64,000 nt of DNA from Tolypeutes matacus (Eukaryota > Chordata > Mammalia > Cingulata > Chlamyphoridae): the NCBI GenBank assembly GCA_026826555.1, contig JAKSZT010053883.1, positions 32,778,395 through 32,842,394 on the forward strand, read 5' to 3'. Positions within the stretch are counted from its first letter, which is position 1. Every line of letters begins with the position of its first letter. A program made the position numbers and the translations under genes. This document shows, piece by piece, positions 1 through 64,000 of the stretch. The notes beneath the pieces were generated by a model. The model did not search any database. It was not told where the DNA came from and saw nothing but the letters and a program-made list of their open reading frames with translations.

Positions 1-32
1 GCCTCCTGGTAAAAAAAAACAAAACAAAAAAC
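1..32 (+). repeat. 3' end of a DAS-type SINE cut by the window edge
   Basis: The window opens with GCCTCCTGGT followed by an A-rich run. This matches the end of the tRNA-like head and tail of the DAS SINEs seen elsewhere here. The rest lies upstream of the window. Confidence 0.7.
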
Positions 33-360
33 AGATACCATTAAATGGGTTGGCTTTAAACAATGGGAATTTATTAGTTTGAGGATGTAAGCTCAAATTT
101 TACACAGTTTTGATTTGCATTTCCCTAATGGCTAACGAAGTGTCCAAATCATCAAGGTAATGCTTTCTTCCTGAAGACTGGCTGCCAGAGATCCTTGGCT
201 CTTCTGCCGCATGGCAAGGCACATGACGACATCTGCTAGTCTCTCCTTCTCTTTCTGGTTTTGTTGCTTTCAGCTTCTTGCTTTTGTGGCTTTTTCTTTC
301 TCTCTCTGTATTCATTCAATTTATAAAGGACTCCAGTAAGTGGATTAAGACTCATCCTTG

Positions 361-780
361 GGAAGCAGATGTGGCTCAAGCAATTGGGCTCCTGTCTACC
401 ATATAAGAGATCTAGGGTTTGATTTCTGGGGCCTCCTGTTGAAGGTAAGCTGGCCTGCGCAGAATGCTGGCCCATGCAGGAGTGCTGGCCTGTGCGGAAG
501 AGCTGGTGCAGCAAGATGATGCAACAAAAAGAGACACAGAGGAAAGACAATTAGAGACACAGCAGACCAGGGAGCTGAGGTGGCACAGGAGATTGAGCCC
601 TCTCTCCCACTCCGGAAGGTCCCAGGATTGGATCCTGGTGCTGCCTAAAGAGAAGACAAGCAGACACAGAAGAACAAACACACAGCAAATGAACACAGAG
701 AGCAGACAGCAAGCGCAAAACAATAGGGGCGGTGGGGAGAGAGAAATAAATAAATAAATCTTAAAAAAAAAAAAAAAAAA
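361..780 (+). repeat. DAS-type SINE, long two-head variant
   Basis: It starts GGGAAGCAGATGTGGCTCAAG, the usual tRNA-like head. It has a second tRNA-like segment near 590-640, then a CAGACACAGAAGAACA tract and an A-rich tail. The copy at 26547-26880 has the same organisation. It is inserted into the surrounding LTR. Confidence 0.75.
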
Positions 781-825
781 CCCAGTCTGACTTAACTGAA
801 GTAGTCTCATCAATAGATTCTACTT

Positions 826-1052
826 AGGCTCAATCGATAGGGCTCCCATTTACCATATGGGAGGCCCCGGGTTCGATTCCTGGGGCCTCCTTGTGAAGGC
901 AAGCCAGCCCGTGCTGCACAGTGAGCTGACACAGCAGGACAACCCAACAAAGGGAGACAAGCAGACACAGAAAAACGCACAGCAAATGGATACAAGCAGC
1001 AAGGGGGGATAAATAAATAAATTTTAAAAATCTTAAAAAAAAAAAAAAAAAA
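826..1052 (+). repeat. DAS-type SINE, 190-bp class (older copy)
   Basis: It has the head TCAATCGATAGGGCTCCC, then the CCATATGGGAGGCCCCGGG box, an AGCAAGGGGGGATAAATAAA tail motif and poly(A). Flanking repeats AGATTCTACTT and AGATTCTACCT are consistent with an 8-10 bp TSD. It lies within the LTR. Confidence 0.8.
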
Positions 1053-1127
1053 GATTCTACCTACAGGAATGGAATAAATTAAAAAACATGTCTTTTTGGG
1101 AGTACATACAGTTTCAAACCACACACA

Positions 1128-1762
1128 TATATACAACACAAAATTTTTCCATTTTAGCCATTTTCATGTGTAAATTTCAGTGATATTAATAACATCCACA
1201 ATATTGTACTGTCAACACCGCCATCCATTACCAAAACTTTTTCATCGCCTCAAACAGAAATAACCCTGTACTCATTAAGTAGTAACTCCCCATTACCCCT
1301 CCCTAACCCCCACGCTCCTGGTAACCTGTAGTCTTCTTTCTGTCTGTATAAATTTGTATATTCTAGGTATTTCATTGATGGAATTATAATATCTGTCCTT
1401 TTGTGTCTGATTTATTTCACTCAACATGATGTTCAAGGTTCATCCATGTTGTAGCATGTTTCAGAATGTTATTCCTTTTTATGGCTGAATAATCATTTGT
1501 GTATATGTATCACATTTTGTTTATCCATTTATCTGTTGATGAACACTTGGGTTCCTTCTACCTTTTGACTACTGTGAATAATGCTTCTGTGAACATTGGT
1601 GTACAAATATCTATTTGAGTCCCTGATTTCAGTTCTTTTGGGATAAACCTAGAAATGGATTAATGTTCCTGTGGTAATTCTATATATAACTTTCTGAGGA
1701 ACCACCAAACAATTTTACACAGTTTTGATTTGCATTTCCCTAATGGCTAACAAAGTTGAGCA
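1128..1762 (-). mobile_element. L1 3' end, minus strand
   Basis: It carries the reverse complement of the common mammalian L1 3' region: CATCCATGTTGTAGCATG, TTTTTATGGCTGAATAAT and TTTTGATTTGCATTTCCC. It is 5' truncated and old, with no intact frame. Confidence 0.75.
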
Positions 1763-1764
1763 TA

Positions 1765-2462
1765 ATATATTCTTTTTTTAGAAACAGTTTTATTGAGGTA
1801 TAATTCATAAAACTTACCCATTTTTAAGTATAATTAAATAATTTTTACTGAGTTGTCAACCATCACCGTAATCCAGTTTTAGGACATTTTCATTACCCCA
1901 GTAAAATCTCTCTTGCCTTGTTTACAGTCTTTCCCTGTTCCCATCCCCAACCCACTAATAATCTGTTTTCTGTCTCTACAGATTGCCTTTTCTAGGCATC
2001 TCATATAAATGGAATCATATAATAAATGTTTTTTTGTGTCTGGCTTCTTTCACTGAGCATGATACTTTTTTAGATTCATCCATGTTGTAGCATATACCAG
2101 TACTTCATTCCTTTTTATTGCTGAATAGTATTCTATTGTATAGATATACCATATGTTTTGTTTACCCATTCAGTAATTGATCCGCATTTGAATTGTTTCC
2201 ATTTTTGGCTGTTATACATATTCATGTAGCCATCTTCTTTTAGATATATGTTTTTATTTCTCTTGATTATGTATCTAGGAGTGGAATTGCTGGGTTGTAT
2301 GGGAAATTTACGTTTAATTTTTAGAAACTGCCAAACTGTTTTCTTAAGTGGCTATATAATTTTACATTCCCACCAGGCATGTTATTTTTTATTGTCTGTT
2401 GTGTCTGTCTTTTAGTTATTGTAATGACTGTAAAATGGTAGATCTCCTTGTGCTTTCAGTTT
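1765..2462 (-). mobile_element. Second L1 3' end, minus strand
   Basis: It begins with TTTATTGAGGTATAATTCATA and proceeds through GATTCATCCATGTTGTAGCA, GCTGAATAGTATTCTATTG and GGAGTGGAATTGCTGGGT, all hallmarks of L1 3' sequence in reverse. It directly abuts the previous L1 fragment. Confidence 0.75.
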
Positions 2463-2478
2463 GCAGGAAAAAAAAAAA

Positions 2479-2512
2479 ATATATATATATATATATTATT
2501 TTTTTTTTTTAC
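2479..2512. repeat. (AT)n microsatellite and T run
   Basis: An A run is followed by about eight AT dinucleotides and a T run at the junction between two L1 fragments. It probably grew from a poly(A) tail. Confidence 0.8.
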
Positions 2513-3172
2513 TTTATTTTGTACATTTAATAATTGAAAATACAAACAAAAACTAAAAAATAAACACAGATGAATAAATATATACATTTCTCAATTAAAT
2601 GTACTGGATATATATAAAAACTTTTTTGAATCAAACAATATGTTACCCAATATATTTAGTTCATAGTAATGCATTCATACAGTATTTGACCTTTTGTGTC
2701 TGGCTTACTTCACTCAACATAATGTCCTCCATGTTCAGCCATGTTGTCATATGCTCTACGACTTCATTTCTTCTTACATCTGCATAATATTCCATTGTGT
2801 GACTAGACCACCATTTGTTTATCCATTCATCTGTTGATGGATACCTGGATTGTTTCCAACTTTTGGCAATGGTGAATAATGTTGCTATGAACATCGGTGT
2901 GCAGATGTCTGTTCGTGTCACTGCTCTCAGTTCTTCTGGGTATATACCCAGTAGTGGTATTGCCCAAGTCACGTGGCAAGTCTATATTCAACTTCTTTAG
3001 GAATGCCAAACAGTCCTCCACAGTGGCTGTACCAGTCTGCATTCTCACCAACAGTGAAGAAGTATTCCTATCTCTCCACAACTTCTCCAACACCTGTAGT
3101 TCTCTGTCTTTTCAATACTGGCCATTCTGATAGGTGTGAAATGATATATCATTGTAGTTTTGATTTGCGAAA
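2513..3172 (-). mobile_element. Third L1 3' end, minus strand, younger subfamily
   Basis: It begins ACTTTATTTTGTACATTTAA, the same 3' terminus as the truncated copy at 42745-42955. It then continues through GCCATGTTGTCATATGCTC and CCATTTGTTTATCCATTC. It is 5' truncated near 3172. Confidence 0.8.
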
Positions 3173-3837
3173 ATATATTCTTTAACTGAATCCCACAAAT
3201 ATATACTGGCTACCAGCAATGAGCAAGGCCTAGGTAGTGTATGTGGGAGACAAAATTCAATGGGATACAGACTCTTTTCAGTTAAATTTTATAATTCAGG
3301 GATGTAAGAAGAGACATACCACAAAATAATTTTATGGAGGTTTAGAGAATCAGGGAGGTATAGGACAGGGAGATGAAACACAGTAGATATTCAATAATTA
3401 GTAGCAATTTGTTATTATTACCAATAGACATTATAACTTCCAGGACTTTTGACCTATTCTACTGTTCTTTGCCTTGCTACCAATTTTATAGAAAAGTATA
3501 AGCAGCTTTGGTCTAGTCTGTTTTATGCATGCATAATGGCTACTAGAGAGACTCTCTGCTGCCAGAGTTCTTTCCCAGATGTGACTAACTCCTAATTCCT
3601 TTTCTTTGTTATTCTTGAAGACTTGGTGTTTGCTAATATTAGGTAAGTGTGGGGTGTAGGAAAAAGTTCCCTGTTTGCAGAGCTTTTTGTTGTCTGATGA
3701 AAGATTAAATAGGGCTTCCATCCTCGTCTTATTTGAAGTAGGGTGTGATATGTCTCTTGTTAGTATTTGTCATTGTGGTAGTATCTTACTATTGAGCATC
3801 TGTTAGCTGTTTCCACCAAAAACACATGCTGTAGGGA
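3173..3837. other. Unique-looking noncoding DNA
   Basis: AT-rich sequence with no exon-like open frame and no repeat that I can assign. It lies upstream of the alternative MACF1 first exon, so it is intergenic or belongs to an upstream MACF1 intron. Confidence 0.5.
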
Positions 3838-4273
3838 AGTAGTTGTGGCCCAAATTGTTGGGCGCCCGTCTCCCATATGGAGGGACCTGGGTTTGATCCC
3901 TGGGACCTTCTGGTAAAATAAAGAAAAATATAGAAGGTGCACCGTCAGGCCCTGCGCGCAGGCAAGCCCCCAGGCCCTGCTGAGCTACGCAGCAAGATGA
4001 TGATGTAACAGGAGAGTGACATAAGGGAGAGCCAAGATGAGATGCGCCGAAAAACCAGGAACTAAGGTGACGCAGGCAGTAGGACGCCTCTCTCCCACAT
4101 TGGAGATTCCCAGGATCCAATCCTGGTGAAGACAGGAGGAGAAGGATGAGAAGAGAGGGCAGGAAATGGACACAGAGAATTGCCAGCGAATGGACACAAA
4201 ACAGCAAAAACGGTGGCGGCAGGGGGTTAAAATGCATAAAAGTATATAAATAAATAAATCTTTAAAAAAAAAC
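3838..4273 (+). repeat. DAS-type SINE, long (about 440 bp) variant
   Basis: It has the head GTTGTGGCCCAAATTGTTGG and the box CCCATATGGAGGGACC. It continues with a GC-rich middle, AGCAAGATGATGATGTAACA, a second tRNA-like motif near 4060-4130, GGCAGGAAATGGACACAGAG and an A-rich tail. Imperfect flanking repeats, AACACATGCTGTA and AACACACATACTATA, suggest a TSD. The same long unit is embedded in the three composite retroposons of this window. Confidence 0.8.
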
Positions 4274-4579
4274 AACACACATACTATATAAAGCCAAACA
4301 GAAGTGCAGAATAGATCTATCAAATATTAGGAGAACAGCAAAAATAGTCATTATAGTCAATGCCTGTTATTGGTGCTAATGAAGTAGAATATTAATTATA
4401 TAGATGTAGGTATAGATGGTGGTAGTTGTCTCAAGGGAGTATGCAGTTGAAGGAGAGGCTGATTCCAGATTAAAAATTAACTACTGCTGACGAGACTGGT
4501 AGCATTGATAATTTTATAGACAGGTTTATGGTTTCCAAAGTACTTGGACACATATTTTTGAAATATGTGCTAAGTGGGA

Positions 4580-5275
4580 GCTAAACAGTTGAGTTTTGTT
4601 TTTTTTGTTTTTTTTTTTTGAGTTTTAGTTACAAAAACTTCAAATCTCAGAAAAGTACAGAGTATAGAACCTCATGTGTGTACTTACCTTCCAGATTAAA
4701 CAGATTTTATTCTTTTGTTATGTTTGCTTCAGGTTTCTTTTTTTCTGTAAAGAAATGACCCTCCTACCATCCCTGCCCTCCAGATAAACACAGTCCTGAA
4801 GTTGAGATATATATATCCATTTATGCTTTTGTATCTTTTGACAGATGAGGTATTCATAAACAATATATGCTGTTTGTTTAATATGTTTTCATATTTGACA
4901 CAAATAATATAGTCTATGTGTCCTGCTTTTTTTCATTCAAATCTGTTTTTGAGGTCTATTCGCGTTGATAAAGCAAGACCTGGTTTGTTCGTTTTAACTA
5001 ATTTACATAGACTATAATGTAAGTGGTCCTCCCTGTAGTCACGCAACACAGGTATTATTTACAGCATATTATTTCATTATATGAATAAACAATTTCTGTG
5101 CTGCAGTGAACATCTGTGTACATGTGTTCTTGTGCAAGTAGGAAAGAGGGTTTTTTGGATAGATACCTGGAATGGAATATCTGGACTTTACGCTTTTATT
5201 CAACTTTACTATATTTTTGCCAAATTGTTTTTAGAAGTGATTTATGACTTACAGGGTTTTGTTTGATAACACAAG
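4580..5275 (-). mobile_element. Old L1-type 3' fragment, minus strand
   Basis: An AT-rich region contains reverse L1 3' landmarks such as TTCATTCAAATCTG, GAATAAACAATTTCTGTGCTG and GGAATATCTGGACTTTA. It is diverged, and the boundaries are approximate. Confidence 0.5.
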
Positions 5276-7271
5276 TATTTGGCATATTACATGTTTACAT
5301 GTTTATTTGTTGTCTGTCACCCTGCACTAGGGTATAAGCATAACAGTGGCTCTTTATATCTTTAGTGCGAGGAACATTGCTGGCATAGAATAGGAACTCA
5401 ATAATTATTTGTTGAGTGAATAAATTATTTAATGCATCTGATCGTCTCAAAGCTCTGGGGTAGGTAGATTTTGGTAGACTATGATATCTGTTTTCTTATG
5501 CCCATTGTTCAAATGAGGAAACAGGCACAGAAGCCAACTGACTTTTGGGTCATACATCCAGATAATAATAATAGGATTCCTTGACTCTTGGTTTTGCTCA
5601 AGCCTGTTTTAAGGTATTTGTTAGGATTTACAGTTTTTCTAAAAGATATTTTAAGGTCTTAATAGTCAGAGTTTGACAAAATTAGTTTTCCCACTCTCAA
5701 ATATTACAGTAGTTAAATACTACTGTATATCTAGCACTCTAAAATTAAAAAAAAAAATTCAGAGAGTTCAGGTGAAGGGTGATCTTACCTGAGTAGACTT
5801 GGGGTTTACATTTTTATGTACTTTATGCCATTCAATGCTTGGTATATAGATGAGGCAACATTCATATTTGTGGAATGAATGGATGAGTTGTTACACTTCG
5901 AAGTTTTGACTGGCTCTATGGGGGACCTATGAACAGTAAACAATTAACTAGAAAACACCAAGGGAGAAGGCATGAAAAGTAGTAGGCCCTGAGGAAGCAG
6001 AAGGTAGTAGGCCATGTGTTAAGAGCCCAGACTAGATGAGAAAAAGGTCCAGGGGAAAGTCATTGTGATCAGAGTTAACTTACTTAGTAAAATAGTGGAA
6101 GCGGTCCCTAAGAAAGAACCAAATACCTAAACTTCTGACCTTGGAACAAATCTACTTTCTTAGATCCTAGTCAAGAAAAAGAGTATATCAGGTGCCCTGG
6201 AGGGCAGCTCTCATATCTTTTAGTTCCAGGTTGCCTGTAATTAATAGGAAGAAAGAGGATTTACTCTAGACCAAGTACTGAGTAAAGTACTTTATAGACA
6301 TTATCTCATTACCTCTCTGTATCCCCTTTAAGTATACAATAGTATCCACATTTTACAGATAAGGAAATGGAATCACCTAGTAAGCTAGTTATTTAGTTAA
6401 TAAGTTACAGAGCTGAGATTTTTTTTTTTTTTTTTTTTTTAATTAGAGCTGGGGTGTTTGAACCCTGGTCTACCTTAAGGAAATCTCTACTCCTTTCCTA
6501 GACCAATTTTTCTGTAGAGAAGAAGGAAATGAAGGCCTGATTTGTTCAACATATGCAGAAGTTTAAAAAGGAAAAGGCTCACAGAAGTGAATATGCTGGA
6601 TTCTCAAAGAATCTTCTATAGCAGTAGCCATCATATTAAGCAACTCTTCCCCCTGAGTTTATAAATTTTAGGAAACTGGTTTCCTGTATTTCATTAATAA
6701 AATGAATCAAGCCTACCTCTTAAGGTGTCTTGTTCTCCTTGCTGCTTGGTGCCTGCCTGGTGAACTTCATATTGTAGTGTTAGATTTTTTGCTGATTTGC
6801 TGTAGTCTGGTTGAGTTTCCCTCCTTTCCCAGTTTTTCCTCTTGTTTCTTGCTATGGTTTATTATGGCCATAAGATGGTGCTGCAGCTTTGCATCAGCTT
6901 TAAGGAAAAGGCTTAGGAAAAAAAAACACCTACAGCCTTTGGGAGGCAGATGGGGCGTTAGTAGTAGGGTCTCAGAACCGGTAGTGGAGAAGCCATTGCT
7001 TTAGGGCTTCTTATTGCTTTCTTTTTGAGGAAGGAGGTTTAGGTCTTCAGGAAAAGTGGACAGGGCTGTGCTGGTACAAGTCTTGAGGGCTTATATAGCC
7101 AGGCAGGCTGCTTCTCTCTGTCTGACATAACATAGTCCTTTCGGTAGAGGGAAGAAATATATATAAGCTGTTTTCTTCCTCTCCATTCAGAGCCCTTGGT
7201 TGGTATTATCTCATCTGTCAGGCACTATACTAAAAACGTGAGATGAGGGAATCCCACTGCTATCACAGGAT
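5276..7271. other. Noncoding DNA with MIR-like remnants
   Basis: Mostly unique sequence. MIR-like stretches occur near 5470-5600 and 6290-6470 (ACATTTTACAGATAAGGAAA, then TTTGAACCCTGGTCTACC). A pure T run at 6420-6440 sits inside the second. The 100-codon open frame at 6702-7004 shows no recognisable domain and no splice context that would make it an exon. Confidence 0.5.
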
Positions 7272-7742
7272 GATTTTTTAAAAATTAATTAATTTATTTA
7301 CTTTTATCCATTTTTACCCCCCACCCCACCCCCCAATTTTTGCTGTTTCTGTGTCCATTTGCTGGGCAATTCTCTGTGTCTGTTTTCTGCCCTCTCTTCT
7401 CATCCTTCTCCTGTCTTCACCGGGATTCGATCCTGGGAACCTCCAATGTGGGAGAGAGGTACGTACCTACTGCCTGCGCCACCTTAGTTCCTGGCTTTTC
7501 GGCGCATCTTGTCTTGGCTCTCCCTCGTGTCATCCTCCTGTTACATCATCATCTTGCCGTGTGGCTTGGCTGGGCGTGGCTGCGCATCTGTGTGCGGGGC
7601 CTGACGGAGCACCCATGCATGGGGCCTGGCGGTCCATGTGCCTTATATATTTTCCTTTATTTTTACCAGGAGGTACCAGGGGTCGAGCCCAGGTCACTCC
7701 ATATGGGAAATGGATGCCTAACCATTTGAGCCGCATCCTCCC
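7272..7742 (-). repeat. DAS-type SINE, long variant, minus strand
   Basis: It is the reverse of the element at 3838-4273: a T-rich left end, TTTTACCCCCCACC, CTGTGTCCATTTGCTGGGC, GTTACATCATCATCTTGC, and the head at the right end. The TSD AGGATGATTTTT is present on both sides (near 7267 and 7749). Confidence 0.85.
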
Positions 7743-7944
7743 CCTCATAGGATGATTTTTGATCCAATTTTTAAAACCTGTAATTCAGACTTCCTGCCCA
7801 CCTGCTGTTTGAGTAAAGCACCTGACCTCATTTTGGCCACTTCCTGTCTTACTCCCAGATGACAGCAAGTGTTATCTCTGTGTAGGACTTCCATGCCTCT
7901 AGCAGTAGGAAGGTAATGCAACATGGTGATAAAATTAAAACAGA

Positions 7945-8150
7945 AGTTCATGTTCTGGCTCTGCCACTTCCCAGCTTTGTGACCTTGGGCAAATTAATCA
8001 ACTTTCTTAAACCTCGGTTTCTTCATCTGTAAAATGTAAAAGACTAGTTTTGACTTCATATGATTACTGTGAGATTTAAATGAGATAATCAATATAAGTA
8101 GCTTAGCATAGAGCTTGGCACCTAAAATGTGCTAAAAAATATTAGGTATC
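7945..8150 (+). repeat. MIR element
   Basis: It contains the MIR core: GTGACCTTGGGCAAATTAAT, TTTCTTCATCTGTAAAATG and ATGAGATAATCAATATAAG, ending near GCTTGGCACCTAAAATG. Confidence 0.8.
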
Positions 8151-8399
8151 AGTAGCAGAATCATTGATAAATACTCTTGAGCATTTGTGTCAAATAAATG
8201 TTCCGTGGAGAGTCTGCTTCTCTGACGTATTTGGAAGTGGTATCCTTTTTAGCCAGCCTCCATATACCATACTCAAAATTGATTTCCAGGCTTTTTCTCT
8301 GTGTGTAAATGGCCAGCAGAATTAACAGAGCTTTCTTTCTTTCTTTTCTTCTTTCTCTTAGGTAAAAGGAGAGAAATAAATGCTGCAGGAGTTTAGCTC

Positions 8400-8940
8400 T
8401 TTAAAGTCTGTGCCGCCCCCCCCCCTTTTTTTCTTAACTGTAAGGAATAGTTTCTGATCTCCAGATTATAATTTGATGAAAATAGTTTTGTCATATTCAG
8501 ACTTGAAAAAAAATTGAGACTATGTATATCTTGTTTGATTTTTCTTTTGGTCATCTTGCTGCAACAATTGAAATCTAGTTCGTTTCATAGTATGGGAGCC
8601 ATAATTGCAGCTCCCCCAGTTCTGATTTTTCTTGGCCCTTGCTGGTACCCACTGAGTTGGTTTGCATTTTCCCTCTTTGATATTCTCCTCCTCCTTTCCA
8701 TGTTACCTTCTCCCATGTTCTCTCCTTTCCCCCTCCCTTTCCTCTTACTCCTACATTTTCCTCCCTCCTCCTTCCCCTCCCTAATTTCTCCCTCCCCTAG
8801 TTTCTTAGCTCCTTTTTCCTTTCTGTTTGTGTTAACTGAGGGCAGTGCTCCAATTACCTCATATTTGGAGAGAGAAAGCTGCAGCCAATCCGGTTTCTGT
8901 CTGCTTTTAGGTCAAGTGATTTCTGAACTGCAGTGAGATG
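8400..8940. promoter_or_regulatory. Pyrimidine-rich tract upstream of the alternative MACF1 first exon
   Basis: The region includes a C10/T9 run near 8409 and a long C/T-biased stretch at about 8680-8830 built of CTCC and TTCC blocks. Such strand-asymmetric tracts are common near TATA-less promoters and can form triplex DNA. The regulatory role is inferred from position only. The open frame at 8514-8936 is a by-product of the stop-poor C/T composition. Confidence 0.35.
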
Positions 8941-9170
8941 CCTTGAATTTGTCTTGTTGCAGCTCTGAGCCTGTAAGATGGCTGTCTGAATCGGCAGCGG
9001 CTGGGAGAGATGGAGAGAGGCGGGGAGGGAGGGAGAAAGAATTGGAGCGATTGTCGGCATAGTGCATGTTTTTAAATGTGCATCCAATCTGCTGCAGCCA
9101 AGGTTGGGATTTCTTTGGGATCCCAGGACTGGTTTAGCTGTGTTTCTCCTGAGATTAGTAGAGGAAAGAA
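8941..9170 (+). promoter_or_regulatory. MACF1: Putative 5' UTR and core promoter of the short-N-terminus MACF1 transcript
   Basis: No TATA box is visible. A YY1-like motif AAGATGGCTGTC lies at 8975-8986, followed by a purine-rich tract at 9001-9040. If transcription starts upstream, two small upstream ORFs precede the main start: one of three codons at 8978 and one of 21 codons at 9010-9075. An in-frame TAG at 9159-9161 closes the main frame four codons above the ATG, which supports the assigned start. The transcription start is not determinable here. Confidence 0.5.
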
Positions 9171-10181
9171 ATGGGAAATTCACTGGGCTGTGTTAAGGAA
9201 CCGAAAGAGTCAATAGCTGTTCCTGAGAAGGCTCCCATATCTCCTAAGAAAAGGGTTCGGTTCAAAAGGAAGTGGAGGGGTAAGAAAACCCCTACTCCAG
9301 AGGCATCTCATGAGGAAGAGCCCTTGGAAGGGACTGGAGTCACTGAAGAGATTGAAACCCTAACGAAGTTAACAGTGAGTCTCCAAAAGGAGGAAGGTGT
9401 GGGAGGGTTAGAGCAACCCCCACTAGACATTTTACTGCCTGAAGACTTGGCCCCCAACTCAGGGGTCGGGGATCAGGGGATGATCGTGCAGGTGAAGGAG
9501 AGATTCCAAGCAGAAATCCAGACTGCTCACCTTTTGTTAGAGAATGAGTCATCAGTTGCTGCAGGAGTCTGGGATTCCCTGGAAGAGGGGATGACTGTCA
9601 TTGCTCACCTGCTTGAAAATCCAGCAGAACGGAACTGTGAGAAGTCAGTGAGCCAACTGGTGGAATTTCCGAGGACAGCATCCTGTAGCAGCAGGGCTTT
9701 GCTGCTGCCTTTGCAAGGAGAGACTGCAGTGGAGAAAGGAGGTATTCAGCTCAGATTTCAGAGCAGCACTTCCAGGAAAGACTATCCCACTGACACAGAA
9801 AATCAAGGCCAACTTTCAGGGGGCTGGAGTGGAGGGGGAGGAACCAAAGGTATTTCAGATGCCACTCCAACAGGTTACTGGATTGCAGAATGTTCTGTTC
9901 CTTCATTGCTCCTGGACCAGTTGGGAGGCCATAAACCTGCCTACATGGGTCGAGTGCCTCCCCAGGGTCCTAGACTGCCCACTTCTCAAAGCGATTTATC
10001 CATTAGTGGCATGACTGTGAGCCTTTTGCCCTCCTCTTCTGGTTATGGCAGTGATGGGCCACACTTACAGGGGATCCAGCCTAAAGATACAGAACCTGAA
10101 AAGAGCTCCATATCCTTCTCCGAAGAGGATGGCACCCTTTCTTTGGAGGCAAGCCATACTCCATCATGGGGTCCAGAGGAG
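9171..10181 (+). CDS. MACF1: MACF1 alternative first coding exon (short, lipid-anchored N terminus)
   Basis: The exon encodes residues 1-337 of a MACF1 isoform that begins with a unique segment instead of CH1. The start is set by an in-frame stop at 9159-9161 and a strong Kozak context (G at -3, G at +4). Gly2 with Cys7 in MGNSLGC predicts N-myristoylation plus palmitoylation. A polybasic run follows at residues 26-39 and contains RVRF at 28-31, which fits the PP1 RVxF docking pattern, just after an SPKK phosphosite-like motif at 24-27. The rest is acidic and Ser/Thr-rich, with no known fold. The exon ends at GAG followed by the donor GTAGGT, in phase 0, and joins in frame to the CH2 exon at 44372. 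I recognise the sequence as the alternative MACF1 N terminus. The paralogue dystonin has a comparable myristoylated isoform without CH1. If the donor is skipped, translation runs 11 more codons to a stop at 10215-10217. Confidence 0.9.
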
Positions 10182-11523
10182 GTAGGTGGGCATGCTCAAA
10201 GGATAATCAACAACTGATTGGATTCCTGGCCCTCAAACTTATTAAAGTGGGGTGTGGTGAGCAGTGATGATCTGGGTGCTTCTTCCCAAGCTTATCTTTA
10301 TTTTAAATATTGTGAGTTAGTGACTGCTAGGGCTTGGCAAATAGAATCTATTTCAGGTCTGCCCCTTGATACTTGAAACCAAGTCTTGCTGTTTCTGGGG
10401 AATTCTTGATTCCGGGTAACCAAGTGGCATAATTACTTGAGCCAACTGGTGGGGCTGTCTCTCGAGGTGCAATGCTAGGTAGTACTTACTCTCAGGCAGA
10501 TCTGTTTACCAGTTTCCCTACTACAAGAAGTTGTAGTGTAGCATAAATAATGATGGAGAGGCCTAGCTGAATCTCTGAAATGAGTGTGGAAGGTCTGAGG
10601 AATGTTGAAAGGGTAGGGGTGAGACAGCTATCTTCAGTGTACCTGCTGTACTCCCCTGAAGAGTATGTGTTCTTACTAGAGCTGATGCAATCCACACCTG
10701 TGCAGGAACTTCTAATGACAACGCTCATTGCATATTTGTGTAGATGGGGAGGGTTCCTCCTTTGTCTGTCTCAGTGTCCAGTATTAGAGGGGAGAGGCAT
10801 AGGATTATCTGGAGATTAGTTGGGTAGAGGACGGAGAGTGAGGGGTTAGGGCAGTTTGAAGATTCTAGGGTAGAAAAGGTTTGTTTTGTGATTGGACTTG
10901 TTAAGGGCTTTAACATGTTTTTGTTTGTGAGGTATATATTGAGGCAAACATGGTGATAGTGGTGGTGGTGAGTGTTGTGAATGTTTTTAAGGGTCAAGGA
11001 GCAAGTAAGAATTCAAGGCATTTGGACACTGAGAGGAGGAGGACAGCTTAGTAGGACTCTGGGTAGAAAAGATTCTGACGTGTTATGTGATTTTGAAGGA
11101 GATTGAAGTTAGAATTCACCAGTGGCTGAAAAACTTGTTGGCATGTCATCCTCTGCAGCAGAAGAAATAAAAACTTTAGGATCAAGACATAGAAGATCAA
11201 GTAGAGCAGATACTTTCTCACCTAGGCTGTGGGCAGCTGATACTAAACAGCTGACCTGATGTACACAGAGCAGGGATGTAACCTACCTACTTAGCACCAA
11301 CAGCATGAAACTGAGGAGAGACACAAATTTTAGGCTGATCTCTACTTAACATTTTCTCTTTGGGAAGAAATTTCCCCCATGGACAGGCTCATCTCTGTAC
11401 CCTCTATTGTTATGGAGTTTGTAGACTGCCAGCAATTGGAGAAAAAAGTAGCCATTGGAAAATATCTACTGTATGGTTGGACAAGACGCTCTTAGAACTT
11501 TTCCATAGGAAAATAGATATGTG
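10182..11523 (+). other. MACF1: MACF1 intron, repeat-poor first part
   Basis: This is the start of the 34-kb intron between the alternative first exon and the CH2 exon. I see no confident mobile element or exon here. The absence of recent insertions within 1.3 kb of the exon could reflect regulatory constraint, but that is inference. Confidence 0.5.
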
Positions 11524-11524
11524 T

Positions 11525-11771
11525 GGGGAGCGGATGTGGCTCAAGTGATTGAGTGCCTGCTTCCCACATGGGAGGTCCTGGGTTTGGTCCCCAGTGCCTC
11601 CTAAAAACAACAACAACAAAAAACAAGCAACAAGCAAAACAAATGAAAAACAAAAACAAAAAAACCAACTCAGGGGAGCCGACATGGCTCAGTAGTTGAG
11701 CACTGACTTCCTGCATACGAGGTCCAGGAGTTCAATCTCTGGCCTGGGTACCTTAAAAAAAAAAAAAAAAG
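11525..11771 (+). repeat. Dimeric DAS-type SINE (two tRNA heads)
   Basis: The first head starts GGGGAGCGGATGTGGCTCAA. A linker of CAAACAAA-type repeats follows, then a second head GGGAGCCGACATGGCTCAGT with a T-arm-like GTTCAATCTCTGG and a poly(A) tail. The same dimer occurs at 16852-17063, 19862-20076 and, reversed, at 43636-43851. Confidence 0.85.
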
Positions 11772-13104
11772 GTATCTTGTGTGTGTGTTGTAGTGGGAAG
11801 GACGATAGTGAGGCTACTGTATTTGGTTATCATAAGTTAAGATCAAAGTCAGCTTTTATCTTTGTATGGAATGGATGAGAAAATTTGGACTATAAATTTT
11901 AGAACTCCTGGTGGAAATCACTTCTAGATAAGGGTTGGTAAGTAACAATGACACGTTGGGAATGAAAAATTCCACATAACTCTGTAAGGAGTCTCAAAGA
12001 AAAGACCTTGGTGGGAGAAGGCTTTGGATCATGATCTGTTGTTTGATAATATTGACAATGGTGTGATTCTTTTGCTCTTAAGTATGTGAATCAAATTGGT
12101 ATGTGACATTTTCTGGACAGGCAGCCTCTGTATCTCATCCCTTCTACCCCTTCAGTGCAGACACAGCCCGTCTACTCAGTTATAGCCAAGGCTGTAAAAC
12201 CAAGTTGCCTGGGTGTTAAATGAGTTTCTGAGGCTCTGTGTCCATTGTGTGATGTAGAGGCCACAACTGACCACCCTATATGACAGGTAAGAAGTAACTT
12301 ATTAAAATACATGGGAAATCTCTTCAGATTGAAAGCCCTTGAGGCCAAGGGGTCTGGAACCCTCATCAGTCTCTAAAGAACTATCTTTAGGGAGCTGCTC
12401 TCCTTGCTAGCAGGCTATTCACAAAGCCTGGAGGGCAGAAAGAGTCAGAGAGACAGAAGCCAGCATTTTTTCTGACACTGCAGGCCTAGTGTAAAATGTG
12501 AGTTGAGAATCAAGGCATGAATTTCCTGTAGTGAGTGTGAGAACACTGGGAGAACACAAGGTCAGAAGCAGCTGCTGCTTATCACACACCATCTCCTTCC
12601 TAAAGCTTGCAGTTCAATAGAATTGATTGTTTTGTTTTGTTTTTTTTGGGGGGGTGGGGGGAGATTGTTTTGATTTGGTTCTAGTATGTCAGAGTAATAA
12701 CTCTCTTTGGAACATAACTCAAGAGTTCCAGATTGATGTCTGTCCTTGGCATAACTCAGGCCCACATTATCTCTACTGTAAGTCCAGCATGGGTTGATGA
12801 GAATGGCATATTTGGTGGGTCTAGCCAGCCATTATAGCTAGACAGAAACTTTGCAATAGATTTTGCTTCTTTTCAAGATAGAGAGAAACGGGATCTGATT
12901 CTAATTCTTGCTGAGTATGAGGTTTAGATAATAGAAGGTAAATTGACTGCTTTCCTGTTCATCTGGTATAGTTGATATTTTCCTTTCCAGGAAGTAGTTA
13001 ACACAAACAGGATGACAGGGACCAGCTGACAAAATATGGTATTTAGAATGATATGTAGACTAGGAAGGATGCTGGATGGAGTAGGTTAATAGAAATCATA
13101 CTCT
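11772..13104 (+). other. MACF1: MACF1 intron, mostly unique
   Basis: There is no exon or confident repeat. The segment 12277-12345 is duplicated at 13937-13966 plus 14940-14949 plus 15296-15328, where mobile elements later split it (see findings). A T/G-rich stretch lies at 12629-12663. Confidence 0.5.
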
Positions 13105-13352
13105 TTTTTTCACCCCCTCTCCCTGAGATGGCTCCCTCATCTGTCTGCTTGTTGTCTGCTCATCTTCTTTAGAAGGCACCAGGAACCCAACCCAGGACCT
13201 CTCATGTGGGAGGCGGGTGTCCAACATTTTGAGCCACATCCTGTTCATTGCGTCTGCTTGTTGCATCTGCTCGCCTTCTTTAGGAGGCATCAGGAACCGA
13301 ACCCAGGACCTCCCATATGGGAGGCAGGTGCCCAACTGCTTGAGCACATCTG
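13105..13352 (-). repeat. Dimeric DAS-type SINE, minus strand
   Basis: Two reversed heads, AGGCACCAGGAACCCAACCC and GGAGGCATCAGGAACCGAAC, are each followed by a CTCATGTGGGAGG or CCCATATGGGAGG box. The separator is CTGCTTGTTGCATCTGCTCG. Confidence 0.75.
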
Positions 13353-13364
13353 CTCCCTGTACTC

Positions 13365-13553
13365 TTTTTTTTTTTTTTTTTTTTAAAGATTTTATTTATC
13401 TATTCATTCATCCCCCCCTGCTGCCTGCGCTCGCTGGGTCAGCCAACCGTGCCGCGCGGGCAGGCCCGCCCCCACCAGGAGGCCCCGGGAACCGAACCTG
13501 GGGCCTCCCATATGGCAAACGGGAGCCCCACTGATTGAGCCACAGCCGCTTCC
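13365..13553 (-). repeat. DAS-type SINE, 190-bp class, minus strand
   Basis: A T run is followed by AAGATTTTATTTATCTATTC, CCCCCCTGCTGCCTGCGCTC, AGGAGGCCCCGGGAACCGAA and CTGATTGAGCCACAGCCGC. It is GC-rich and little diverged. Confidence 0.9.
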
Positions 13554-13567
13554 CTCTTTTTTTTTTT

Positions 13568-13936
13568 TTTTGACATTTTTCCTACTGATTTTTTTTTACT
13601 ATTTTTACATTTTTTTCATTAGAGAAGTTGTAGGTTTATGGATAAATCATGTAAGAAATACAGTGTTCCCATATAATTCCCCCTTTATTAGCACTTTGCA
13701 TTAGTATGGTACCCTTGTTACAAGTGATGAAAGAATATTATAATTGTACTATTAACTGTAGTCCATAGTTTACATTAAGGTTTCCCCATTTACCACCCTG
13801 TTATTAACACCTTGCATTAGTATGGCACATATGTTATAATTCATGAAAGAACATTTTTATAATTGTACTATTAATTATAGTCTATTGTTTACAATAATCT
13901 GTTGTTTACTATGTTGTATAGTCCTGTTTTATCTTT
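13568..13936 (-). mobile_element. L1 3' fragment, minus strand (left part)
   Basis: It contains CATATAATTCCCCCTTTATT and CACCTTGCATTAGTATGGCA, typical of an old L1 3' untranslated region in reverse. It continues at 15329-15668 and 16261-16332 on the far side of a patch duplication, a composite retroposon, two SINEs and a solo LTR. Confidence 0.6.
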
Positions 13937-13966
13937 TATATGACAGGTAAGAAGTAGCTTATTAAA

Positions 13967-14924
13967 TACGAATATTCTCGCTGTCCTGATTTTGTGATAA
14001 TCAGGGTAGGCTAAACGTCCGCTATATTATAAACCATGCATGTGTCCCTAGACCTAGTTTTTCTCCCTAGGTCTGGTTTTAGAATGCTGGTGATAAACTA
14101 AGCCTGATTTATTATACAACCATCCTGTATGGGAAAAGACTGTAACTTTGAATATCTTTGGTCAACCTTAAGAGATACAGCAGGGGGACAGATGTGGCTC
14201 GGGTGGTTGGGCGTCCGTCTCCCATATAGAAGGACTTGGGTTCGACCCCTGGAACCTCTGGTAAAAATTAAAAAAAAGAAAAATAGAGAAGTTGCATGGG
14301 CTACCAGACCCTGTGTACGGGTGTGCCGCCAGGCCCCGCGAGTGGGTAAATCACCAGGCCCCATCTGCGGGTGAGCCGCCAGGCCCCGCAAACCATGCAG
14401 CAAGATGATGATGTAACAGGAGAGTAACACAAGGGGGAGCCAAGATGAGATGCACCGAAAAACCAGGAACTAAAGTGGCGTAGGCGGTGGTAGGACGCCT
14501 CTCTCCCACATCGGAGGTTCCAAGGATCAAATCCCAGTGGAGATGGGGAGAAGGATGAGAAGAGAGGGCAGGAAACAGACACAGAGAGTTGCCCAACAAA
14601 TGGACACAGAAACAGCAAAAATGGGGGGGGGGGGATAAAATGGATAAAAGTAAATAAATAAATAAATAAATCCTTAAAAAATGTATAAGAAAGGAAGATT
14701 CGAATTATAGTTAGTAGTAATATTTTGACAGTGCTCTTTCATGATTTGTTAACAAAATGTTTCACAACAATGCAGGGTGTTTGGGGGTTGGGGAGATGTG
14801 TGAGAGCCCTGTATGATGTTATGCATGTTTGTTTTGTAAGTTCATGATGTTTACTGAACACTTATAGTTTATGTATGTTCATGTATGAATGATATACTTC
14901 AATAAATTGTTAAAAAAAAAAAAA
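13967..14924 (+). mobile_element. Composite retroposon copy A (head + SINE + L1-like tail)
   Basis: A 958-bp unit flanked by the perfect 15-bp TSD AAGTAGCTTATTAAA (13952-13966 and 14925-14939). The head (13967-14182) starts TACGAATATTCTC and carries a hairpin with stem AGACCTAG/CTAGGTCT. A long DAS-type SINE occupies 14183-14679. The tail (14680-14910) resembles an L1 3' end, sharing TTTGTTTTGTAAGTTCA with the L1 at 22200, and ends in AATAAA plus poly(A). Copies B and C have the same order and 5' boundary. There is no long ORF, so it is non-autonomous and presumably moved by L1 enzymes. Confidence 0.8.
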
Positions 14925-14945
14925 AAGTAGCTTATTAAAATAAAT

Positions 14946-15168
14946 GGGGGGAAGCGGATGTGGCTCCTGTTTACCATGTGGGAGGCCCCAGTTTGATTCC
15001 TGGTGAAGGCAAGCTGACCCGCGTGGCGTGGTGCAGCAAGGTGCCGCAACAAAGAGAGACAAGCAGACACAAAAAACCACAGTAAATGGACACAGCAAGC
15101 ATAAGCAACAAGGGGGGGCGGGGATAAATAAATAAATAAATAAATAATAAATCTTAAAAAAAAAAAAA
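14946..15168 (+). repeat. DAS-type SINE, 190-220-bp class
   Basis: It has the head GGGAAGCGGATGTGGCTCCT, GGTGAAGGCAAGCTGACCC, AGACAAGCAGACACA, an (AATA)n tract and poly(A). It is inserted directly beside the 3' TSD of composite copy A. Confidence 0.85.
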
Positions 15169-15179
15169 ATTTTTAAATG

Positions 15180-15295
15180 GGAGGGGAACCAATGTTGCTC
15201 AGTGGTTGAGTGCCTGCCTCCTGCATATGAGGTCCCAGGTTCAATCCCTGGTCCCGGTAACTCAAACAAACACAAATACACACACACACATACAG
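15180..15295 (+). repeat. Short tRNA-head DAS-type SINE with CA-rich tail
   Basis: It has the head GGGAACCAATGTTGCTCAGT, the box TGCATATGAGGTCCCAGG and a T-arm-like GTTCAATCCCTGG. The tail of CAAACAAACACA has become a (CA)n microsatellite. Confidence 0.75.
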
Positions 15296-15328
15296 AGGAA
15301 ATGCCTTCAGATTGAAAGTCCTTGAGGC

Positions 15329-15668
15329 TTTTTATTCTAGTAACATATATGACCTAAAATTTCCCCTTTCAACCACATTCATATATATAATTCAGTGCTG
15401 TTAATTATCCTCACAATGCCATGCTACCACCACCACCATCCATGTCCAAAACTTTAAAATCAACCCAAATAGAAATTCTGTGCAAACTAAGCATTAACTT
15501 CCCATTCCTGTACAAATTAAGCATTAACTCCCCATTCCCTAGCCCCAATCCAGTCCCTGGTAATCTATATTCTAGATCCTAACTCTATGAGCTTGCTTAT
15601 TCTAATTATTTCATATCTGTGAGATCATACAATATTTGTCTTTTGTGTCTGGCTCATCTCAACATAAT
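15329..15668 (-). mobile_element. L1 3' fragment, minus strand (middle part)
   Basis: It continues the fragment at 13568-13936, with AATTCAGTGCTGTTAATTAT and TTTTGTGTCTGGCTCATCTC. It is interrupted at 15674 by a solo LTR and resumes at 16261. Confidence 0.65.
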
Positions 15669-15673
15669 GTCTT

Positions 15674-16260
15674 TGTGGCAGTTTGAGATTATTTATAAAT
15701 CCCTAAAAGAGAAAGATTATGTTGTAACTGGTCTATTCTTCTGAGTGTGATACCCTTTGGTTGTATTAGATTCAGCTGAGATGTCCTTGATTAAATTGCC
15801 TCTTAAGATTAGGGCTTTGATTCGACCACTTCAATAGGGCATGACTCAGGTTGAGTCCTCGCCCCCTTGGTGGGCTGATATAAATGGACACTCAAGAAGA
15901 CACAAGAAGAGAGAGAGAGCTCTGTCATGTTTGATCCTGGAGCCTCAGGAAGAGATGAACCATTTGCCTGATAGTTTGCTAGTTTGCAGCTGAAGAGAAC
16001 ACAGCACCTGAGCAACTGGGAAGGTCCTGAAAGAAATGAGCACTGTGCCAGAGACTGATAAAGGAAGCTCTGAGAGACCAGGCAGAGATCAGCAACCATC
16101 TTATTTCAACACGTGGCAACTGACTTTGGTGAGAAAGCAACCTTGAGTTGGACTCTTTAGGGCCTTGTAACTGTAAGCTTTTACCTCAAATAAATACCAT
16201 TTATAAAAGCCAACAGATTTCTGGTACTTTGCATTGGTAGCCCTTTGGCAGACTAATACA
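15674..16260 (+). mobile_element. MaLR-like solo LTR with perfect 5-bp TSD
   Basis: The 587-bp element begins TGTGGCAG, ends ACTAATACA, and is flanked by GTCTT on both sides (15669-15673 and 16261-16265). It shares ATAAATACC, TTTATAAA, the CACGTGGCAA box and the TTTGGC(A/T)GACTAATACA terminus with the LTRs at 27854-28558 and 30179-30685. It has no internal region, so recombination between two LTRs left a solo copy. It is inserted in an L1 fragment. Confidence 0.9.
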
Positions 16261-16332
16261 GTCTTCAAGGTTCATCCATGTTTTCACATGAACAAGAACT
16301 TCATTCCTTTTTAATGCTGCATAATATTCTAT

Positions 16333-17730
16333 TGCATGTGAGAGACCAGAAGTAGTAGACCCTTACCTCTACAGCCAACTGGTTTTTGACAAGCCTACCA
16401 AGACCATTTACTGGGACAAAATCTTGAACAAATGGTCCTGGGAGAACTGGATATCCATAACCAAAAGAATGAAGGTGGACCCCTATCTCACTCCCTATAC
16501 AAGAATCAACTCAAAATGGATCAAAGACCTAAATTTAAAATCCAGGACCATAAATATCCTAGAAGAAACATCTTCAAGATCTTGTGGTAGGTGAGAGTCT
16601 CTTAAACCATACACCCAAAGCTTGAGCAATGAAAGAAAAATGAGATAAATGGGACCTCCTCAAAATTAAACACTTTTGTACCTCAAAAGAATTTGTCAAA
16701 GGGGTGAAAAGACGGACGACTCAATGGGAGAAGATATTTGAAAATCACATATCTGATAAGGATTTGATATCCATGATATATAAAGAGATCCTGCAATTAA
16801 ATAATAAAAAGACAGGGGAGGAAAAAAAAAAAAAAAAAAAAGACAGGGGAGCTTATGGCTCAAGCAATTGAGTGCCTGCTTCCCACATGGGAGGTTCCAG
16901 GTTCGGTCCTCCTAAAAACAGAAAAACAACAAGCAAACAAATGAAAAAAAGCAACTCAGGGGGGCCAGTGTGGTTCAGTGGTTGAGTACTGGCTTCCCAC
17001 ATATGAAGTCTTGGGTTCAATCCCAGGTCCCAGTACCTAAAAAAAAAAAAAAAAAAAAAAAAAAATAACCTAATTTTAAAAATGGGCAAAAGACTTGAAT
17101 AGAAATTTGTCCAAAGAAGAAATACAAATGGTAAAAACAAACAAACAATAAAACACATGAAAAAATGTTCAACACCACTAGTAATTAGGGAAATGCATGA
17201 TATATCATTTCACACATATTAGAATGGCCACTCTAATATTAAAAATACAGAAAACTATAAGTGTTGGAGAGGATGTGGAGAGATAAGAATGCTTATTCAC
17301 TGTTGATGGGAATGTAGAAAGGTACAGCCACTGTGGAAGACTGTTTGGCAGTTCTTAAGAAAGTTAAATATGAATTTGCCCCATGACTTGGCAATACCAC
17401 TGCTAGGTGTGTATATGTATGCATATATATATATATATATAGGTAAATACCCAGAAGAACTGAGGGCAGAGACACAAGCAGATACCTACACAGTGATGTT
17501 CATAGTGGCGTTATTCACGGTTGCCTCAAAGATGGAAACAACCCAGGTGTCTATCAATGAATGAATAAAAAATTGTAGGTATATAATGTGATGAAGTAAT
17601 ATTCAGCTGTAAGAAAAAATGAAGTCGTGAAGCATATGACATGGATGAACCTGGAGGACATTATGTTGAGTGAAGCAAGCCAGACACAAAAAGACAAATA
17701 TTGTATGATTGTGCTATTATGAACTAGCTA
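16333..17730 (+). mobile_element. L1 3' part, plus strand (end of ORF2 and 3' region)
   Basis: It starts within the ORF2 C-terminal coding area (TGGACCCCTATCTCACTCC, AATGGATCAAAGACCTAAAT) and runs into the 3' region (GATGTTCATAGTGGCGTTAT, GACATTATGTTGAGTGAA). The frame is broken by several stops. It is 5' truncated and carries the dimeric SINE at 16852-17063. Confidence 0.85.
16852..17063 (+). repeat. Dimeric DAS-type SINE
   Basis: Two tRNA-like heads (CTTATGGCTCAAGCAATTG and GGCCAGTGTGGTTCAGTGG) are separated by an AACAACAAGCAAACAAATG linker and followed by poly(A). The flanking AAAGACAGGGG on the left recurs beyond an A run just before the element. Confidence 0.8.
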
Positions 17731-17734
17731 TTGA

Positions 17735-17952
17735 GCTCATCCATTGAGTTTTTTTCTTTAGGTTGTTATATTTTTCAGCTGCAAAATTTCCATTTGGTTC
17801 TTTTTATCTTATACTTTTCTGAAGCTTTTTATTTTTTTTTTTTTAATTTATTTCAAGTGTCTGTAATTGCTTGTTGAAGCATTTTTACAATAGCTACTTT
17901 AAAATCTTTGTCAGATAATTAAAACAGCTGTTATTTTAATACTGGCCACTAA
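17735..17952 (-). mobile_element. L1 5' region fragment, minus strand (left part)
   Basis: It reads TTTCCATTTGGTTCTTTTTA and TTAAAATCTTTGTCAGATAA, known from the 5' part of old L1s in reverse. It continues at about 18990-19660 after composite copy B and a SINE. Confidence 0.6.
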
Positions 17953-17961
17953 GATTGTCTT

Positions 17962-18874
17962 TATTTTATTTATTTTTTAAACAGTTTATTAAAGTATATC
18001 ATTTCATACATGAACATACATAATCTATTAAGTATTCAGTAAACGTCATGAACTTACAAAACAAACATACATAACATCATACAGAGCTTCTACACATCTC
18101 CCCGCCCCCAAACACCCAGCACTGTTGTGAAACATTTGTTAACAAATCATGAAAGAGCATCGTCAAAATATTACTACTAACTATAGTCTGAATCTTTCTC
18201 CCCTATACATTTTTTTAAGAATTTATTTACTTACTTTTATCCATTTTTACCCACCCCCACCCCCCGTTTTTGCTGTTTCTGTGTCCAGTCACTGGGCAAC
18301 TCTCTGTGTCTGTTTCCTGCCCTCTCTTTTCATCCTTCTCCTCCTGTCTTCACTGGAATTTGATCCTCAGAATCTCCAATGTGGGAGAGAGGCGTACTAC
18401 CACCTGTGCCACCTTAGTTCCTGGTTTTTCGGTGCGTCTCATCTTGGCTTTCCCTTGTGTCACTCTCCTGTTTTGTCATCATCTTGCGTGGCTAGCGGGG
18501 CCTGATGGCACACCCACACATGGTGCCTGGTGGCCCATGCACCTACTATATTTTTCCTTTTTAAATTTTTACCAGGAAGTCCCGGGAATCAAACCCACAT
18601 CCCTCCATATGGGAGACAGATGCCCAACCACCCAAGCCACATCCGTCCCCCTGCTATATCTCTTAAGGTTGACCAAAAATACCCAAAGTTACAAGTATTT
18701 TCCCATACAGGATGGTCATATAATAAATCAGGCTTAGTTTATCACCAGCATTCTAAAAACCAGACCTAGGGAGAAAAACTAGGTCTAGGGACACATGCAT
18801 GGTTTATAATATAGTGGACGTTTAGCCTACCCTGATTATCACAAAATCAGTTCAGTGAGAATATTCACAATATC
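17962..18874 (-). mobile_element. Composite retroposon copy B, minus strand
   Basis: It has the same three-part structure as copy A: tail at 17962-18202, long SINE at 18203-18657, head at 18658-18874. The 913-bp unit is flanked by GATTGTCTT (17953-17961 and 18875-18883). The head hairpin AGACCTAG/CTAGGTCT is intact. The SINE sits at the same internal junction as in copy A, so the three parts were mobilised as one unit. Confidence 0.8.
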
Positions 18875-18886
18875 GATTGTCTTTTT

Positions 18887-18981
18887 TTTTTTTTTTTTAA
18901 CCGGGAGGTCCCGGGTATTGAACCCGGGTCCCTCCATATGGGAGACGGACGCCCAACCATTTGAGCCACATCCGTCCCCCT
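18887..18981 (-). repeat. Short tRNA-head DAS-type SINE, minus strand
   Basis: A T run is followed by ACCGGGAGGTCCCGGGTATT, CCTCCATATGGGAGACGG and TTGAGCCACATCCGTCCCC. It is inserted inside the right TSD of composite copy B, re-using ATTGTCTTTT as its own target (18876 onward and 18984 onward). Confidence 0.85.
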
Positions 18982-18984
18982 CAA

Positions 18985-19660
18985 TTGTCTTTTTTAAAAG
19001 AATTTCAGCTTGAAATCTTCCTGTTTCTTGATATGACAAGTCATTTTCAATTGGAATCTGGACATTATTTTGAGAGACTCTGGATCTTATGTAAACCTTT
19101 TGTTTTAGTTGGCCTCCTCTGATACTGCCAGTTGGGAGTAGAAGTCCAGGCCTCCAACACCTGAGGTAGGGGCCTCCTTAGTGAGGGTGGGAGTTCCAGC
19201 TCCCCACTAAGCCTGCACTGATATTGACCTGGCTGGGAGGAGTAGGAGCGCCTTATTTCTGTTCCGCATTTGGCCTGCATTGATACCACAGGGGAAATGG
19301 GGGTGTGTTGGTTATTGCTGGATGATGGTATAAGTTCTTTCTAACTCTCCACTAGGCTCCCTGACATCATCCCAGCAAAGGGAAGAGGAGTGTCTTGGTA
19401 CTGCCAGATGGGGGTGGAAGTTTAGGCTTCCCATGTACTCTCCATCGTCAGTGAGGGGATGAGATGCTTTATTTCTGCCTGGTGGGGATGAAGGTCCCAG
19501 TTCTCTACATGGGTTTCTCTTATACTGCCATGTTGTGGGGAGGCTGGGCATGGGTGGCCCATTATAATTTGGCAAGGATGGAAGTCTAGCCTCTCCACTT
19601 GGCCTTTGTTGATGTGGGTGGGCTGCAAGTTTATTCTGTGATGTTTGGATGGAGTAGAGC
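18985..19660 (-). mobile_element. L1 5' region fragment, minus strand (right part)
   Basis: GC-richer sequence with repeated TGCCAGTTGGGAGTAGAAGT-like and GGGAGG-like phrases, typical of an L1 5' untranslated region in reverse. The open frames here have no recognisable domain. Confidence 0.5.
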
Positions 19661-19671
19661 AGTCTAAAAAT

Positions 19672-19861
19672 CAGTGGGGCTCCCGTTTACCATATGGGAG
19701 GCCCCGGGTTTGGTTCCCGGGGCCTCCTGGTGAAGGCAGGCCCGCCCGCATGGCGTGGTTGGCTGACCCAGCGAGCACAGGCAGCAAGGGGGGGATAAAT
19801 GAATAAATAAATAAAATCTTTAAAAAAAAAAAAAAATAAAAATAAATAAATAAATAAATAA
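19672..19861 (+). repeat. DAS-type SINE, 190-bp class
   Basis: It starts at AATCAGTGGGGCTCCCGTTT and so lacks about 20 bases of the head. It then has GAGGCCCCGGGTTTGGTTCC, GAAGGCAGGCCCGCCCGCA, AGCAAGGGGGGGATAAATG and a long (AATA)n tail. Confidence 0.9.
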
Positions 19862-20076
19862 ATTGACAGGAGTGGATGTAGCTCAAGTGGTTGAGCGCCT
19901 GCTTTCCACATACAAGGTCCCATGTTTGATCCCTGGTACATCCTTTAAAAAACCAACAAAACAAGCAACAAACAAAAAAAAACAACAACCACTGAGCTGC
20001 ACCGGCTCTCTGCATATGAGGTCCCGGGTTCAACCCCCTGCCCTGGTACCTCAAAAAAAAAAAAAAAAAAAAAAAA
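19862..20076 (+). repeat. Dimeric DAS-type SINE
   Basis: The first head is GGAGTGGATGTAGCTCAAGT. An AAACAAGCAACAAACAAA linker follows, then a second, 5'-shortened head with GCATATGAGGTCCCGGGTTC and poly(A). It was inserted in the tail of the preceding SINE. Confidence 0.8.
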
Positions 20077-20664
20077 AACTTGGCCACTGTAGCTATGTAA
20101 TATGATTTAAAGTCTGGAAGAAAGAGTCCTTCAACTTTGTTCTTCCTTTTTAAGATGATTCTGGCTATTTGGGGCCCCTTACCCTTCCAAATAAATTTGA
20201 TAATTGTGTTTTACTTTTCTTTAAGAAATGTTTGTGGAGTTTTTATCAGGATTGCATTGAATCTGTATATCAATTTGGGTAGAATTGACATCTTAATGAT
20301 ATTTAGTCTTCCAATCCATGAGTATGGAATGTTCTCCCATTTATTTAGGTCTTTTTAAAATTTCTTTTAGCAATGCATTGTAGTTTTCTGAATATAAGTG
20401 CTTTACATCCTTGGTTAAGTTTATTCCTAACTATTTGATTCTTTTAGTAACTATTATAAATAGAATTTTTTTCCCTGACTTCCTCCTCAGATTGCACATT
20501 ACTAGTGTATAGAAACGCTGCTGATTTTTTTTTTTTTACTGATTTTTGTATATTAATCTTGTATCTTGCCACTAATAAGCTAATAAATTGTTTATTAGCT
20601 CTAACAGCTTTGGTGTAGTTTTTTTGGGACTTTCTAGGTATAGGATCATATCAGTATATCAGTA
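20077..20664 (-). mobile_element. L1 ORF2 region fragment, minus strand
   Basis: It reads GTTTGTGGAGTTTTTATCAG, GAATCTGTATATCAATTTGG and TTTATTCCTAACTATTTGAT, the reverse of the L1 reverse-transcriptase region. It is degraded by stops. Confidence 0.8.
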
Positions 20665-22258
20665 TTGGAAACTACATATCTGATAAGGGTTTGATTTCCA
20701 TTCTATATAAAGAGATCATACAACTCAACAGTGAAAGAGCAAACAATCCAATTTAAAAATGGGCAAAAGACTTAAAAAGACATTTCTCCAAAGAGGAAAT
20801 ACAAATGGTCAAAAAGCACATGAAAAAATGTTCAATACCACTAGCTGTTAGGGAAATGCAAATCAAAACAACAAGATATCATCTCACACTGCATAGAATG
20901 GCCATTATTTAAAAAACAAAACAATTAGTGCTGGAGAGGATGTGGAGAAATGGGAACATTCTTTCACTGTTGGTGGGAATGTAAAATGGTGCAGCCTCTG
21001 TGAATGACAGTTTGGCGGTTCTTCAGGAAGCTAAATATGAAACTGTCATATCCAGAAATTCCTCTACTAGAAATATATCCAGAAGAACTGGAAACTGTGG
21101 CGTGAACAGAGATTTGCACACCGATGTTCATAGTGGCGTTATTCACAATTGCCAAAAGATGGAAACAACTCAAATGTCCATCAACTGAATGAATAAACAA
21201 AATCTGGTATATACATATGATGGAATACTATGCTGCTGTAAGAAGTGATGAAATTGGGACACAAATGGTAATGTGGATGAACTTTGAAGGCTTTATGCTA
21301 AATGAAATAAGCCAGACACAGAAGTACAAATATTGTGTGGTCTCACTAATATGAACTAAATATGAAGAATAAAAGCATGGACTTAAAACCTAAAGTATAG
21401 ATTATTGGGAGATAAGAGGAGGACTGAGAACGGGTACTGATGCTTAATGTATATAGAAGTTATAATTGACTGTAAAAGTGTGGAAATGGATAGAGTTGAT
21501 GGTAACACATTAAAGTGAGAAGAACTAATGCAGCTGGTTTATAAATGGGATTGTGGCTGAAAAAGGTAGTCTAGGGATGTAAATGTCAATTGAAAGAAAG
21601 CTAGAGAATAATCTAGGGTCTGAATAACATAGTGAGCCCAGAAGTGGATGAGAATTGTGGTTAATAGTACAAATACAGGGAAGTGGCTGTGGCTCAATCA
21701 GTAGGGCTCCCGTTTACCATATGGGAGGCCCCGGGTTCGGTTCCTGGGTCCTCCTGGTGAAGGCAAGCCCGCCCGCACGGCGTGGTTAGCTGACCCAGAG
21801 AGCACAAACAGCAAGGGGGGGGATAAATGAATAAATAAATAAAATCTTAAAAAAAAAAAAAATAGTACAAATACAAGAATGTCCTTCTATGAATTAAAAC
21901 AAATGTACATCACTATTTAAAGGTGGTAAGAATGTGGAAAAGCATGAAGAAAATACAATTAATTTAACCTATGAACTATAGTTAACAGCAATACTGTAAT
22001 ATTCTTACATCAGTGCCAAAGATGTACCATGTTAATAATGGGGGGGGGTATGGAAAAAATATGCCAAATATATGTTATAGACCATAGTTAGTGGTCATAG
22101 TCTGATGATGATACTATCTCATAATGTTTAGCAGATATTCCTCAACAATGTAGTGTGTTGGTGGAGGGGTGTTGTATGGGAATTCCAAATATGTGCATGA
22201 TTGTTTTGTAAGTTCACAACTTCTCTAATAAAAATATATTAAAAATAAATAAATAAAT
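20665..22258 (+). mobile_element. L1 3' end, plus strand, 5' truncated
   Basis: It starts in late ORF2 or the 3' region (CATATCTGATAAGGGTTTGA, TTCTTTCACTGTTGGTGGGA), runs through a long 3' untranslated region and ends TTTGTTTTGTAAGTTCACAA with an AATAAA-rich tail. Its 3' end is the closest relative in this window of the composite-retroposon tail. The SINE at 21675-21862 is inserted in it. Confidence 0.85.
21675..21862 (+). repeat. DAS-type SINE, 190-bp class
   Basis: A full head-to-tail copy (GTGGCTGTGGCTCAATCAGT to AAAATCTTAAAAA) with a TSD of ATAGTACAAATACA(A)G at about 21660 and 21863. Confidence 0.95.
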
Positions 22259-23797
22259 TGGCCAGTGTTCTGGGGTGTAGGACACCAGGGGAAGGCTAGA
22301 CACTACTCAGAAGAGAGAAGGGAGAAGGAAAGGAGTCCCAGTTGGCTGGAAAAAAATCCATCCCCCACCCTTGGAGCAAACAGCAGTCTGCAGACTGTGG
22401 CAGCTCCAGACTGAGGAGGTTGCAGGAGTCCTCTTCCCCAAGAGAGGAGAGAAGAGACATAGCCTACAGCAAATTCAGATTTTGGCCAGTGAACAAGTCT
22501 GTTGCATTGGAGTGGTCACACTTCCAGGCTGGGTGGGGCTGTGACAATGATTGCCCTGAGAGTCAGCAGAGAGCTAAAGATAATTTGCCTTCTCAAACAC
22601 CCTCCCTACTGCCCAGGGCAGGTTGCTGAGGAGGCAGAGGGAAGGAGGGTGTGGCCAGCCTAGGGAGGAGAACAGCTTCTGAGAAACCTCCTCTGCTAGG
22701 CTTGGTCCACCCTGAGGACATTGTTTCTACATTGCCCTACAGGGTGAGATTACAGTGAATCCATTCCTTGCTAGCATATGGGGTTCTAAGCTGAGAGGTC
22801 CACCAGTGAGTGCCATCTGCTGGCAGACCAGAATAGTGCATAAAAAGAAGGGGAAAATAATAAATAAAAGACAAAATCAGGTGCCTTTACCAGCCCCTCT
22901 CCAAAGCCCTTGGAAACTGGCCTGCAACCCATTAATGGGTCCTTAGCCCTGGTTTGAGCAGTTAAACAGGGGACTAAGAATCAAAGAACAGTGGTAGCAC
23001 ACAGCTACTTAACAGTAAATCCCTAGGCAAGAGAAAGAAACTGAACATCAGAGTAAACTCAGCATCTTCAGATGCCTAGGCATAAGCAAAAAATTATAAG
23101 CCATACTTAGAAAAAGGAAGATTGACTCAGGCAAAGGAACAAATCAAAGCTCCATATAAGATACAGGACTTGAAATAGCTAATCAATGAGGTTCATACAA
23201 ATCTCCTAAATCAAATCAAGGAGTTGAAGGACACATGGCTAAAGAAATAAAAGACTTGAGAAGAAACTGGTGAGCACAAAGAAAAATCTGAGCCCTTCAA
23301 TAGAAAAAAATAACAGCTTATGGGAATGAAAGACATGATAAATGAGATTAAAAATACAATAGAGGCAAATACAACAAGATTTGAAATCTTGGAAGAAAGA
23401 ATCAGTGATGTTGAGGACAGAACAACTGAAATTGAAAAGAGAAGAACAGAGAGAGAAAAGAATGGAAAAAGTTGAGCAGGGGCTTAGGGAGTTGAATGAT
23501 AGCATGAAGTGCACTAACATATGTGTTATGGGAGTTCCAGAAGGCTAAGAGAAGGGAAAAGGGGCAGAAAGAATATTTGAGGAAACAATGGTTGAAAATT
23601 TCCCAACGCTCATGAAAGACATGAATATACCTGTCCAGGAAGCACAGTATACTCCAATTAGACTAAATCTAAATAGACCTACACTAAGACACAATATTCA
23701 GAATGCCAAATGCCAAAGGATAAAGATAAAGTTCTGAAAGCAGCAAGGAAGAAGTGAAACATCACATACAAGATATGTCTGATAAGACTTAATGTGG

Positions 23798-24538
23798 GAG
23801 AGGGAGAAGCAACGTGGCGGAGACAGGAGAGATCCTAGAACGCTCTCGTCACCATGAGCCTCCTCAACAAACCCACGAGTGAGATGACCCCGGAGGAGCT
23901 GCAGAAGCGGGAGGAGGAGGAGTTTAACACAGGTCCCCTCTCTGTGCTCACGCAGTCAGTCAAGAACAACACCCAAGTGCTCATCAACTGTCGCAACAAC
24001 AAGAAGCTCCTGGGCCGGGTGAAGGCCTTCGACAGGCATTGCAACATGGTGCTGGAGAACGTGAAGGAGATGTGGACTGAGGTCCCCAAGAGCGGCAAGG
24101 GCAAGAAGAAGTCCAAGCCAGTCAACAAGGACCGCTACATCTCCAAGATGTTCCTGCGCGGGGACTCCGTCATCGTGGTCCTGCGGAACCCGCTCATCGC
24201 TGGCAAGTAGGGGCCTCCTCCCCGCCGCCAGAACTTCCTGCCCCATCCTCCCAAGACCTGCCCTCGTGTCAGAAATACTACTACTAGGGAAGCGGCTGTG
24301 GCTCAATCAGTGGGGCTCCCGTTTACCATATGGGAGGCCCCGGGTTCAGTGCCCGGGGCCTCCTGGTGAGGGCAGGCCCGCCTGCACGGCGTGGTTGGCT
24401 GACCCAGCGAGCACAAGCAGCAGGGGGGGATAAATGAATAAATAAATAAATAAAATCTTTAAAAAAGAAAAAAAAAAGAAAAAAAGAAAGAAATACTACT
24501 ACTAATAAAAGCCCCTGTGTTTTTTTTTTTTTTTTAAA
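23798..24538 (+). pseudogene. SNRPD2: SNRPD2 processed retrocopy with intact ORF
   Basis: An intronless copy of the mRNA for Sm-D2, a core spliceosomal snRNP protein. The 118-codon frame at 23854-24210 is complete and matches the mammalian protein throughout except Thr at residue 8, where I recall Lys in human. It retains a 5' UTR, a 3' UTR with AATAAA (interrupted by a SINE) and a short A tail. The TSD AAGACTTAATGTGG lies at 23784-23797 and 24539-24552. High GC contrasts with the host L1. It lies in the MACF1 intron on the same strand. The lack of introns makes it a retrocopy; whether it is expressed is unknown. Confidence 0.95.
24287..24488 (+). repeat. DAS-type SINE inside the SNRPD2 retrocopy 3' UTR
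   Basis: A full 190-bp-class copy with the perfect 16-bp TSD AGAAATACTACTACTA (24271-24286 and 24489-24504). It separates the retrocopy coding region from its AATAAA signal, which makes it the third layer of nesting: L1, retrocopy, SINE. Confidence 0.97.
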
Positions 24539-25916
24539 AAGACTTAATGTGGATTTGTCTTCAGGAAACATAGAGGTGAGAAGGCAGTGGTATAATTAAG
24601 GTAGAGAAAGAGAAAAACTGACAGCCAAGAATTCTTTATCTGGCAAAACTGTCCATCAAATACGACAGTAAGTTTAAAATATTTACAGATAAACAGAAAT
24701 GAAGAGAGTTTAAACAAGAATCCATCTCTGCAAGAAACTCTAAAGGGAGTTTTGCAGCCAGAAGAATAGAGAAGAGAGAGAGGCTTAGAGGAGAGTACAA
24801 AAGTGAAGACTATCAGAAAGGGTACCCAAAAGGGTAAAAAGATAGACACAAGTAAGGTATGACATATGAAAGTCAAAGGATAAAATGATTGAAATAAGTA
24901 ATGTCTTTACAGTAATAACATTGAATGTTAATGGATTAAACTCCCCAATCAAAAGAAACAGACTGTCAGAATGGATAAGAAAACGTAAGCCATCCATATG
25001 CTGTCTGCAGGAGACTCCCCTTAGACCTTAAGGTACAAATAGACTGAAAGTGAAAGGTTGGAAAAAGATTTTTCATGCAAATAGTGACCAAAAGAAAGCA
25101 GGGGTAGCTATACTGGTGTCAGACAAAACAGACTTTAAATGCAAAAAAAAGTGGTAAGAGATTCAGAAGGCCATTATATATTAATAAAAGGGACAATCCA
25201 CTAGGAAGGAGTAACAGTTGTAAATATCTATGCACCTAACCAGGGTGCCCCAAAATACATGAGGCAAACTCTGGCAAAACTGAGAGGAGATATATGCAGC
25301 TTTACAATAATAGTTGGAGACTTCAACACACCACTCACAGCAATACATAGAACCACTAGACAGAAGATCAATAAGGAAACAGAGAACTTAAACAATATGA
25401 TAAGTGAGCTAGACCTAACAGACATATACAGAACATTGTACCCCAGATGATCAGGTTATACATTCTTCTCAAGTGCTCATGGATCTTTCTCAAGGATAGA
25501 CCACATGTTGGGCCACAAAACAGCTCTCAGTAAATTTAAGGAGACTGAAATTATACAAAGCATCTTCTCTGATCATAGTGGATTGAAGCTGGAAATCAGT
25601 GGTAGGCAGGAAAGGGGAAATTTTACAAATAGATGGAGGCTAAACAACATACTTATCAAAGAAGAAATTGCAAGAGAAATTAGTAGAATCTTGAGAAAAA
25701 TGAAAACATGAACACAACTCATCAAAACTTATGGGGTACAGTGAAGGCAGTGCTGAGAGTGAAATTTATAGCCCTATATGCCTATATTTAAAAAAGAAGA
25801 AAGAGCTAAAATCAAAGACCCAAGTGAACACCTGGAGAAACTAGAAAAAGAACAGCAAACCTTTCCCAAAGCAAGCAGAAGGAAAGAAATAATAAAGATT
25901 AAAGCAGAATTAGGGA

Positions 25917-26015
25917 AACGGATGTGGCTCAAGAGGTTCGGCATCCGTCTACCATATGGAGAGACCGGGGTTCGATCCCCGGTACCTCCCGGTAAAAAAA
26001 AAAAAAAAAAAAAAA
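25917..26015 (+). repeat. Short tRNA-head DAS-type SINE
   Basis: It has GGGAAACGGATGTGGCTCAA, ACCATATGGAGAGACCGGGG, TTCGATCCCCGGTACCTCCC and poly(A). The B-box-like region is nearly perfect. TSD: AAAGCAGAATTA against AAGGCAGAATTAA. Inserted in L1 ORF2. Confidence 0.93.
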
Positions 26016-26546
26016 GGCAGAATTAAATGAAATTGAGGGGAAAAAAAGAGAGAAAATCAACAAAACCAAAAGCTGGTTCTTTGAGAAGATTAATAAAATT
26101 GAGAAACCCTTAGCTAGACTAACAAAGAAAAAAAGAGAAAAGATGAAAATAAATAAAATGAGGAATGAATTTTATTTCCATAGAAATAAAAAGGATCATA
26201 GAAGAGGCTCTTATGAGAATCTATATACCAACAAATGAGACAACCTCGACAAAATGGACAAATTCCTAGAAATGCACAACCTGCATTGACTCTAAAAGAA
26301 ATACAGGAACTCAACAAAACAATCACAAGAGGTTGACTCCTAAAAAAAATCTTCTAACACTGAAAAGTTTAGGATCAGATGGCTTCACAGGTGAATTCTA
26401 GCAAACATTTTGAGAAGAATTAAAACCAATCCTGTTTAAACTCTTCCAAAAAATTGAAAAGGAGGGAAAATTAACCAACACATTTTATAGCATCACACTA
26501 CTACCAAAGCCTGATAAACATAGTACAAGAAAAGAAAATTACAGGG

Positions 26547-26880
26547 AAACAGATGTGGCTCAAGTGATTGGCTCCCGTCCAGGGTTTGATTCCCAGGGCT
26601 TCCTGGTGAAAGGCAAGCTGGCCCACGCAGGAGTGCTGGCCCACACGGGGTGCTAGCTCCAGTGGAGAGCTGGTGCAGCAAGATGATGCAACAAAAAGAG
26701 ACACAGAGGAGAGACAATAAGAGACACAGCAGACCAGGGTGCTGAGGGTAGCGCAAGAGATTGAGCGCCTCCTAAAGAGAAGACAGGCAGACACAGAAGA
26801 ACACACAGAGAGCAGACGGTGAGTGCAAAACAACACCAGTAGTGGTTGGGGGGTAGAAATAAATCTTTAAAAAGAAAGAA
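26547..26880 (+). repeat. DAS-type SINE, long two-head variant
   Basis: It has the same organisation as the element at 361-780: head, GCAAGATGATGCAACAAAAA, a second head-like GGGTAGCGCAAGAGATTGAG, AGACAGGCAGACACAGAAGA and an A-rich tail. The TSD AAGAAAATTACAG lies on both sides. Confidence 0.9.
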
Positions 26881-27078
26881 AATTACAGATCAGTCTTTCT
26901 AATAAACATGGATGCAAAAATTCTCAACAATATACTTGCAAATTGAAACCAACAGCATATTAAAAGAATCATATGACCAAGTGGATTTTATTCCTGGTAT
27001 GCAAGCATGGTTCAACATAAGAAAATCAATTAATGTAATACACCACATTAACTCATGAAAGGAACAAAACCATAATAA

Positions 27079-27848
27079 GTGTGTTATTTAACTTCCATAT
27101 GTTTGTGGATTTTCCAGTTCTCTGCCTGTTACTGATTTCCAGCTTCATTCCATTATGGCCAGAGAAGATACTTTATATAAGTTCAGTCTTTTTAAATTTA
27201 TTGAGACTTGTTTTGTGACCCAAGTTGTGGTCTATCCTGGAGAGCAATCCATGTGCACTTGAGAAGAATGTATATCCTGCTGTTTGGGGGTGCAGTGTTC
27301 TGTATATGTCTTTAGGTTTAGTTCATTTATCATACTGTTAAAATTCTCTGTTTCCTTATTGATATTCTGTCTAGATGGTCTTTCTATTGATGAGAGTGGT
27401 GTATTGAAGTTTCCAACTATTATTGTAGAAGTGTCTATTTGTCCCTTCAGTTTTGCCACTGTTTGCCTCATGTATTTTGGGGCATTGTGGTTGGATGCAT
27501 AAATATTTATGATAGGATGAAAGGTGGATTGCCCCTTTTATTAATATATAGTGTCCTTTGTTTCTTGTAACAGCTTTTGTCCTAAAGTCCACTTTGTCCC
27601 ATATTTGTAATAGCTACCCCAGCTCTTTTTTGGTTACTATTTGCATGGAATATCTTTTTCCATCCTTTCACTTTCAACCTATTTGTTTCTTTGGGTCTAA
27701 GATGAGCCTGTTGTAAACAGAATATAGTTAGATCATGCCTTCTTATCCATTCTGCCAATCTGTGTCTTTTGACTGGGGATTTAAACCATTAGCAGTCAGT
27801 GTTATTACTGTAAAATAGTACTTCAGTCATTTTGTCCTATGGTTTTTA
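27079..27848 (-). mobile_element. Oppositely oriented L1, ORF2 endonuclease part
   Basis: The reverse-strand frame reads L1 ORF2 N-terminal endonuclease coding (27232-27471 includes MRQTVAKLKGQ and TIIVGNFNTPL), with the ORF2 start near 27780. It is the 3' end of the minus-strand L1 that continues through 30691-35085. It has no L1 3' terminus: it joins the plus-strand L1 at 27078/27079, in mid ORF2 on both sides. Confidence 0.85.
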
Positions 27849-28037
27849 TATGTTGTGGCCGTTGGGCAGTTTAATTTAATTATGGATTCCAAAAATATAA
27901 TTGGATCATGCTTGTAAACTGATCTGTTAATCTGGGCATGATTAGGTTATGATTAGGGCATTGAGCCCCACCCCTTGGTGGTGGGGAATCGAATATAAAA
28001 GGCAAGGCAAAGGACAGTTGAAGCAGTCTTTTGAGAA

Positions 28038-28228
28038 GCAATTTTTTTTTATTTTTTTAAAGATTTTATTTATTTATTCATTTATCCCCCCCTTGCTGCT
28101 TGTGCTCGCCGGGTCAGCCAACCACGCCGTGTGGGCGGGCTTGCCCTCACCAGGAGGCCCCGGGAACCGTACCCCGGGCCTCCCATATGGTAAACGGGAG
28201 CCCTACTGATTGAGCCACAGCCGCCTCC
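28038..28228 (-). repeat. DAS-type SINE within the 5' LTR
   Basis: A reverse 190-bp-class copy (AAAGATTTTATTTATTTATT to TTGAGCCACAGCCGCCTCCC) flanked by TTGAGAAGCAATTTT on both sides. The 3' LTR lacks it, so it inserted after the LTR element had integrated. Confidence 0.95.
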
Positions 28229-28908
28229 CTTGAGAAGCAATTTTGATGTTGGAAAGAAGCCCCAGGAGAAGAGAAGCAAGCCGTTTGCCTGATCGCCTAC
28301 AGCTGACCTTGTGGAGGAAACAGGAGCTAAGCCTGGAGAGAAACGCAGCCCTGGGAAGAGAGGAACCCAAGAAGCCTGAACCCTGGCAAACGCCGGCAGC
28401 TGTCTTGCTCTAACACGTGGCAATGGACTGTGGTGAGAGAAGAAACTTAACGCTTTATGGCCTGGTATCTGTGGACTTCTACCCCAAATAAATACCCTTT
28501 ATAAAGACCAACCCATTTTTGGTATTTTACATTAGCACCCCTTTGGCTGACTAATACAGAATTTGGTACCGAGGAGTGGGGAAGTGCTTTTGTAATTACC
28601 AAAATGTTGGAACGGTTTTATAAATGGGTAAGGGGTATTTTTTGGAGGAATTGTGAAATGCTTGATGGAAAAGGACTAGATCACTTTGAAGAGACTATTG
28701 ATAGCAATATGGACACTAAAGAGACTTTCTGTGATGCCTTAGAAGTAAACGATGAAACTATTATTGGAAACTGGAGGAAAGGCGATCCATGTTTTAAAGT
28801 TGCAGAGAACTTAGCAAGATGAACTCCTGGTGTTATATGGAAGACAGAATTTGAAAATGGCGAACTAGAGCATTTGCTGAAGTACTTTCCAAAATAAACC
28901 CGGAGGAT

Positions 28909-29685
28909 GTGGCTTGGCTTCTCCTTGCAGCTTATAGCAAAATACTAGAGGAGCAAAATACACTAAGGACTGAACTTTTGGGCAGAAAGAAAACAGAAGT
29001 TGATTCCAGAACTTCCAAGTTTGTGAAAATCAAATTCCCAGATGAAAGTGCCCCGTTTGAAGACTTAGCTAAACCTGGAACTTGTAAATCAGAATTGAAG
29101 ATGCAGTTATCTCGGAAAGACTTGTGGAAAGTCTTACTGTCTGATGGCTTGGACCCCTGCTTCCTGCATGCTAAACCAACAAAGTTTTTGAGAGAGCTAT
29201 ATGAACAAAACCACTGTCAGCTTGGACAAAAGAGGACATGGAAAGGAGAAATTGAGGGAGAAACAGCTTTAAGAAGAAAACCATGGAAGCAGAGATCTGG
29301 GATTAAAACATCTCCTTGGGCCAAGAGAAGAGCCCCACCCATATGTACAGAGAGGGTGAGTTTTCCCCTGCAGTTGAAAAGGGTGGATGTCCCCACCCGA
29401 TGTTCTGGGAGAGTTTTGCCACCCCATGGTGCAGGAAGGGTGGAGCACATTCCTCAAAGATTAGGGCGGTTAAGGTCAACACCCCATAGGTCTGAGAGGG
29501 GTGTACTTGTCCCTCATGGATTAGAGAAGGCCAGGTGGTCAACCCATTGCTCTGAGAGGGTTGAACCTGTATGCCAAAGGTTAGGGAAGGCCAGGTGGTC
29601 AACTCGTTGCTCTGAGAGGGTTGAACCTGTATGCCAAAGGTTAGGGGGAATGTTCTCTTCACCTCACTGTATTAGGGGGTCTTAA
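28909..29685 (+). other. 258-codon open frame in the MaLR internal region (not a recognised gene)
   Basis: An uninterrupted frame across about half of the internal region. The predicted product is basic, with no retroviral domain I recognise. Its C-terminal third consists of repeats of a roughly 20-residue unit, reflecting a 60-bp DNA tandem repeat. MaLR internal regions are generally considered non-coding or relics of a fused gag-like frame, so I treat this as a relic rather than a gene. Confidence 0.5.
29460..29645 (+). repeat. 60-bp tandem repeat in the MaLR internal region
   Basis: Two nearly identical 60-bp units lie at about 29523-29582 and 29583-29642, each with GAAGGCCAGGTGGTCAAC and GAGAGGGTTGAACCTGTATG. 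A more diverged unit at about 29460-29522 precedes them. The unit length is a multiple of three, so the reading frame survives. Confidence 0.85.
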
Positions 29686-30690
29686 GACTTTAACCCAAAG
29701 ATTGGGTAAGGTGTGGCAATCACCTCAACACTCTTGGAGGGTGAGGTCTGGAGCTTGGCCGACACCCAGATGCTTGATGAGGGTGGAACCAAGAAAATGG
29801 CCCTTGGGCAAGCCTGTGCAAAGGGTGGGTTCCCATGTGGCCCTAAGGAGAAGAAACCATCTTCTTAAGAATGACTCTCAGACTTTGAAATCCAATGGAG
29901 TATGCCCTACAGGTTTACTGAACTGTAGAGGATCCATGACTCATGTTTAACATCCCAGTTTCTTCTTAATTGAAAATGTTTATCCTTTGTTTTTCCATTT
30001 GTGTATTGGAACCAGTTAAATGGTTTTATAAGTTTCAGAGGTCTACAGCAGATGCAATTTTGCCTGAAGACAAACTGTATTTCTTTAAAATGATTTTGAT
30101 ATGATTTTGCACTTGGATTTTTACTGATTTAAGTTTTTTATAATATTGTAATGTATTTTTGGAATTCAGAGGGTGGAATGTGGCTGTTGGGCAGTTTGAT
30201 GTGATTATGAATTCCAAAAATATAATTGGATCATGCTTGTAAACTGATCTGTTAATCTAGGCATCATTGGGTTATGATTAGGGCGTTGAGCCCCACCCCT
30301 TGGTGGTGGGGAATCGAATATAAAAGGCAAGGCAAAGGACAGTTGAAGCAGTCTTTTGAGAAGCAATTTTGATGTTGGAAAGAAGGCCCCAGGAGAAGAG
30401 AAGCAAGCCGTTTGCCTGATCGCCTACAGCTGACCTTGTGGAGAAACCAGGAGCTAAGCCTGGAGAGAAACGCAGCCCCGGGAAGAGAGGAACTCCAGAA
30501 GCCTGAACCCTGGCAAACACCGGCAACTGTCTTGCTCTAACACGTGGCAATGGACTGTGGTGAGAGAAGAAACTTAATGCTTTATGGCCTGGTATCTGTA
30601 GACTTCTACCCTAAATAAATACCCTTTATAAAGACCAACCCATTTTTGGTATTTCACATTAGAACCCCTTTGGCTGACTAATACATACGT

Positions 30691-30785
30691 CATATCTTTT
30701 TATGTCTCTCTTTACCTTTATTGCAAACTCTTTTTCTGTATAGCTGATCTTTGATGATGTATCTTTCTGATCCTTTTCTCATTTT
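30691..30785 (-). mobile_element. Minus-strand L1, segment between LTR element and composite C
   Basis: A short T-rich continuation of the minus-strand L1 between ORF2 and ORF1. It is bounded on the left by the MaLR TSD and on the right by the composite retroposon. Confidence 0.6.
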
Positions 30786-30788
30786 TGT

Positions 30789-30798
<10 letters not shown>

Positions 30799-30827
<29 letters not shown>

Positions 30828-31706
30828 TATCTTTAAACAATTTACTGAAGTATATCATTCATACATGAACATACATAAACTATAAGTGTTCAGTAGACAT
30901 TGTGAACTTACAAAACAAACATGCATAACATCATACAGGGCTCCCACATATCACCCCCCCACAAACACTTTGCATTGTTATGAAACATTTGTTAACATAT
31001 CGTGAAAGAGCATTGTCAAAGTATTACTATTAGCTGTAGTCCATATCTTCCTTCCCTATACATTTTTTTAAGGATTTATTAATTTATTAATTTACTTTTA
31101 TCCATTTTTACCCCCCACCACCACCATTTTTGCTATTTCTGTATCCATTCACTGGGCGACTCTGTGTCAGTTTCCTGCCCTCTCTTCTCCTCCTTCTCCT
31201 CCTGTCTTCACTGGGATTCGATCCTCGGAACGTCCGATGTGGGAGAGAGGCATCCTACTGCCTGTGCCACCTTAGTTCCTGGTTTTTCAGCACATCTCGT
31301 CTTGGCTCTCCCTTGTGTCACTCTCCTGCTACATTGTCATCTGGCTGTGTGGCTTGTGGGGCCTGGAGGCCCATGTGCCTTCTATATTTTTCTTTTTTAA
31401 ATTTTTACTGGGAGGTCCCAGAGATCGAACCCAGGTCCCTCCATATGGGAGACAGACACCCAACCATTTGAGTCACATCTGTCCCCCTGTTACATCTCTT
31501 AAGTTTGACCATAGATATCTAGAGTTACAGTCATTTCCCCATACAGGATGGTCATATAATAAATCAGGCTAAGTTTATCACCAGCATTCCAAAAACCAGA
31601 CCTAGGGAGAAAAACTAGGTCTGGGGACACATGCATCGTTTCTAATATAGCGAATGTTTAGCCTACCCTGATTATCACAAAATCAGGGATAGTGAGAATA
31701 TTCGCA
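30799..31706 (-). mobile_element. Composite retroposon copy C, minus strand
   Basis: The 908-bp unit is flanked by TGTTTCTGTATAT (30786-30798 and 31707-31719). The tail is at 30826-31064, the long SINE at 31065-31490 and the head at 31491-31706, which ends (element 5' end) at GAATATTCGCA. The head hairpin AGACCTAG/CTAGGTCT is intact. The poly(T) side has been replaced by about thirteen TA dinucleotides. Confidence 0.8.
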
Positions 31707-31719
31707 TGTTTCTGTATAT

Positions 31720-32640
31720 TTTTAAAATACTTTCTTTGTGGTTACCATGGGGTTTGTATTATACAATCTACATCTATAACCTACTCATTTGAAAAGATAC
31801 CAACTTAGCTTCAATAGTATACACATTCTTTTCTCTCATATCTCTCTATTTCCCCTCTTATTTTGTCTTTTCCCCCATATTACCTCTTTATATTCTGTGT
31901 GTCTGTTATCAGGAAAAGGTACCTTTTACTTGCTCACTTGTTTTCTGTTACAGGAATTAAAGAGTAGAGTTGTTTATTGAGGGTACAGTACTATTGGATT
32001 TTGCATTTACCCTTTTAGTTACCTTAACTGAAAATCTTCATTTCTGTACACTACTCCAAGCCACCCTCTCCTGTCTTTTCCTTTCATCCTACAAAACTCC
32101 CTTTAGAAATTCTTGTAGAGCAGATCTTTTGTTGACCCACTCTCTTAGTTTCTGTTTATATGAGTATGTTTTGAATGACAATTTTGCCAGATAAAGAATT
32201 TTTGCCTGGCAATTTTCCTCTCAGTACCTTAAATATATCATACCACTGCCTTCTTACTTCCATAGTTTCTGATGAGAAGTAGATATTTAGTCTTGAGGAT
32301 CCCTTGTATGTGACGAATCACTTTTCTCTTGCTGCTTTCAGAATTCTGCCTTAACTTTGGCATTTGACATTCTGATTAGTATGTGTCTCAGAGTAGGTCT
32401 ATTAGGATTTATTATGTTTGTAGTATGTTGCATTTATTGGACATATATATTTATGTCTTTCATAAAAGTTGGGAAATTTTGGGCCATTATTTCCTCAAAT
32501 ATTCTTTCTGCCCCTTTTCTTCTTTTTGGAAAACCATGATGTGTATGTTTGTATACTCCATGCTACCACTCAAATCCCTAAGACACTGCTCAATTTTTTT
32601 TTCTATTCTTTTCTCTATCTGTTCTTCTGACTGTATGATT
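31720..32640 (-). mobile_element. Minus-strand L1, ORF1 C-terminal half
   Basis: In reverse it carries L1 ORF1 coding, including TTTGCCAGATAAAGAATTTT and TGTGTCTCAGAGTAGGTCTA, which match the ORF1 regions of the plus-strand L1s at 23700-24660 and 63060-63320. Stops interrupt it. Confidence 0.75.
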
Positions 32641-32642
32641 TT

Positions 32643-33014
32643 AAAAAAAAGATTTATTTTATTTTATTCATTCCCCGCCCCCAGTTGTTGGTGCTCGCTG
32701 TCTACTCTCTGTGTCCATTTGTTATGTGCTCTCTGTCTGCTCGTCTTCTCTTTAGGAGGCACCAGAAACTGAACCTGGGACTTCCCATGTAGGAGAGAGG
32801 CACTCAATTGCTTGAACCATCTCCAGTCCTTGCTTCGTTGTGTCTCTCATTGTGTTTCCTCTTTGTGTCTTCTTGTTGCATCTTCTTGTTGCATCAGCTC
32901 ACCACGCCAGCTTGCTGTCTTGCTCGTCTTCTCTAGGAGGCACTGAGAACCGAACCCAGGACCTCCCATGTGGTAGGCAGGTGCCCAAATGCTTGAGCCA
33001 CATCTGCTTCCCCT
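32643..33014 (-). repeat. DAS-type SINE, dimeric long variant, minus strand
   Basis: It has AAGATTTATTTTATTTTATT, GTCTTCTCTTTAGGAGGCAC, a middle TTCTTGTTGCATCAGCTCAC, a second AGGAGGCACTGAGAACCGAA and a head at the right end. The perfect 16-bp TSD is CTGACTGTATGATTTT. Confidence 0.92.
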
Positions 33015-33399
33015 GACTGTATGATTTTGATGGTCCTATCTTCTAGTTTGCTGATTCTTACTTCTGTCTGTTCAAATCTGCTGTTGTATGCCTCTAGTGT
33101 ATTTTTAATCTCCATTATTGTGCCTTTCATCCCCATAATTTCTATTTCTTTTTAAACTTTAAAATTCTTCTTTATGCTTATATATTGTCTTCTTACTATC
33201 CTTTAGCTCTTTATCCATATTTTCTTTCATCTCCTTGAATTGACTAAGGAGATTTGTTTGAACTTCTTTGATTAATTGTTCCAAATTCTGTGTCTTCTCT
33301 ACAAGTTTTAATTTGTTCCTTTGACTGAGCCGTATCTTCCTGTTTCTTAGTATGGCTTGTAATTTTTTGCTGATGTCTAGGCATTTGATTATTTTTTTT
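33015..33399 (-). mobile_element. Minus-strand L1, ORF1 N-terminal region
   Basis: It reads the reverse of the L1 ORF1 coiled-coil region (TCTCCATTATTGTGCCTTTC, CTTTCATCTCCTTGAATTGA) between two SINEs. Confidence 0.7.
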
Positions 33400-33847
33400 T
33401 AATTTTTGGGAAAGATTTATTTATTGGTTGATTGACTGATTGATTGATTTATATCCCCCACCCCCAGTATGGCTCCCTCATCTGTCTGCTCGTTGCCTGC
33501 TCGCTGTATCTGCTCGTCTTCCCTATGAGGCACTGGGAACTGAGCCCAGTACCTCCCATGTGGGAAGTGAGTGCCCAACCACTTGAGCCACATCCCCTCC
33601 CCACTGGCTGCGGTATCTGCTGGCTGTGGTGTCTGCTGGTTATGGTGGTTGCAGTGTCGGCTAGTAGCAGTGGTTGTGGTGTCTGCTTGTTGCAGTTGCG
33701 GTGTCTGCTCATTGTGTCGGTTGTGTCTGCTCACTGCGGCAGTTGCATCTGCTTGTTGCAGCATCTTCTTTAGGAGGCACCGGGGACAGAACCCAGGAGT
33801 TCCTGTGTGGGAGGCAGGTGCCCAACTGTTTGAGCCACATCTGCTCC
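33400..33847 (-). repeat. DAS-type SINE with an expanded internal minisatellite, minus strand
   Basis: It has two reversed heads (GAGGCACTGGGAACTGAGCC and AGGAGGCACCGGGGACAGAA). Between them (33600-33765), units of the type TGTCTGCT(G/C)(G/A)TTGTGGT are repeated about nine times with variation. Related dimers carry only one or two such units. The TSD is GCATTTGATTAT against GCATTTGATGAT. Confidence 0.85.
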
Positions 33848-33871
33848 CGCATTTGATGATGATGATAATTA

Positions 33872-34319
33872 TTTTTAAAGATTTATTTATTTATTTATTT
33901 ACTTTGAGCCATTTTTACTGCCCCTCTGCCCTCCCGTTTTTTGCTATTTTTGTGTCCATTCGCTGGGCAATTCTCTGTCTGTTTCCTGCCCTCTCGTCTC
34001 ATCCTTCTCCTCCTGTCTTCACTGGGATTTGATCCTGGGAACCTCCGATGTGGGAGAAAGGTGACCTACCGCCTGCACCACCTTAGTTCTTGGTTTTTTG
34101 GCACGTCTCATCTTGGCTCTCCCTTGTGCCACTCTCCTGTTACGTCATCATCTTGCTGCGTGGCTCGGTGCGGCCCGACGGTGCACCCGTGCAGGCGCCT
34201 GGCGGCCCGTGCACCTTCTATATTTTTCTTGTTTTTTACCGGGAGGTCCTGGGGATTGAACCAAGGTCCCTCCATATGGGAGACGGACACCCAACCATTT
34301 GAGCCACATCCACCCCCCA
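33872..34319 (-). repeat. DAS-type SINE, long variant, minus strand
   Basis: It has AAAGATTTATTTATTTATTT, TTTGCTATTTTTGTGTCCAT, CTGTTACGTCATCATCTTGC, a GC-rich middle and the head GTTCGATC-like box reversed at the right. It belongs to the same class as the SINE inside the composites but stands alone here. Confidence 0.88.
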
Positions 34320-35350
<1,031 letters not shown>

Positions 35351-35363
35351 TACATATGACAAT

Positions 35364-35549
35364 TTTTTTTTTTTTTTAAAGACTTTATTTATTCATTAAT
35401 TAATCCCCCCCTTGCTGCTTGTGCTCACTGGGTCAGCTAACCGCGCCACGCGGGCGGGCTTGCCTTCACCAGGAGGCCCCGGGAACCGAACCCGGGGCCT
35501 CCCATATGGTAAACGGGAGCCCTACTGATTGAGCCACAGCCGCTTCCCC
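35364..35549 (-). repeat. DAS-type SINE, 190-bp class, minus strand
   Basis: A clean copy from AAAGACTTTATTTATTCATT to GAGCCACAGCCGCTTCCCC, with TSD ATATGACAATTTTT (left near 35355, right near 35550). Confidence 0.95.
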
Positions 35550-35550
35550 A

Positions 35551-36084
35551 TATGACAATTTTTAAAGAAATTCTTTTTATATCTATACCTATTGCGCAAA
35601 AGACATGAATTACAGCAACATTTGTTATTTTGTCATCTTTTTCTAATTTGCTTTGATTGTTAAGATCTTCAGAGTTAAAGGCCTAAAAGAGCAAACTAAC
35701 CAACCTAAAAATAAAATTTATGTTTACTTCTTGGCAGAAAAAAAAAAAAAAGGTAATAGTGGTGTTGAGATCATGTTTAGAAAGAGTCATCTTTTAGAGA
35801 TATATATACTGAAGTATTTATTATGGAAGTGATATATGTAAAGTGATATGGGTGAAGTGGGTGGAATATAAATGAAACAAGGTTATCTATGAGTAGATAG
35901 TGGTTGAAACTGGGTGATGGGTACATAGGGTTTCATTATACCATTCAATTTTTGCACATATTTGAAATTTTCCATTTCAAATGCAAAGTGAAGCAAAAAA
36001 TATTTGTTATATGCTGCATATACTGAAAAAGGATTAATATCCAGGATATATGAAGTATTTTTAAGAATATGGAGCCATATTGGC
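35551..36084 (+). mobile_element. Intron with an old L1-type 3' fragment
   Basis: GAAACTGGGTGATGGGTACA and ATACCATTCAATTTTTGCAC (35905-35960) are typical of old L1 3' ends on the plus strand. Flanking sequence is AT-rich and unassigned. Confidence 0.5.
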
Positions 36085-36245
36085 AGGGTTTAGTCCCAGC
36101 TCTACCACTTACTAGCGTTTTTACCTTGGGGCAAGTTCTTTAACTTCTCTGTGTCACAATTTCCTCATTTGTAAATGCAGGATAAGAATAGTATATACTT
36201 TGTTTTGTTGTTAGAAATATGTGAGTTAATACAAGTAAATCACAA
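36085..36245 (+). repeat. MIR element
   Basis: It has TTAGTCCCAGCTCTACCACT, TTGGGGCAAGTTCTTTAACT and TTTCCTCATTTGTAAATGCA. Confidence 0.8.
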
Positions 36246-36264
36246 TAAATGTTAGTAATTAATA

Positions 36265-36665
36265 TTATTATTTAAAGAAACCCTATGAATAAACAAGAAA
36301 AAGATAAACAACTTAATGGAAAAATAGGGGATAGCCCAGGAATAAGCAATTCACACACAAAAAAGGAAACCTAAATGCCCAGTACACATGAGAAGATTCT
36401 CGGTAGTAATCAAGGAAATAAAAATCAAACGACAATAAGTTACCATTTACACCCATCAGATTGGCAGAAGAAAAAAAAAGACTGAAAATACCAAATGTAG
36501 ATGAGGATGTAGAGTGATAGGAAACCCTCTTCATACCCTGTTGGTGGAAGTATAAATAGATATTATTATCTGGAGAATAGTTTAGAAATGGTAGAGTTGA
36601 AAAGTGCCCATATTCTATGATATAGGATTTCCATTTTAGTTATATTCCCTAGAGAGACCTCCAAG
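36265..36665 (+). mobile_element. Old L1 3' fragment, plus strand
   Basis: GGAAATAAAAATCAAACGAC, ACCATTTACACCCATCAGA and CATACCCTGTTGGTGGAAGT match the L1 3' region in forward orientation. Confidence 0.65.
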
Positions 36666-37082
36666 TCTGTGAATTGAATACTGAAACAAACATCCCCTGA
36701 CCTTTATCCAACTCTGATGTTAGTAATAAACACCTCTTTTCTCTCTATTCCCCCACAAACACAGCTGCATTTGTAATTGCATTTGTAATGAACTACCACA
36801 TTGCACTCCCATGTGTTTCTAAAATGGAAGTTTTCAAAGTCTGATCCTTCTCTATAATGGGATGAGGACAGGTAGAAATTTCAGGACATGAGAATCAAGT
36901 ATCAATTTGCTCAGAATATCTAGCCTCATTCCTTGAGATTTATATAGATTTACAAAGTATAAACTCCTCAGCCTGGTATTCTGACCTCTCCATAATCTTT
37001 CTAAAATGCTCTCTCCTATCAGTTCCCAATTTGAACCTTACTGTATTACCAAGTCAACCCCTTAACCATCTAATACTCTTCT

Positions 37083-37116
37083 ACGCTTGATCTTAGCCAA
37101 AAGGCCGAGAAGCGAT
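37083..37116 (-). pseudogene. U2 snRNA 5'-end fragment (tailless retropseudogene)
   Basis: The reverse complement of 37086-37116 is the first 31 nt of U2 snRNA, from ATCGCTTCTCGG to GATCAAG. The match can be extended to about nt 36 with one mismatch. It is flanked by the perfect direct repeat ATCTAATACTCTTCT (37068-37082 and 37115-37129), which overlaps the U2 5' AT. There is no poly(A). It is far too short to be functional. The structure fits a 3'-truncated snRNA retroposition. Confidence 0.95.
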
Positions 37117-37129
37117 CTAATACTCTTCT

Positions 37130-37544
37130 TATTTCAACTTATCTCAACTTCCAATCTCTGTTTACATTCACTTTCTACTGGGAATGTTTTTCTCCTTTAT
37201 TTTGTAACATCCTTCAAGAATGCCAGTCGTTCCTCTTTAAGATCTATTTTTGATCACTCCAGCCTACACTGGTTTTCCATTCTGCTGGGATCCTATAGTG
37301 GATTTTGCTATCATTATTGTTCTTTTGGGCATTAAATTATGTGTAACTCTTTCACTGCATATCCTAAATATAAGGTGAGGTTTTTTCCCCCTCCAGAAAT
37401 TAGCCTTTAGAAAAGAGAGAGTCTCTGTATTTGACTTGTTATAAGATCTTTTTTGTTACTGAACTCTTGGTGAGGTGGTGGTAAGTTCATGAAAAAGGAT
37501 GAATAAATCTGTTGTCATTATCTGCTTGAAAGCTCTTTGGTGAC
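37130..37544 (+). other. MACF1: MACF1 intron, unique
   Basis: No exon or repeat recognised. The 82-codon frame at 37087-37335 has no domain and overlaps the U2 relic. Confidence 0.5.
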
Positions 37545-37995
37545 TGTTTTAGTTTGCTAGGTTGCTGAAAGCAGATACCATGAAATGAATTGGCTTCACA
37601 ATGAAAATTTATTAGCTTACAATTTTGAGACTGAGAAAAATGTCCAAATCAAAGGTATCATCAAGACAATGCTTTCTTCCCAAAGACCAGCTGCCTGTGA
37701 TCCTTGACTCCTCTGCTACGTGGCAAGGCATGTGGTGGCTTCTGCTGGTCTCTCCTGAATCTTTTGGGTTTTGTTGCTTTCAACTTCTTGCTTCCATATC
37801 CTTTTTCTCTCCCTGTATTCATCCTGTTTGTAAAGGACTCCAGTAAGAGGATTAAGACACATCTTGAATGAGGTGGTCATACTTTAACTGAAGTAGCCTC
37901 ATCAAAAGATCCTACTTAGAATGTGTCCACACCCACAGGAATGGATTAACTTTAAGAACATGCTTTTCTGAGGTACATACCGTTTCAGACCACCA
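37545..37995 (-). mobile_element. MaLR-like solo LTR, minus strand
   Basis: It begins TGTTTTAGTTTGCTAG, the reverse of the GCAAACTAAAACA terminus, and runs through CACACCCACAGGAATGGATT and TACCGTTTCAGACCA. It has no SINE or patch insertion, so it serves as the undisturbed comparison for the LTR at 33-1127. No convincing 5-bp TSD was found. Confidence 0.85.
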
Positions 37996-40340
37996 GAGTG
38001 GCAAATGCTGGTTCAATCAATATGAGTTTTTACTGTTTTTGAGATCAAATGACATAATTTGTTAAACAAAAAAAAGCCCAAAAATTCAAGTAAGTTTTAG
38101 TTATTGCTCTTGGGAATACAGCCTCCTAATTTGAAGTGTTTAATGTAATTGTGTACATTATGATTAATATTAAAACTTTTTAAAAATCACATCACTTTTT
38201 AAAAAATACACAAAGAACAAGTGGTCACAGTTTGGAGATCACAAATATGCATCAATAGGAAGAATGAGAAAAAACCTACAACTAACCCAATGTTATGCAA
38301 ATGGGTTCTTGTGGTTTAGGATGAAATTTCCAGTGACAGTGTGGACTCAGGAAAGTGCTGTGTCTCAAAAATCTTAAAAAGAAATATAGATGATGTTTTC
38401 TAGAAAATTTACTCAACAAGTAGCTTTCTTGATGGCAGACATTGATATGAAGATTAATGGGAAGAGTTTGAATGAATGGTTTTATGAAATGTAAAGGTAG
38501 AAAAAGCACAAAAATTAATGCATTAAAAATAATACTTAATTTTAAATGTGTGGACATGTGTAAATATAGTTCTAAAAGTTTATATATTGAAGAGGGCCAT
38601 ACAGCTTCATTTCCTCTACCCTTTTCTTATTTAAATCTATTTTTTGTTGTTTGGGAAATTTTGGTGCTGCCTTATATTTGTTTTTTTTTGTTTTTTTTTT
38701 TTAAGTTTTGATGATATTTACCATATCTTGTGTCCATTACAGTAAGGTAATGTAAAACCTTTCCCATGACCACTAAATACCCCATTAGATCTTAACTGTT
38801 CCTTCCTCCCCAGCCCCCCCTGGGGCATATGACACTACCTTGTCTTGACTCATGGAATGTCAGGATTCATAGTTACATGCCCTGGGTATTTGAACCTACC
38901 CTTCCTAATCTACCCACCTGCCTTATATTTGTTATAGCCTTATTTTAGCCAGATATGGCAAGTCTGAACTAATTATTTGTAGGGCAAGCATGTCTTAATT
39001 CTACATTTCCTCCTTTTTATCTGACTAACTTTTACTTATATTTAAAAATTCAGCATTGATGTTGCTGTCCCAGAGAAGTTCCCTAGCATTGCCAATTTGG
39101 GGTTACATGCTTACCTCTGTCACAATACTGATCCTTTTGTATAATCACTTGTTTTTGTGACTAAAGTGCTTGAGCTTTAGGCCTGAGCCTATGTGTTTAT
39201 CTGGAGATATCAAGAACTTAAACACAGTTCCTCAAATATAGTGGTTGTTCAAAAAATGTTAACTGAATGAATAAATGGTATTTGCCCTTTTTTTGGTGAC
39301 ATGATGCTTGGAATAATGTTAAGCACATATGAGATAATGTTCAGCAAATACTTATTGAATTAATAACTTATTAGGAAAAAAAATATGGTTTTGAAACTTA
39401 ATCCCTTTGTCTTGAAAAGTGTGGGTTGAAAGAGAATTCAGGTAGACATGCATAGTCTGGAATGGTGTTAAGGCTGTCCTCTCTCTTTCCAAATGGCTTC
39501 CTTGCTTCAAGTCCAGGTAAGAGAGAGCTCCCTGAAACTAAAGCTGGATTTCGGCATTTGGAAGATTAAGGTAAAAGCTTCTGCATAAACCAAAGGGCAG
39601 TATTGTGCACATTGCATGTGATTATTACATAAAGAGTTGGGTAAAAGCCAAATGTAATTACTGAGATGGTTGTAATGATAATCCCATTTTTCTCACCCAG
39701 TTCACAGTCTAGGAAGGGCCCTGATCCAAACAGGGTATTTTTCCTTTCTCTGAGAGATCCAAACAATTCCCTGTCTCATTGCAGCTGTGTTGAAAATCTG
39801 AAGTAAAGCTGTTCATTTAATCATTTTCAGTGCAGTGTGCAGAGATACTGTGATTGGCAGTTAGGAGATGCCATCAGAGAGATTAACTGTGGTTGTATTG
39901 GATATACAATGTCAATTAACTAACTGGAATTCCTTTTTTAGATAATGAACCCAAATACTTCGATATCATTCTGCTTGCTCAGGTTCCACCCTTTCTCATT
40001 TACACAAATCCAGTTCCTGTTCCCAACAATGTTTTGCCTTAACATTTATGTGAAGCAGCTACAGTGAAAGTGCTAGGCAGGATATGTCAATGATAGGTGG
40101 CATTTAACCATTGAAATAGGCAGATAAAAATGTTACGGAGGACTGGAGTAGAATTGGTATAGAGAGAGGTTCTTTACACTGGGCTTACAGGATGATGGCT
40201 AGGCACCATGATCAACTTTTCATGTCAATAACTCAGTCTCTTTCCTTGTACTTGGAGTTGATTGAATTTTACAAAGCTGATTCACAGTGATCAACTTGCA
40301 ACAGATTGACGTGAATGAATTAATTTACAATATGAAATAT
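37996..40340 (+). other. MACF1: MACF1 intron, mostly unique
   Basis: A long AT-rich stretch without confident repeats apart from homopolymers (T-rich at 38680-38705, C run near 38812). The 79-91 codon frames here are composition artefacts. Its repeat-poor character contrasts with 11-35 kb and may mark older, conserved intronic DNA. Confidence 0.5.
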
Positions 40341-40502
40341 AGGGAGTGGAGGTGGCTTAAGTGATTGGGCACCTCCCTCCCACATGGGAGGTCCTGGGTT
40401 CAGTTCTGGTACCTCCCAAAAAGAAGACCAGCACACAACGAACAGACACAGTGAGGGCAAACAATGAGGGAGGAGAAATAAATAAAAATAAATCTTAAAA
40501 AA
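40341..40502 (+). repeat. DAS-type SINE, intermediate variant
   Basis: It has the head GGGAGTGGAGGTGGCTTAAG, CCCACATGGGAGGTCCTGGG, AGAAGACCAGCACACAACGA, AGGGAGGAGAAATAAATAAA and an A/T tail that has become (AT)n. Confidence 0.85.
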
Positions 40503-41917
40503 ATATATATATATGAATTATAACTGCCAAATGATAGAGTATTTGCATCAACTGCTCTATATGGGAAGCAAGTAATAATCTGAAGATTATGAGGTGAACA
40601 TGGAGCCAGAGCACTGAAGTAGTAGCGTATAGATTTGCAGAATTGATCTTATTAACTGACATCATCAAAGTTTGAAAGCCTCATTTCTGCTATAAAAATG
40701 TGTCTGTCAAAGGGACTAAAATCCTGAAATTTGCTGGTGGGAACATCATTTCACCTGCACAGTCTTGAAGACAATATTTATTGGTTTCTCTTTTCTAGAC
40801 TGTATGCAGGCTACTCATACTCTTTCTTCAGACATCTTAGTAATAGTTACTAGCTTGCAGCTTTCTTTTATACTTGATAAAAGAATTCCTGACCCTTGTT
40901 TTTGCTAATTTTAAAAATGCCTTCTATTGAGTTTCTAATTTAGTATTCAGATTTGGAGGTATCTTCTTGTTGATTGCCCCCTTGTACTGACCACCAGGGA
41001 CACTACTACCTTCACAGTACTGCTCCTAATAGTCTACTAAGAGACAGGTTTCTGTTGATATGCCGGAGCCTTTCCTGAACCAAACACCAAAAATTCTGCT
41101 GAGTATGCTGTTTTATTATTATAGAAAAGAAATACATGTTCCCATTTATTGAAGCACTGTTAGGAACTGTGCTAGGCACTTTGCCTTACTTAATCCTTAA
41201 TTAGGGTAACATGAGAAAGTTACCCTATTTTAAATATAGGGAAATGGAGTGTAAGGAACTTAAGTAATTTGCCTGAAATTAATTTCCTAGCAATTGCTTT
41301 ATTGTAAACCCATATCTATCTGACACTAAGGATTATGTTTATTATTTTTAATAAAGATAATTTCATATTTTTCATTATAAAAGTAATGTGCCCTCATTAT
41401 TTAAAGTCTGAAAAAAAGAAGAGCAAAAAGAAAAAAAAATTATCCACAGTCCCATTCCAGGAAAGACAAACATTGTTAACAGTCCAAATTTGTTTGACTT
41501 TATATTACTGTTTGGAATTTCTTAAGTCTGCTGTCAAAAAAGCAATCTGTCTCTAGGTTCTAGGTGGGTTTTGACCCAAAATATTTTTTTTCTTTTTTTT
41601 TTTTAAATAAGGTGAGTGATTTTTCATTAGCACATGTTTTAAGTGTCCACCATATGACCAGTGCAACACCAGGAGCAATGGACAATATACAGAAGGACCA
41701 TGGTCACTAAGTCTCCACGTTGGAGGATATTTCTTCCACAGCATTCTAGCTTCTACTTGTATATGTCCAGTGGTTCAGTGTTCTTCCTTGTGAGAGGCTG
41801 TTGTTAATTTTTAGATAGTTCTGATTGTTACAATGTAGTGCCAGCTCCTTAGGAAACCTAAAGTCTTGGGGAGATAAGGTTAAATAAATGAAATAGTAAC
41901 CAATAATGCAAGATAAC
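40503..41917 (+). other. MACF1: MACF1 intron with MIR-like remnants
   Basis: Mostly unique. A MIR-like stretch lies near 41140-41300 (AAGTAATTTGCCTGAAATTA), and an older unassigned repeat near 41350-41530 also occurs around 43310-43450. No exon is seen. Confidence 0.45.
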
Positions 41918-42744
41918 TGTCTTAGTTTGCCACAGGGCTGCCAATGCAAAGTACCAAAAATGGGTTGGCTTTTATAATGGGAATTTTATTTAGGATGAAA
42001 GCTTACAGGTCCGAGGCTGTAAAATGTCCAAATCAAAGCACCATCACCAAAGATGCTTTCTCATCCAAGTCAGCTACTGGTGATCCTGGGGTCCTGCCAC
42101 ATAGTGAAGCAAGATGGCCGCCAGTCTCTGCCGATGTCCCTGCCTTCCCCTCTGGAATCTACTGTCTTTTGGAGCTCAGTTTTGGGCAACCAGGCATAGG
42201 GCTTGTCTCTTTCCAGGCCTCTTCTCTCAGTCCCGACTGTTCTGCTTTCTTCCTAAGTTCAGCTCTGGGCTGTCAAGTATATGGCTCATCTCTTCAGTTC
42301 CATGGGCCCAGCCTCTTGGGGGCTTTGTACTTCGGCCTTGGTTGCTAGCGATCCTCAAGTCTTCTCTTACATGGTAGGATCAAAAATGGCAGAACTCCCT
42401 TCTCCTCTGTGTGTCTCTCTGTGTCTCCATTTATATCAGACCCTGCAAAAGGACAAAGACCAAGCTGGCTCACGCCTTACTGATGTAGTCCAATCAAAAG
42501 CCCTAAGTGTGAGTAGGTGAGCTCAGTGGTTAAGTGCTTACTTTGCATGCACGAGGTCCCTAGGTTGATTGAACCCCCATACCTCCTTTAAAAAAAAAAA
42601 AAGCCCCAAAGTGATCTTCTCAAGTAATCTAATCAACTTAACTAATCAACCCTTAACTGAATTTAAAGGACCCCACACCCACAGGAATGGATTAGTTTAA
42701 GAACATAGTCTTTTTCTGGGATTCACAAAATTCAAACTGTCACA
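41918..42744 (-). mobile_element. MaLR-like solo LTR, minus strand, perfect 5-bp TSD
   Basis: It begins TGTCTTAGTTTGCC and ends AAACTGTCACA, flanked by ATAAC at 41913-41917 and 42745-42749. The central part is long and includes two GCTCAG(T/C)TTTGGG-like repeats. A SINE is inserted at 42518-42602. Confidence 0.88.
42518..42602 (+). repeat. Short tRNA-head DAS-type SINE
   Basis: GTGAGCTCAGTGGTTAAGTG, TTGCATGCACGAGGTCCC and TTGATTGAACCCCCATACCT are followed by poly(A). Flanks AAAAGCCCTAAGTG and AAAGCCCCAAAGTG suggest an imperfect TSD. Confidence 0.75.
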
Positions 42745-42749
42745 ATAAC

Positions 42750-42954
42750 ATTTTTTTTAAACTTTATTTTGTACATTTAATAACTGAAAATATAAACAAT
42801 TAAAAACTAAAAAAAAACCACAGTTCAATAAAAACACACATTTCTCAACTAAATGTGCTGATACCTATAAAAATTTATTTTTGAATCATACAATATGTTA
42901 CACAATACATTGGGTTCATAGCAATGCAATCATACAGTATTTGTCCTTTTGTGT
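42750..42954 (-). mobile_element. Severely 5'-truncated L1, minus strand
   Basis: It has the same 3' terminus as the L1 at 2513-3172 (ACTTTATTTTGTACATTTAA) and is about 200 bp long. The TSD ACAATAACATTT (near 42742 and 42956) overlaps the TSD of the adjacent LTR, so the two insertions hit practically the same site in succession. Confidence 0.85.
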
Positions 42955-43635
42955 TACAATAACATTTAACTAAATGATGATAAAACTCAGTGCTGTGAGA
43001 GTTAGACAAGTAAGAAATGAAAAAAGACCACTGTCCATACAAGGAAGAGGGAAGGGAACTCTTGTTAGGCATAACCCTCTGCTTGGGTTAGATACTTTAA
43101 AGTGTAATCTCATTGAATTATTACAGCAAGCCTGAAAAAGGTAGTAGGTATTATTCCCACTTTACAGACTGAGGTACAGACTTGCAATTGGTGGAGTTGG
43201 GATTTGAACCCAGGTCTGTGTGGAATCAAAGGGATGTACTTTTTCCTCTCCCACACTGCCATCTCTCTAAAGTAGGTCTTGTGCTAGATTTTGAGGATTT
43301 CTTAAAATAGTTTTTTTTTCTTATAAAAAGGCACATGGTATATGAAACTTGGAAAATACAAAAATCATCTGTAATATGCTAAAACTCAGAGGTAAATATG
43401 GTTACTAATTGGGTATATTTCTCTCCATTGTTTACATTCACATACATATATGCACATATATGTAATGCATATATACATTATATATTACATATATAAAAAT
43501 ATATATTTTGTTATATATATATATTTTATATATAAAATTGGGTTGACTTTATATATACTATTTTGTTTGTGTTATTTTTCTTTTCATAAAATATGGTGAC
43601 TAGTTTCCTATGTCATTAAAATTTTCTAAAGCAAG
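42955..43635 (+). other. MACF1: MACF1 intron: MIR remnant and AT-rich tract
   Basis: A MIR-like segment is at 43110-43230 (ATTATTCCCACTTTACAGAC, GGGATTTGAACCCAGGTCTG). A self-complementary TATA-rich tract lies at 43440-43545. No exon. Confidence 0.6.
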
Positions 43636-43851
43636 TTTTTTTTTTGAGGTACCGGGGTCGGGGATTGAACCCGGGACCTTGCATGTGAGAAGCCAGTACT
43701 CAACCACTGAGCCACATCGGCTCCCCTGATTTGGTTTTTTTCATTTGTTTGCTTGTTGTTTGTTTTTGTTTTTAGGAGGCACCAGGGACTGAACCTGGGA
43801 CCTCCCATATGGGAAGCAGGCATTCAACCCCTTGAGCCACATCCACTCCCT
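43636..43851 (-). repeat. Dimeric DAS-type SINE, minus strand
   Basis: The reverse of the dimer at 11525-11771: a T run, TACCGGGGTCGGGGATTGAA, a TTTGTTTGCTTGTTG linker, AGGAGGCACCAGGGACTGAA and TTGAGCCACATCCACTCCC. Short flanking CTAAAGC repeats are consistent with a TSD. Confidence 0.88.
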
Positions 43852-44371
43852 AAAGCCTACATTTTTAAGAGCTACAAAGAATTCTGTCATATGTATGTGC
43901 AATAATTTGTAACCAATCTGTCCCTCTTTATAGATGTTTGCTATAAGATATTTATCGTATTTTGATAAACATTCTTTATAAAATTCTTGTACATACTTCT
44001 CATGATTTTCTATGAAAGTACATATACAGTTTAGGATTTTTGATTCAAAACTGCCATCTAGAGAAGTTATCCATTTATGCTCTCACCAATGGGAGTATAT
44101 GAGAATACCCAACTTAAAATATTCTTCCCAACACTGAGCAGTATAATTTAAAAAATCTTTCCTAATTTGGTAGGTGAAAAATGATTTCTCATGGTTTTAA
44201 TTTGCATTTCTTTGATTACCAAAGAGGGTGAATATGTGTTGGAATAATCATCTAGAGTGCTGCCAGCCTTTGGTCTTCCTCTTCTCCTAAAAGTCTTAAT
44301 CTATACAGAAGAGAAGGTTAAAAGGCTTCATCTTCTTTATACTAAAGTACTCATGTCTTTTCTTTTGGCAG
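43852..44371 (+). other. MACF1: MACF1 intron end upstream of the CH2 exon
   Basis: Old L1-like sequence (TTTTAATTTGCATTTCTTTG near 44195) is followed by unique DNA. The acceptor tract TCATGTCTTTTCTTTTGGCAG ends at 44371. Confidence 0.55.
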
Positions 44372-44538
44372 ATCTCTGACATCTATATTAGTGGAGAATC
44401 AGGAGACATGTCAGCCAAAGAGAAGCTGCTCCTCTGGACCCAGAAGGTGACAGCTGGTTACACAGGAATCAAATGTACCAACTTTTCCTCCTGCTGGAGT
44501 GATGGGAAGATGTTCAATGCACTTATTCACCGATACAG
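44372..44538 (+). CDS. MACF1: MACF1 exon: first part of CH2 (actin-binding domain)
   Basis: Encodes residues 338-393 of the isoform starting at 9171, from [12 protein letters not shown] through [12 protein letters not shown] to ALIHRYR. This is helix A onwards of the second calponin-homology domain, the hallmark LLLWTQ pattern of spectraplakins. The acceptor TTTTGGCAG and donor CAG|GTAACT are good. The exon starts in phase 0, which lets both the canonical CH1-containing transcripts and the alternative first exon splice to it. It ends after two bases of an Arg codon. CH2 alone binds F-actin weakly; in this family CH1 supplies most affinity. Confidence 0.95.
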
Positions 44539-44778
44539 GTAACTACAATGGAATGGTTTTGTGCCTGAAGGGGCTTCTTTTCATCTCTGGTTTGTAATTA
44601 GTTATAATGCCATTTTCCCCTCAACTAAGAATCAAGGCTCTGATTCATCTGTTCATTTTAAAAAGACGTATTTATTGAACTCCTACTCTTCTAGTAGGCA
44701 CTGGGGACATATATAGCATTGAACAAAACAGCGAAAATTCTTGCTCTCATGAAGCTTACATTCCGGTGGGGGAGTGGG

Positions 44779-45726
44779 TGTATTAGTCAGCCAAAGGGGT
44801 GCTGATGTAAAGTACCAGAAACCTGTTAGGTTTTATAAAGGTTATTTATTGGGGGTAGAAGCTTACAGTCACAAGGCCATAAAGAGTAAATTACTTCCCT
44901 CACCAAAGTCTGTTGCCACATATTGGAGCAAGATGGCTGCTGGTCTCTGCAAGGGTTTGTTTGGAGTGGTTGAGGAACAGCTGGTGGCTGGGCTGGAGAA
45001 GGAAGTGAGGAAAATAGGAAGTTTATTTATTTATTTATTTTTAAAGATTTTATTTTTATTTATTCATTTATCCCCCCTTGCTGCTTGTGCTCGCTGGGTC
45101 AGCTAACCACGCCACACGGGCGGGCTTGCCTTCACCAGGAGGCCCTGGGAACCGAACCCGGGGCCTCCCATATGGTAAACGGGAGCCCTACTGATTGAGC
45201 CACAGCCGCTTCCCCAATAGGAAGTTTAAGTAACAAAGATTGGAGCCTTCCTCTTCAGGCTCCATGGCCCCAGCTTCTTCTGGTCTCAGTTGTAGGCTGG
45301 TATAAGGCTCATCTCTCTCCCTGGGGCTGTTTCTTTCCGGGCTCAGCTGCTCTGTTCTCTTCACAAGGTCAGCTGCAGACTATCAGACTCATTCTCTTCC
45401 TGGGACCTCTGCCCTGTCTAATGGAGCCTTCTCTCTTTCCTCATGTATCTGCTTCTCTGTGTATTTACTTCCCAGGGCTCCAGCATCAAAACTCAAACTC
45501 TCTCCTCTGCCATGTAATTTTCTCTGTGAGTCCCTGCCCACCAAGGGAGTGGGGACTCTACGTCCTACTGGCGTGGCCGAATCAAAGCCCCCCAATCTTA
45601 ATTTAATCAGGTAAAAGTGAAACCTCTGAATCTAATACAATATAATAAGCCTAGAGGAGCGGACCAGTTTACAGACATAATCCTATATCTATTTTTGGGA
45701 TTCATAAATAATATCAAACTGCTACA
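44779..45726 (-). mobile_element. MaLR-like solo LTR, minus strand, carrying a patch insertion and a SINE
   Basis: It begins TGTATTAGTCAGCC and ends AAACTGCTACA. Flanks GTGGG and GTGAC agree at 3 of 5 bases, so the TSD is weak. Internally, 44951-45242 is foreign: a copy of 45933-46016 that was later split by the SINE at 45026-45215. Confidence 0.85.
45026..45215 (-). repeat. DAS-type SINE, 190-bp class, minus strand
   Basis: A full copy with TSD AATAGGAAGTTTA at 45013-45025 and 45216-45228. The related tract at 45933-46016 lacks it and preserves the empty site, confirming the boundaries. Confidence 0.97.
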
Positions 45727-46310
45727 GTGACCAGTGAACAGATATATACTGTCATACAGTGGTAAGTGCGATGGTGGGATAGGGAATGACAAGGGTATTT
45801 TTGGATAGGGTGGTTAGAGACGGCCTATCTGAAGAGAACATTTGAGCAGAGCCATGAGGGAGTGAGCCATTCCCACCTCTGGTGTCAGAGTGTTCCCGTT
45901 GAGGAAAATAGCAAGTGCAAAGTACCTGAAATAAGGGTTTGTTTGGAGTGGTTGAGGAACAGCTGGTGGCTGGAGAGGGAAGTGAGGAAAATAGGAAGTT
46001 TAAGTAACAAAGATTGAAATCATTGAGTTTTTAAATGGTCATAAACACACCTTAATTTTCACTCTGTACTTGTTTATGATATTTTCCTGTGAAATCCAGC
46101 AAACCTGCTGTTGTGTAAGTTTGGAATTAGGGAGCAATGTATTCCTGACATGTAATTAAAAATGGGATTAGTGTGCATCTAAATCTGCTTTCTCTCTAAC
46201 TCGTTCAATGTTTTTCAGTTCTGAGAACTTTTAAGAGCTTTTCTATGTGTGAACTCATGCTAGTGGTGTATAGATAGTGGTCTTACATATGCCTTGGTGA
46301 ACTTTTACAG

Positions 46311-46423
46311 ACCTGATCTGGTAGATATGGAGAGGGTGAAAATCCAAAGTAATCGAGAGAATCTGGAACAGGCTTTTGAAGTGGCAGAAAGACTGGGGGT
46401 CACCCGGTTACTGGATGCAGAAG
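46311..46423 (+). CDS. MACF1: MACF1 exon: middle of CH2
   Basis: Encodes residues 393-431, PDLVDMERVKIQS and EVAERLGVTRLLDAE, the central helices of CH2. The split Arg codon is restored at the 5' end (AG+A). The acceptor is AACTTTTACAG and the donor AAG|GTGAGA. The exon ends after the first base of an Asp codon. Confidence 0.95.
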
Positions 46424-46738
46424 GTGAGAGTTGACCTAACCTGAGTAAGTTTTTGCATATATGCACTATTCCTTCTTTGGTCAGATTCCTCTGCTCTGAC
46501 TAAGAAATTTCTTTTTTTTTTCTTTTTTTTTTTTTTAAAGATTTTATTTATTTATTCATTTATCCCCCCCTTGCTGCTTGTGCTCGCTGGGTCAGCTAAC
46601 CACGCCGTGCGGGCGGGCCTGCCCTCACCAGGAGGCCCCGGGAACTGAACCCGGGGCCTCCCATATGGTAAACAGGAGCCCTACTGATTGAGCCACAGCC
46701 GCTTCCCATGAAGAAATTTCTTGTCATTTCTCTTTCAG
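46424..46738 (+). other. MACF1: Short MACF1 intron with a SINE next to the 3' splice site
   Basis: The 315-nt intron holds the reverse DAS-type SINE at 46514-46710. Its TSD AAGAAATTTCTT lies at 46502-46513 and 46711-46722. The SINE lies 28 nt upstream of the exon, between a good branch-point-like CTGAC (A at 46499) and the acceptor at 46738. Confidence 0.9.
46514..46710 (-). repeat. DAS-type SINE, 190-bp class, minus strand, at a splice acceptor
   Basis: A T run is followed by AAAGATTTTATTTATTTATT, the GC-rich body and CTACTGATTGAGCCACAGCC. The perfect 12-bp TSD is AAGAAATTTCTT. The antisense head supplies CTGAT (A at 46687), a possible replacement branch point. Confidence 0.95.
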
Positions 46739-46845
46739 ATGTGGATGTGCCATCTCCAGATGAAAAGTCTGTAATCACTTATGTGTCTTCAATTTATGAT
46801 GCTTTTCCTAAAGTCCCTGAGGGTGGAGAAGGGATCAGTGCTACG
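46739..46845 (+). CDS. MACF1: MACF1 exon: end of CH2
   Basis: Encodes residues 431-466 with [16 protein letters not shown] and [11 protein letters not shown], the strongly conserved C-terminal helix of the spectraplakin CH2. The acceptor tract TTGTCATTTCTCTTTCAG is intact despite the SINE just upstream. The donor is ACG|GTAAAA. It ends in phase 0. Confidence 0.95.
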
Positions 46846-47399
46846 GTAAAAGAACATTTTCCTAAAATACTTTACGACTTTGATTTTTTTTTTGGTGGAA
46901 TGTATTGATTTATTAATTGGACAGTGTTTCTTTATCACTCATTGTATGTAAGGCACATTTATACAGAGCAAACTGAATCCACATCATCTTTATCACACAT
47001 GGATGTTGTACTTGGTCTTTGGAAATGAGTCTAGATACTACTAATTTTATAGCCTCCAGCACAGATCATGTAGTGCTAACTTGCTAGCAAAGAATGTCTC
47101 TGCCATCCCTAGTTATAATTCAAGCTGAGGCAGTGGTTTCTCAGCCTCTGATATCAGCTTGACTGGGTTTATATTTTCTGAATATATTCAATAGCTTGGT
47201 TTGTAGCCTTTAGGTGTTAGGAAATTGAATTTCCATCCTGAGAGCCCTTGGGGTGTTTGGAAACTGAGACTCAGTATTAACTTGAGCAACTATCTAGGCA
47301 GTTAGAAGAAAAGGTTTCAGTAGCTTGAGCTACTTTCCCCTGTGCTTGTTTTGGATATTGCTAATCAGAGGGTATGTGATATTTACCTTCTGGCAATAG
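46846..47399 (+). other. MACF1: MACF1 intron, unique
   Basis: No mobile element recognised; ordinary AT-rich intronic sequence. Confidence 0.6.
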
Positions 47400-47519
47400 G
47401 AAGTGGATTCCAGGTGGCAAGAATACCAAAGCCGGGTGGACTCTCTCATTCCCTGGATCAAACAGCATACAATACTAATGTCCGACAAATCTTTTCCCCA
47501 GAACCCTGTTGAATTAAAG
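47400..47519 (+). CDS. MACF1: MACF1 exon: linker from actin-binding domain to plakin domain
   Basis: Encodes residues 467-506 (EVDSRWQEYQSRVDSL, MSDKSFPQNPVELK), the first helix after CH2. It is 40 codons with both boundaries in phase 0. The acceptor is weak in pyrimidines (TTCTGGCAATAG); the donor is AAG|GTAAAG. Confidence 0.94.
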
Positions 47520-47664
47520 GTAAAGTCATGCTTAAATTATTTTTATAAATTTATTCTAGGGAGTAAGTCTCAGAGCTTACTGCTGGCTTCTGAGTAAGGT
47601 GGTATGAAATTTGGACCTTGTTGTTTGCATTCATTCAAACATTATCCAAATATTAACTTTGTAG

Positions 47665-47760
47665 GCACTTTATAATCAATACATACACTTCAAAGAAACA
47701 GAAATTTTGGCCAAAGAGAGAGAAAAAGGAAGAATTGAGGAATTATATAAATTACTAGAG
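47665..47760 (+). CDS. MACF1: MACF1 exon: start of plakin-domain helices
   Basis: Encodes residues 507-538 ([23 protein letters not shown]), an amphipathic helix of the first spectrin-like repeat. It is 32 codons in phase 0 at both ends. The acceptor is TTAACTTTGTAG and the donor GAG|GTAAGG. Confidence 0.94.
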
Positions 47761-48482
47761 GTAAGGAAGCTTATCCTTTGCTGATACTTGTTTTCTGCTT
47801 TGCAATGTTTTTGCTTCTTCCTTAGATTTCCCTGTGGCCTCTTTCCAACCAGCATTAATAGCAATACTCTGAGGGTGACAAATCTATCATTACTCTCAGC
47901 CTGGTCTTCAAAATTTAGGTTAAAGGGGCAGTATCAGCCATATACAGTTTTTAAAGAACCTATTGAAAAGTATTATATATTTGTTCAAAATTCTGAGCTC
48001 AGAGGGATGTTAATTGTTTCCCTAAAATAGAAAGAAAAAGGATTTCCATTCACGTTTTTTTTTGTTGTTCGTTTGTTTGTATTCTTTGTGTGTATGTTTT
48101 AACTTTTTTTTTAAAGCCTTTTTAATTCAGAAGTAATTTAATTCCTGGAGAATTTGAGACTGTAAGAAGGGGCATTTAAACTTTCTAGTATGGGGATTCT
48201 TGAGAGGACAGGAGGATTTATGGATAATGTAGAAGTAATGGAAGAATTTAGAGCAGGCAGTCCCTGCATTTTAATGGTGCTGTGTTTTGTTTTTTTCCTT
48301 CTCACCCCATGATGAAGTGCTGATGCTAAATATTCAATTGTTTTTCTTTTATTAGACAATGGGGAAAACTGCTGAATGGCTGGGTAATGAAGCAAGAAGT
48401 GATGTACAAAGAATAAATAAAACTCCAGGCCTGAGGGTGTGGCAGTGTTTGGGGACTGAAAGAGTATCTCTGGCTTTTTTAG
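47761..48482 (+). other. MACF1: MACF1 intron, unique
   Basis: There is a low-complexity T/G stretch at 48053-48115 and no confident mobile element. The 129-codon reverse frame at 48138-48527 overlaps the next exon antisense and has no recognisable domain. Confidence 0.6.
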
Positions 48483-48610
48483 GTGTGGATTGAATTTGGC
48501 CGAATTAAATTGCCTCAAGGATATCACCCTAATGATGTGGAAGAAGAGTGGGGAAAGCTCATCATTGAGATGCTAGAGCGAGAGAAATCACTGAGGCCAG
48601 CTGTAGAGAG
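48483..48610 (+). CDS. MACF1: MACF1 exon: plakin domain, spectrin-like repeat
   Basis: Encodes residues 539-581 with [18 protein letters not shown] and [17 protein letters not shown], a signature shared by MACF1 and dystonin. The 5' boundary is phase 0; it ends two bases into an Arg codon (AG|GTGAGT). The Ile/Leu spacing suits a helical bundle. Confidence 0.95.
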
Positions 48611-48697
48611 GTGAGTCCAGAGCCTGAGGTGATCTGACAATTATGTACCGGGCTGCTTTGAGCCCTTGCCTTGACTGTGGTTTTTATCTTGTTTTAG

Positions 48698-48791
48698 GCT
48701 GGAATTGCTGCTACAGATTGCAAACAAAATCCAGAATGGTGCTTTGAACTGTGAAGAGAAACTGACACTAGCTAAGAATACACTGCAGGCT
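48698..48791 (+). CDS. MACF1: MACF1 exon: plakin domain, spectrin-like repeat
   Basis: Encodes residues 581-612 (LELLLQIANKIQNGALN, LTLAKNTLQA), the continuation of the same helical repeat. The intron before it is only 87 nt. The acceptor is CTTGTTTTAG and the donor GCT|GTAAGT; it ends in phase 0. Confidence 0.95.
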
Positions 48792-48997
48792 GTAAGTCTG
48801 GCTGTTTTGTCTCACTTCTTATATCCTGTGTTTTTCCCATCTCATTCTCTGCTCTAATGGTTAAAGTTAGCAGTTGAGGAATCCAGCTATGTTACTTCCT
48901 TACTTCTTAGAATTGCAGTGGGGACCTTGGTTCCCCTAGTCTTGTGGTGGGAACCACTGGGAATTTTTCTCACTCCTATTCCTCCTTTCTATCTCAG

Positions 48998-49152
48998 GAT
49001 GCTGCTCACCTGGAATCAGGGCAGCCAGTACAGTGTGAGTCAGACGTCATCATGTATGTTCAGGAATGTGAAGGTCTCATCAGGCAACTGCAGGTGGATC
49101 TCCAAATCCTACGGGATGAGAATTACTACCAGCTAGAAGAGCTGGCTTTTAG
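48998..49152 (+). CDS. MACF1: MACF1 exon: plakin domain, spectrin-like repeat
   Basis: Encodes residues 613-664 (DAAHLESGQPVQCESD, MYVQECEGLIRQLQV, DENYYQLEELAF), the loop and long helix of a spectrin-like repeat. The sequence matches MACF1 rather than its paralogue dystonin. The acceptor is TTTCTATCTCAG and the donor AG|GTGAGG, splitting an Arg codon. Confidence 0.95.
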
Positions 49153-49194
49153 GTGAGGAATGAGGGAAGCAAAAGAGGGATTTGCTTACTGCTG

Positions 49195-49862
49195 ACGCTC
49201 ATGGATCAAGAGTCAGGCATTCCCTCGTGCATTGTTGATGGGAATGTAAAATGGTGCAGCTGCGATGGAAAGCAGTTTGATGGTTCCTTGAAAAATTCAA
49301 TATAAAATTACCATATGACCCAGAAATTACATTCCTAGGTATATCCCAAAAGAATTGAAAGCAGGGATCAAAAAGATACTTGTACACCAATGTTCCTAGC
49401 AGCACAATTCACAGTGGCTGAAAGATGGAAACAAGCCAAATGTCATCCGTGGATGAATGGATTAACAAAATGTAGTATGTACATACAATGGAATATTATT
49501 CAGCTGTAAAAAGGAATGAACTGATTTATGCTACAATGTGGATAAACATTGAATGCATTATGCTGTGTGACTAGCAAGGCACATAAGGTCAAATATTGTA
49601 TAATTTATTGTATGAAATATCTAGAATAAGCAAATTTGTAGAAACAGAAAATAGATTATAGGTTACCAGGGGAAGTAGTAATGAAGAGGGATTGCTTAAT
49701 GGTTCCAGAGTTTCTATTTGAGGTGGTGAAAAAGTTTTGGTAACTGTTAGAGGTTATGTACTACATTATGTTTTTAATTAATACCACGGAATTATACACT
49801 TAAAAATGCTTTAAATGGGAAATATTATGTTAAATATGTGTTACCACAATTTAAAAAACAAG
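49195..49862 (+). mobile_element. L1 3' end in a MACF1 intron, plus strand
   Basis: It has TGTTGATGGGAATGTAAAAT, ATATGACCCAGAAATTACAT, CAATGTTCCTAGCAGCACAA and ATGGAATATTATTCAGCTGT. It is 5' truncated and lies on the sense strand of the gene. No coding potential remains. Confidence 0.9.
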
Positions 49863-50485
49863 TTGGGCACAGAATCATAACTTGGACCTTAGCAATCACT
49901 GTCTTAGTGGAGACACAACAGATATTTGGGGCAAAAAATTTCTTGTGGTAAAGGATCGTTTCCCCTTATTGTAGACTCCTACTCACTATGTACTTCTAGG
50001 ATTCTCCAGTCATTGTTGCAATTTATAATGCCCCCCCGCCATATTTCCAAGTGATCTGCAGGGGTGTGGTATCACAACTAGTTTAGAGGAAACCAACATG
50101 CAGAGAGATCCAGAGAGGGGGGATGAGGATTGTCTAAAGTCACATGTTAGTTTGTACAGAGCCAAGACTAGGACCCACACTTCTTGAACCCCAATCCATT
50201 GTTCATTCTGTTAGACCACTAAGGAGTTTTATAAATAGGTACTGGTTTTTGTCCCTCCAGTTAACACTGTAATTTGGTGTTTGCCTCAAAGATGACTCTG
50301 AACTAGAAGATGTTAATAATACCACCTTGCATTCATGTAATACTTTTTCTTTTTCAAAATATTTTTTTTGATATGCTCTCACTTTTATTTCCACCACATC
50401 CTTATAAAATGGATAGGAAAGATTTTCTTTTTAAAAGTATGTTATAGATTTAAGTCCCTTCTTTCTTTCTCTTCTTCCATTGCAG
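49863..50485 (+). other. MACF1: MACF1 intron, mostly unique
   Basis: A MIR-like remnant near 50110-50215 (GATTGTCTAAAGTCACATGT) is the only repeat suggested. The pyrimidine tract before the next exon is strong. Confidence 0.55.
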
Positions 50486-50762
50486 AGTCATGCGTCTGCA
50501 GGATGAGCTGATCACCTTGCGTCTAGAGTGCACAAACCTGTACCGGAAGGGTCATTTTACTACACTTGAATTGGTTCCACCCTTGACTTTAACCACTACT
50601 CATCTGAAGACAGTGCCCTTGACCAAGGGAACCCATTCTTCTTCTACCTCCTGGTTCCGAAAGCCCATGACTCGGTCTGAACTTGTGTCTATCTCCTCCT
50701 CTGAAGATGAAGGCAATCTCCGATTTGTATATGAACTGTTGTCTTGGGTAGAAGAGATGCAG
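50486..50762 (+). CDS. MACF1: MACF1 exon: plakin domain with Ser/Thr-rich linker
   Basis: Encodes residues 664-756, the largest exon of the cluster. It begins with the helix VMRLQDELITLRLECTNLY. A Ser/Thr/Pro-rich linker follows (GTHSSSTSWFRKPMTR, ISSSEDEGN) and then the next helix, FVYELLSWVEEMQ. The linker is the variable stretch in which MACF1 and dystonin differ most in this region. SSSEDE fits a casein-kinase-2-like acidic site. The acceptor is TCTTCTTCCATTGCAG and the donor CAG|GTACGT. Confidence 0.95.
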
Positions 50763-51820
50763 GTACGTGTATGTCCAAAATGCCTGTGCAGTGCACTAAT
50801 GTTTACTGGATCCAGCAGCTTATCTAAGAGAGCCAGGTTGTCCCCTTGTATGGATTCTCTTAATTACTGATATTGCCTGGGACCCAAGCCCCCATCATCT
50901 TAAATTTTAAATGGTTAATGTCAGCTCAAATCCTCAAAATGCCCCACTGTGTAAGTGTAGACTTTTCTAATTTGAAGGCTTGGGGAATCTGTTCCCTTCA
51001 ACTGATTTTGCTCTAAGTGGGATCTTGTGAGAAAAATTGCAGAATCTATAAAATCTGTTATATTTTCTGTTATTTCCTCGTTGGCAGAGAAGCTTATTCT
51101 TCATTTTTTGTTGTTGGTCTCCACTCATTAAGTTTAAGCAAGACTGATGTGTCTTATACCTTGAAGGGGCACTATTCACATGTATTCTAGGTTAATGATT
51201 CAAGTTTGATGTTGTCCTCCTTATCCTTCTAACTTTCTAACCCTAACATTTTGTATTAAATTTTTCCCATCCCCAGAAGATGGATTCCACATGTACCAAT
51301 AAATAAATATATCTAATGACAAACTAACTTTTTAAATTATCTCCCATTGGCCAGTCATTGATACCATGAATGAAACTAAATATTTTCAGATATTTCTTTC
51401 TTTTATCTGTTCTAATTGTGAAGTGAAGAAGGGGACTCTATAAAGAGAAATGTTTAACGTCTAAAATTAAGCAGTTTCAGCTGTGAAGACTCCTTCCTGA
51501 GTAATAAATTCAGGACTGTATTTCCATAATACAGCAGCAAAAAGCTACCACTGTTGCTACAGTTGGTCAGGTTTGGCCTCCAGCTTCTTGGGGGCTGATT
51601 AGGACATATATTTCTGTAAGCAGTCAAGGAATGCTGGAGATGGTTTAGATGTCTTTTTGCCTGGGTCTCTACTCCCAACCCTCTTGCTCAAACATTGATT
51701 CTGACAATTTTCTTTTCCTGCCAGCTTTGCAGTGAGTTTATATATATTTCCTCTTCTCCTCTTCCCTTCCCTTCCCTTCTCTTCCCTTCTCTCTCCTCTT
51801 CCTCTCCTCTTCTCTTTCAG
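50763..51820 (+). other. MACF1: MACF1 intron with a long polypyrimidine tract
   Basis: A C/T-only stretch with repeated CTTCC units (about 51742-51818) leads into the acceptor TTCTCTTTCAG. There is no mobile element that I can name. Confidence 0.65.
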
Positions 51821-51949
51821 ATGAAACTGGAGCGAGCAGAGTGGGGCAATGACCTACCTAGTGTGGAATTGCAGCTGGAAACACAACAGCTCATCCATAC
51901 CAGTGTAGAAGAACTGGGCTCAAGTGTCAAAGAGGCCAGGTTATATGAG
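51821..51949 (+). CDS. MACF1: MACF1 exon: plakin domain
   Basis: Encodes residues 757-799 (MKLERAEWGNDLPSVE, EELGSSVKEARLYE). The motif WGNDLPSVE with the following long helix is typical of spectraplakin repeats. It is 43 codons in phase 0 at both ends; donor GAG|GTGAGA. Confidence 0.95.
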
Positions 51950-52642
51950 GTGAGAGGAATTCAGAACCCACACTGGGGTGAGGATAGTATGCACAGTGGA
52001 GAAGGGGGCTCTGGAAAACAATGATAATGATGAATGACACTTTATAACCGATTCCCTTTTCACATGAAATGTCTCTTTTGATCTTTGAAATAACCTTGTG
52101 GAAAAGGTATTTTTATTAACCAAAACTAAAAAGAAAAGTTTTACTGGAAACTAAAGTCAAAATTAGTAAGTGATAACCCAAACTCAGGCCCTCTGCTTCT
52201 AGAAATTCGTGCTCTTCCCACTTCACCATCTGCCCGCAATAGAAAGCTGGTGTAGAGAAACTTTATTAACCCAGTCTCTATTCTTCCTTGCTCATTCTAT
52301 CTTCCCATTTTCTATTTCAATTCCCCCCTTCAGAAAAGCAACTAAAGTGGTTGGAATCATCAGGGATACATTTTGCTTAGAAACTTAACCAGAATTTCTG
52401 GAAGCACAAGCCATGAAGTTGGTCAATTGTATTCACTCTGTTGAACTGTTGCCCACGTAGTGCTGCTCCATGCTGTAAAATTTGACCCAGGGATTTGTTA
52501 TCTAAACTTCTCTTTTCTCAGAGTAACCAATCCTTGTCTGTGTGCAGACATAATAGTTACGTAGTTGAAGTCATAACATAGATAAACATAGTTTAGTTAT
52601 TCTTTCTCTAATATATTTTTATTTCATTCCTTTTCTTATCAG
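51950..52642 (+). other. MACF1: MACF1 intron, unique
   Basis: No mobile element recognised; a weak MIR-like stretch near 52150-52240 is too degraded to call. Confidence 0.55.
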
Positions 52643-52720
52643 GGAAAAATGTCCCAGAATTTCCATACTAGTTATGTTGAAACTCTTGGGAAGCTGGAAA
52701 CACAGTATTGTAAATTGAAG
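52643..52720 (+). CDS. MACF1: MACF1 exon: plakin domain
   Basis: Encodes residues 800-825 (GKMSQNFHTSYVETLGKL, ETQYCKLK). This is the shortest exon (26 codons), in phase 0 at both ends, so it could be skipped without a frameshift. The acceptor is TTTTCTTATCAG and the donor AAG|GTGAGT. Confidence 0.94.
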
Positions 52721-53349
52721 GTGAGTTTTGACTAATTCTCCTGTGTTCTCCTCATGAAAAATTTGGTTCCCTCTAAACAGCTCTCTTCCTTAATTTATGA
52801 AGCTCATGATTTGGCCCTATTTTGGTTTCTGTTTATTAGGTTATATTGTTGAACATGCAATTGTTCATATATTATAACATTTCCTTATTTTTCTTAATGA
52901 ATCAGAAATCACTGCCCCAGAAAGTTTGAAGTAAAACCATAATAGCTTTCATGCTTCACCAAAGCAGTGGCTTTTGATGCTTTGAGATACTCAAAGCTAG
53001 AAATTTGAGATTGGTAAAAAGAGACTCCCTTTCTATGTCTTGTTCTTCATTTCTGATCTCAAGATTGTCCAGAGTAGGACAGGCCCAGGAACATTCTTTA
53101 TCCAGGGAGTCCCACAAAGGCCTGGTGAGGTCTAGCTTCGAGCTAGGATTAGAGATAGCTTTGGGAGTTCTGTACACAAGTCTGATGATGCTTTGGACTG
53201 AATTTGGGTCCATGGAAGAGAATCCAGGGATAGAAAAGCAAGGCTAAATTCCTTTCCTCAGTTATTCTTTGATTTGATGTAAAATGTGCTGCTATTGTCT
53301 ACAGATTTCTAGGCCAGTAGTTTAACCTTGTCATCTTTGCTTTGTATAG
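52721..53349 (+). other. MACF1: MACF1 intron, unique
   Basis: No repeat recognised. The 80-85 codon frames around 52956-53247 on both strands have no domain. Confidence 0.55.
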
Positions 53350-53511
53350 GAAACGTCTAGCTTTCGGATGAGGCACCTTCAGAGCTTACATAAATTTGTC
53401 TCCAGAGCTACAGCTGAGTTGATCTGGTTGAATGAGAAGGAGGAGGAGGAACTAGCATATGACTGGGGTGACAACAATCCCAATATTTCAGCCAAGAGGA
53501 ATTACTTCTCT
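53350..53511 (+). CDS. MACF1: MACF1 exon: plakin domain, conserved WLNEKEEEE segment
   Basis: Encodes residues 826-879 (HKFVSRATAELIWLNEKE, DNNPNISAKRNYFS). The phrase ATAELIWLNEKEEEE is nearly identical across plakins and fixes the family. It is 54 codons in phase 0 at both ends. The acceptor is CTTTGTATAG and the donor TCT|GTGAGT. Confidence 0.95.
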
Positions 53512-53817
53512 GTGAGTCTGGCACAAATAAGCTTGTCATATTTATGTAATAGCAGAAGAAGACAGAGGGACTAGTCAGCTGAGAGCTTTAAGTTTTAGGA
53601 GTTGTACTCTGTTAAATAGGTAGACCCTTCTCAGTGCCTCTTTGTGCATGTGAGAAGGGTATATGAAGCAAAAGGCAATAGATCCCTAGAATTAATTTAT
53701 TTCGAGTACATATAGAAAGGCAGTATTTTGGGGGCTGGCATAGCAATCTGCAAGTTGAGTCATTAAAGAAGTAATATAGCCTTGTGGTTTGGAGTGAGAG
53801 AAACTTAAATTCAAATT

Positions 53818-53818
53818 C

Positions 53819-53849
<31 letters not shown>

Positions 53850-53925
53850 GGGAGGTCCCAGGGATCGAACCCGGGTCCCTCCATATGGGAGACGGACGCC
53901 CAACCAGTTGAGCCACATCCGACCC
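53818..53925 (-). repeat. Short tRNA-head DAS-type SINE, minus strand
   Basis: A T run of about 26 is followed by ACCGGGAGGTCCCAGGGATC, CCTCCATATGGGAGACGG and TTGAGCCACATCCGACCCCC. The TSD AAATTCAAATTCTT flanks it on both sides. Confidence 0.95.
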
Positions 53926-54125
53926 CCAAATTCAAATTCTTATTTCATCATCTACGAGCTCTGTTACTTTGGGCAAGTCATTTAATCTCTCTGTGCTTCT
54001 GTAAAATGGGATAATAGCACCACTTCAAAGCATTGTTATAAAGATTGTGAAAGATTTCATAAGCTAATATAGGCAAAGCAGTCAGCAAAGGACTTGGTAC
54101 ATAGGACAAACTTAGTAATAGCTCC
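53926..54125 (+). repeat. MIR element
   Basis: It has ACGAGCTCTGTTACTTTGGG, CAAGTCATTTAATCTCTCTG and CTTCTGTAAAATGGGATAAT, ending near GGACTTGGTACATAGGAC. Confidence 0.85.
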
Positions 54126-55113
54126 ATGGTGATGATGGTTATTTCTTTTACTATAATTATGTTATTAATGGTATTGTTTAACAGGGATATACTTTTGCCT
54201 TCTCACAAATTCTGAATTTCTGTTTAATTCATTTAATAATTTTTGGCCTCAATTTTTTCACCTATAAAATGAGAAGGAAAATTCTGCATTGAATTTATCA
54301 ATCGAAGATGTATACAAGTAGGTGGGGTTATTTTGTTGTTATTGTTGCTGCTGCTACTTTTAGTATTTCTATATCAGGATTTTGTTAAGACTATGAAAAT
54401 AAGGAACTTTAAAAAAAAACTGACATTTTAAATTAGATACTTGGAAGCCAATTCTATTTATCTAGGTTCTTAAAAAATGTTTCTCCTGGTTGGAAAATGG
54501 AATATGCTTCTTCTAACATAAAGAAGAAAGAATGGATAGTATAATTAATATAATAGTCTGTATGAGAACTGAAGTTAGGCTATAACAAAGATTTAAAGAA
54601 AGTGCCCTGAGAGCATCAAGGAGAAAGGGATAAAATCTTATTGTAAGGGCCGTTACCAGCTTCACAGAAGAGCTGGCATTTAAATTGGATCCTGTGGTAT
54701 GAGTAGAATTTAGAGTCGGAGGAGGGCGTTGCAGTCTAAGGAAATAGTCTGAGCAAAGCCAGCCTGTCAACAATACTAATCTACTGGTGTGTCATGTACT
54801 AGGTAGGTGGGTACTGACATGAACTATCCACTCAGACCAAGTTATCTCTGTTCTCTAACTGCAGTGTAGAGAATGTTTCCCCACTTTACTCAAGACTAGC
54901 TTAAGTCCTTTATCCGTTGTGAATCATTCTCTAATAATTCCAGCATTTCTGCCCTTCTCTGAAATCCTCTGGCATGTACAATTATACTTCTCATTTTGGA
55001 ATTAATTCTGTGTTGTAGGCGTCTTTAAGGGACAGCAGGGAATATGGCTTTTAATTTATTGCTACCCCTCTCTGAACCAACACTTGTTGCATAAAATTGA
55101 ATTCTATTTTCAG

Positions 55114-55218
55114 GAATTGACAATGGAACTGGAGGATAAACAGGATGTATTTCAGTCTCTACAAGATACAGCCGATTTGCTGTCACTTGAGAACCACCCA
55201 GCCAAGCAGACTGTCGAG
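55114..55218 (+). CDS. MACF1: MACF1 exon: plakin domain, helix before the SH3-bearing repeat
   Basis: Encodes residues 880-914 (ELTMELEDKQDVFQSL, LLSLENHPAKQTVE). It is 35 codons in phase 0 at both ends. The acceptor is ATTCTATTTTCAG and the donor GAG|GTATGT. Confidence 0.95.
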
Positions 55219-55887
55219 GTATGTGACTTGAGAATGTGTGATGGCTAAGTGCTTGTTAGAAAAGTATTTAAATTGGAGGCATTGCTCCTCTGAAAGAACT
55301 GGAGGATGTGTCAGGGATCATTTGTCTTGGGTCTTACCTCTTTTCATTCCAAACTGTTCTGTTAGTCCCCAAAAAACTAGAAACAGGTTTTTTTGTTTTG
55401 TTATGTTTTAAAAAAAAAAAAAGTTTTCATAGTCTTAGTAGAATACTAAGAGAAACAGTAGGAAGAGGGATGACTCCTGACTTTATGGGCAAAGTGACTT
55501 GGACCATTTTCTTTCAAATAACTATCTAGGCACATCCCACCTGTTATTTGTTTATTGCCTTTGCCCAGAGAAGAGAGATGATTGAGAAAGCTAGGAGGGA
55601 TTTATACATGCCTGGGTTCTGTTGGCCAGCTCATTAAGTTGGAAGAGGCCTTCTATATATAACCCCTTCTAACAAAACCATGTTGAGTAAAAGGCAAGTT
55701 TGTGTTTTTTGTTTGTTTGTTTGTTTTTTTCCATGGAATGCATAAGCATATACCAGTCAGGTATCTCCATGTCTCTTTGTTGGCCTCTTTATCATTGTCA
55801 GAGTAGTACTTAGAGGAGAGCATTGCATATATGAATTGGATTTGTTAAATTTATACCCTTCTGTCTATGTGTGCTGGATTGTTGCAG
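55219..55887 (+). other. MACF1: MACF1 intron, unique
   Basis: Poly(A) and poly(T) runs occur near 55411 and 55700-55730; no repeat family is assigned. Confidence 0.55.
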
Positions 55888-55983
55888 GCTTACAGTGCTG
55901 CTGTCCAGTCCCAATTGCAGTGGATGAAGCAGCTATGCTTGTGTGTTGAACAGCACGTGAAAGAGAACACTGCTTACTTTCAG
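55888..55983 (+). CDS. MACF1: MACF1 exon: plakin domain
   Basis: Encodes residues 915-946 (AYSAAVQSQLQWMKQL, CVEQHVKENTAYFQ), a long helix with two adjacent Cys residues conserved in plakins. It is 32 codons in phase 0 at both ends. The acceptor is GGATTGTTGCAG and the donor CAG|GTATGG. Confidence 0.95.
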
Positions 55984-57109
55984 GTATGGTAGGCATATTT
56001 GTGTATGAGCATGTCTTTGTGTGTCTGTGTATGTGTGAGTGTATGTGTACATCAGAGAGGATGAGGAGTATAACCTTTTTCATTCAGGCCAGAGATTGTG
56101 TGTATATGTTCACGCATAGGTAAGGTTAAAAACACATCTGTACCAGTTAGCTTTTATTGTATAAAACACCGCCCCAAAATGTAATTGCTTAAAACAATAG
56201 CCATTTAGTTAGTTCATGATTCTATGGGATGGCAGCTTGGATTGGGTTCATCTCAGGGGTTCTTTTCATCTTGCCTGGGCTTATTACTTGCAGGTAGCTG
56301 TCAGGTAGGCTAGGGCCTGGTTGGTCCTGAATGACCTCAGTCATGTCAACAGTTGGCAGGGGTGATGGTGGTGAAAGGCCATGTGTCTCTAACATCAAGC
56401 AGGCTAGCCTAGGCTTCTTCACAAAGTGGCTGTGCTCCACAAACAGCAAGAGAGAGTAAGTCCCGGTGCACAAGCACTTTTTTCTGCTTCTGTCAGTTTT
56501 ATAAATGTACCATTGGTCAAAGCAAATCACATGGCCAGATTCAAGGGGAGGAGAAATAGACTCCACTTCTTGATGGGAGTCACTGTGAAATATCACAAAC
56601 ATCTCTTTTCAATCAACCACAACATGGAAGAATATACTGCTCATTTTCAGATGAGGGTAAAAGGAGTAAATAAGCTGCTATCTCTGTTTGTTTTTGTCCT
56701 AAGTTAAATAATCTTTCTGATCATTTTGTAGTCATATCAGTGAAATTGAAACAAGTTTTTAAATCCCTCAACCTCTAAGCTTTTCATGAAATATACCTCA
56801 CAGCCAAGTGCTGTTACTAGTCAAAAGTTGAGAGGAAAGAGCAATAATTTCTGAGGGTAGGAAGCAGGTAAACGTTTCTATAGGATTTAGTAGGCATTGT
56901 GAGCATTATCACTAATATTTTAATGACATGGCATTTTAAGCCCTCCAATTTATAATTCTGTTTGCTTTGTAATCAATAACTAATATCTGTCTATAGTGGA
57001 ATATAATCAGCTATGCTCAGTTCTGTACAGTAAGATTGCTCCTTCTTAGTTAACCTCTCAGTGTTCCGATGTATTGAGCACAAGGCATCCCTTCTTTCTA
57101 TCACCACAG
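55984..57109 (+). other. MACF1: MACF1 intron with an old unassigned interspersed repeat
   Basis: The segment 56140-56605 (TAATTGCTTAAAACAATAGC, TGATTCTATGGGATGGCAGC) resembles a common mammalian repeat, an LTR or DNA-transposon relic on the minus strand, which I cannot name with confidence. A TG-rich stretch lies at 55990-56055. Confidence 0.5.
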
Positions 57110-57235
57110 TTCTTCAGTGATGCACGAGACTTAGAGGCATTCTTGAGGAACCTCCAAGACTCTATCAAACGAAAGTATTCCTGTGACCACAACACCAGCT
57201 TATCCCGTCTTGAGGACCTGCTTCAGGACTCCATG
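57110..57235 (+). CDS. MACF1: MACF1 exon: plakin domain, helix leading into SH3
   Basis: Encodes residues 947-988 (FFSDARDLEAFLRNL, YSCDHNTSLSRLEDLL). It is 42 codons in phase 0 at both ends. The acceptor is TATCACCACAG and the donor ATG|GTGGGT. Confidence 0.95.
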
Positions 57236-57433
57236 GTGGGTGTTGCATCGGTGGGGAGTTTACTTCTGAGAAACAGAGTAAACCATATCAAATGCTGCTG
57301 CTTATATCCTTGAAAGCTCCAGAGCAATGGGTCAGTGTTACAGAGTTCAGCTCACATTCAAATAGAGTTTAATTCTTTCATATTTTCTTTTCTTTTCTCA
57401 AAGAAGTTGCTAATAAAGTTTCTTTGAGGGGGG

Positions 57434-57530
57434 GGGGACGGATGTGGCTCAAATGGTTGGGCGTCCGTCTCGCATATGGAGGGACCTGGGTTCAATCCCT
57501 GGGACCTCCCGATAAAAAAAAAAAAAAAAA
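57434..57530 (+). repeat. Short tRNA-head DAS-type SINE
   Basis: A G run is followed by GACGGATGTGGCTCAAATGG, CGCATATGGAGGGACCTGGG and TTCAATCCCTGGGACCTCCC, then poly(A). TSD: GTTTCTTTGAGG against ATTTCTTTAGG, imperfect. Confidence 0.9.
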
Positions 57531-57709
57531 ATTTCTTTAGGTATGTTATTGAAGTACAGTCTCCCCCTCTGAGCCACTTAGTGCTTATCATATTGGAGCC
57601 AAAGATGAAGTGTAGAATATTAAAAATGGGTTGGAAAGAATTAGCTGACATCCAGTTATTTTTTTGTTTGCTGTTGTGCAAGAGAATTTTTTTAAAAATA
57701 ATGAAATAT

Positions 57710-57806
57710 GGGAAACGGATGTGGCTCAAAAGGTTTGGCATCCGTCTACCATATGGAGAGACCGGGGCTCGATCCCCGGTACCTCCCGGTAAAAAAAAAA
57801 AAAAAA
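57710..57806 (+). repeat. Short tRNA-head DAS-type SINE
   Basis: GGGAAACGGATGTGGCTCAA, ACCATATGGAGAGACCGGGG and TCGATCCCCGGTACCTCCCG are followed by poly(A). The TSD AATAATGAAATA lies on both sides. It is almost identical to the copy at 25917-26015, implying a recently active subfamily. Confidence 0.95.
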
Positions 57807-57893
57807 TAATAATAATGAAATAGACTTGAGCACAATTTTTCTTTCTTGGTAATTTTCATTTGATAATGATGAAGTATTAGAAAATTGATTTTG

Positions 57894-58083
57894 GGAAGCG
57901 GCTGTGGCTCAATCAGTAGGGCTCCCGTTTACCATATGGGAGGCCCCGGGTTCGGTTCCCGGGGCCTCCTGGTGAGGGCAGGCCCGCCCGCACGGCGTGG
58001 TTAGCTGACCCAGCGAGCACAAGCAGCAAGGGGGGGATAAATGAATAAATAAATAAAATCTTTAAAAAAAAAAAAAAAAAAAA
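57894..58083 (+). repeat. DAS-type SINE, 190-bp class
   Basis: A full, little-diverged copy (GGGAAGCGGCTGTGGCTCAA to AAAATCTTTAAAA). The TSD AGAAAATTGATTTT lies on both sides. Confidence 0.97.
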
Positions 58084-60157
58084 GAAAATTGATTTTAACC
58101 AAAGACATTAAAATCTTATTTAGATGCAATTTAGTATTTGTCCATTTTATTTATGTATTATTTATGTAACATAATAACTTTTTAAAAACAGTTTTGTACC
58201 CAATATTGTTTTGTATCACTGTGGAAGCTGTAAAGACCTAAACCGGGTTCACATTTAATCCAAAGCAATTTTATATTCATTTGCTCCATTGATTTATTCC
58301 TCAGGAGTGCTGGGAATAAAATCAGCAGCAGGACTATTTACATTTATTGAATATACATTACACAGAGTTGGCAAGACAGTGTGCAAGCGACATCTCAAGT
58401 TAAAGTAGAAAATCTGTGTATGCAGTAGGGAGGTTACTTTTCCTGTGTGAGAAGCAAGGGATACCTCCAGAACATTTCAATAGGAAATTCTGAATAAAGA
58501 ACCAGAATAACCTAAAACAGTGTCAGTTTTTGGTGGGCATGATTTGGTATTTGTGTACATTATATATATGTATGTATTTTACACATTCATGTATTGTAAA
58601 CCTATGAGTGGATTTACATTCAGTGTTTCGCCTGGGGCAAATAGTCTGTTAATTTAATTAATTTGGAATGAAGGATAAAAACCTGACTTTTCAGATGATG
58701 TCTCTAGAATGTCTCTCTTGGAGGTACTACAAGTGTGAAGGAGGGAGATAATTATCTTGGCTATCATCTCCTCCCTCCCACAGGGTACCTTCCTGTCATA
58801 GGGTAACTCTTCTGCTATTGTTGTCATATCTTCTCTTCTCGAGGGTCGCTGCTCTGTTCCCTCCTCTCCAGGTCAGGGGCATCAGGTTGGCGGCGTCATC
58901 GGGGCATGGAGTCACCCGGGTCTACTCCTCAGCTTGTCCTCCGCTTTCAGCTTGTCCGTCAGGTTCGGGAGCATCTGTCCTGGCTTCTGGTTCTTTTCAG
59001 ATCTTTTACCATGCTGAACACTTGGTCTCTGGAGCTTGAGATGTTTAGCTGTGGGTTAGATAGATATTGACGTCTTTATTGCAAGAAACTGAAATGGGTA
59101 GACCAGCTTTCAAATATGGAACAGTGTGGCTGTCTCCCTGGTATATTCCATTCCTCTTTCTTAATAAGTTAAAGTTGTATTTCTTCCAATCATGCTCCCG
59201 GGGACAGGCACAGGTAGTTTCTTTAAGCATTTCTATTTTCTTTACTTGCATATTCTTAATTCTTTAATGGCATTTCTTAACATTATTAACTCTTGACTCT
59301 TGTCACATCTACTTCCATCCTAAGAGAGCCCTCTTCTGGGGACTTTTATACCTTAAAATGGGCTTGAAACATCCTGGTTAATAGATTATTCTTTAATCAC
59401 CAATGGGATTGATAGTAGATTGCTACCAATTTTGTAGATAATAAATTCATTTAAGATAATTGGGTTTGCAGAGACTTGAAAGTTTCAATTTGCATATTTC
59501 TTCCAAACCAATCAAATTTATATGAATATAGCAAGTTATAAGATACTAAAATGTAAGTTACATTAACTAAGTTGTTTGTCATGATGCCTTCACCAACAGC
59601 ACTGGTTTATAGACTGTTGATTGAAGAGCTGAAATCTTCCTCTAGAAAGCTTAACTCAATTTAGTAAAGTGAATTACTTGGAGTAGAACTTGGGGGATAT
59701 AATTATTTTTTTTAAAAATTTTAAAGAATATAACTCTAGCTTCTCCTAAACAGAAAGGCAAGAACTGGCTTCCACCAGTGAGAAATTGAACAACAACAAT
59801 AATTATTATTGTTACTATTTTTAACTTCCATGTTCTCTGAACCTTATTTGGGGAAATCCTTTGTTACCCGTATAGCTGTATTTGTTTTTGTTGTTTTTGT
59901 TTTCCATGTGGCTTTTTTGATTCATTGAAAAGGGCACAGGGAGAAAGCTGCATAATTTGAGTATAAAAGCACTTGGTGGAAGACAGAAACATTCTCTCCT
60001 TTTTCATTTATACATGTGTTTCTAAGATGGCTCCACTAAGGATCCCTATTTAACTTTGAAATGACATTCTCTGAGAGAGTAGAGTACTGTTTTCTTTGTT
60101 GAATTAGACAACCTGAGTAGCAAATTTAATGTCTTTGTTTTTTCTCTCATTTTGTAG

Positions 60158-60310
60158 GATGAAAAGGAGCAGCTTATACAGTCTAAGAGTTCTGTTGCCA
60201 GTCTTGTTGGGAGATCAAAAGCCATTGTGCAGCTAAAGCCTCGCAGTCCAGACCATGTGCTAAAGAGCACTATTTCAGTTAAGGCCATTTGTGACTATCG
60301 GCAAATTGAG
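60158..60310 (+). CDS. MACF1: MACF1 exon: plakin domain and start of the SH3 domain
   Basis: Encodes residues 989-1039 ([42 protein letters not shown]). The [11 protein letters not shown] stretch is the first strand and RT-loop entry of the SH3 domain embedded in the plakin repeats, so the domain is completed by the next exon outside the window. It is 51 codons in phase 0 at both ends. The acceptor is TCTCATTTTGTAG and the donor GAG|GTGAGA. Confidence 0.95.
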
Positions 60311-61149
60311 GTGAGAAAGTCAAAAGGGTACCTCTGGGTTCCAGAGGGAAGGAGGGGAGAAGGGAAGCCTTCAGTTAAGGTTTCGGGAGTTTTTCCTATT
60401 AGAATTTAAACCGGTTCAAATCTTTCCATCATTAAAAAACAACAACAAAAACAAACAAACTCTACAGTCTTGATTTTTTCCCTGATGCAATGATTGGCAT
60501 CATCATCCACTCAGTTGCCCAAGTGCTGATGGAAATGGCACTTTGTAGTTCCTGGGAAATATCCTTGACTACCCCTTCTTATTCCCCACAGCTAGTAGTT
60601 CAGGCAAGTCAATATTATCTTACAAATTTACCTTAAATGTACTTTTTTCCATCCCTGCTTTTACTACCCTAGTTTAGGCTATAAGTTTCTTTCACTTAGA
60701 TCAGTGCATCTCCCTCCTTATTCAGTGCATTTTTTATCCTGCTACCAGTGTGATCTTTAAAACAAACAAAAAAGGTCACTTCCCAAATCCTACAACAATT
60801 CCCTGTTGCTCTTGGGAGAAAGTCTAAATCACAAGATAAAGAGTAATCTGTCTTTATCTCCCTTGCCAAGACTGGATTGTGTTCCTTCCATACATTCCCA
60901 TAAATTGCCCTATTATAGCATTTATTGCACAGTGTTGTAAGTATATACTCCACCAGAATATGTGGAATATAGACTATGCTTGCTTACCATTGCACCCTTT
61001 TTATTCCTAGTGGCCTGGTATACTTTTAGGCACCTAGTAAGCACTCAATAAATATTTTTTATACAAAGAATGAATGAATAAAATAAAGAATGAGTCCAGC
61101 TTCTCTGTGTATCAGTATTTCTGGCTATAAAATAGGGTTAATAATATCA
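60311..61149 (+). other. MACF1: MACF1 intron, unique
   Basis: No exon found before the L1. There is a small AAC/AAAC-rich tract at 60439-60459 and a MIR-like or L2-like remnant near 60990-61080. Confidence 0.55.
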
Positions 61150-64000
61150 ATTGTCGGGGATTTCCGGAAAGATGGTGGACACTTAAGACACGGGAATCTC
61201 TTCTCCAGAAAAATAGCTAGAGGACAGGCTAAAACAGCCCTGAAAAAGATCTTCTAGGGTTTAGGACAGCAGGTGAAGGCTGCACACCACCCAGAGGAGA
61301 GAGGGACAAAAGAAGGAAATTGCAACAACAGAACCCTGAGTTGGAACCAGCAGTGCCTGCTGCTGCCGGCACCCACCCCCACACTCTTCAGAATTCTCGG
61401 GCCTCTGGGCCTGCGACCACAGACAAAATGGGCTCCAGGGATCTACCACTCCTGGAAAGGGGAGAGAGAGGGACACAGCCTTAGGCTGACTCAGGTTCTG
61501 ACCTGCAGATTTGGGCTATGGAGACCCACGGACCCTTCCACATGGCAGTTTGCACTGGGAGCCTAGGAATGACTGGAGAAATCCGACCCTCGCAACCTCC
61601 CTCTCTTCTAGCCTGGACTAATTGTTGAGGACTCCATGGGAGAGGGGAGAGAGAGCCTGGGCCTGACCCTACTTTTGACTCCCAGGTTTGGTCTGCCCTG
61701 TCCCGAGAGCCCTTCCAGGGTGGGTGGGGCTGTGCCATTGTTTGCCTTGGAGCCTGCAAGGGGCTAAAGATATACAAACCTCCAATCTCCTCCTCTACTA
61801 ACAGGGACTGATTGTTGAGGATTCAGAAGGGAGTGGAAATATTTCCTAGCTGGGAAAAGGGAGGGGGCTACCAGAGAAGACTGGAGAACTGTATCAGAAA
61901 GTTTGAATTACAAGGCTCTTAGCCCCCAGACAGGAAGCTCTATCACATTGATCTGGTCTGTGTCACAAAAATAGGCTCTGACCAGGCATTGAATTGAGAC
62001 CTTCCAATGAGCGCCATCTCCTGGCAGACCAAGGAAATGCACATAAGAAAATTAATAAGTAGGAGAGGCTTTTCCTGGCCTCTATAGCCTCCCTGCCCAA
62101 GGCCCTAGAAAACGACTCTACAACCAATTACTGGGTCCAGTGCCCAGTTTTGAGCAACCAGCAGAACAATACTGACAATCCAGGTTGAGCCAAAAATCAA
62201 AGAGCTGTGGTAATTCACAGCCTCCTGCCACTAAAACCCTATTAAAGAGAAAGAGATAGAGCATCTAAGTAAAATACAACCTAACTAGATGCCAAAGCAC
62301 CTGCAAAAAATTACGAGCCATACTAAGAAAATAGAAGACATGGCCCAAGAAAAGGAATACAGCAAAATCCCAGAAGAGATGCAGAATTTGAGAGAACTAA
62401 TCAGTGAGATGAGCACAAATTTCCAAAATCAAATTAATGAGATGAAAGATAATATAGTTAAAGAGATAAATGACATCAAGAAGACATTGAGCGAACGCAA
62501 AGAAGAATTTGAAATCCTGAACAGAAAAGTAATGGAGTTTATGGGAGTGAAAGACACAATAGGTGAAGTCAAAACCACATTTGAGGGGAAGCGGCTGTAG
62601 CTCAATCAGTAGGGCTCCTGTTTATCATATGGGAGGCCCCGGGTTCGGTTCTCGGGGCCTCCTGGTGAAGGCAAGCCCGCCCGCACGGCGTGGTTAGCTG
62701 ACCCAGCGAGCACAAGCAGCAAGGGGGGGATAAATGAATAAATAAACAAAATCTTAAAAAAAAAAAAAAAACACACATTTGAGGCATACAACAGTAGACT
62801 CAAAATGATAGAAGAAAGAATAAGTGATACCGAAGACAAGGCAGCTAAAATTGATGAGAGAAAAGAACAGAGAGAGAAAAGAATGGAAAAAATTGAGCAG
62901 GGGCTCAGAGAGTTGAATGACAACACAAAATGCAACAACATACATGTCATGGGAGTTCCAGAAGGGGAAGAGAAAGGAAAAAGAGCAGAAAGAGTATTTG
63001 AGGAAATAATAGCTGAAAATTTCCCAACTCTTATGAAAGAAATGAACTTACATGTCCAAGAAGCACACCGTACCCCAATGAGAATAAATCCAAATAGACC
63101 TACACCAAGACACATACTATTCAGAATGTCAATTGTAAAAGATAAAGAGAAAATTCTCAGAGCAGCAAGAGAGAAGCAAACAATCATGTACAAAGGACGT
63201 CCAGTAAGACTTTATGCAGATTTCTCTTCAGAAACCATGGAGGCAAGAAGACAGTGGTATGATACAGTTAGGAAACTGAAAGAGAGAAACTGCCAGCCGA
63301 GAATTCTTTATCCAGCAAAACTGTCCTTCAAATATGAAGGGGAATATAAAGTATTCACAAACAAACAGAAACTAACAGAGTTTGCAAAAAAGAATCCACC
63401 TTTGCAGGAAATATTACAGGAAGCCTTAGAACCTGAAAGGAAAAGACAGGAGAGAGAGGCTTGGAGGAGAGTATAGAAGAAAGAAAAGCAAAAGAGTAAA
63501 AAGAAAGACAAAACAAGATGACATATGAAAACCAAGGAATAAAATGGAGGAAATAAATAGTGCATTTTCAGTAATATCATTAAATATGAATGGATTAAAT
63601 TCCCCAATCAAAAGATACAGGCTGACAGAATGGATTAAAAAAAACATGAGCCATTCATATGCTCCTTACAAGAAACTCACCTCAGACCCTGGGATACAAA
63701 CCGGCTGAAAGTAAAAGGTTGGAAAAAGATACTCCACGCGAATAGTAACCAGAAAAGAGCAGGGGTAGCTATACTAATATCAGACAAAACAGACATCAAA
63801 TGCAAAAAAATGATAAGAGATGCGGAAGGCCATTATATATTAATAAAAGGGACGATCCTCCAGGAAGATATAACAGTCATAAATATCTACGCACCTAACC
63901 AGGGTGCCCCAAAATATATGAGACAAACTCTGGCAAAACTGAAGGGAGAAATTGACATTTCTACAATAATCGTCGGGGACTTCAACACCCCTCTCACATC
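61150..64000 (+). mobile_element. Young L1, plus strand: 5' UTR, ORF1 and start of ORF2; cut by the window edge
   Basis: The 5' region starts near 61150 (GGGGATTTCCGGAAAGATGG). ORF1 runs 62289-63476 and is split only by the SINE at 62586-62771. Its parts show a coiled-coil N half and the RRM and C-terminal domain text (NNIHVMGVPEGEEK, RPTPRHILFRMS, KGRPVRLYADFS, QPRILYPAKLSFKYEG). ORF2 begins near 63586 with NGLNSPIKRYR and runs to the window end (YAPNQGAPKYMRQTLAKL, IIVGDFNTPLT), with at least one frameshift at an A run near 63640. It is in the sense orientation of MACF1. Confidence 0.9.
62586..62771 (+). repeat. DAS-type SINE inside L1 ORF1
   Basis: A full 190-bp-class copy with TSD ACATTTGAGG (62576-62585 and after the poly(A)). 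It introduces a frame break in the ORF1 coiled-coil region, so this L1 lost ORF1 function at or before this insertion. Confidence 0.95.

Follow-up and report, generated by a model that had tools for sequence, protein, structure and literature searches.

Among the closest described systems is snoRTE, which joins an H/ACA snoRNA to an RTE LINE (Schmitz et al. 2008, platypus). The excerpted text of a later account labels it marsupial although its citation is to the platypus work (PMC4233971), and almost or about 40,000 platypus copies are given in the excerpts of two others (PMC11028025, PMC2832892). In monkey, SNORA24b comprises a snoRNA, the rest of its intron, two exons and poly(A), while SNORA76b has about 1.2 kb of common 3' flank; both show a target-site duplication (TSD) and an L1-type site (PMC2832892). 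SNORA70 paralogs have a 3' segment of ~490 bp in common, followed by poly(A); for these paralogs the authors preferred a mechanism not involving transposable elements (PMC2832892). RNAs that begin with a snoRNA have also been described. SPAs, in the excerpted account, are 5'-snoRNA-ended polyadenylated RNAs that arise when the snoRNP stops a 5'-to-3' exonuclease and transcription continues to a poly(A) signal, and SPA1 still formed when an H/ACA snoRNA was put in place of the C/D one (PMC11028025).

The window, a stretch of 64,000 nucleotides of Tolypeutes matacus DNA analysed at its full length, holds three composite inserts of ~0.9 kb each, here called A, B and C. All three consist, in one orientation, of a head that begins with the H/ACA snoRNA SNORA72, a long SINE and an L1-like tail. 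A sequence-only reading had already described this common order and orientation, and BLAST together with limits set by the duplicated flanks, from which the insert boundaries were taken, confirms it. The coordinates given in that reading are exact for copies A and C, while copy B starts at 17963 and not at 17962. The features of the three copies are as follows.

13967–14924, plus strand: copy A, whole insert (duplicated flanks)
13952–13966, plus strand: copy A, 5' copy of the TSD, 15 bp
14925–14939, plus strand: copy A, 3' copy of the TSD, 15 bp
13967–14098, plus strand: copy A, SNORA72, with model positions 2–132 inside the insert and position 1 on the last TSD base
14099–14181, plus strand: copy A, segment behind the snoRNA, 83–86 nt, the SINE start being ambiguous within a G-run
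14182–14681, plus strand: copy A, long tRNA-like SINE of ~0.5 kb with an A-rich run at its end (BLAST to solo SINEs, alignment)
14682–14924, plus strand: copy A, tail similar to the 3' end of L1, with AATAAA and poly(A) (nhmmer, shuffles)
17963–18874, minus strand: copy B, whole insert (duplicated flanks, BLAST, cmscan at 130.3 bits)
17953–17962 and 18875–18884: copy B, TSD, 10 bp, weak
18737–18870, minus strand: copy B, SNORA72, followed toward lower coordinates by the ~86-nt segment, SINE and tail
30799–31706, minus strand: copy C, whole insert (duplicated flanks, BLAST, cmscan at 134.5 bits)
30786–30798 and 31707–31719: copy C, TSD, 13 bp
31573–31707, minus strand: copy C, SNORA72 match, followed by the ~86-nt segment, SINE and tail

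Used as a BLAST query within the window, copy A finds copy B at 82% identity as a single piece and copy C as two pieces, at 85% and 86%. Searching the window with a profile of the three heads gives nothing further at E<2, and all three heads there are followed by the SINE and the tail. The sequence-only reading had assigned each copy its own TSD, and this stands for the 15 bp of copy A and the 13 bp of copy C, each of which was reached by 0/300 shuffles. The duplication of copy B is 10 bp and not the 9 bp proposed, and it is A-rich and weak, being reached by 17/300 shuffles. At their 3' ends, copy A carries AATAAA and an A-run and copy B AATAAA and an A-rich end. Copy C has AGTAAA, a short A-rich stretch and then a TA repeat, without a canonical AATAAA.

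The head had been reported as an unrecognised sequence, and this no longer holds. Its first ~132 nt match the SNORA72 model (RF00139) from position 1 to 132 of 132 in all three copies by Rfam cmscan, with scores of 131.7 bits for A, 130.3 for B and 134.5 for C, far over the gathering score of 43; the head is thus a full-length SNORA72 plus ~86 nt. Agreement with the Rfam consensus extends over 119/135, 116/135 and 120/135 alignment columns in A, B and C, respectively. The cmscan alignments contain one non-standard pair each in A and C and two in B, and the last 15 letters of the snoRNA are identical across the three copies and the consensus. Eight differences from the consensus are common to all three copies; they may reflect changes specific to the lineage that arose either in the parent gene or in a master. 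The snoRNA part folds better than nearly all of its shuffles, with 1, 1 and 0 of 200 as good for A, B and C (z −3.19, −2.56 and −4.60). SNORA72 is the one RNA family that cmscan finds at E≤0.1 in 13900–14960, around copy A. A second family in the copy B stretch gave one match of 16.1 bits, far under that family's gathering score of 55, and was ignored. Searched against public viral contigs, a SNORA72 19-mer matched one locus, L001, which by a rough estimate is about what chance would give.

The identity of the head explains its constant start. The inserts of copies A and C begin at SNORA72 model position 2 and that of copy B four bases upstream of position 1, in agreement with the earlier observation that the 5' points lie within about 5 bp of one another. 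Because the end of the insert is the end of the snoRNA, the 5' end is constant across the copies, which bears out the argument that random L1 truncation did not produce it. The 5' end of the copied RNA was probably set by a snoRNP and not by truncation.

The ~86-nt segment behind the snoRNA matches nothing else in the window at E<5. Its consensus was compared with five L1-like regions of the window, which were recognised as L1 by eye and not by a protein-family match, and 83, 61, 106, 198 and 50 of 200 shuffles scored at least as high as observed. In copy A the segment folds no better than shuffles, 150/200 being at least as good (z +0.65), and a motif from it has 0 matches in public viral contigs. 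It is possibly the host-intron flank of the snoRNA. Among the findings that would undo the composite unit, the sequence-only reading had named a head made of ordinary L1 3' sequence. That candidate is rejected, since the head is SNORA72 and the ~86 nt match none of the five L1-like regions above chance.

The tail, in contrast to this segment, is L1-like, as had been claimed. A profile of the three tails has its best other match in the window at 22076–22224 (nhmmer, E 1.2e-16), with weaker matches at 13658–13770 and 13804–13883. Against the five L1-like regions, the shuffles that equalled or exceeded the observed score numbered 0, 0, 145, 33 and 126 of 200, so that the tail beats all shuffles in two of the five. 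It resembles the 3' terminus of the element that spans 20900–22240 and was recognised as L1 by eye. At the window's very end, on the plus strand, 63639–63998 is an L1-type endonuclease fragment (Exo_endo_phos, E 4.7e-6).

SINEs of the type found inside the composites also stand alone. Near-full-length solo copies lie at 3829–4269, 7284–7745 and 33871–34318, all three without head and tail, and several shorter matches to the 5' part of the SINE occur elsewhere in the window. The p-distance among the composite SINEs is 0.146–0.160, against 0.182–0.250 to the solo SINEs. Three informative sites join A, B and C against the solos, other three-three splits having at most 2. Further informative sites support A+B (5), B+C (4), two solos (4) and C with one solo (4). 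These sites lend modest, partly conflicting support to a single origin of the composite SINEs. A SINE driven by Pol III was rejected as the mover of the unit, since its transcript would begin at the SINE and drop the head, and the head is present with all three tails in the window. A SINE of ~190 bp accounts for the nine tRNA-like calls in the window, 8 Gly and 1 Asp (814–890, 13476–13551, 24290–24365, 28151–28226, 35470–35545, 45136–45211, 46629–46704, 57896–57971 and 62589–62664). All fall within its copies and are SINE heads still folding as tRNA.

Divergence among the three copies was counted on gap-free columns outside CpG, and it is lowest in the snoRNA. Variable columns number 8/122 in the snoRNA, 15/81 in the ~86-nt segment, 55/359 in the SINE and 31/209 in the tail, or 101/649 outside the snoRNA. 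The difference is seen against the segment and tail together (Fisher p 0.010) and against the SINE (Fisher p 0.013), and a column permutation gives 0.0037 for the low variation of the snoRNA. Among equal-size overlapping blocks outside it, 0/528 are as low, the minimum being 10. With gap-adjacent columns dropped and two-state columns retained, the counts become 3/96 for the snoRNA, 11/69 for the segment, 42/283 for the SINE and 27/162 for the tail. Private snoRNA changes amount to 1/122 in A, 2/122 in B and 5/122 in C, the contrast being stronger in A and B than in C.

Because their variation rates are similar, the ~86-nt segment, SINE and tail appear to have travelled together. The low variation of the snoRNA would agree with sources that keep it intact. 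As a lead from three copies, it hints that some of the divergence built up in source loci under maintenance of the snoRNA, and a lower mutation rate could also be the cause. The SINE of copy A has an excess of private non-CpG changes, 28/359 against 8/290 in the segment and tail together; the corresponding counts are 14/359 against 16/290 in B and 12/359 against 22/290 in C. Because of this excess, the copy A SINE may have a past of its own, for example through gene conversion or exchange with other SINEs.

The three inserts are, with very high probability, an L1-mobilised family of SNORA72 retroposons. Common to them are the internal order, A-rich ends and TSDs, one of which is weak. The earlier proposal of one non-autonomous composite unit, with a probable single origin followed by copying, is upheld. 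As to the route, we lean towards a host transcript with a snoRNA at its 5' end and poly(A) at its 3' end, read through to the 3' end of an L1. Intronic snoRNAs undergo exonuclease trimming up to the ends that the snoRNP protects. By this route, a host-gene transcript would pass through SNORA72, the downstream sequence, a resident SINE and finally the 3' end of an L1, and use of the poly(A) signal there would yield a polyadenylated RNA. A 5'-to-3' exonuclease would trim this transcript until halted by the snoRNP, and the stable poly(A) RNA would be reverse-transcribed into new sites, presumably by L1 proteins, with an A-tail and a TSD. The source would be the SNORA72 host intron or some expressed intron that holds a daughter copy; the host gene in human is RPL30, according to the excerpted text of a cancer study (PMC7072173).

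Several features of the inserts bear on this route. The unit runs ~86 nt past the 3' end of the snoRNA into sequence that is not L1-like, as expected of a transcript entering flanking sequence. The 5' end at the end of the snoRNA, the sequence beyond the snoRNA 3' end and the A-rich end together give the inserts the anatomy expected of an SPA retrocopy. Counting against the route, a SINE resident in an intron should have a TSD unless worn, and by eye none is clear at its flanks inside the unit. The tail exceeds shuffles for two of the five L1-like regions, the TSD of copy B is weak and copy C does not have the canonical signal. The excess of private changes in the copy A SINE and the conflicting informative SINE sites also weigh on this side.

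The chief rival explanation for this anatomy is template switching in one L1 insertion, from L1 RNA to SINE RNA to a SNORA72 precursor, with the chimeric locus then serving as master. Chimeras of small RNAs and L1 in the same orientation, including U3 snoRNA, are known from the excerpted account in PMC13174262, and in the inserts the 3' A-run of the SINE adjoins the L1-like part, with no clear TSD of the SINE. Two switches would be required, however, and the simple form of this explanation predicts a direct snoRNA/L1 junction, whereas the junction lies ~86 nt past the snoRNA 3' end. U6/L1 chimeras, moreover, usually show no further self-propagation in that account (PMC13174262), and this explanation, too, calls for a transcribed master sharing that 5' end, which leaves template switching somewhat unlikely. 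Quite improbable is a later insertion, in which the SINE entered an older retroposon of SNORA72, ~86 nt and L1 by its own TSD and the copy thus lengthened then served as master. That this SINE can insert alone is evident from the solo copies, and its two edges are similar over a short length (ATGTA/TATAG and a G-run). Judged by eye, this similarity is too short for a TSD, and a copy lacking the SINE is absent from the window, where all three heads have it.

Two other accounts fare worse. The occurrence of three copies inside 18 kb would suit a segmental duplication of one locus at the DNA level, but the TSDs differ, copy A lies on the strand opposite to B and C, the ends are A-rich and the flanks do not align. 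These observations contradict duplication and make it scarcely credible. An ordinary L1 truncated at its 5' end, with the constant end fortuitous, would explain the L1-like tail. It is contradicted by the SNORA72 head, by the ~86 nt that are not L1-like and by a constant 5' end that is the snoRNA end, and its probability is next to nil.

The preferred route, a trimmed and polyadenylated host transcript, also admits an extension. Because each daughter copy starts with an H/ACA snoRNA that is nearly intact, the unit might renew itself: a sense copy in an expressed intron would again be trimmed, to the same 5' end, and again be polyadenylated at its own L1-derived signal. Such a self-renewing, snoRNP-capped retroposon is put forward tentatively and is, in our judgement, unlikely. 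If it exists, the snoRNP replaces the cap and fixes the end of the element without a promoter of its own, and selection for amplification preserves the snoRNA, whereas the other parts, SINE and tail, are left to drift.

The surroundings of the inserts contain other features. A Spectrin_3 domain is split between 57050–57310 (model positions 2–44) and 60158–60406 (model positions 45–68), both on the plus strand, and the first stretch is nearest, among solved structures, to plectin. Judged from this match, the two stretches are exons of a plakin-type gene on the plus strand. If such a gene spans the window, copy A lies sense and copies B and C antisense within its introns. On the plus strand at 9162–10214, an open frame of 351 codons from stop to stop resembles a coding exon and has no Pfam match; its start bears what we take to be a resemblance to an isoform exon of a plakin gene. 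A pair of direct repeats, 27854–28558 and 30179–30685, is ~500 bp long and 95–96% identical, with TG...CA ends by eye, and its first member is broken by a tRNA-Gly-like SINE. The pair appears to be the LTRs at either end of a short endogenous LTR element.

The SNORA72 composite adds an apparently L1-linked example to the snoRNA retroposon families amplified as a unit, a known route from housekeeping RNA to mobile DNA that has received little study. It links the literature on snoRNP-ended polyadenylated RNAs with that on L1 mobilisation of cellular RNAs, and its constant 5' end and less variable snoRNA offer a testable case for snoRNP protection, in place of truncation during reverse transcription, as what fixes the ends of a mobile element. 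If three copies per 64 kb are typical, the unit would be an abundant repeat, and its SNORA72 copies could confuse snoRNA annotation. Among the matches listed from the open-licence PMC literature, searched by title and the start of the abstract, no description of such an element appeared, which does not by itself prove novelty.

A comparison with the known systems places the unit among snoRNA retroposons. As in snoRTE, an H/ACA snoRNA head and a LINE-derived part are dispersed together (PMC4233971, as excerpted), the relatives of the tail being LINE by eye. In contrast to snoRTE as there described, the LINE part looks L1-like, a SINE is embedded, a ~86-nt segment is present and the snoRNA is SNORA72. 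The inserts also show the marks of snoRNA retroposons in general: a full-length snoRNA in three of three copies, A-rich 3' ends and TSDs of 15, 10 (weak) and 13 bp. With the monkey and mouse snoRNA retrogenes, SNORA76b and SNORA24b as well as the SNORA70 paralogs, they share a 5' end at the snoRNA, a co-mobilised 3' flank and poly(A) (PMC2832892). The 3' flanks of those retrogenes are host-locus or unique sequence, however, and the excerpted account does not include a SINE and L1 tail (PMC2832892). The U6/L1 and U3/L1 chimeras, among others, likewise have a small RNA preceding the 3' part of an L1, in the same orientation and in one insertion (PMC13174262, as excerpted). Chimeras of this type are bipartite in that text and those of U6/L1 usually do not propagate, whereas the SNORA72 unit is multi-copy and four-part, with ~86 nt and a SINE in place of a direct join between small RNA and L1. 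SPA RNAs have the form predicted for the copied RNA (PMC11028025, as excerpted); they are RNAs, with retroposition not mentioned in that excerpt, while the SNORA72 unit is known from DNA copies. Because its head is SNORA72, the composite takes its place among the known snoRNA retroposons, and, set apart from them by their descriptions, it is to be filed as a new family of snoRNA retroposon, neither snoRTE proper nor a new class.
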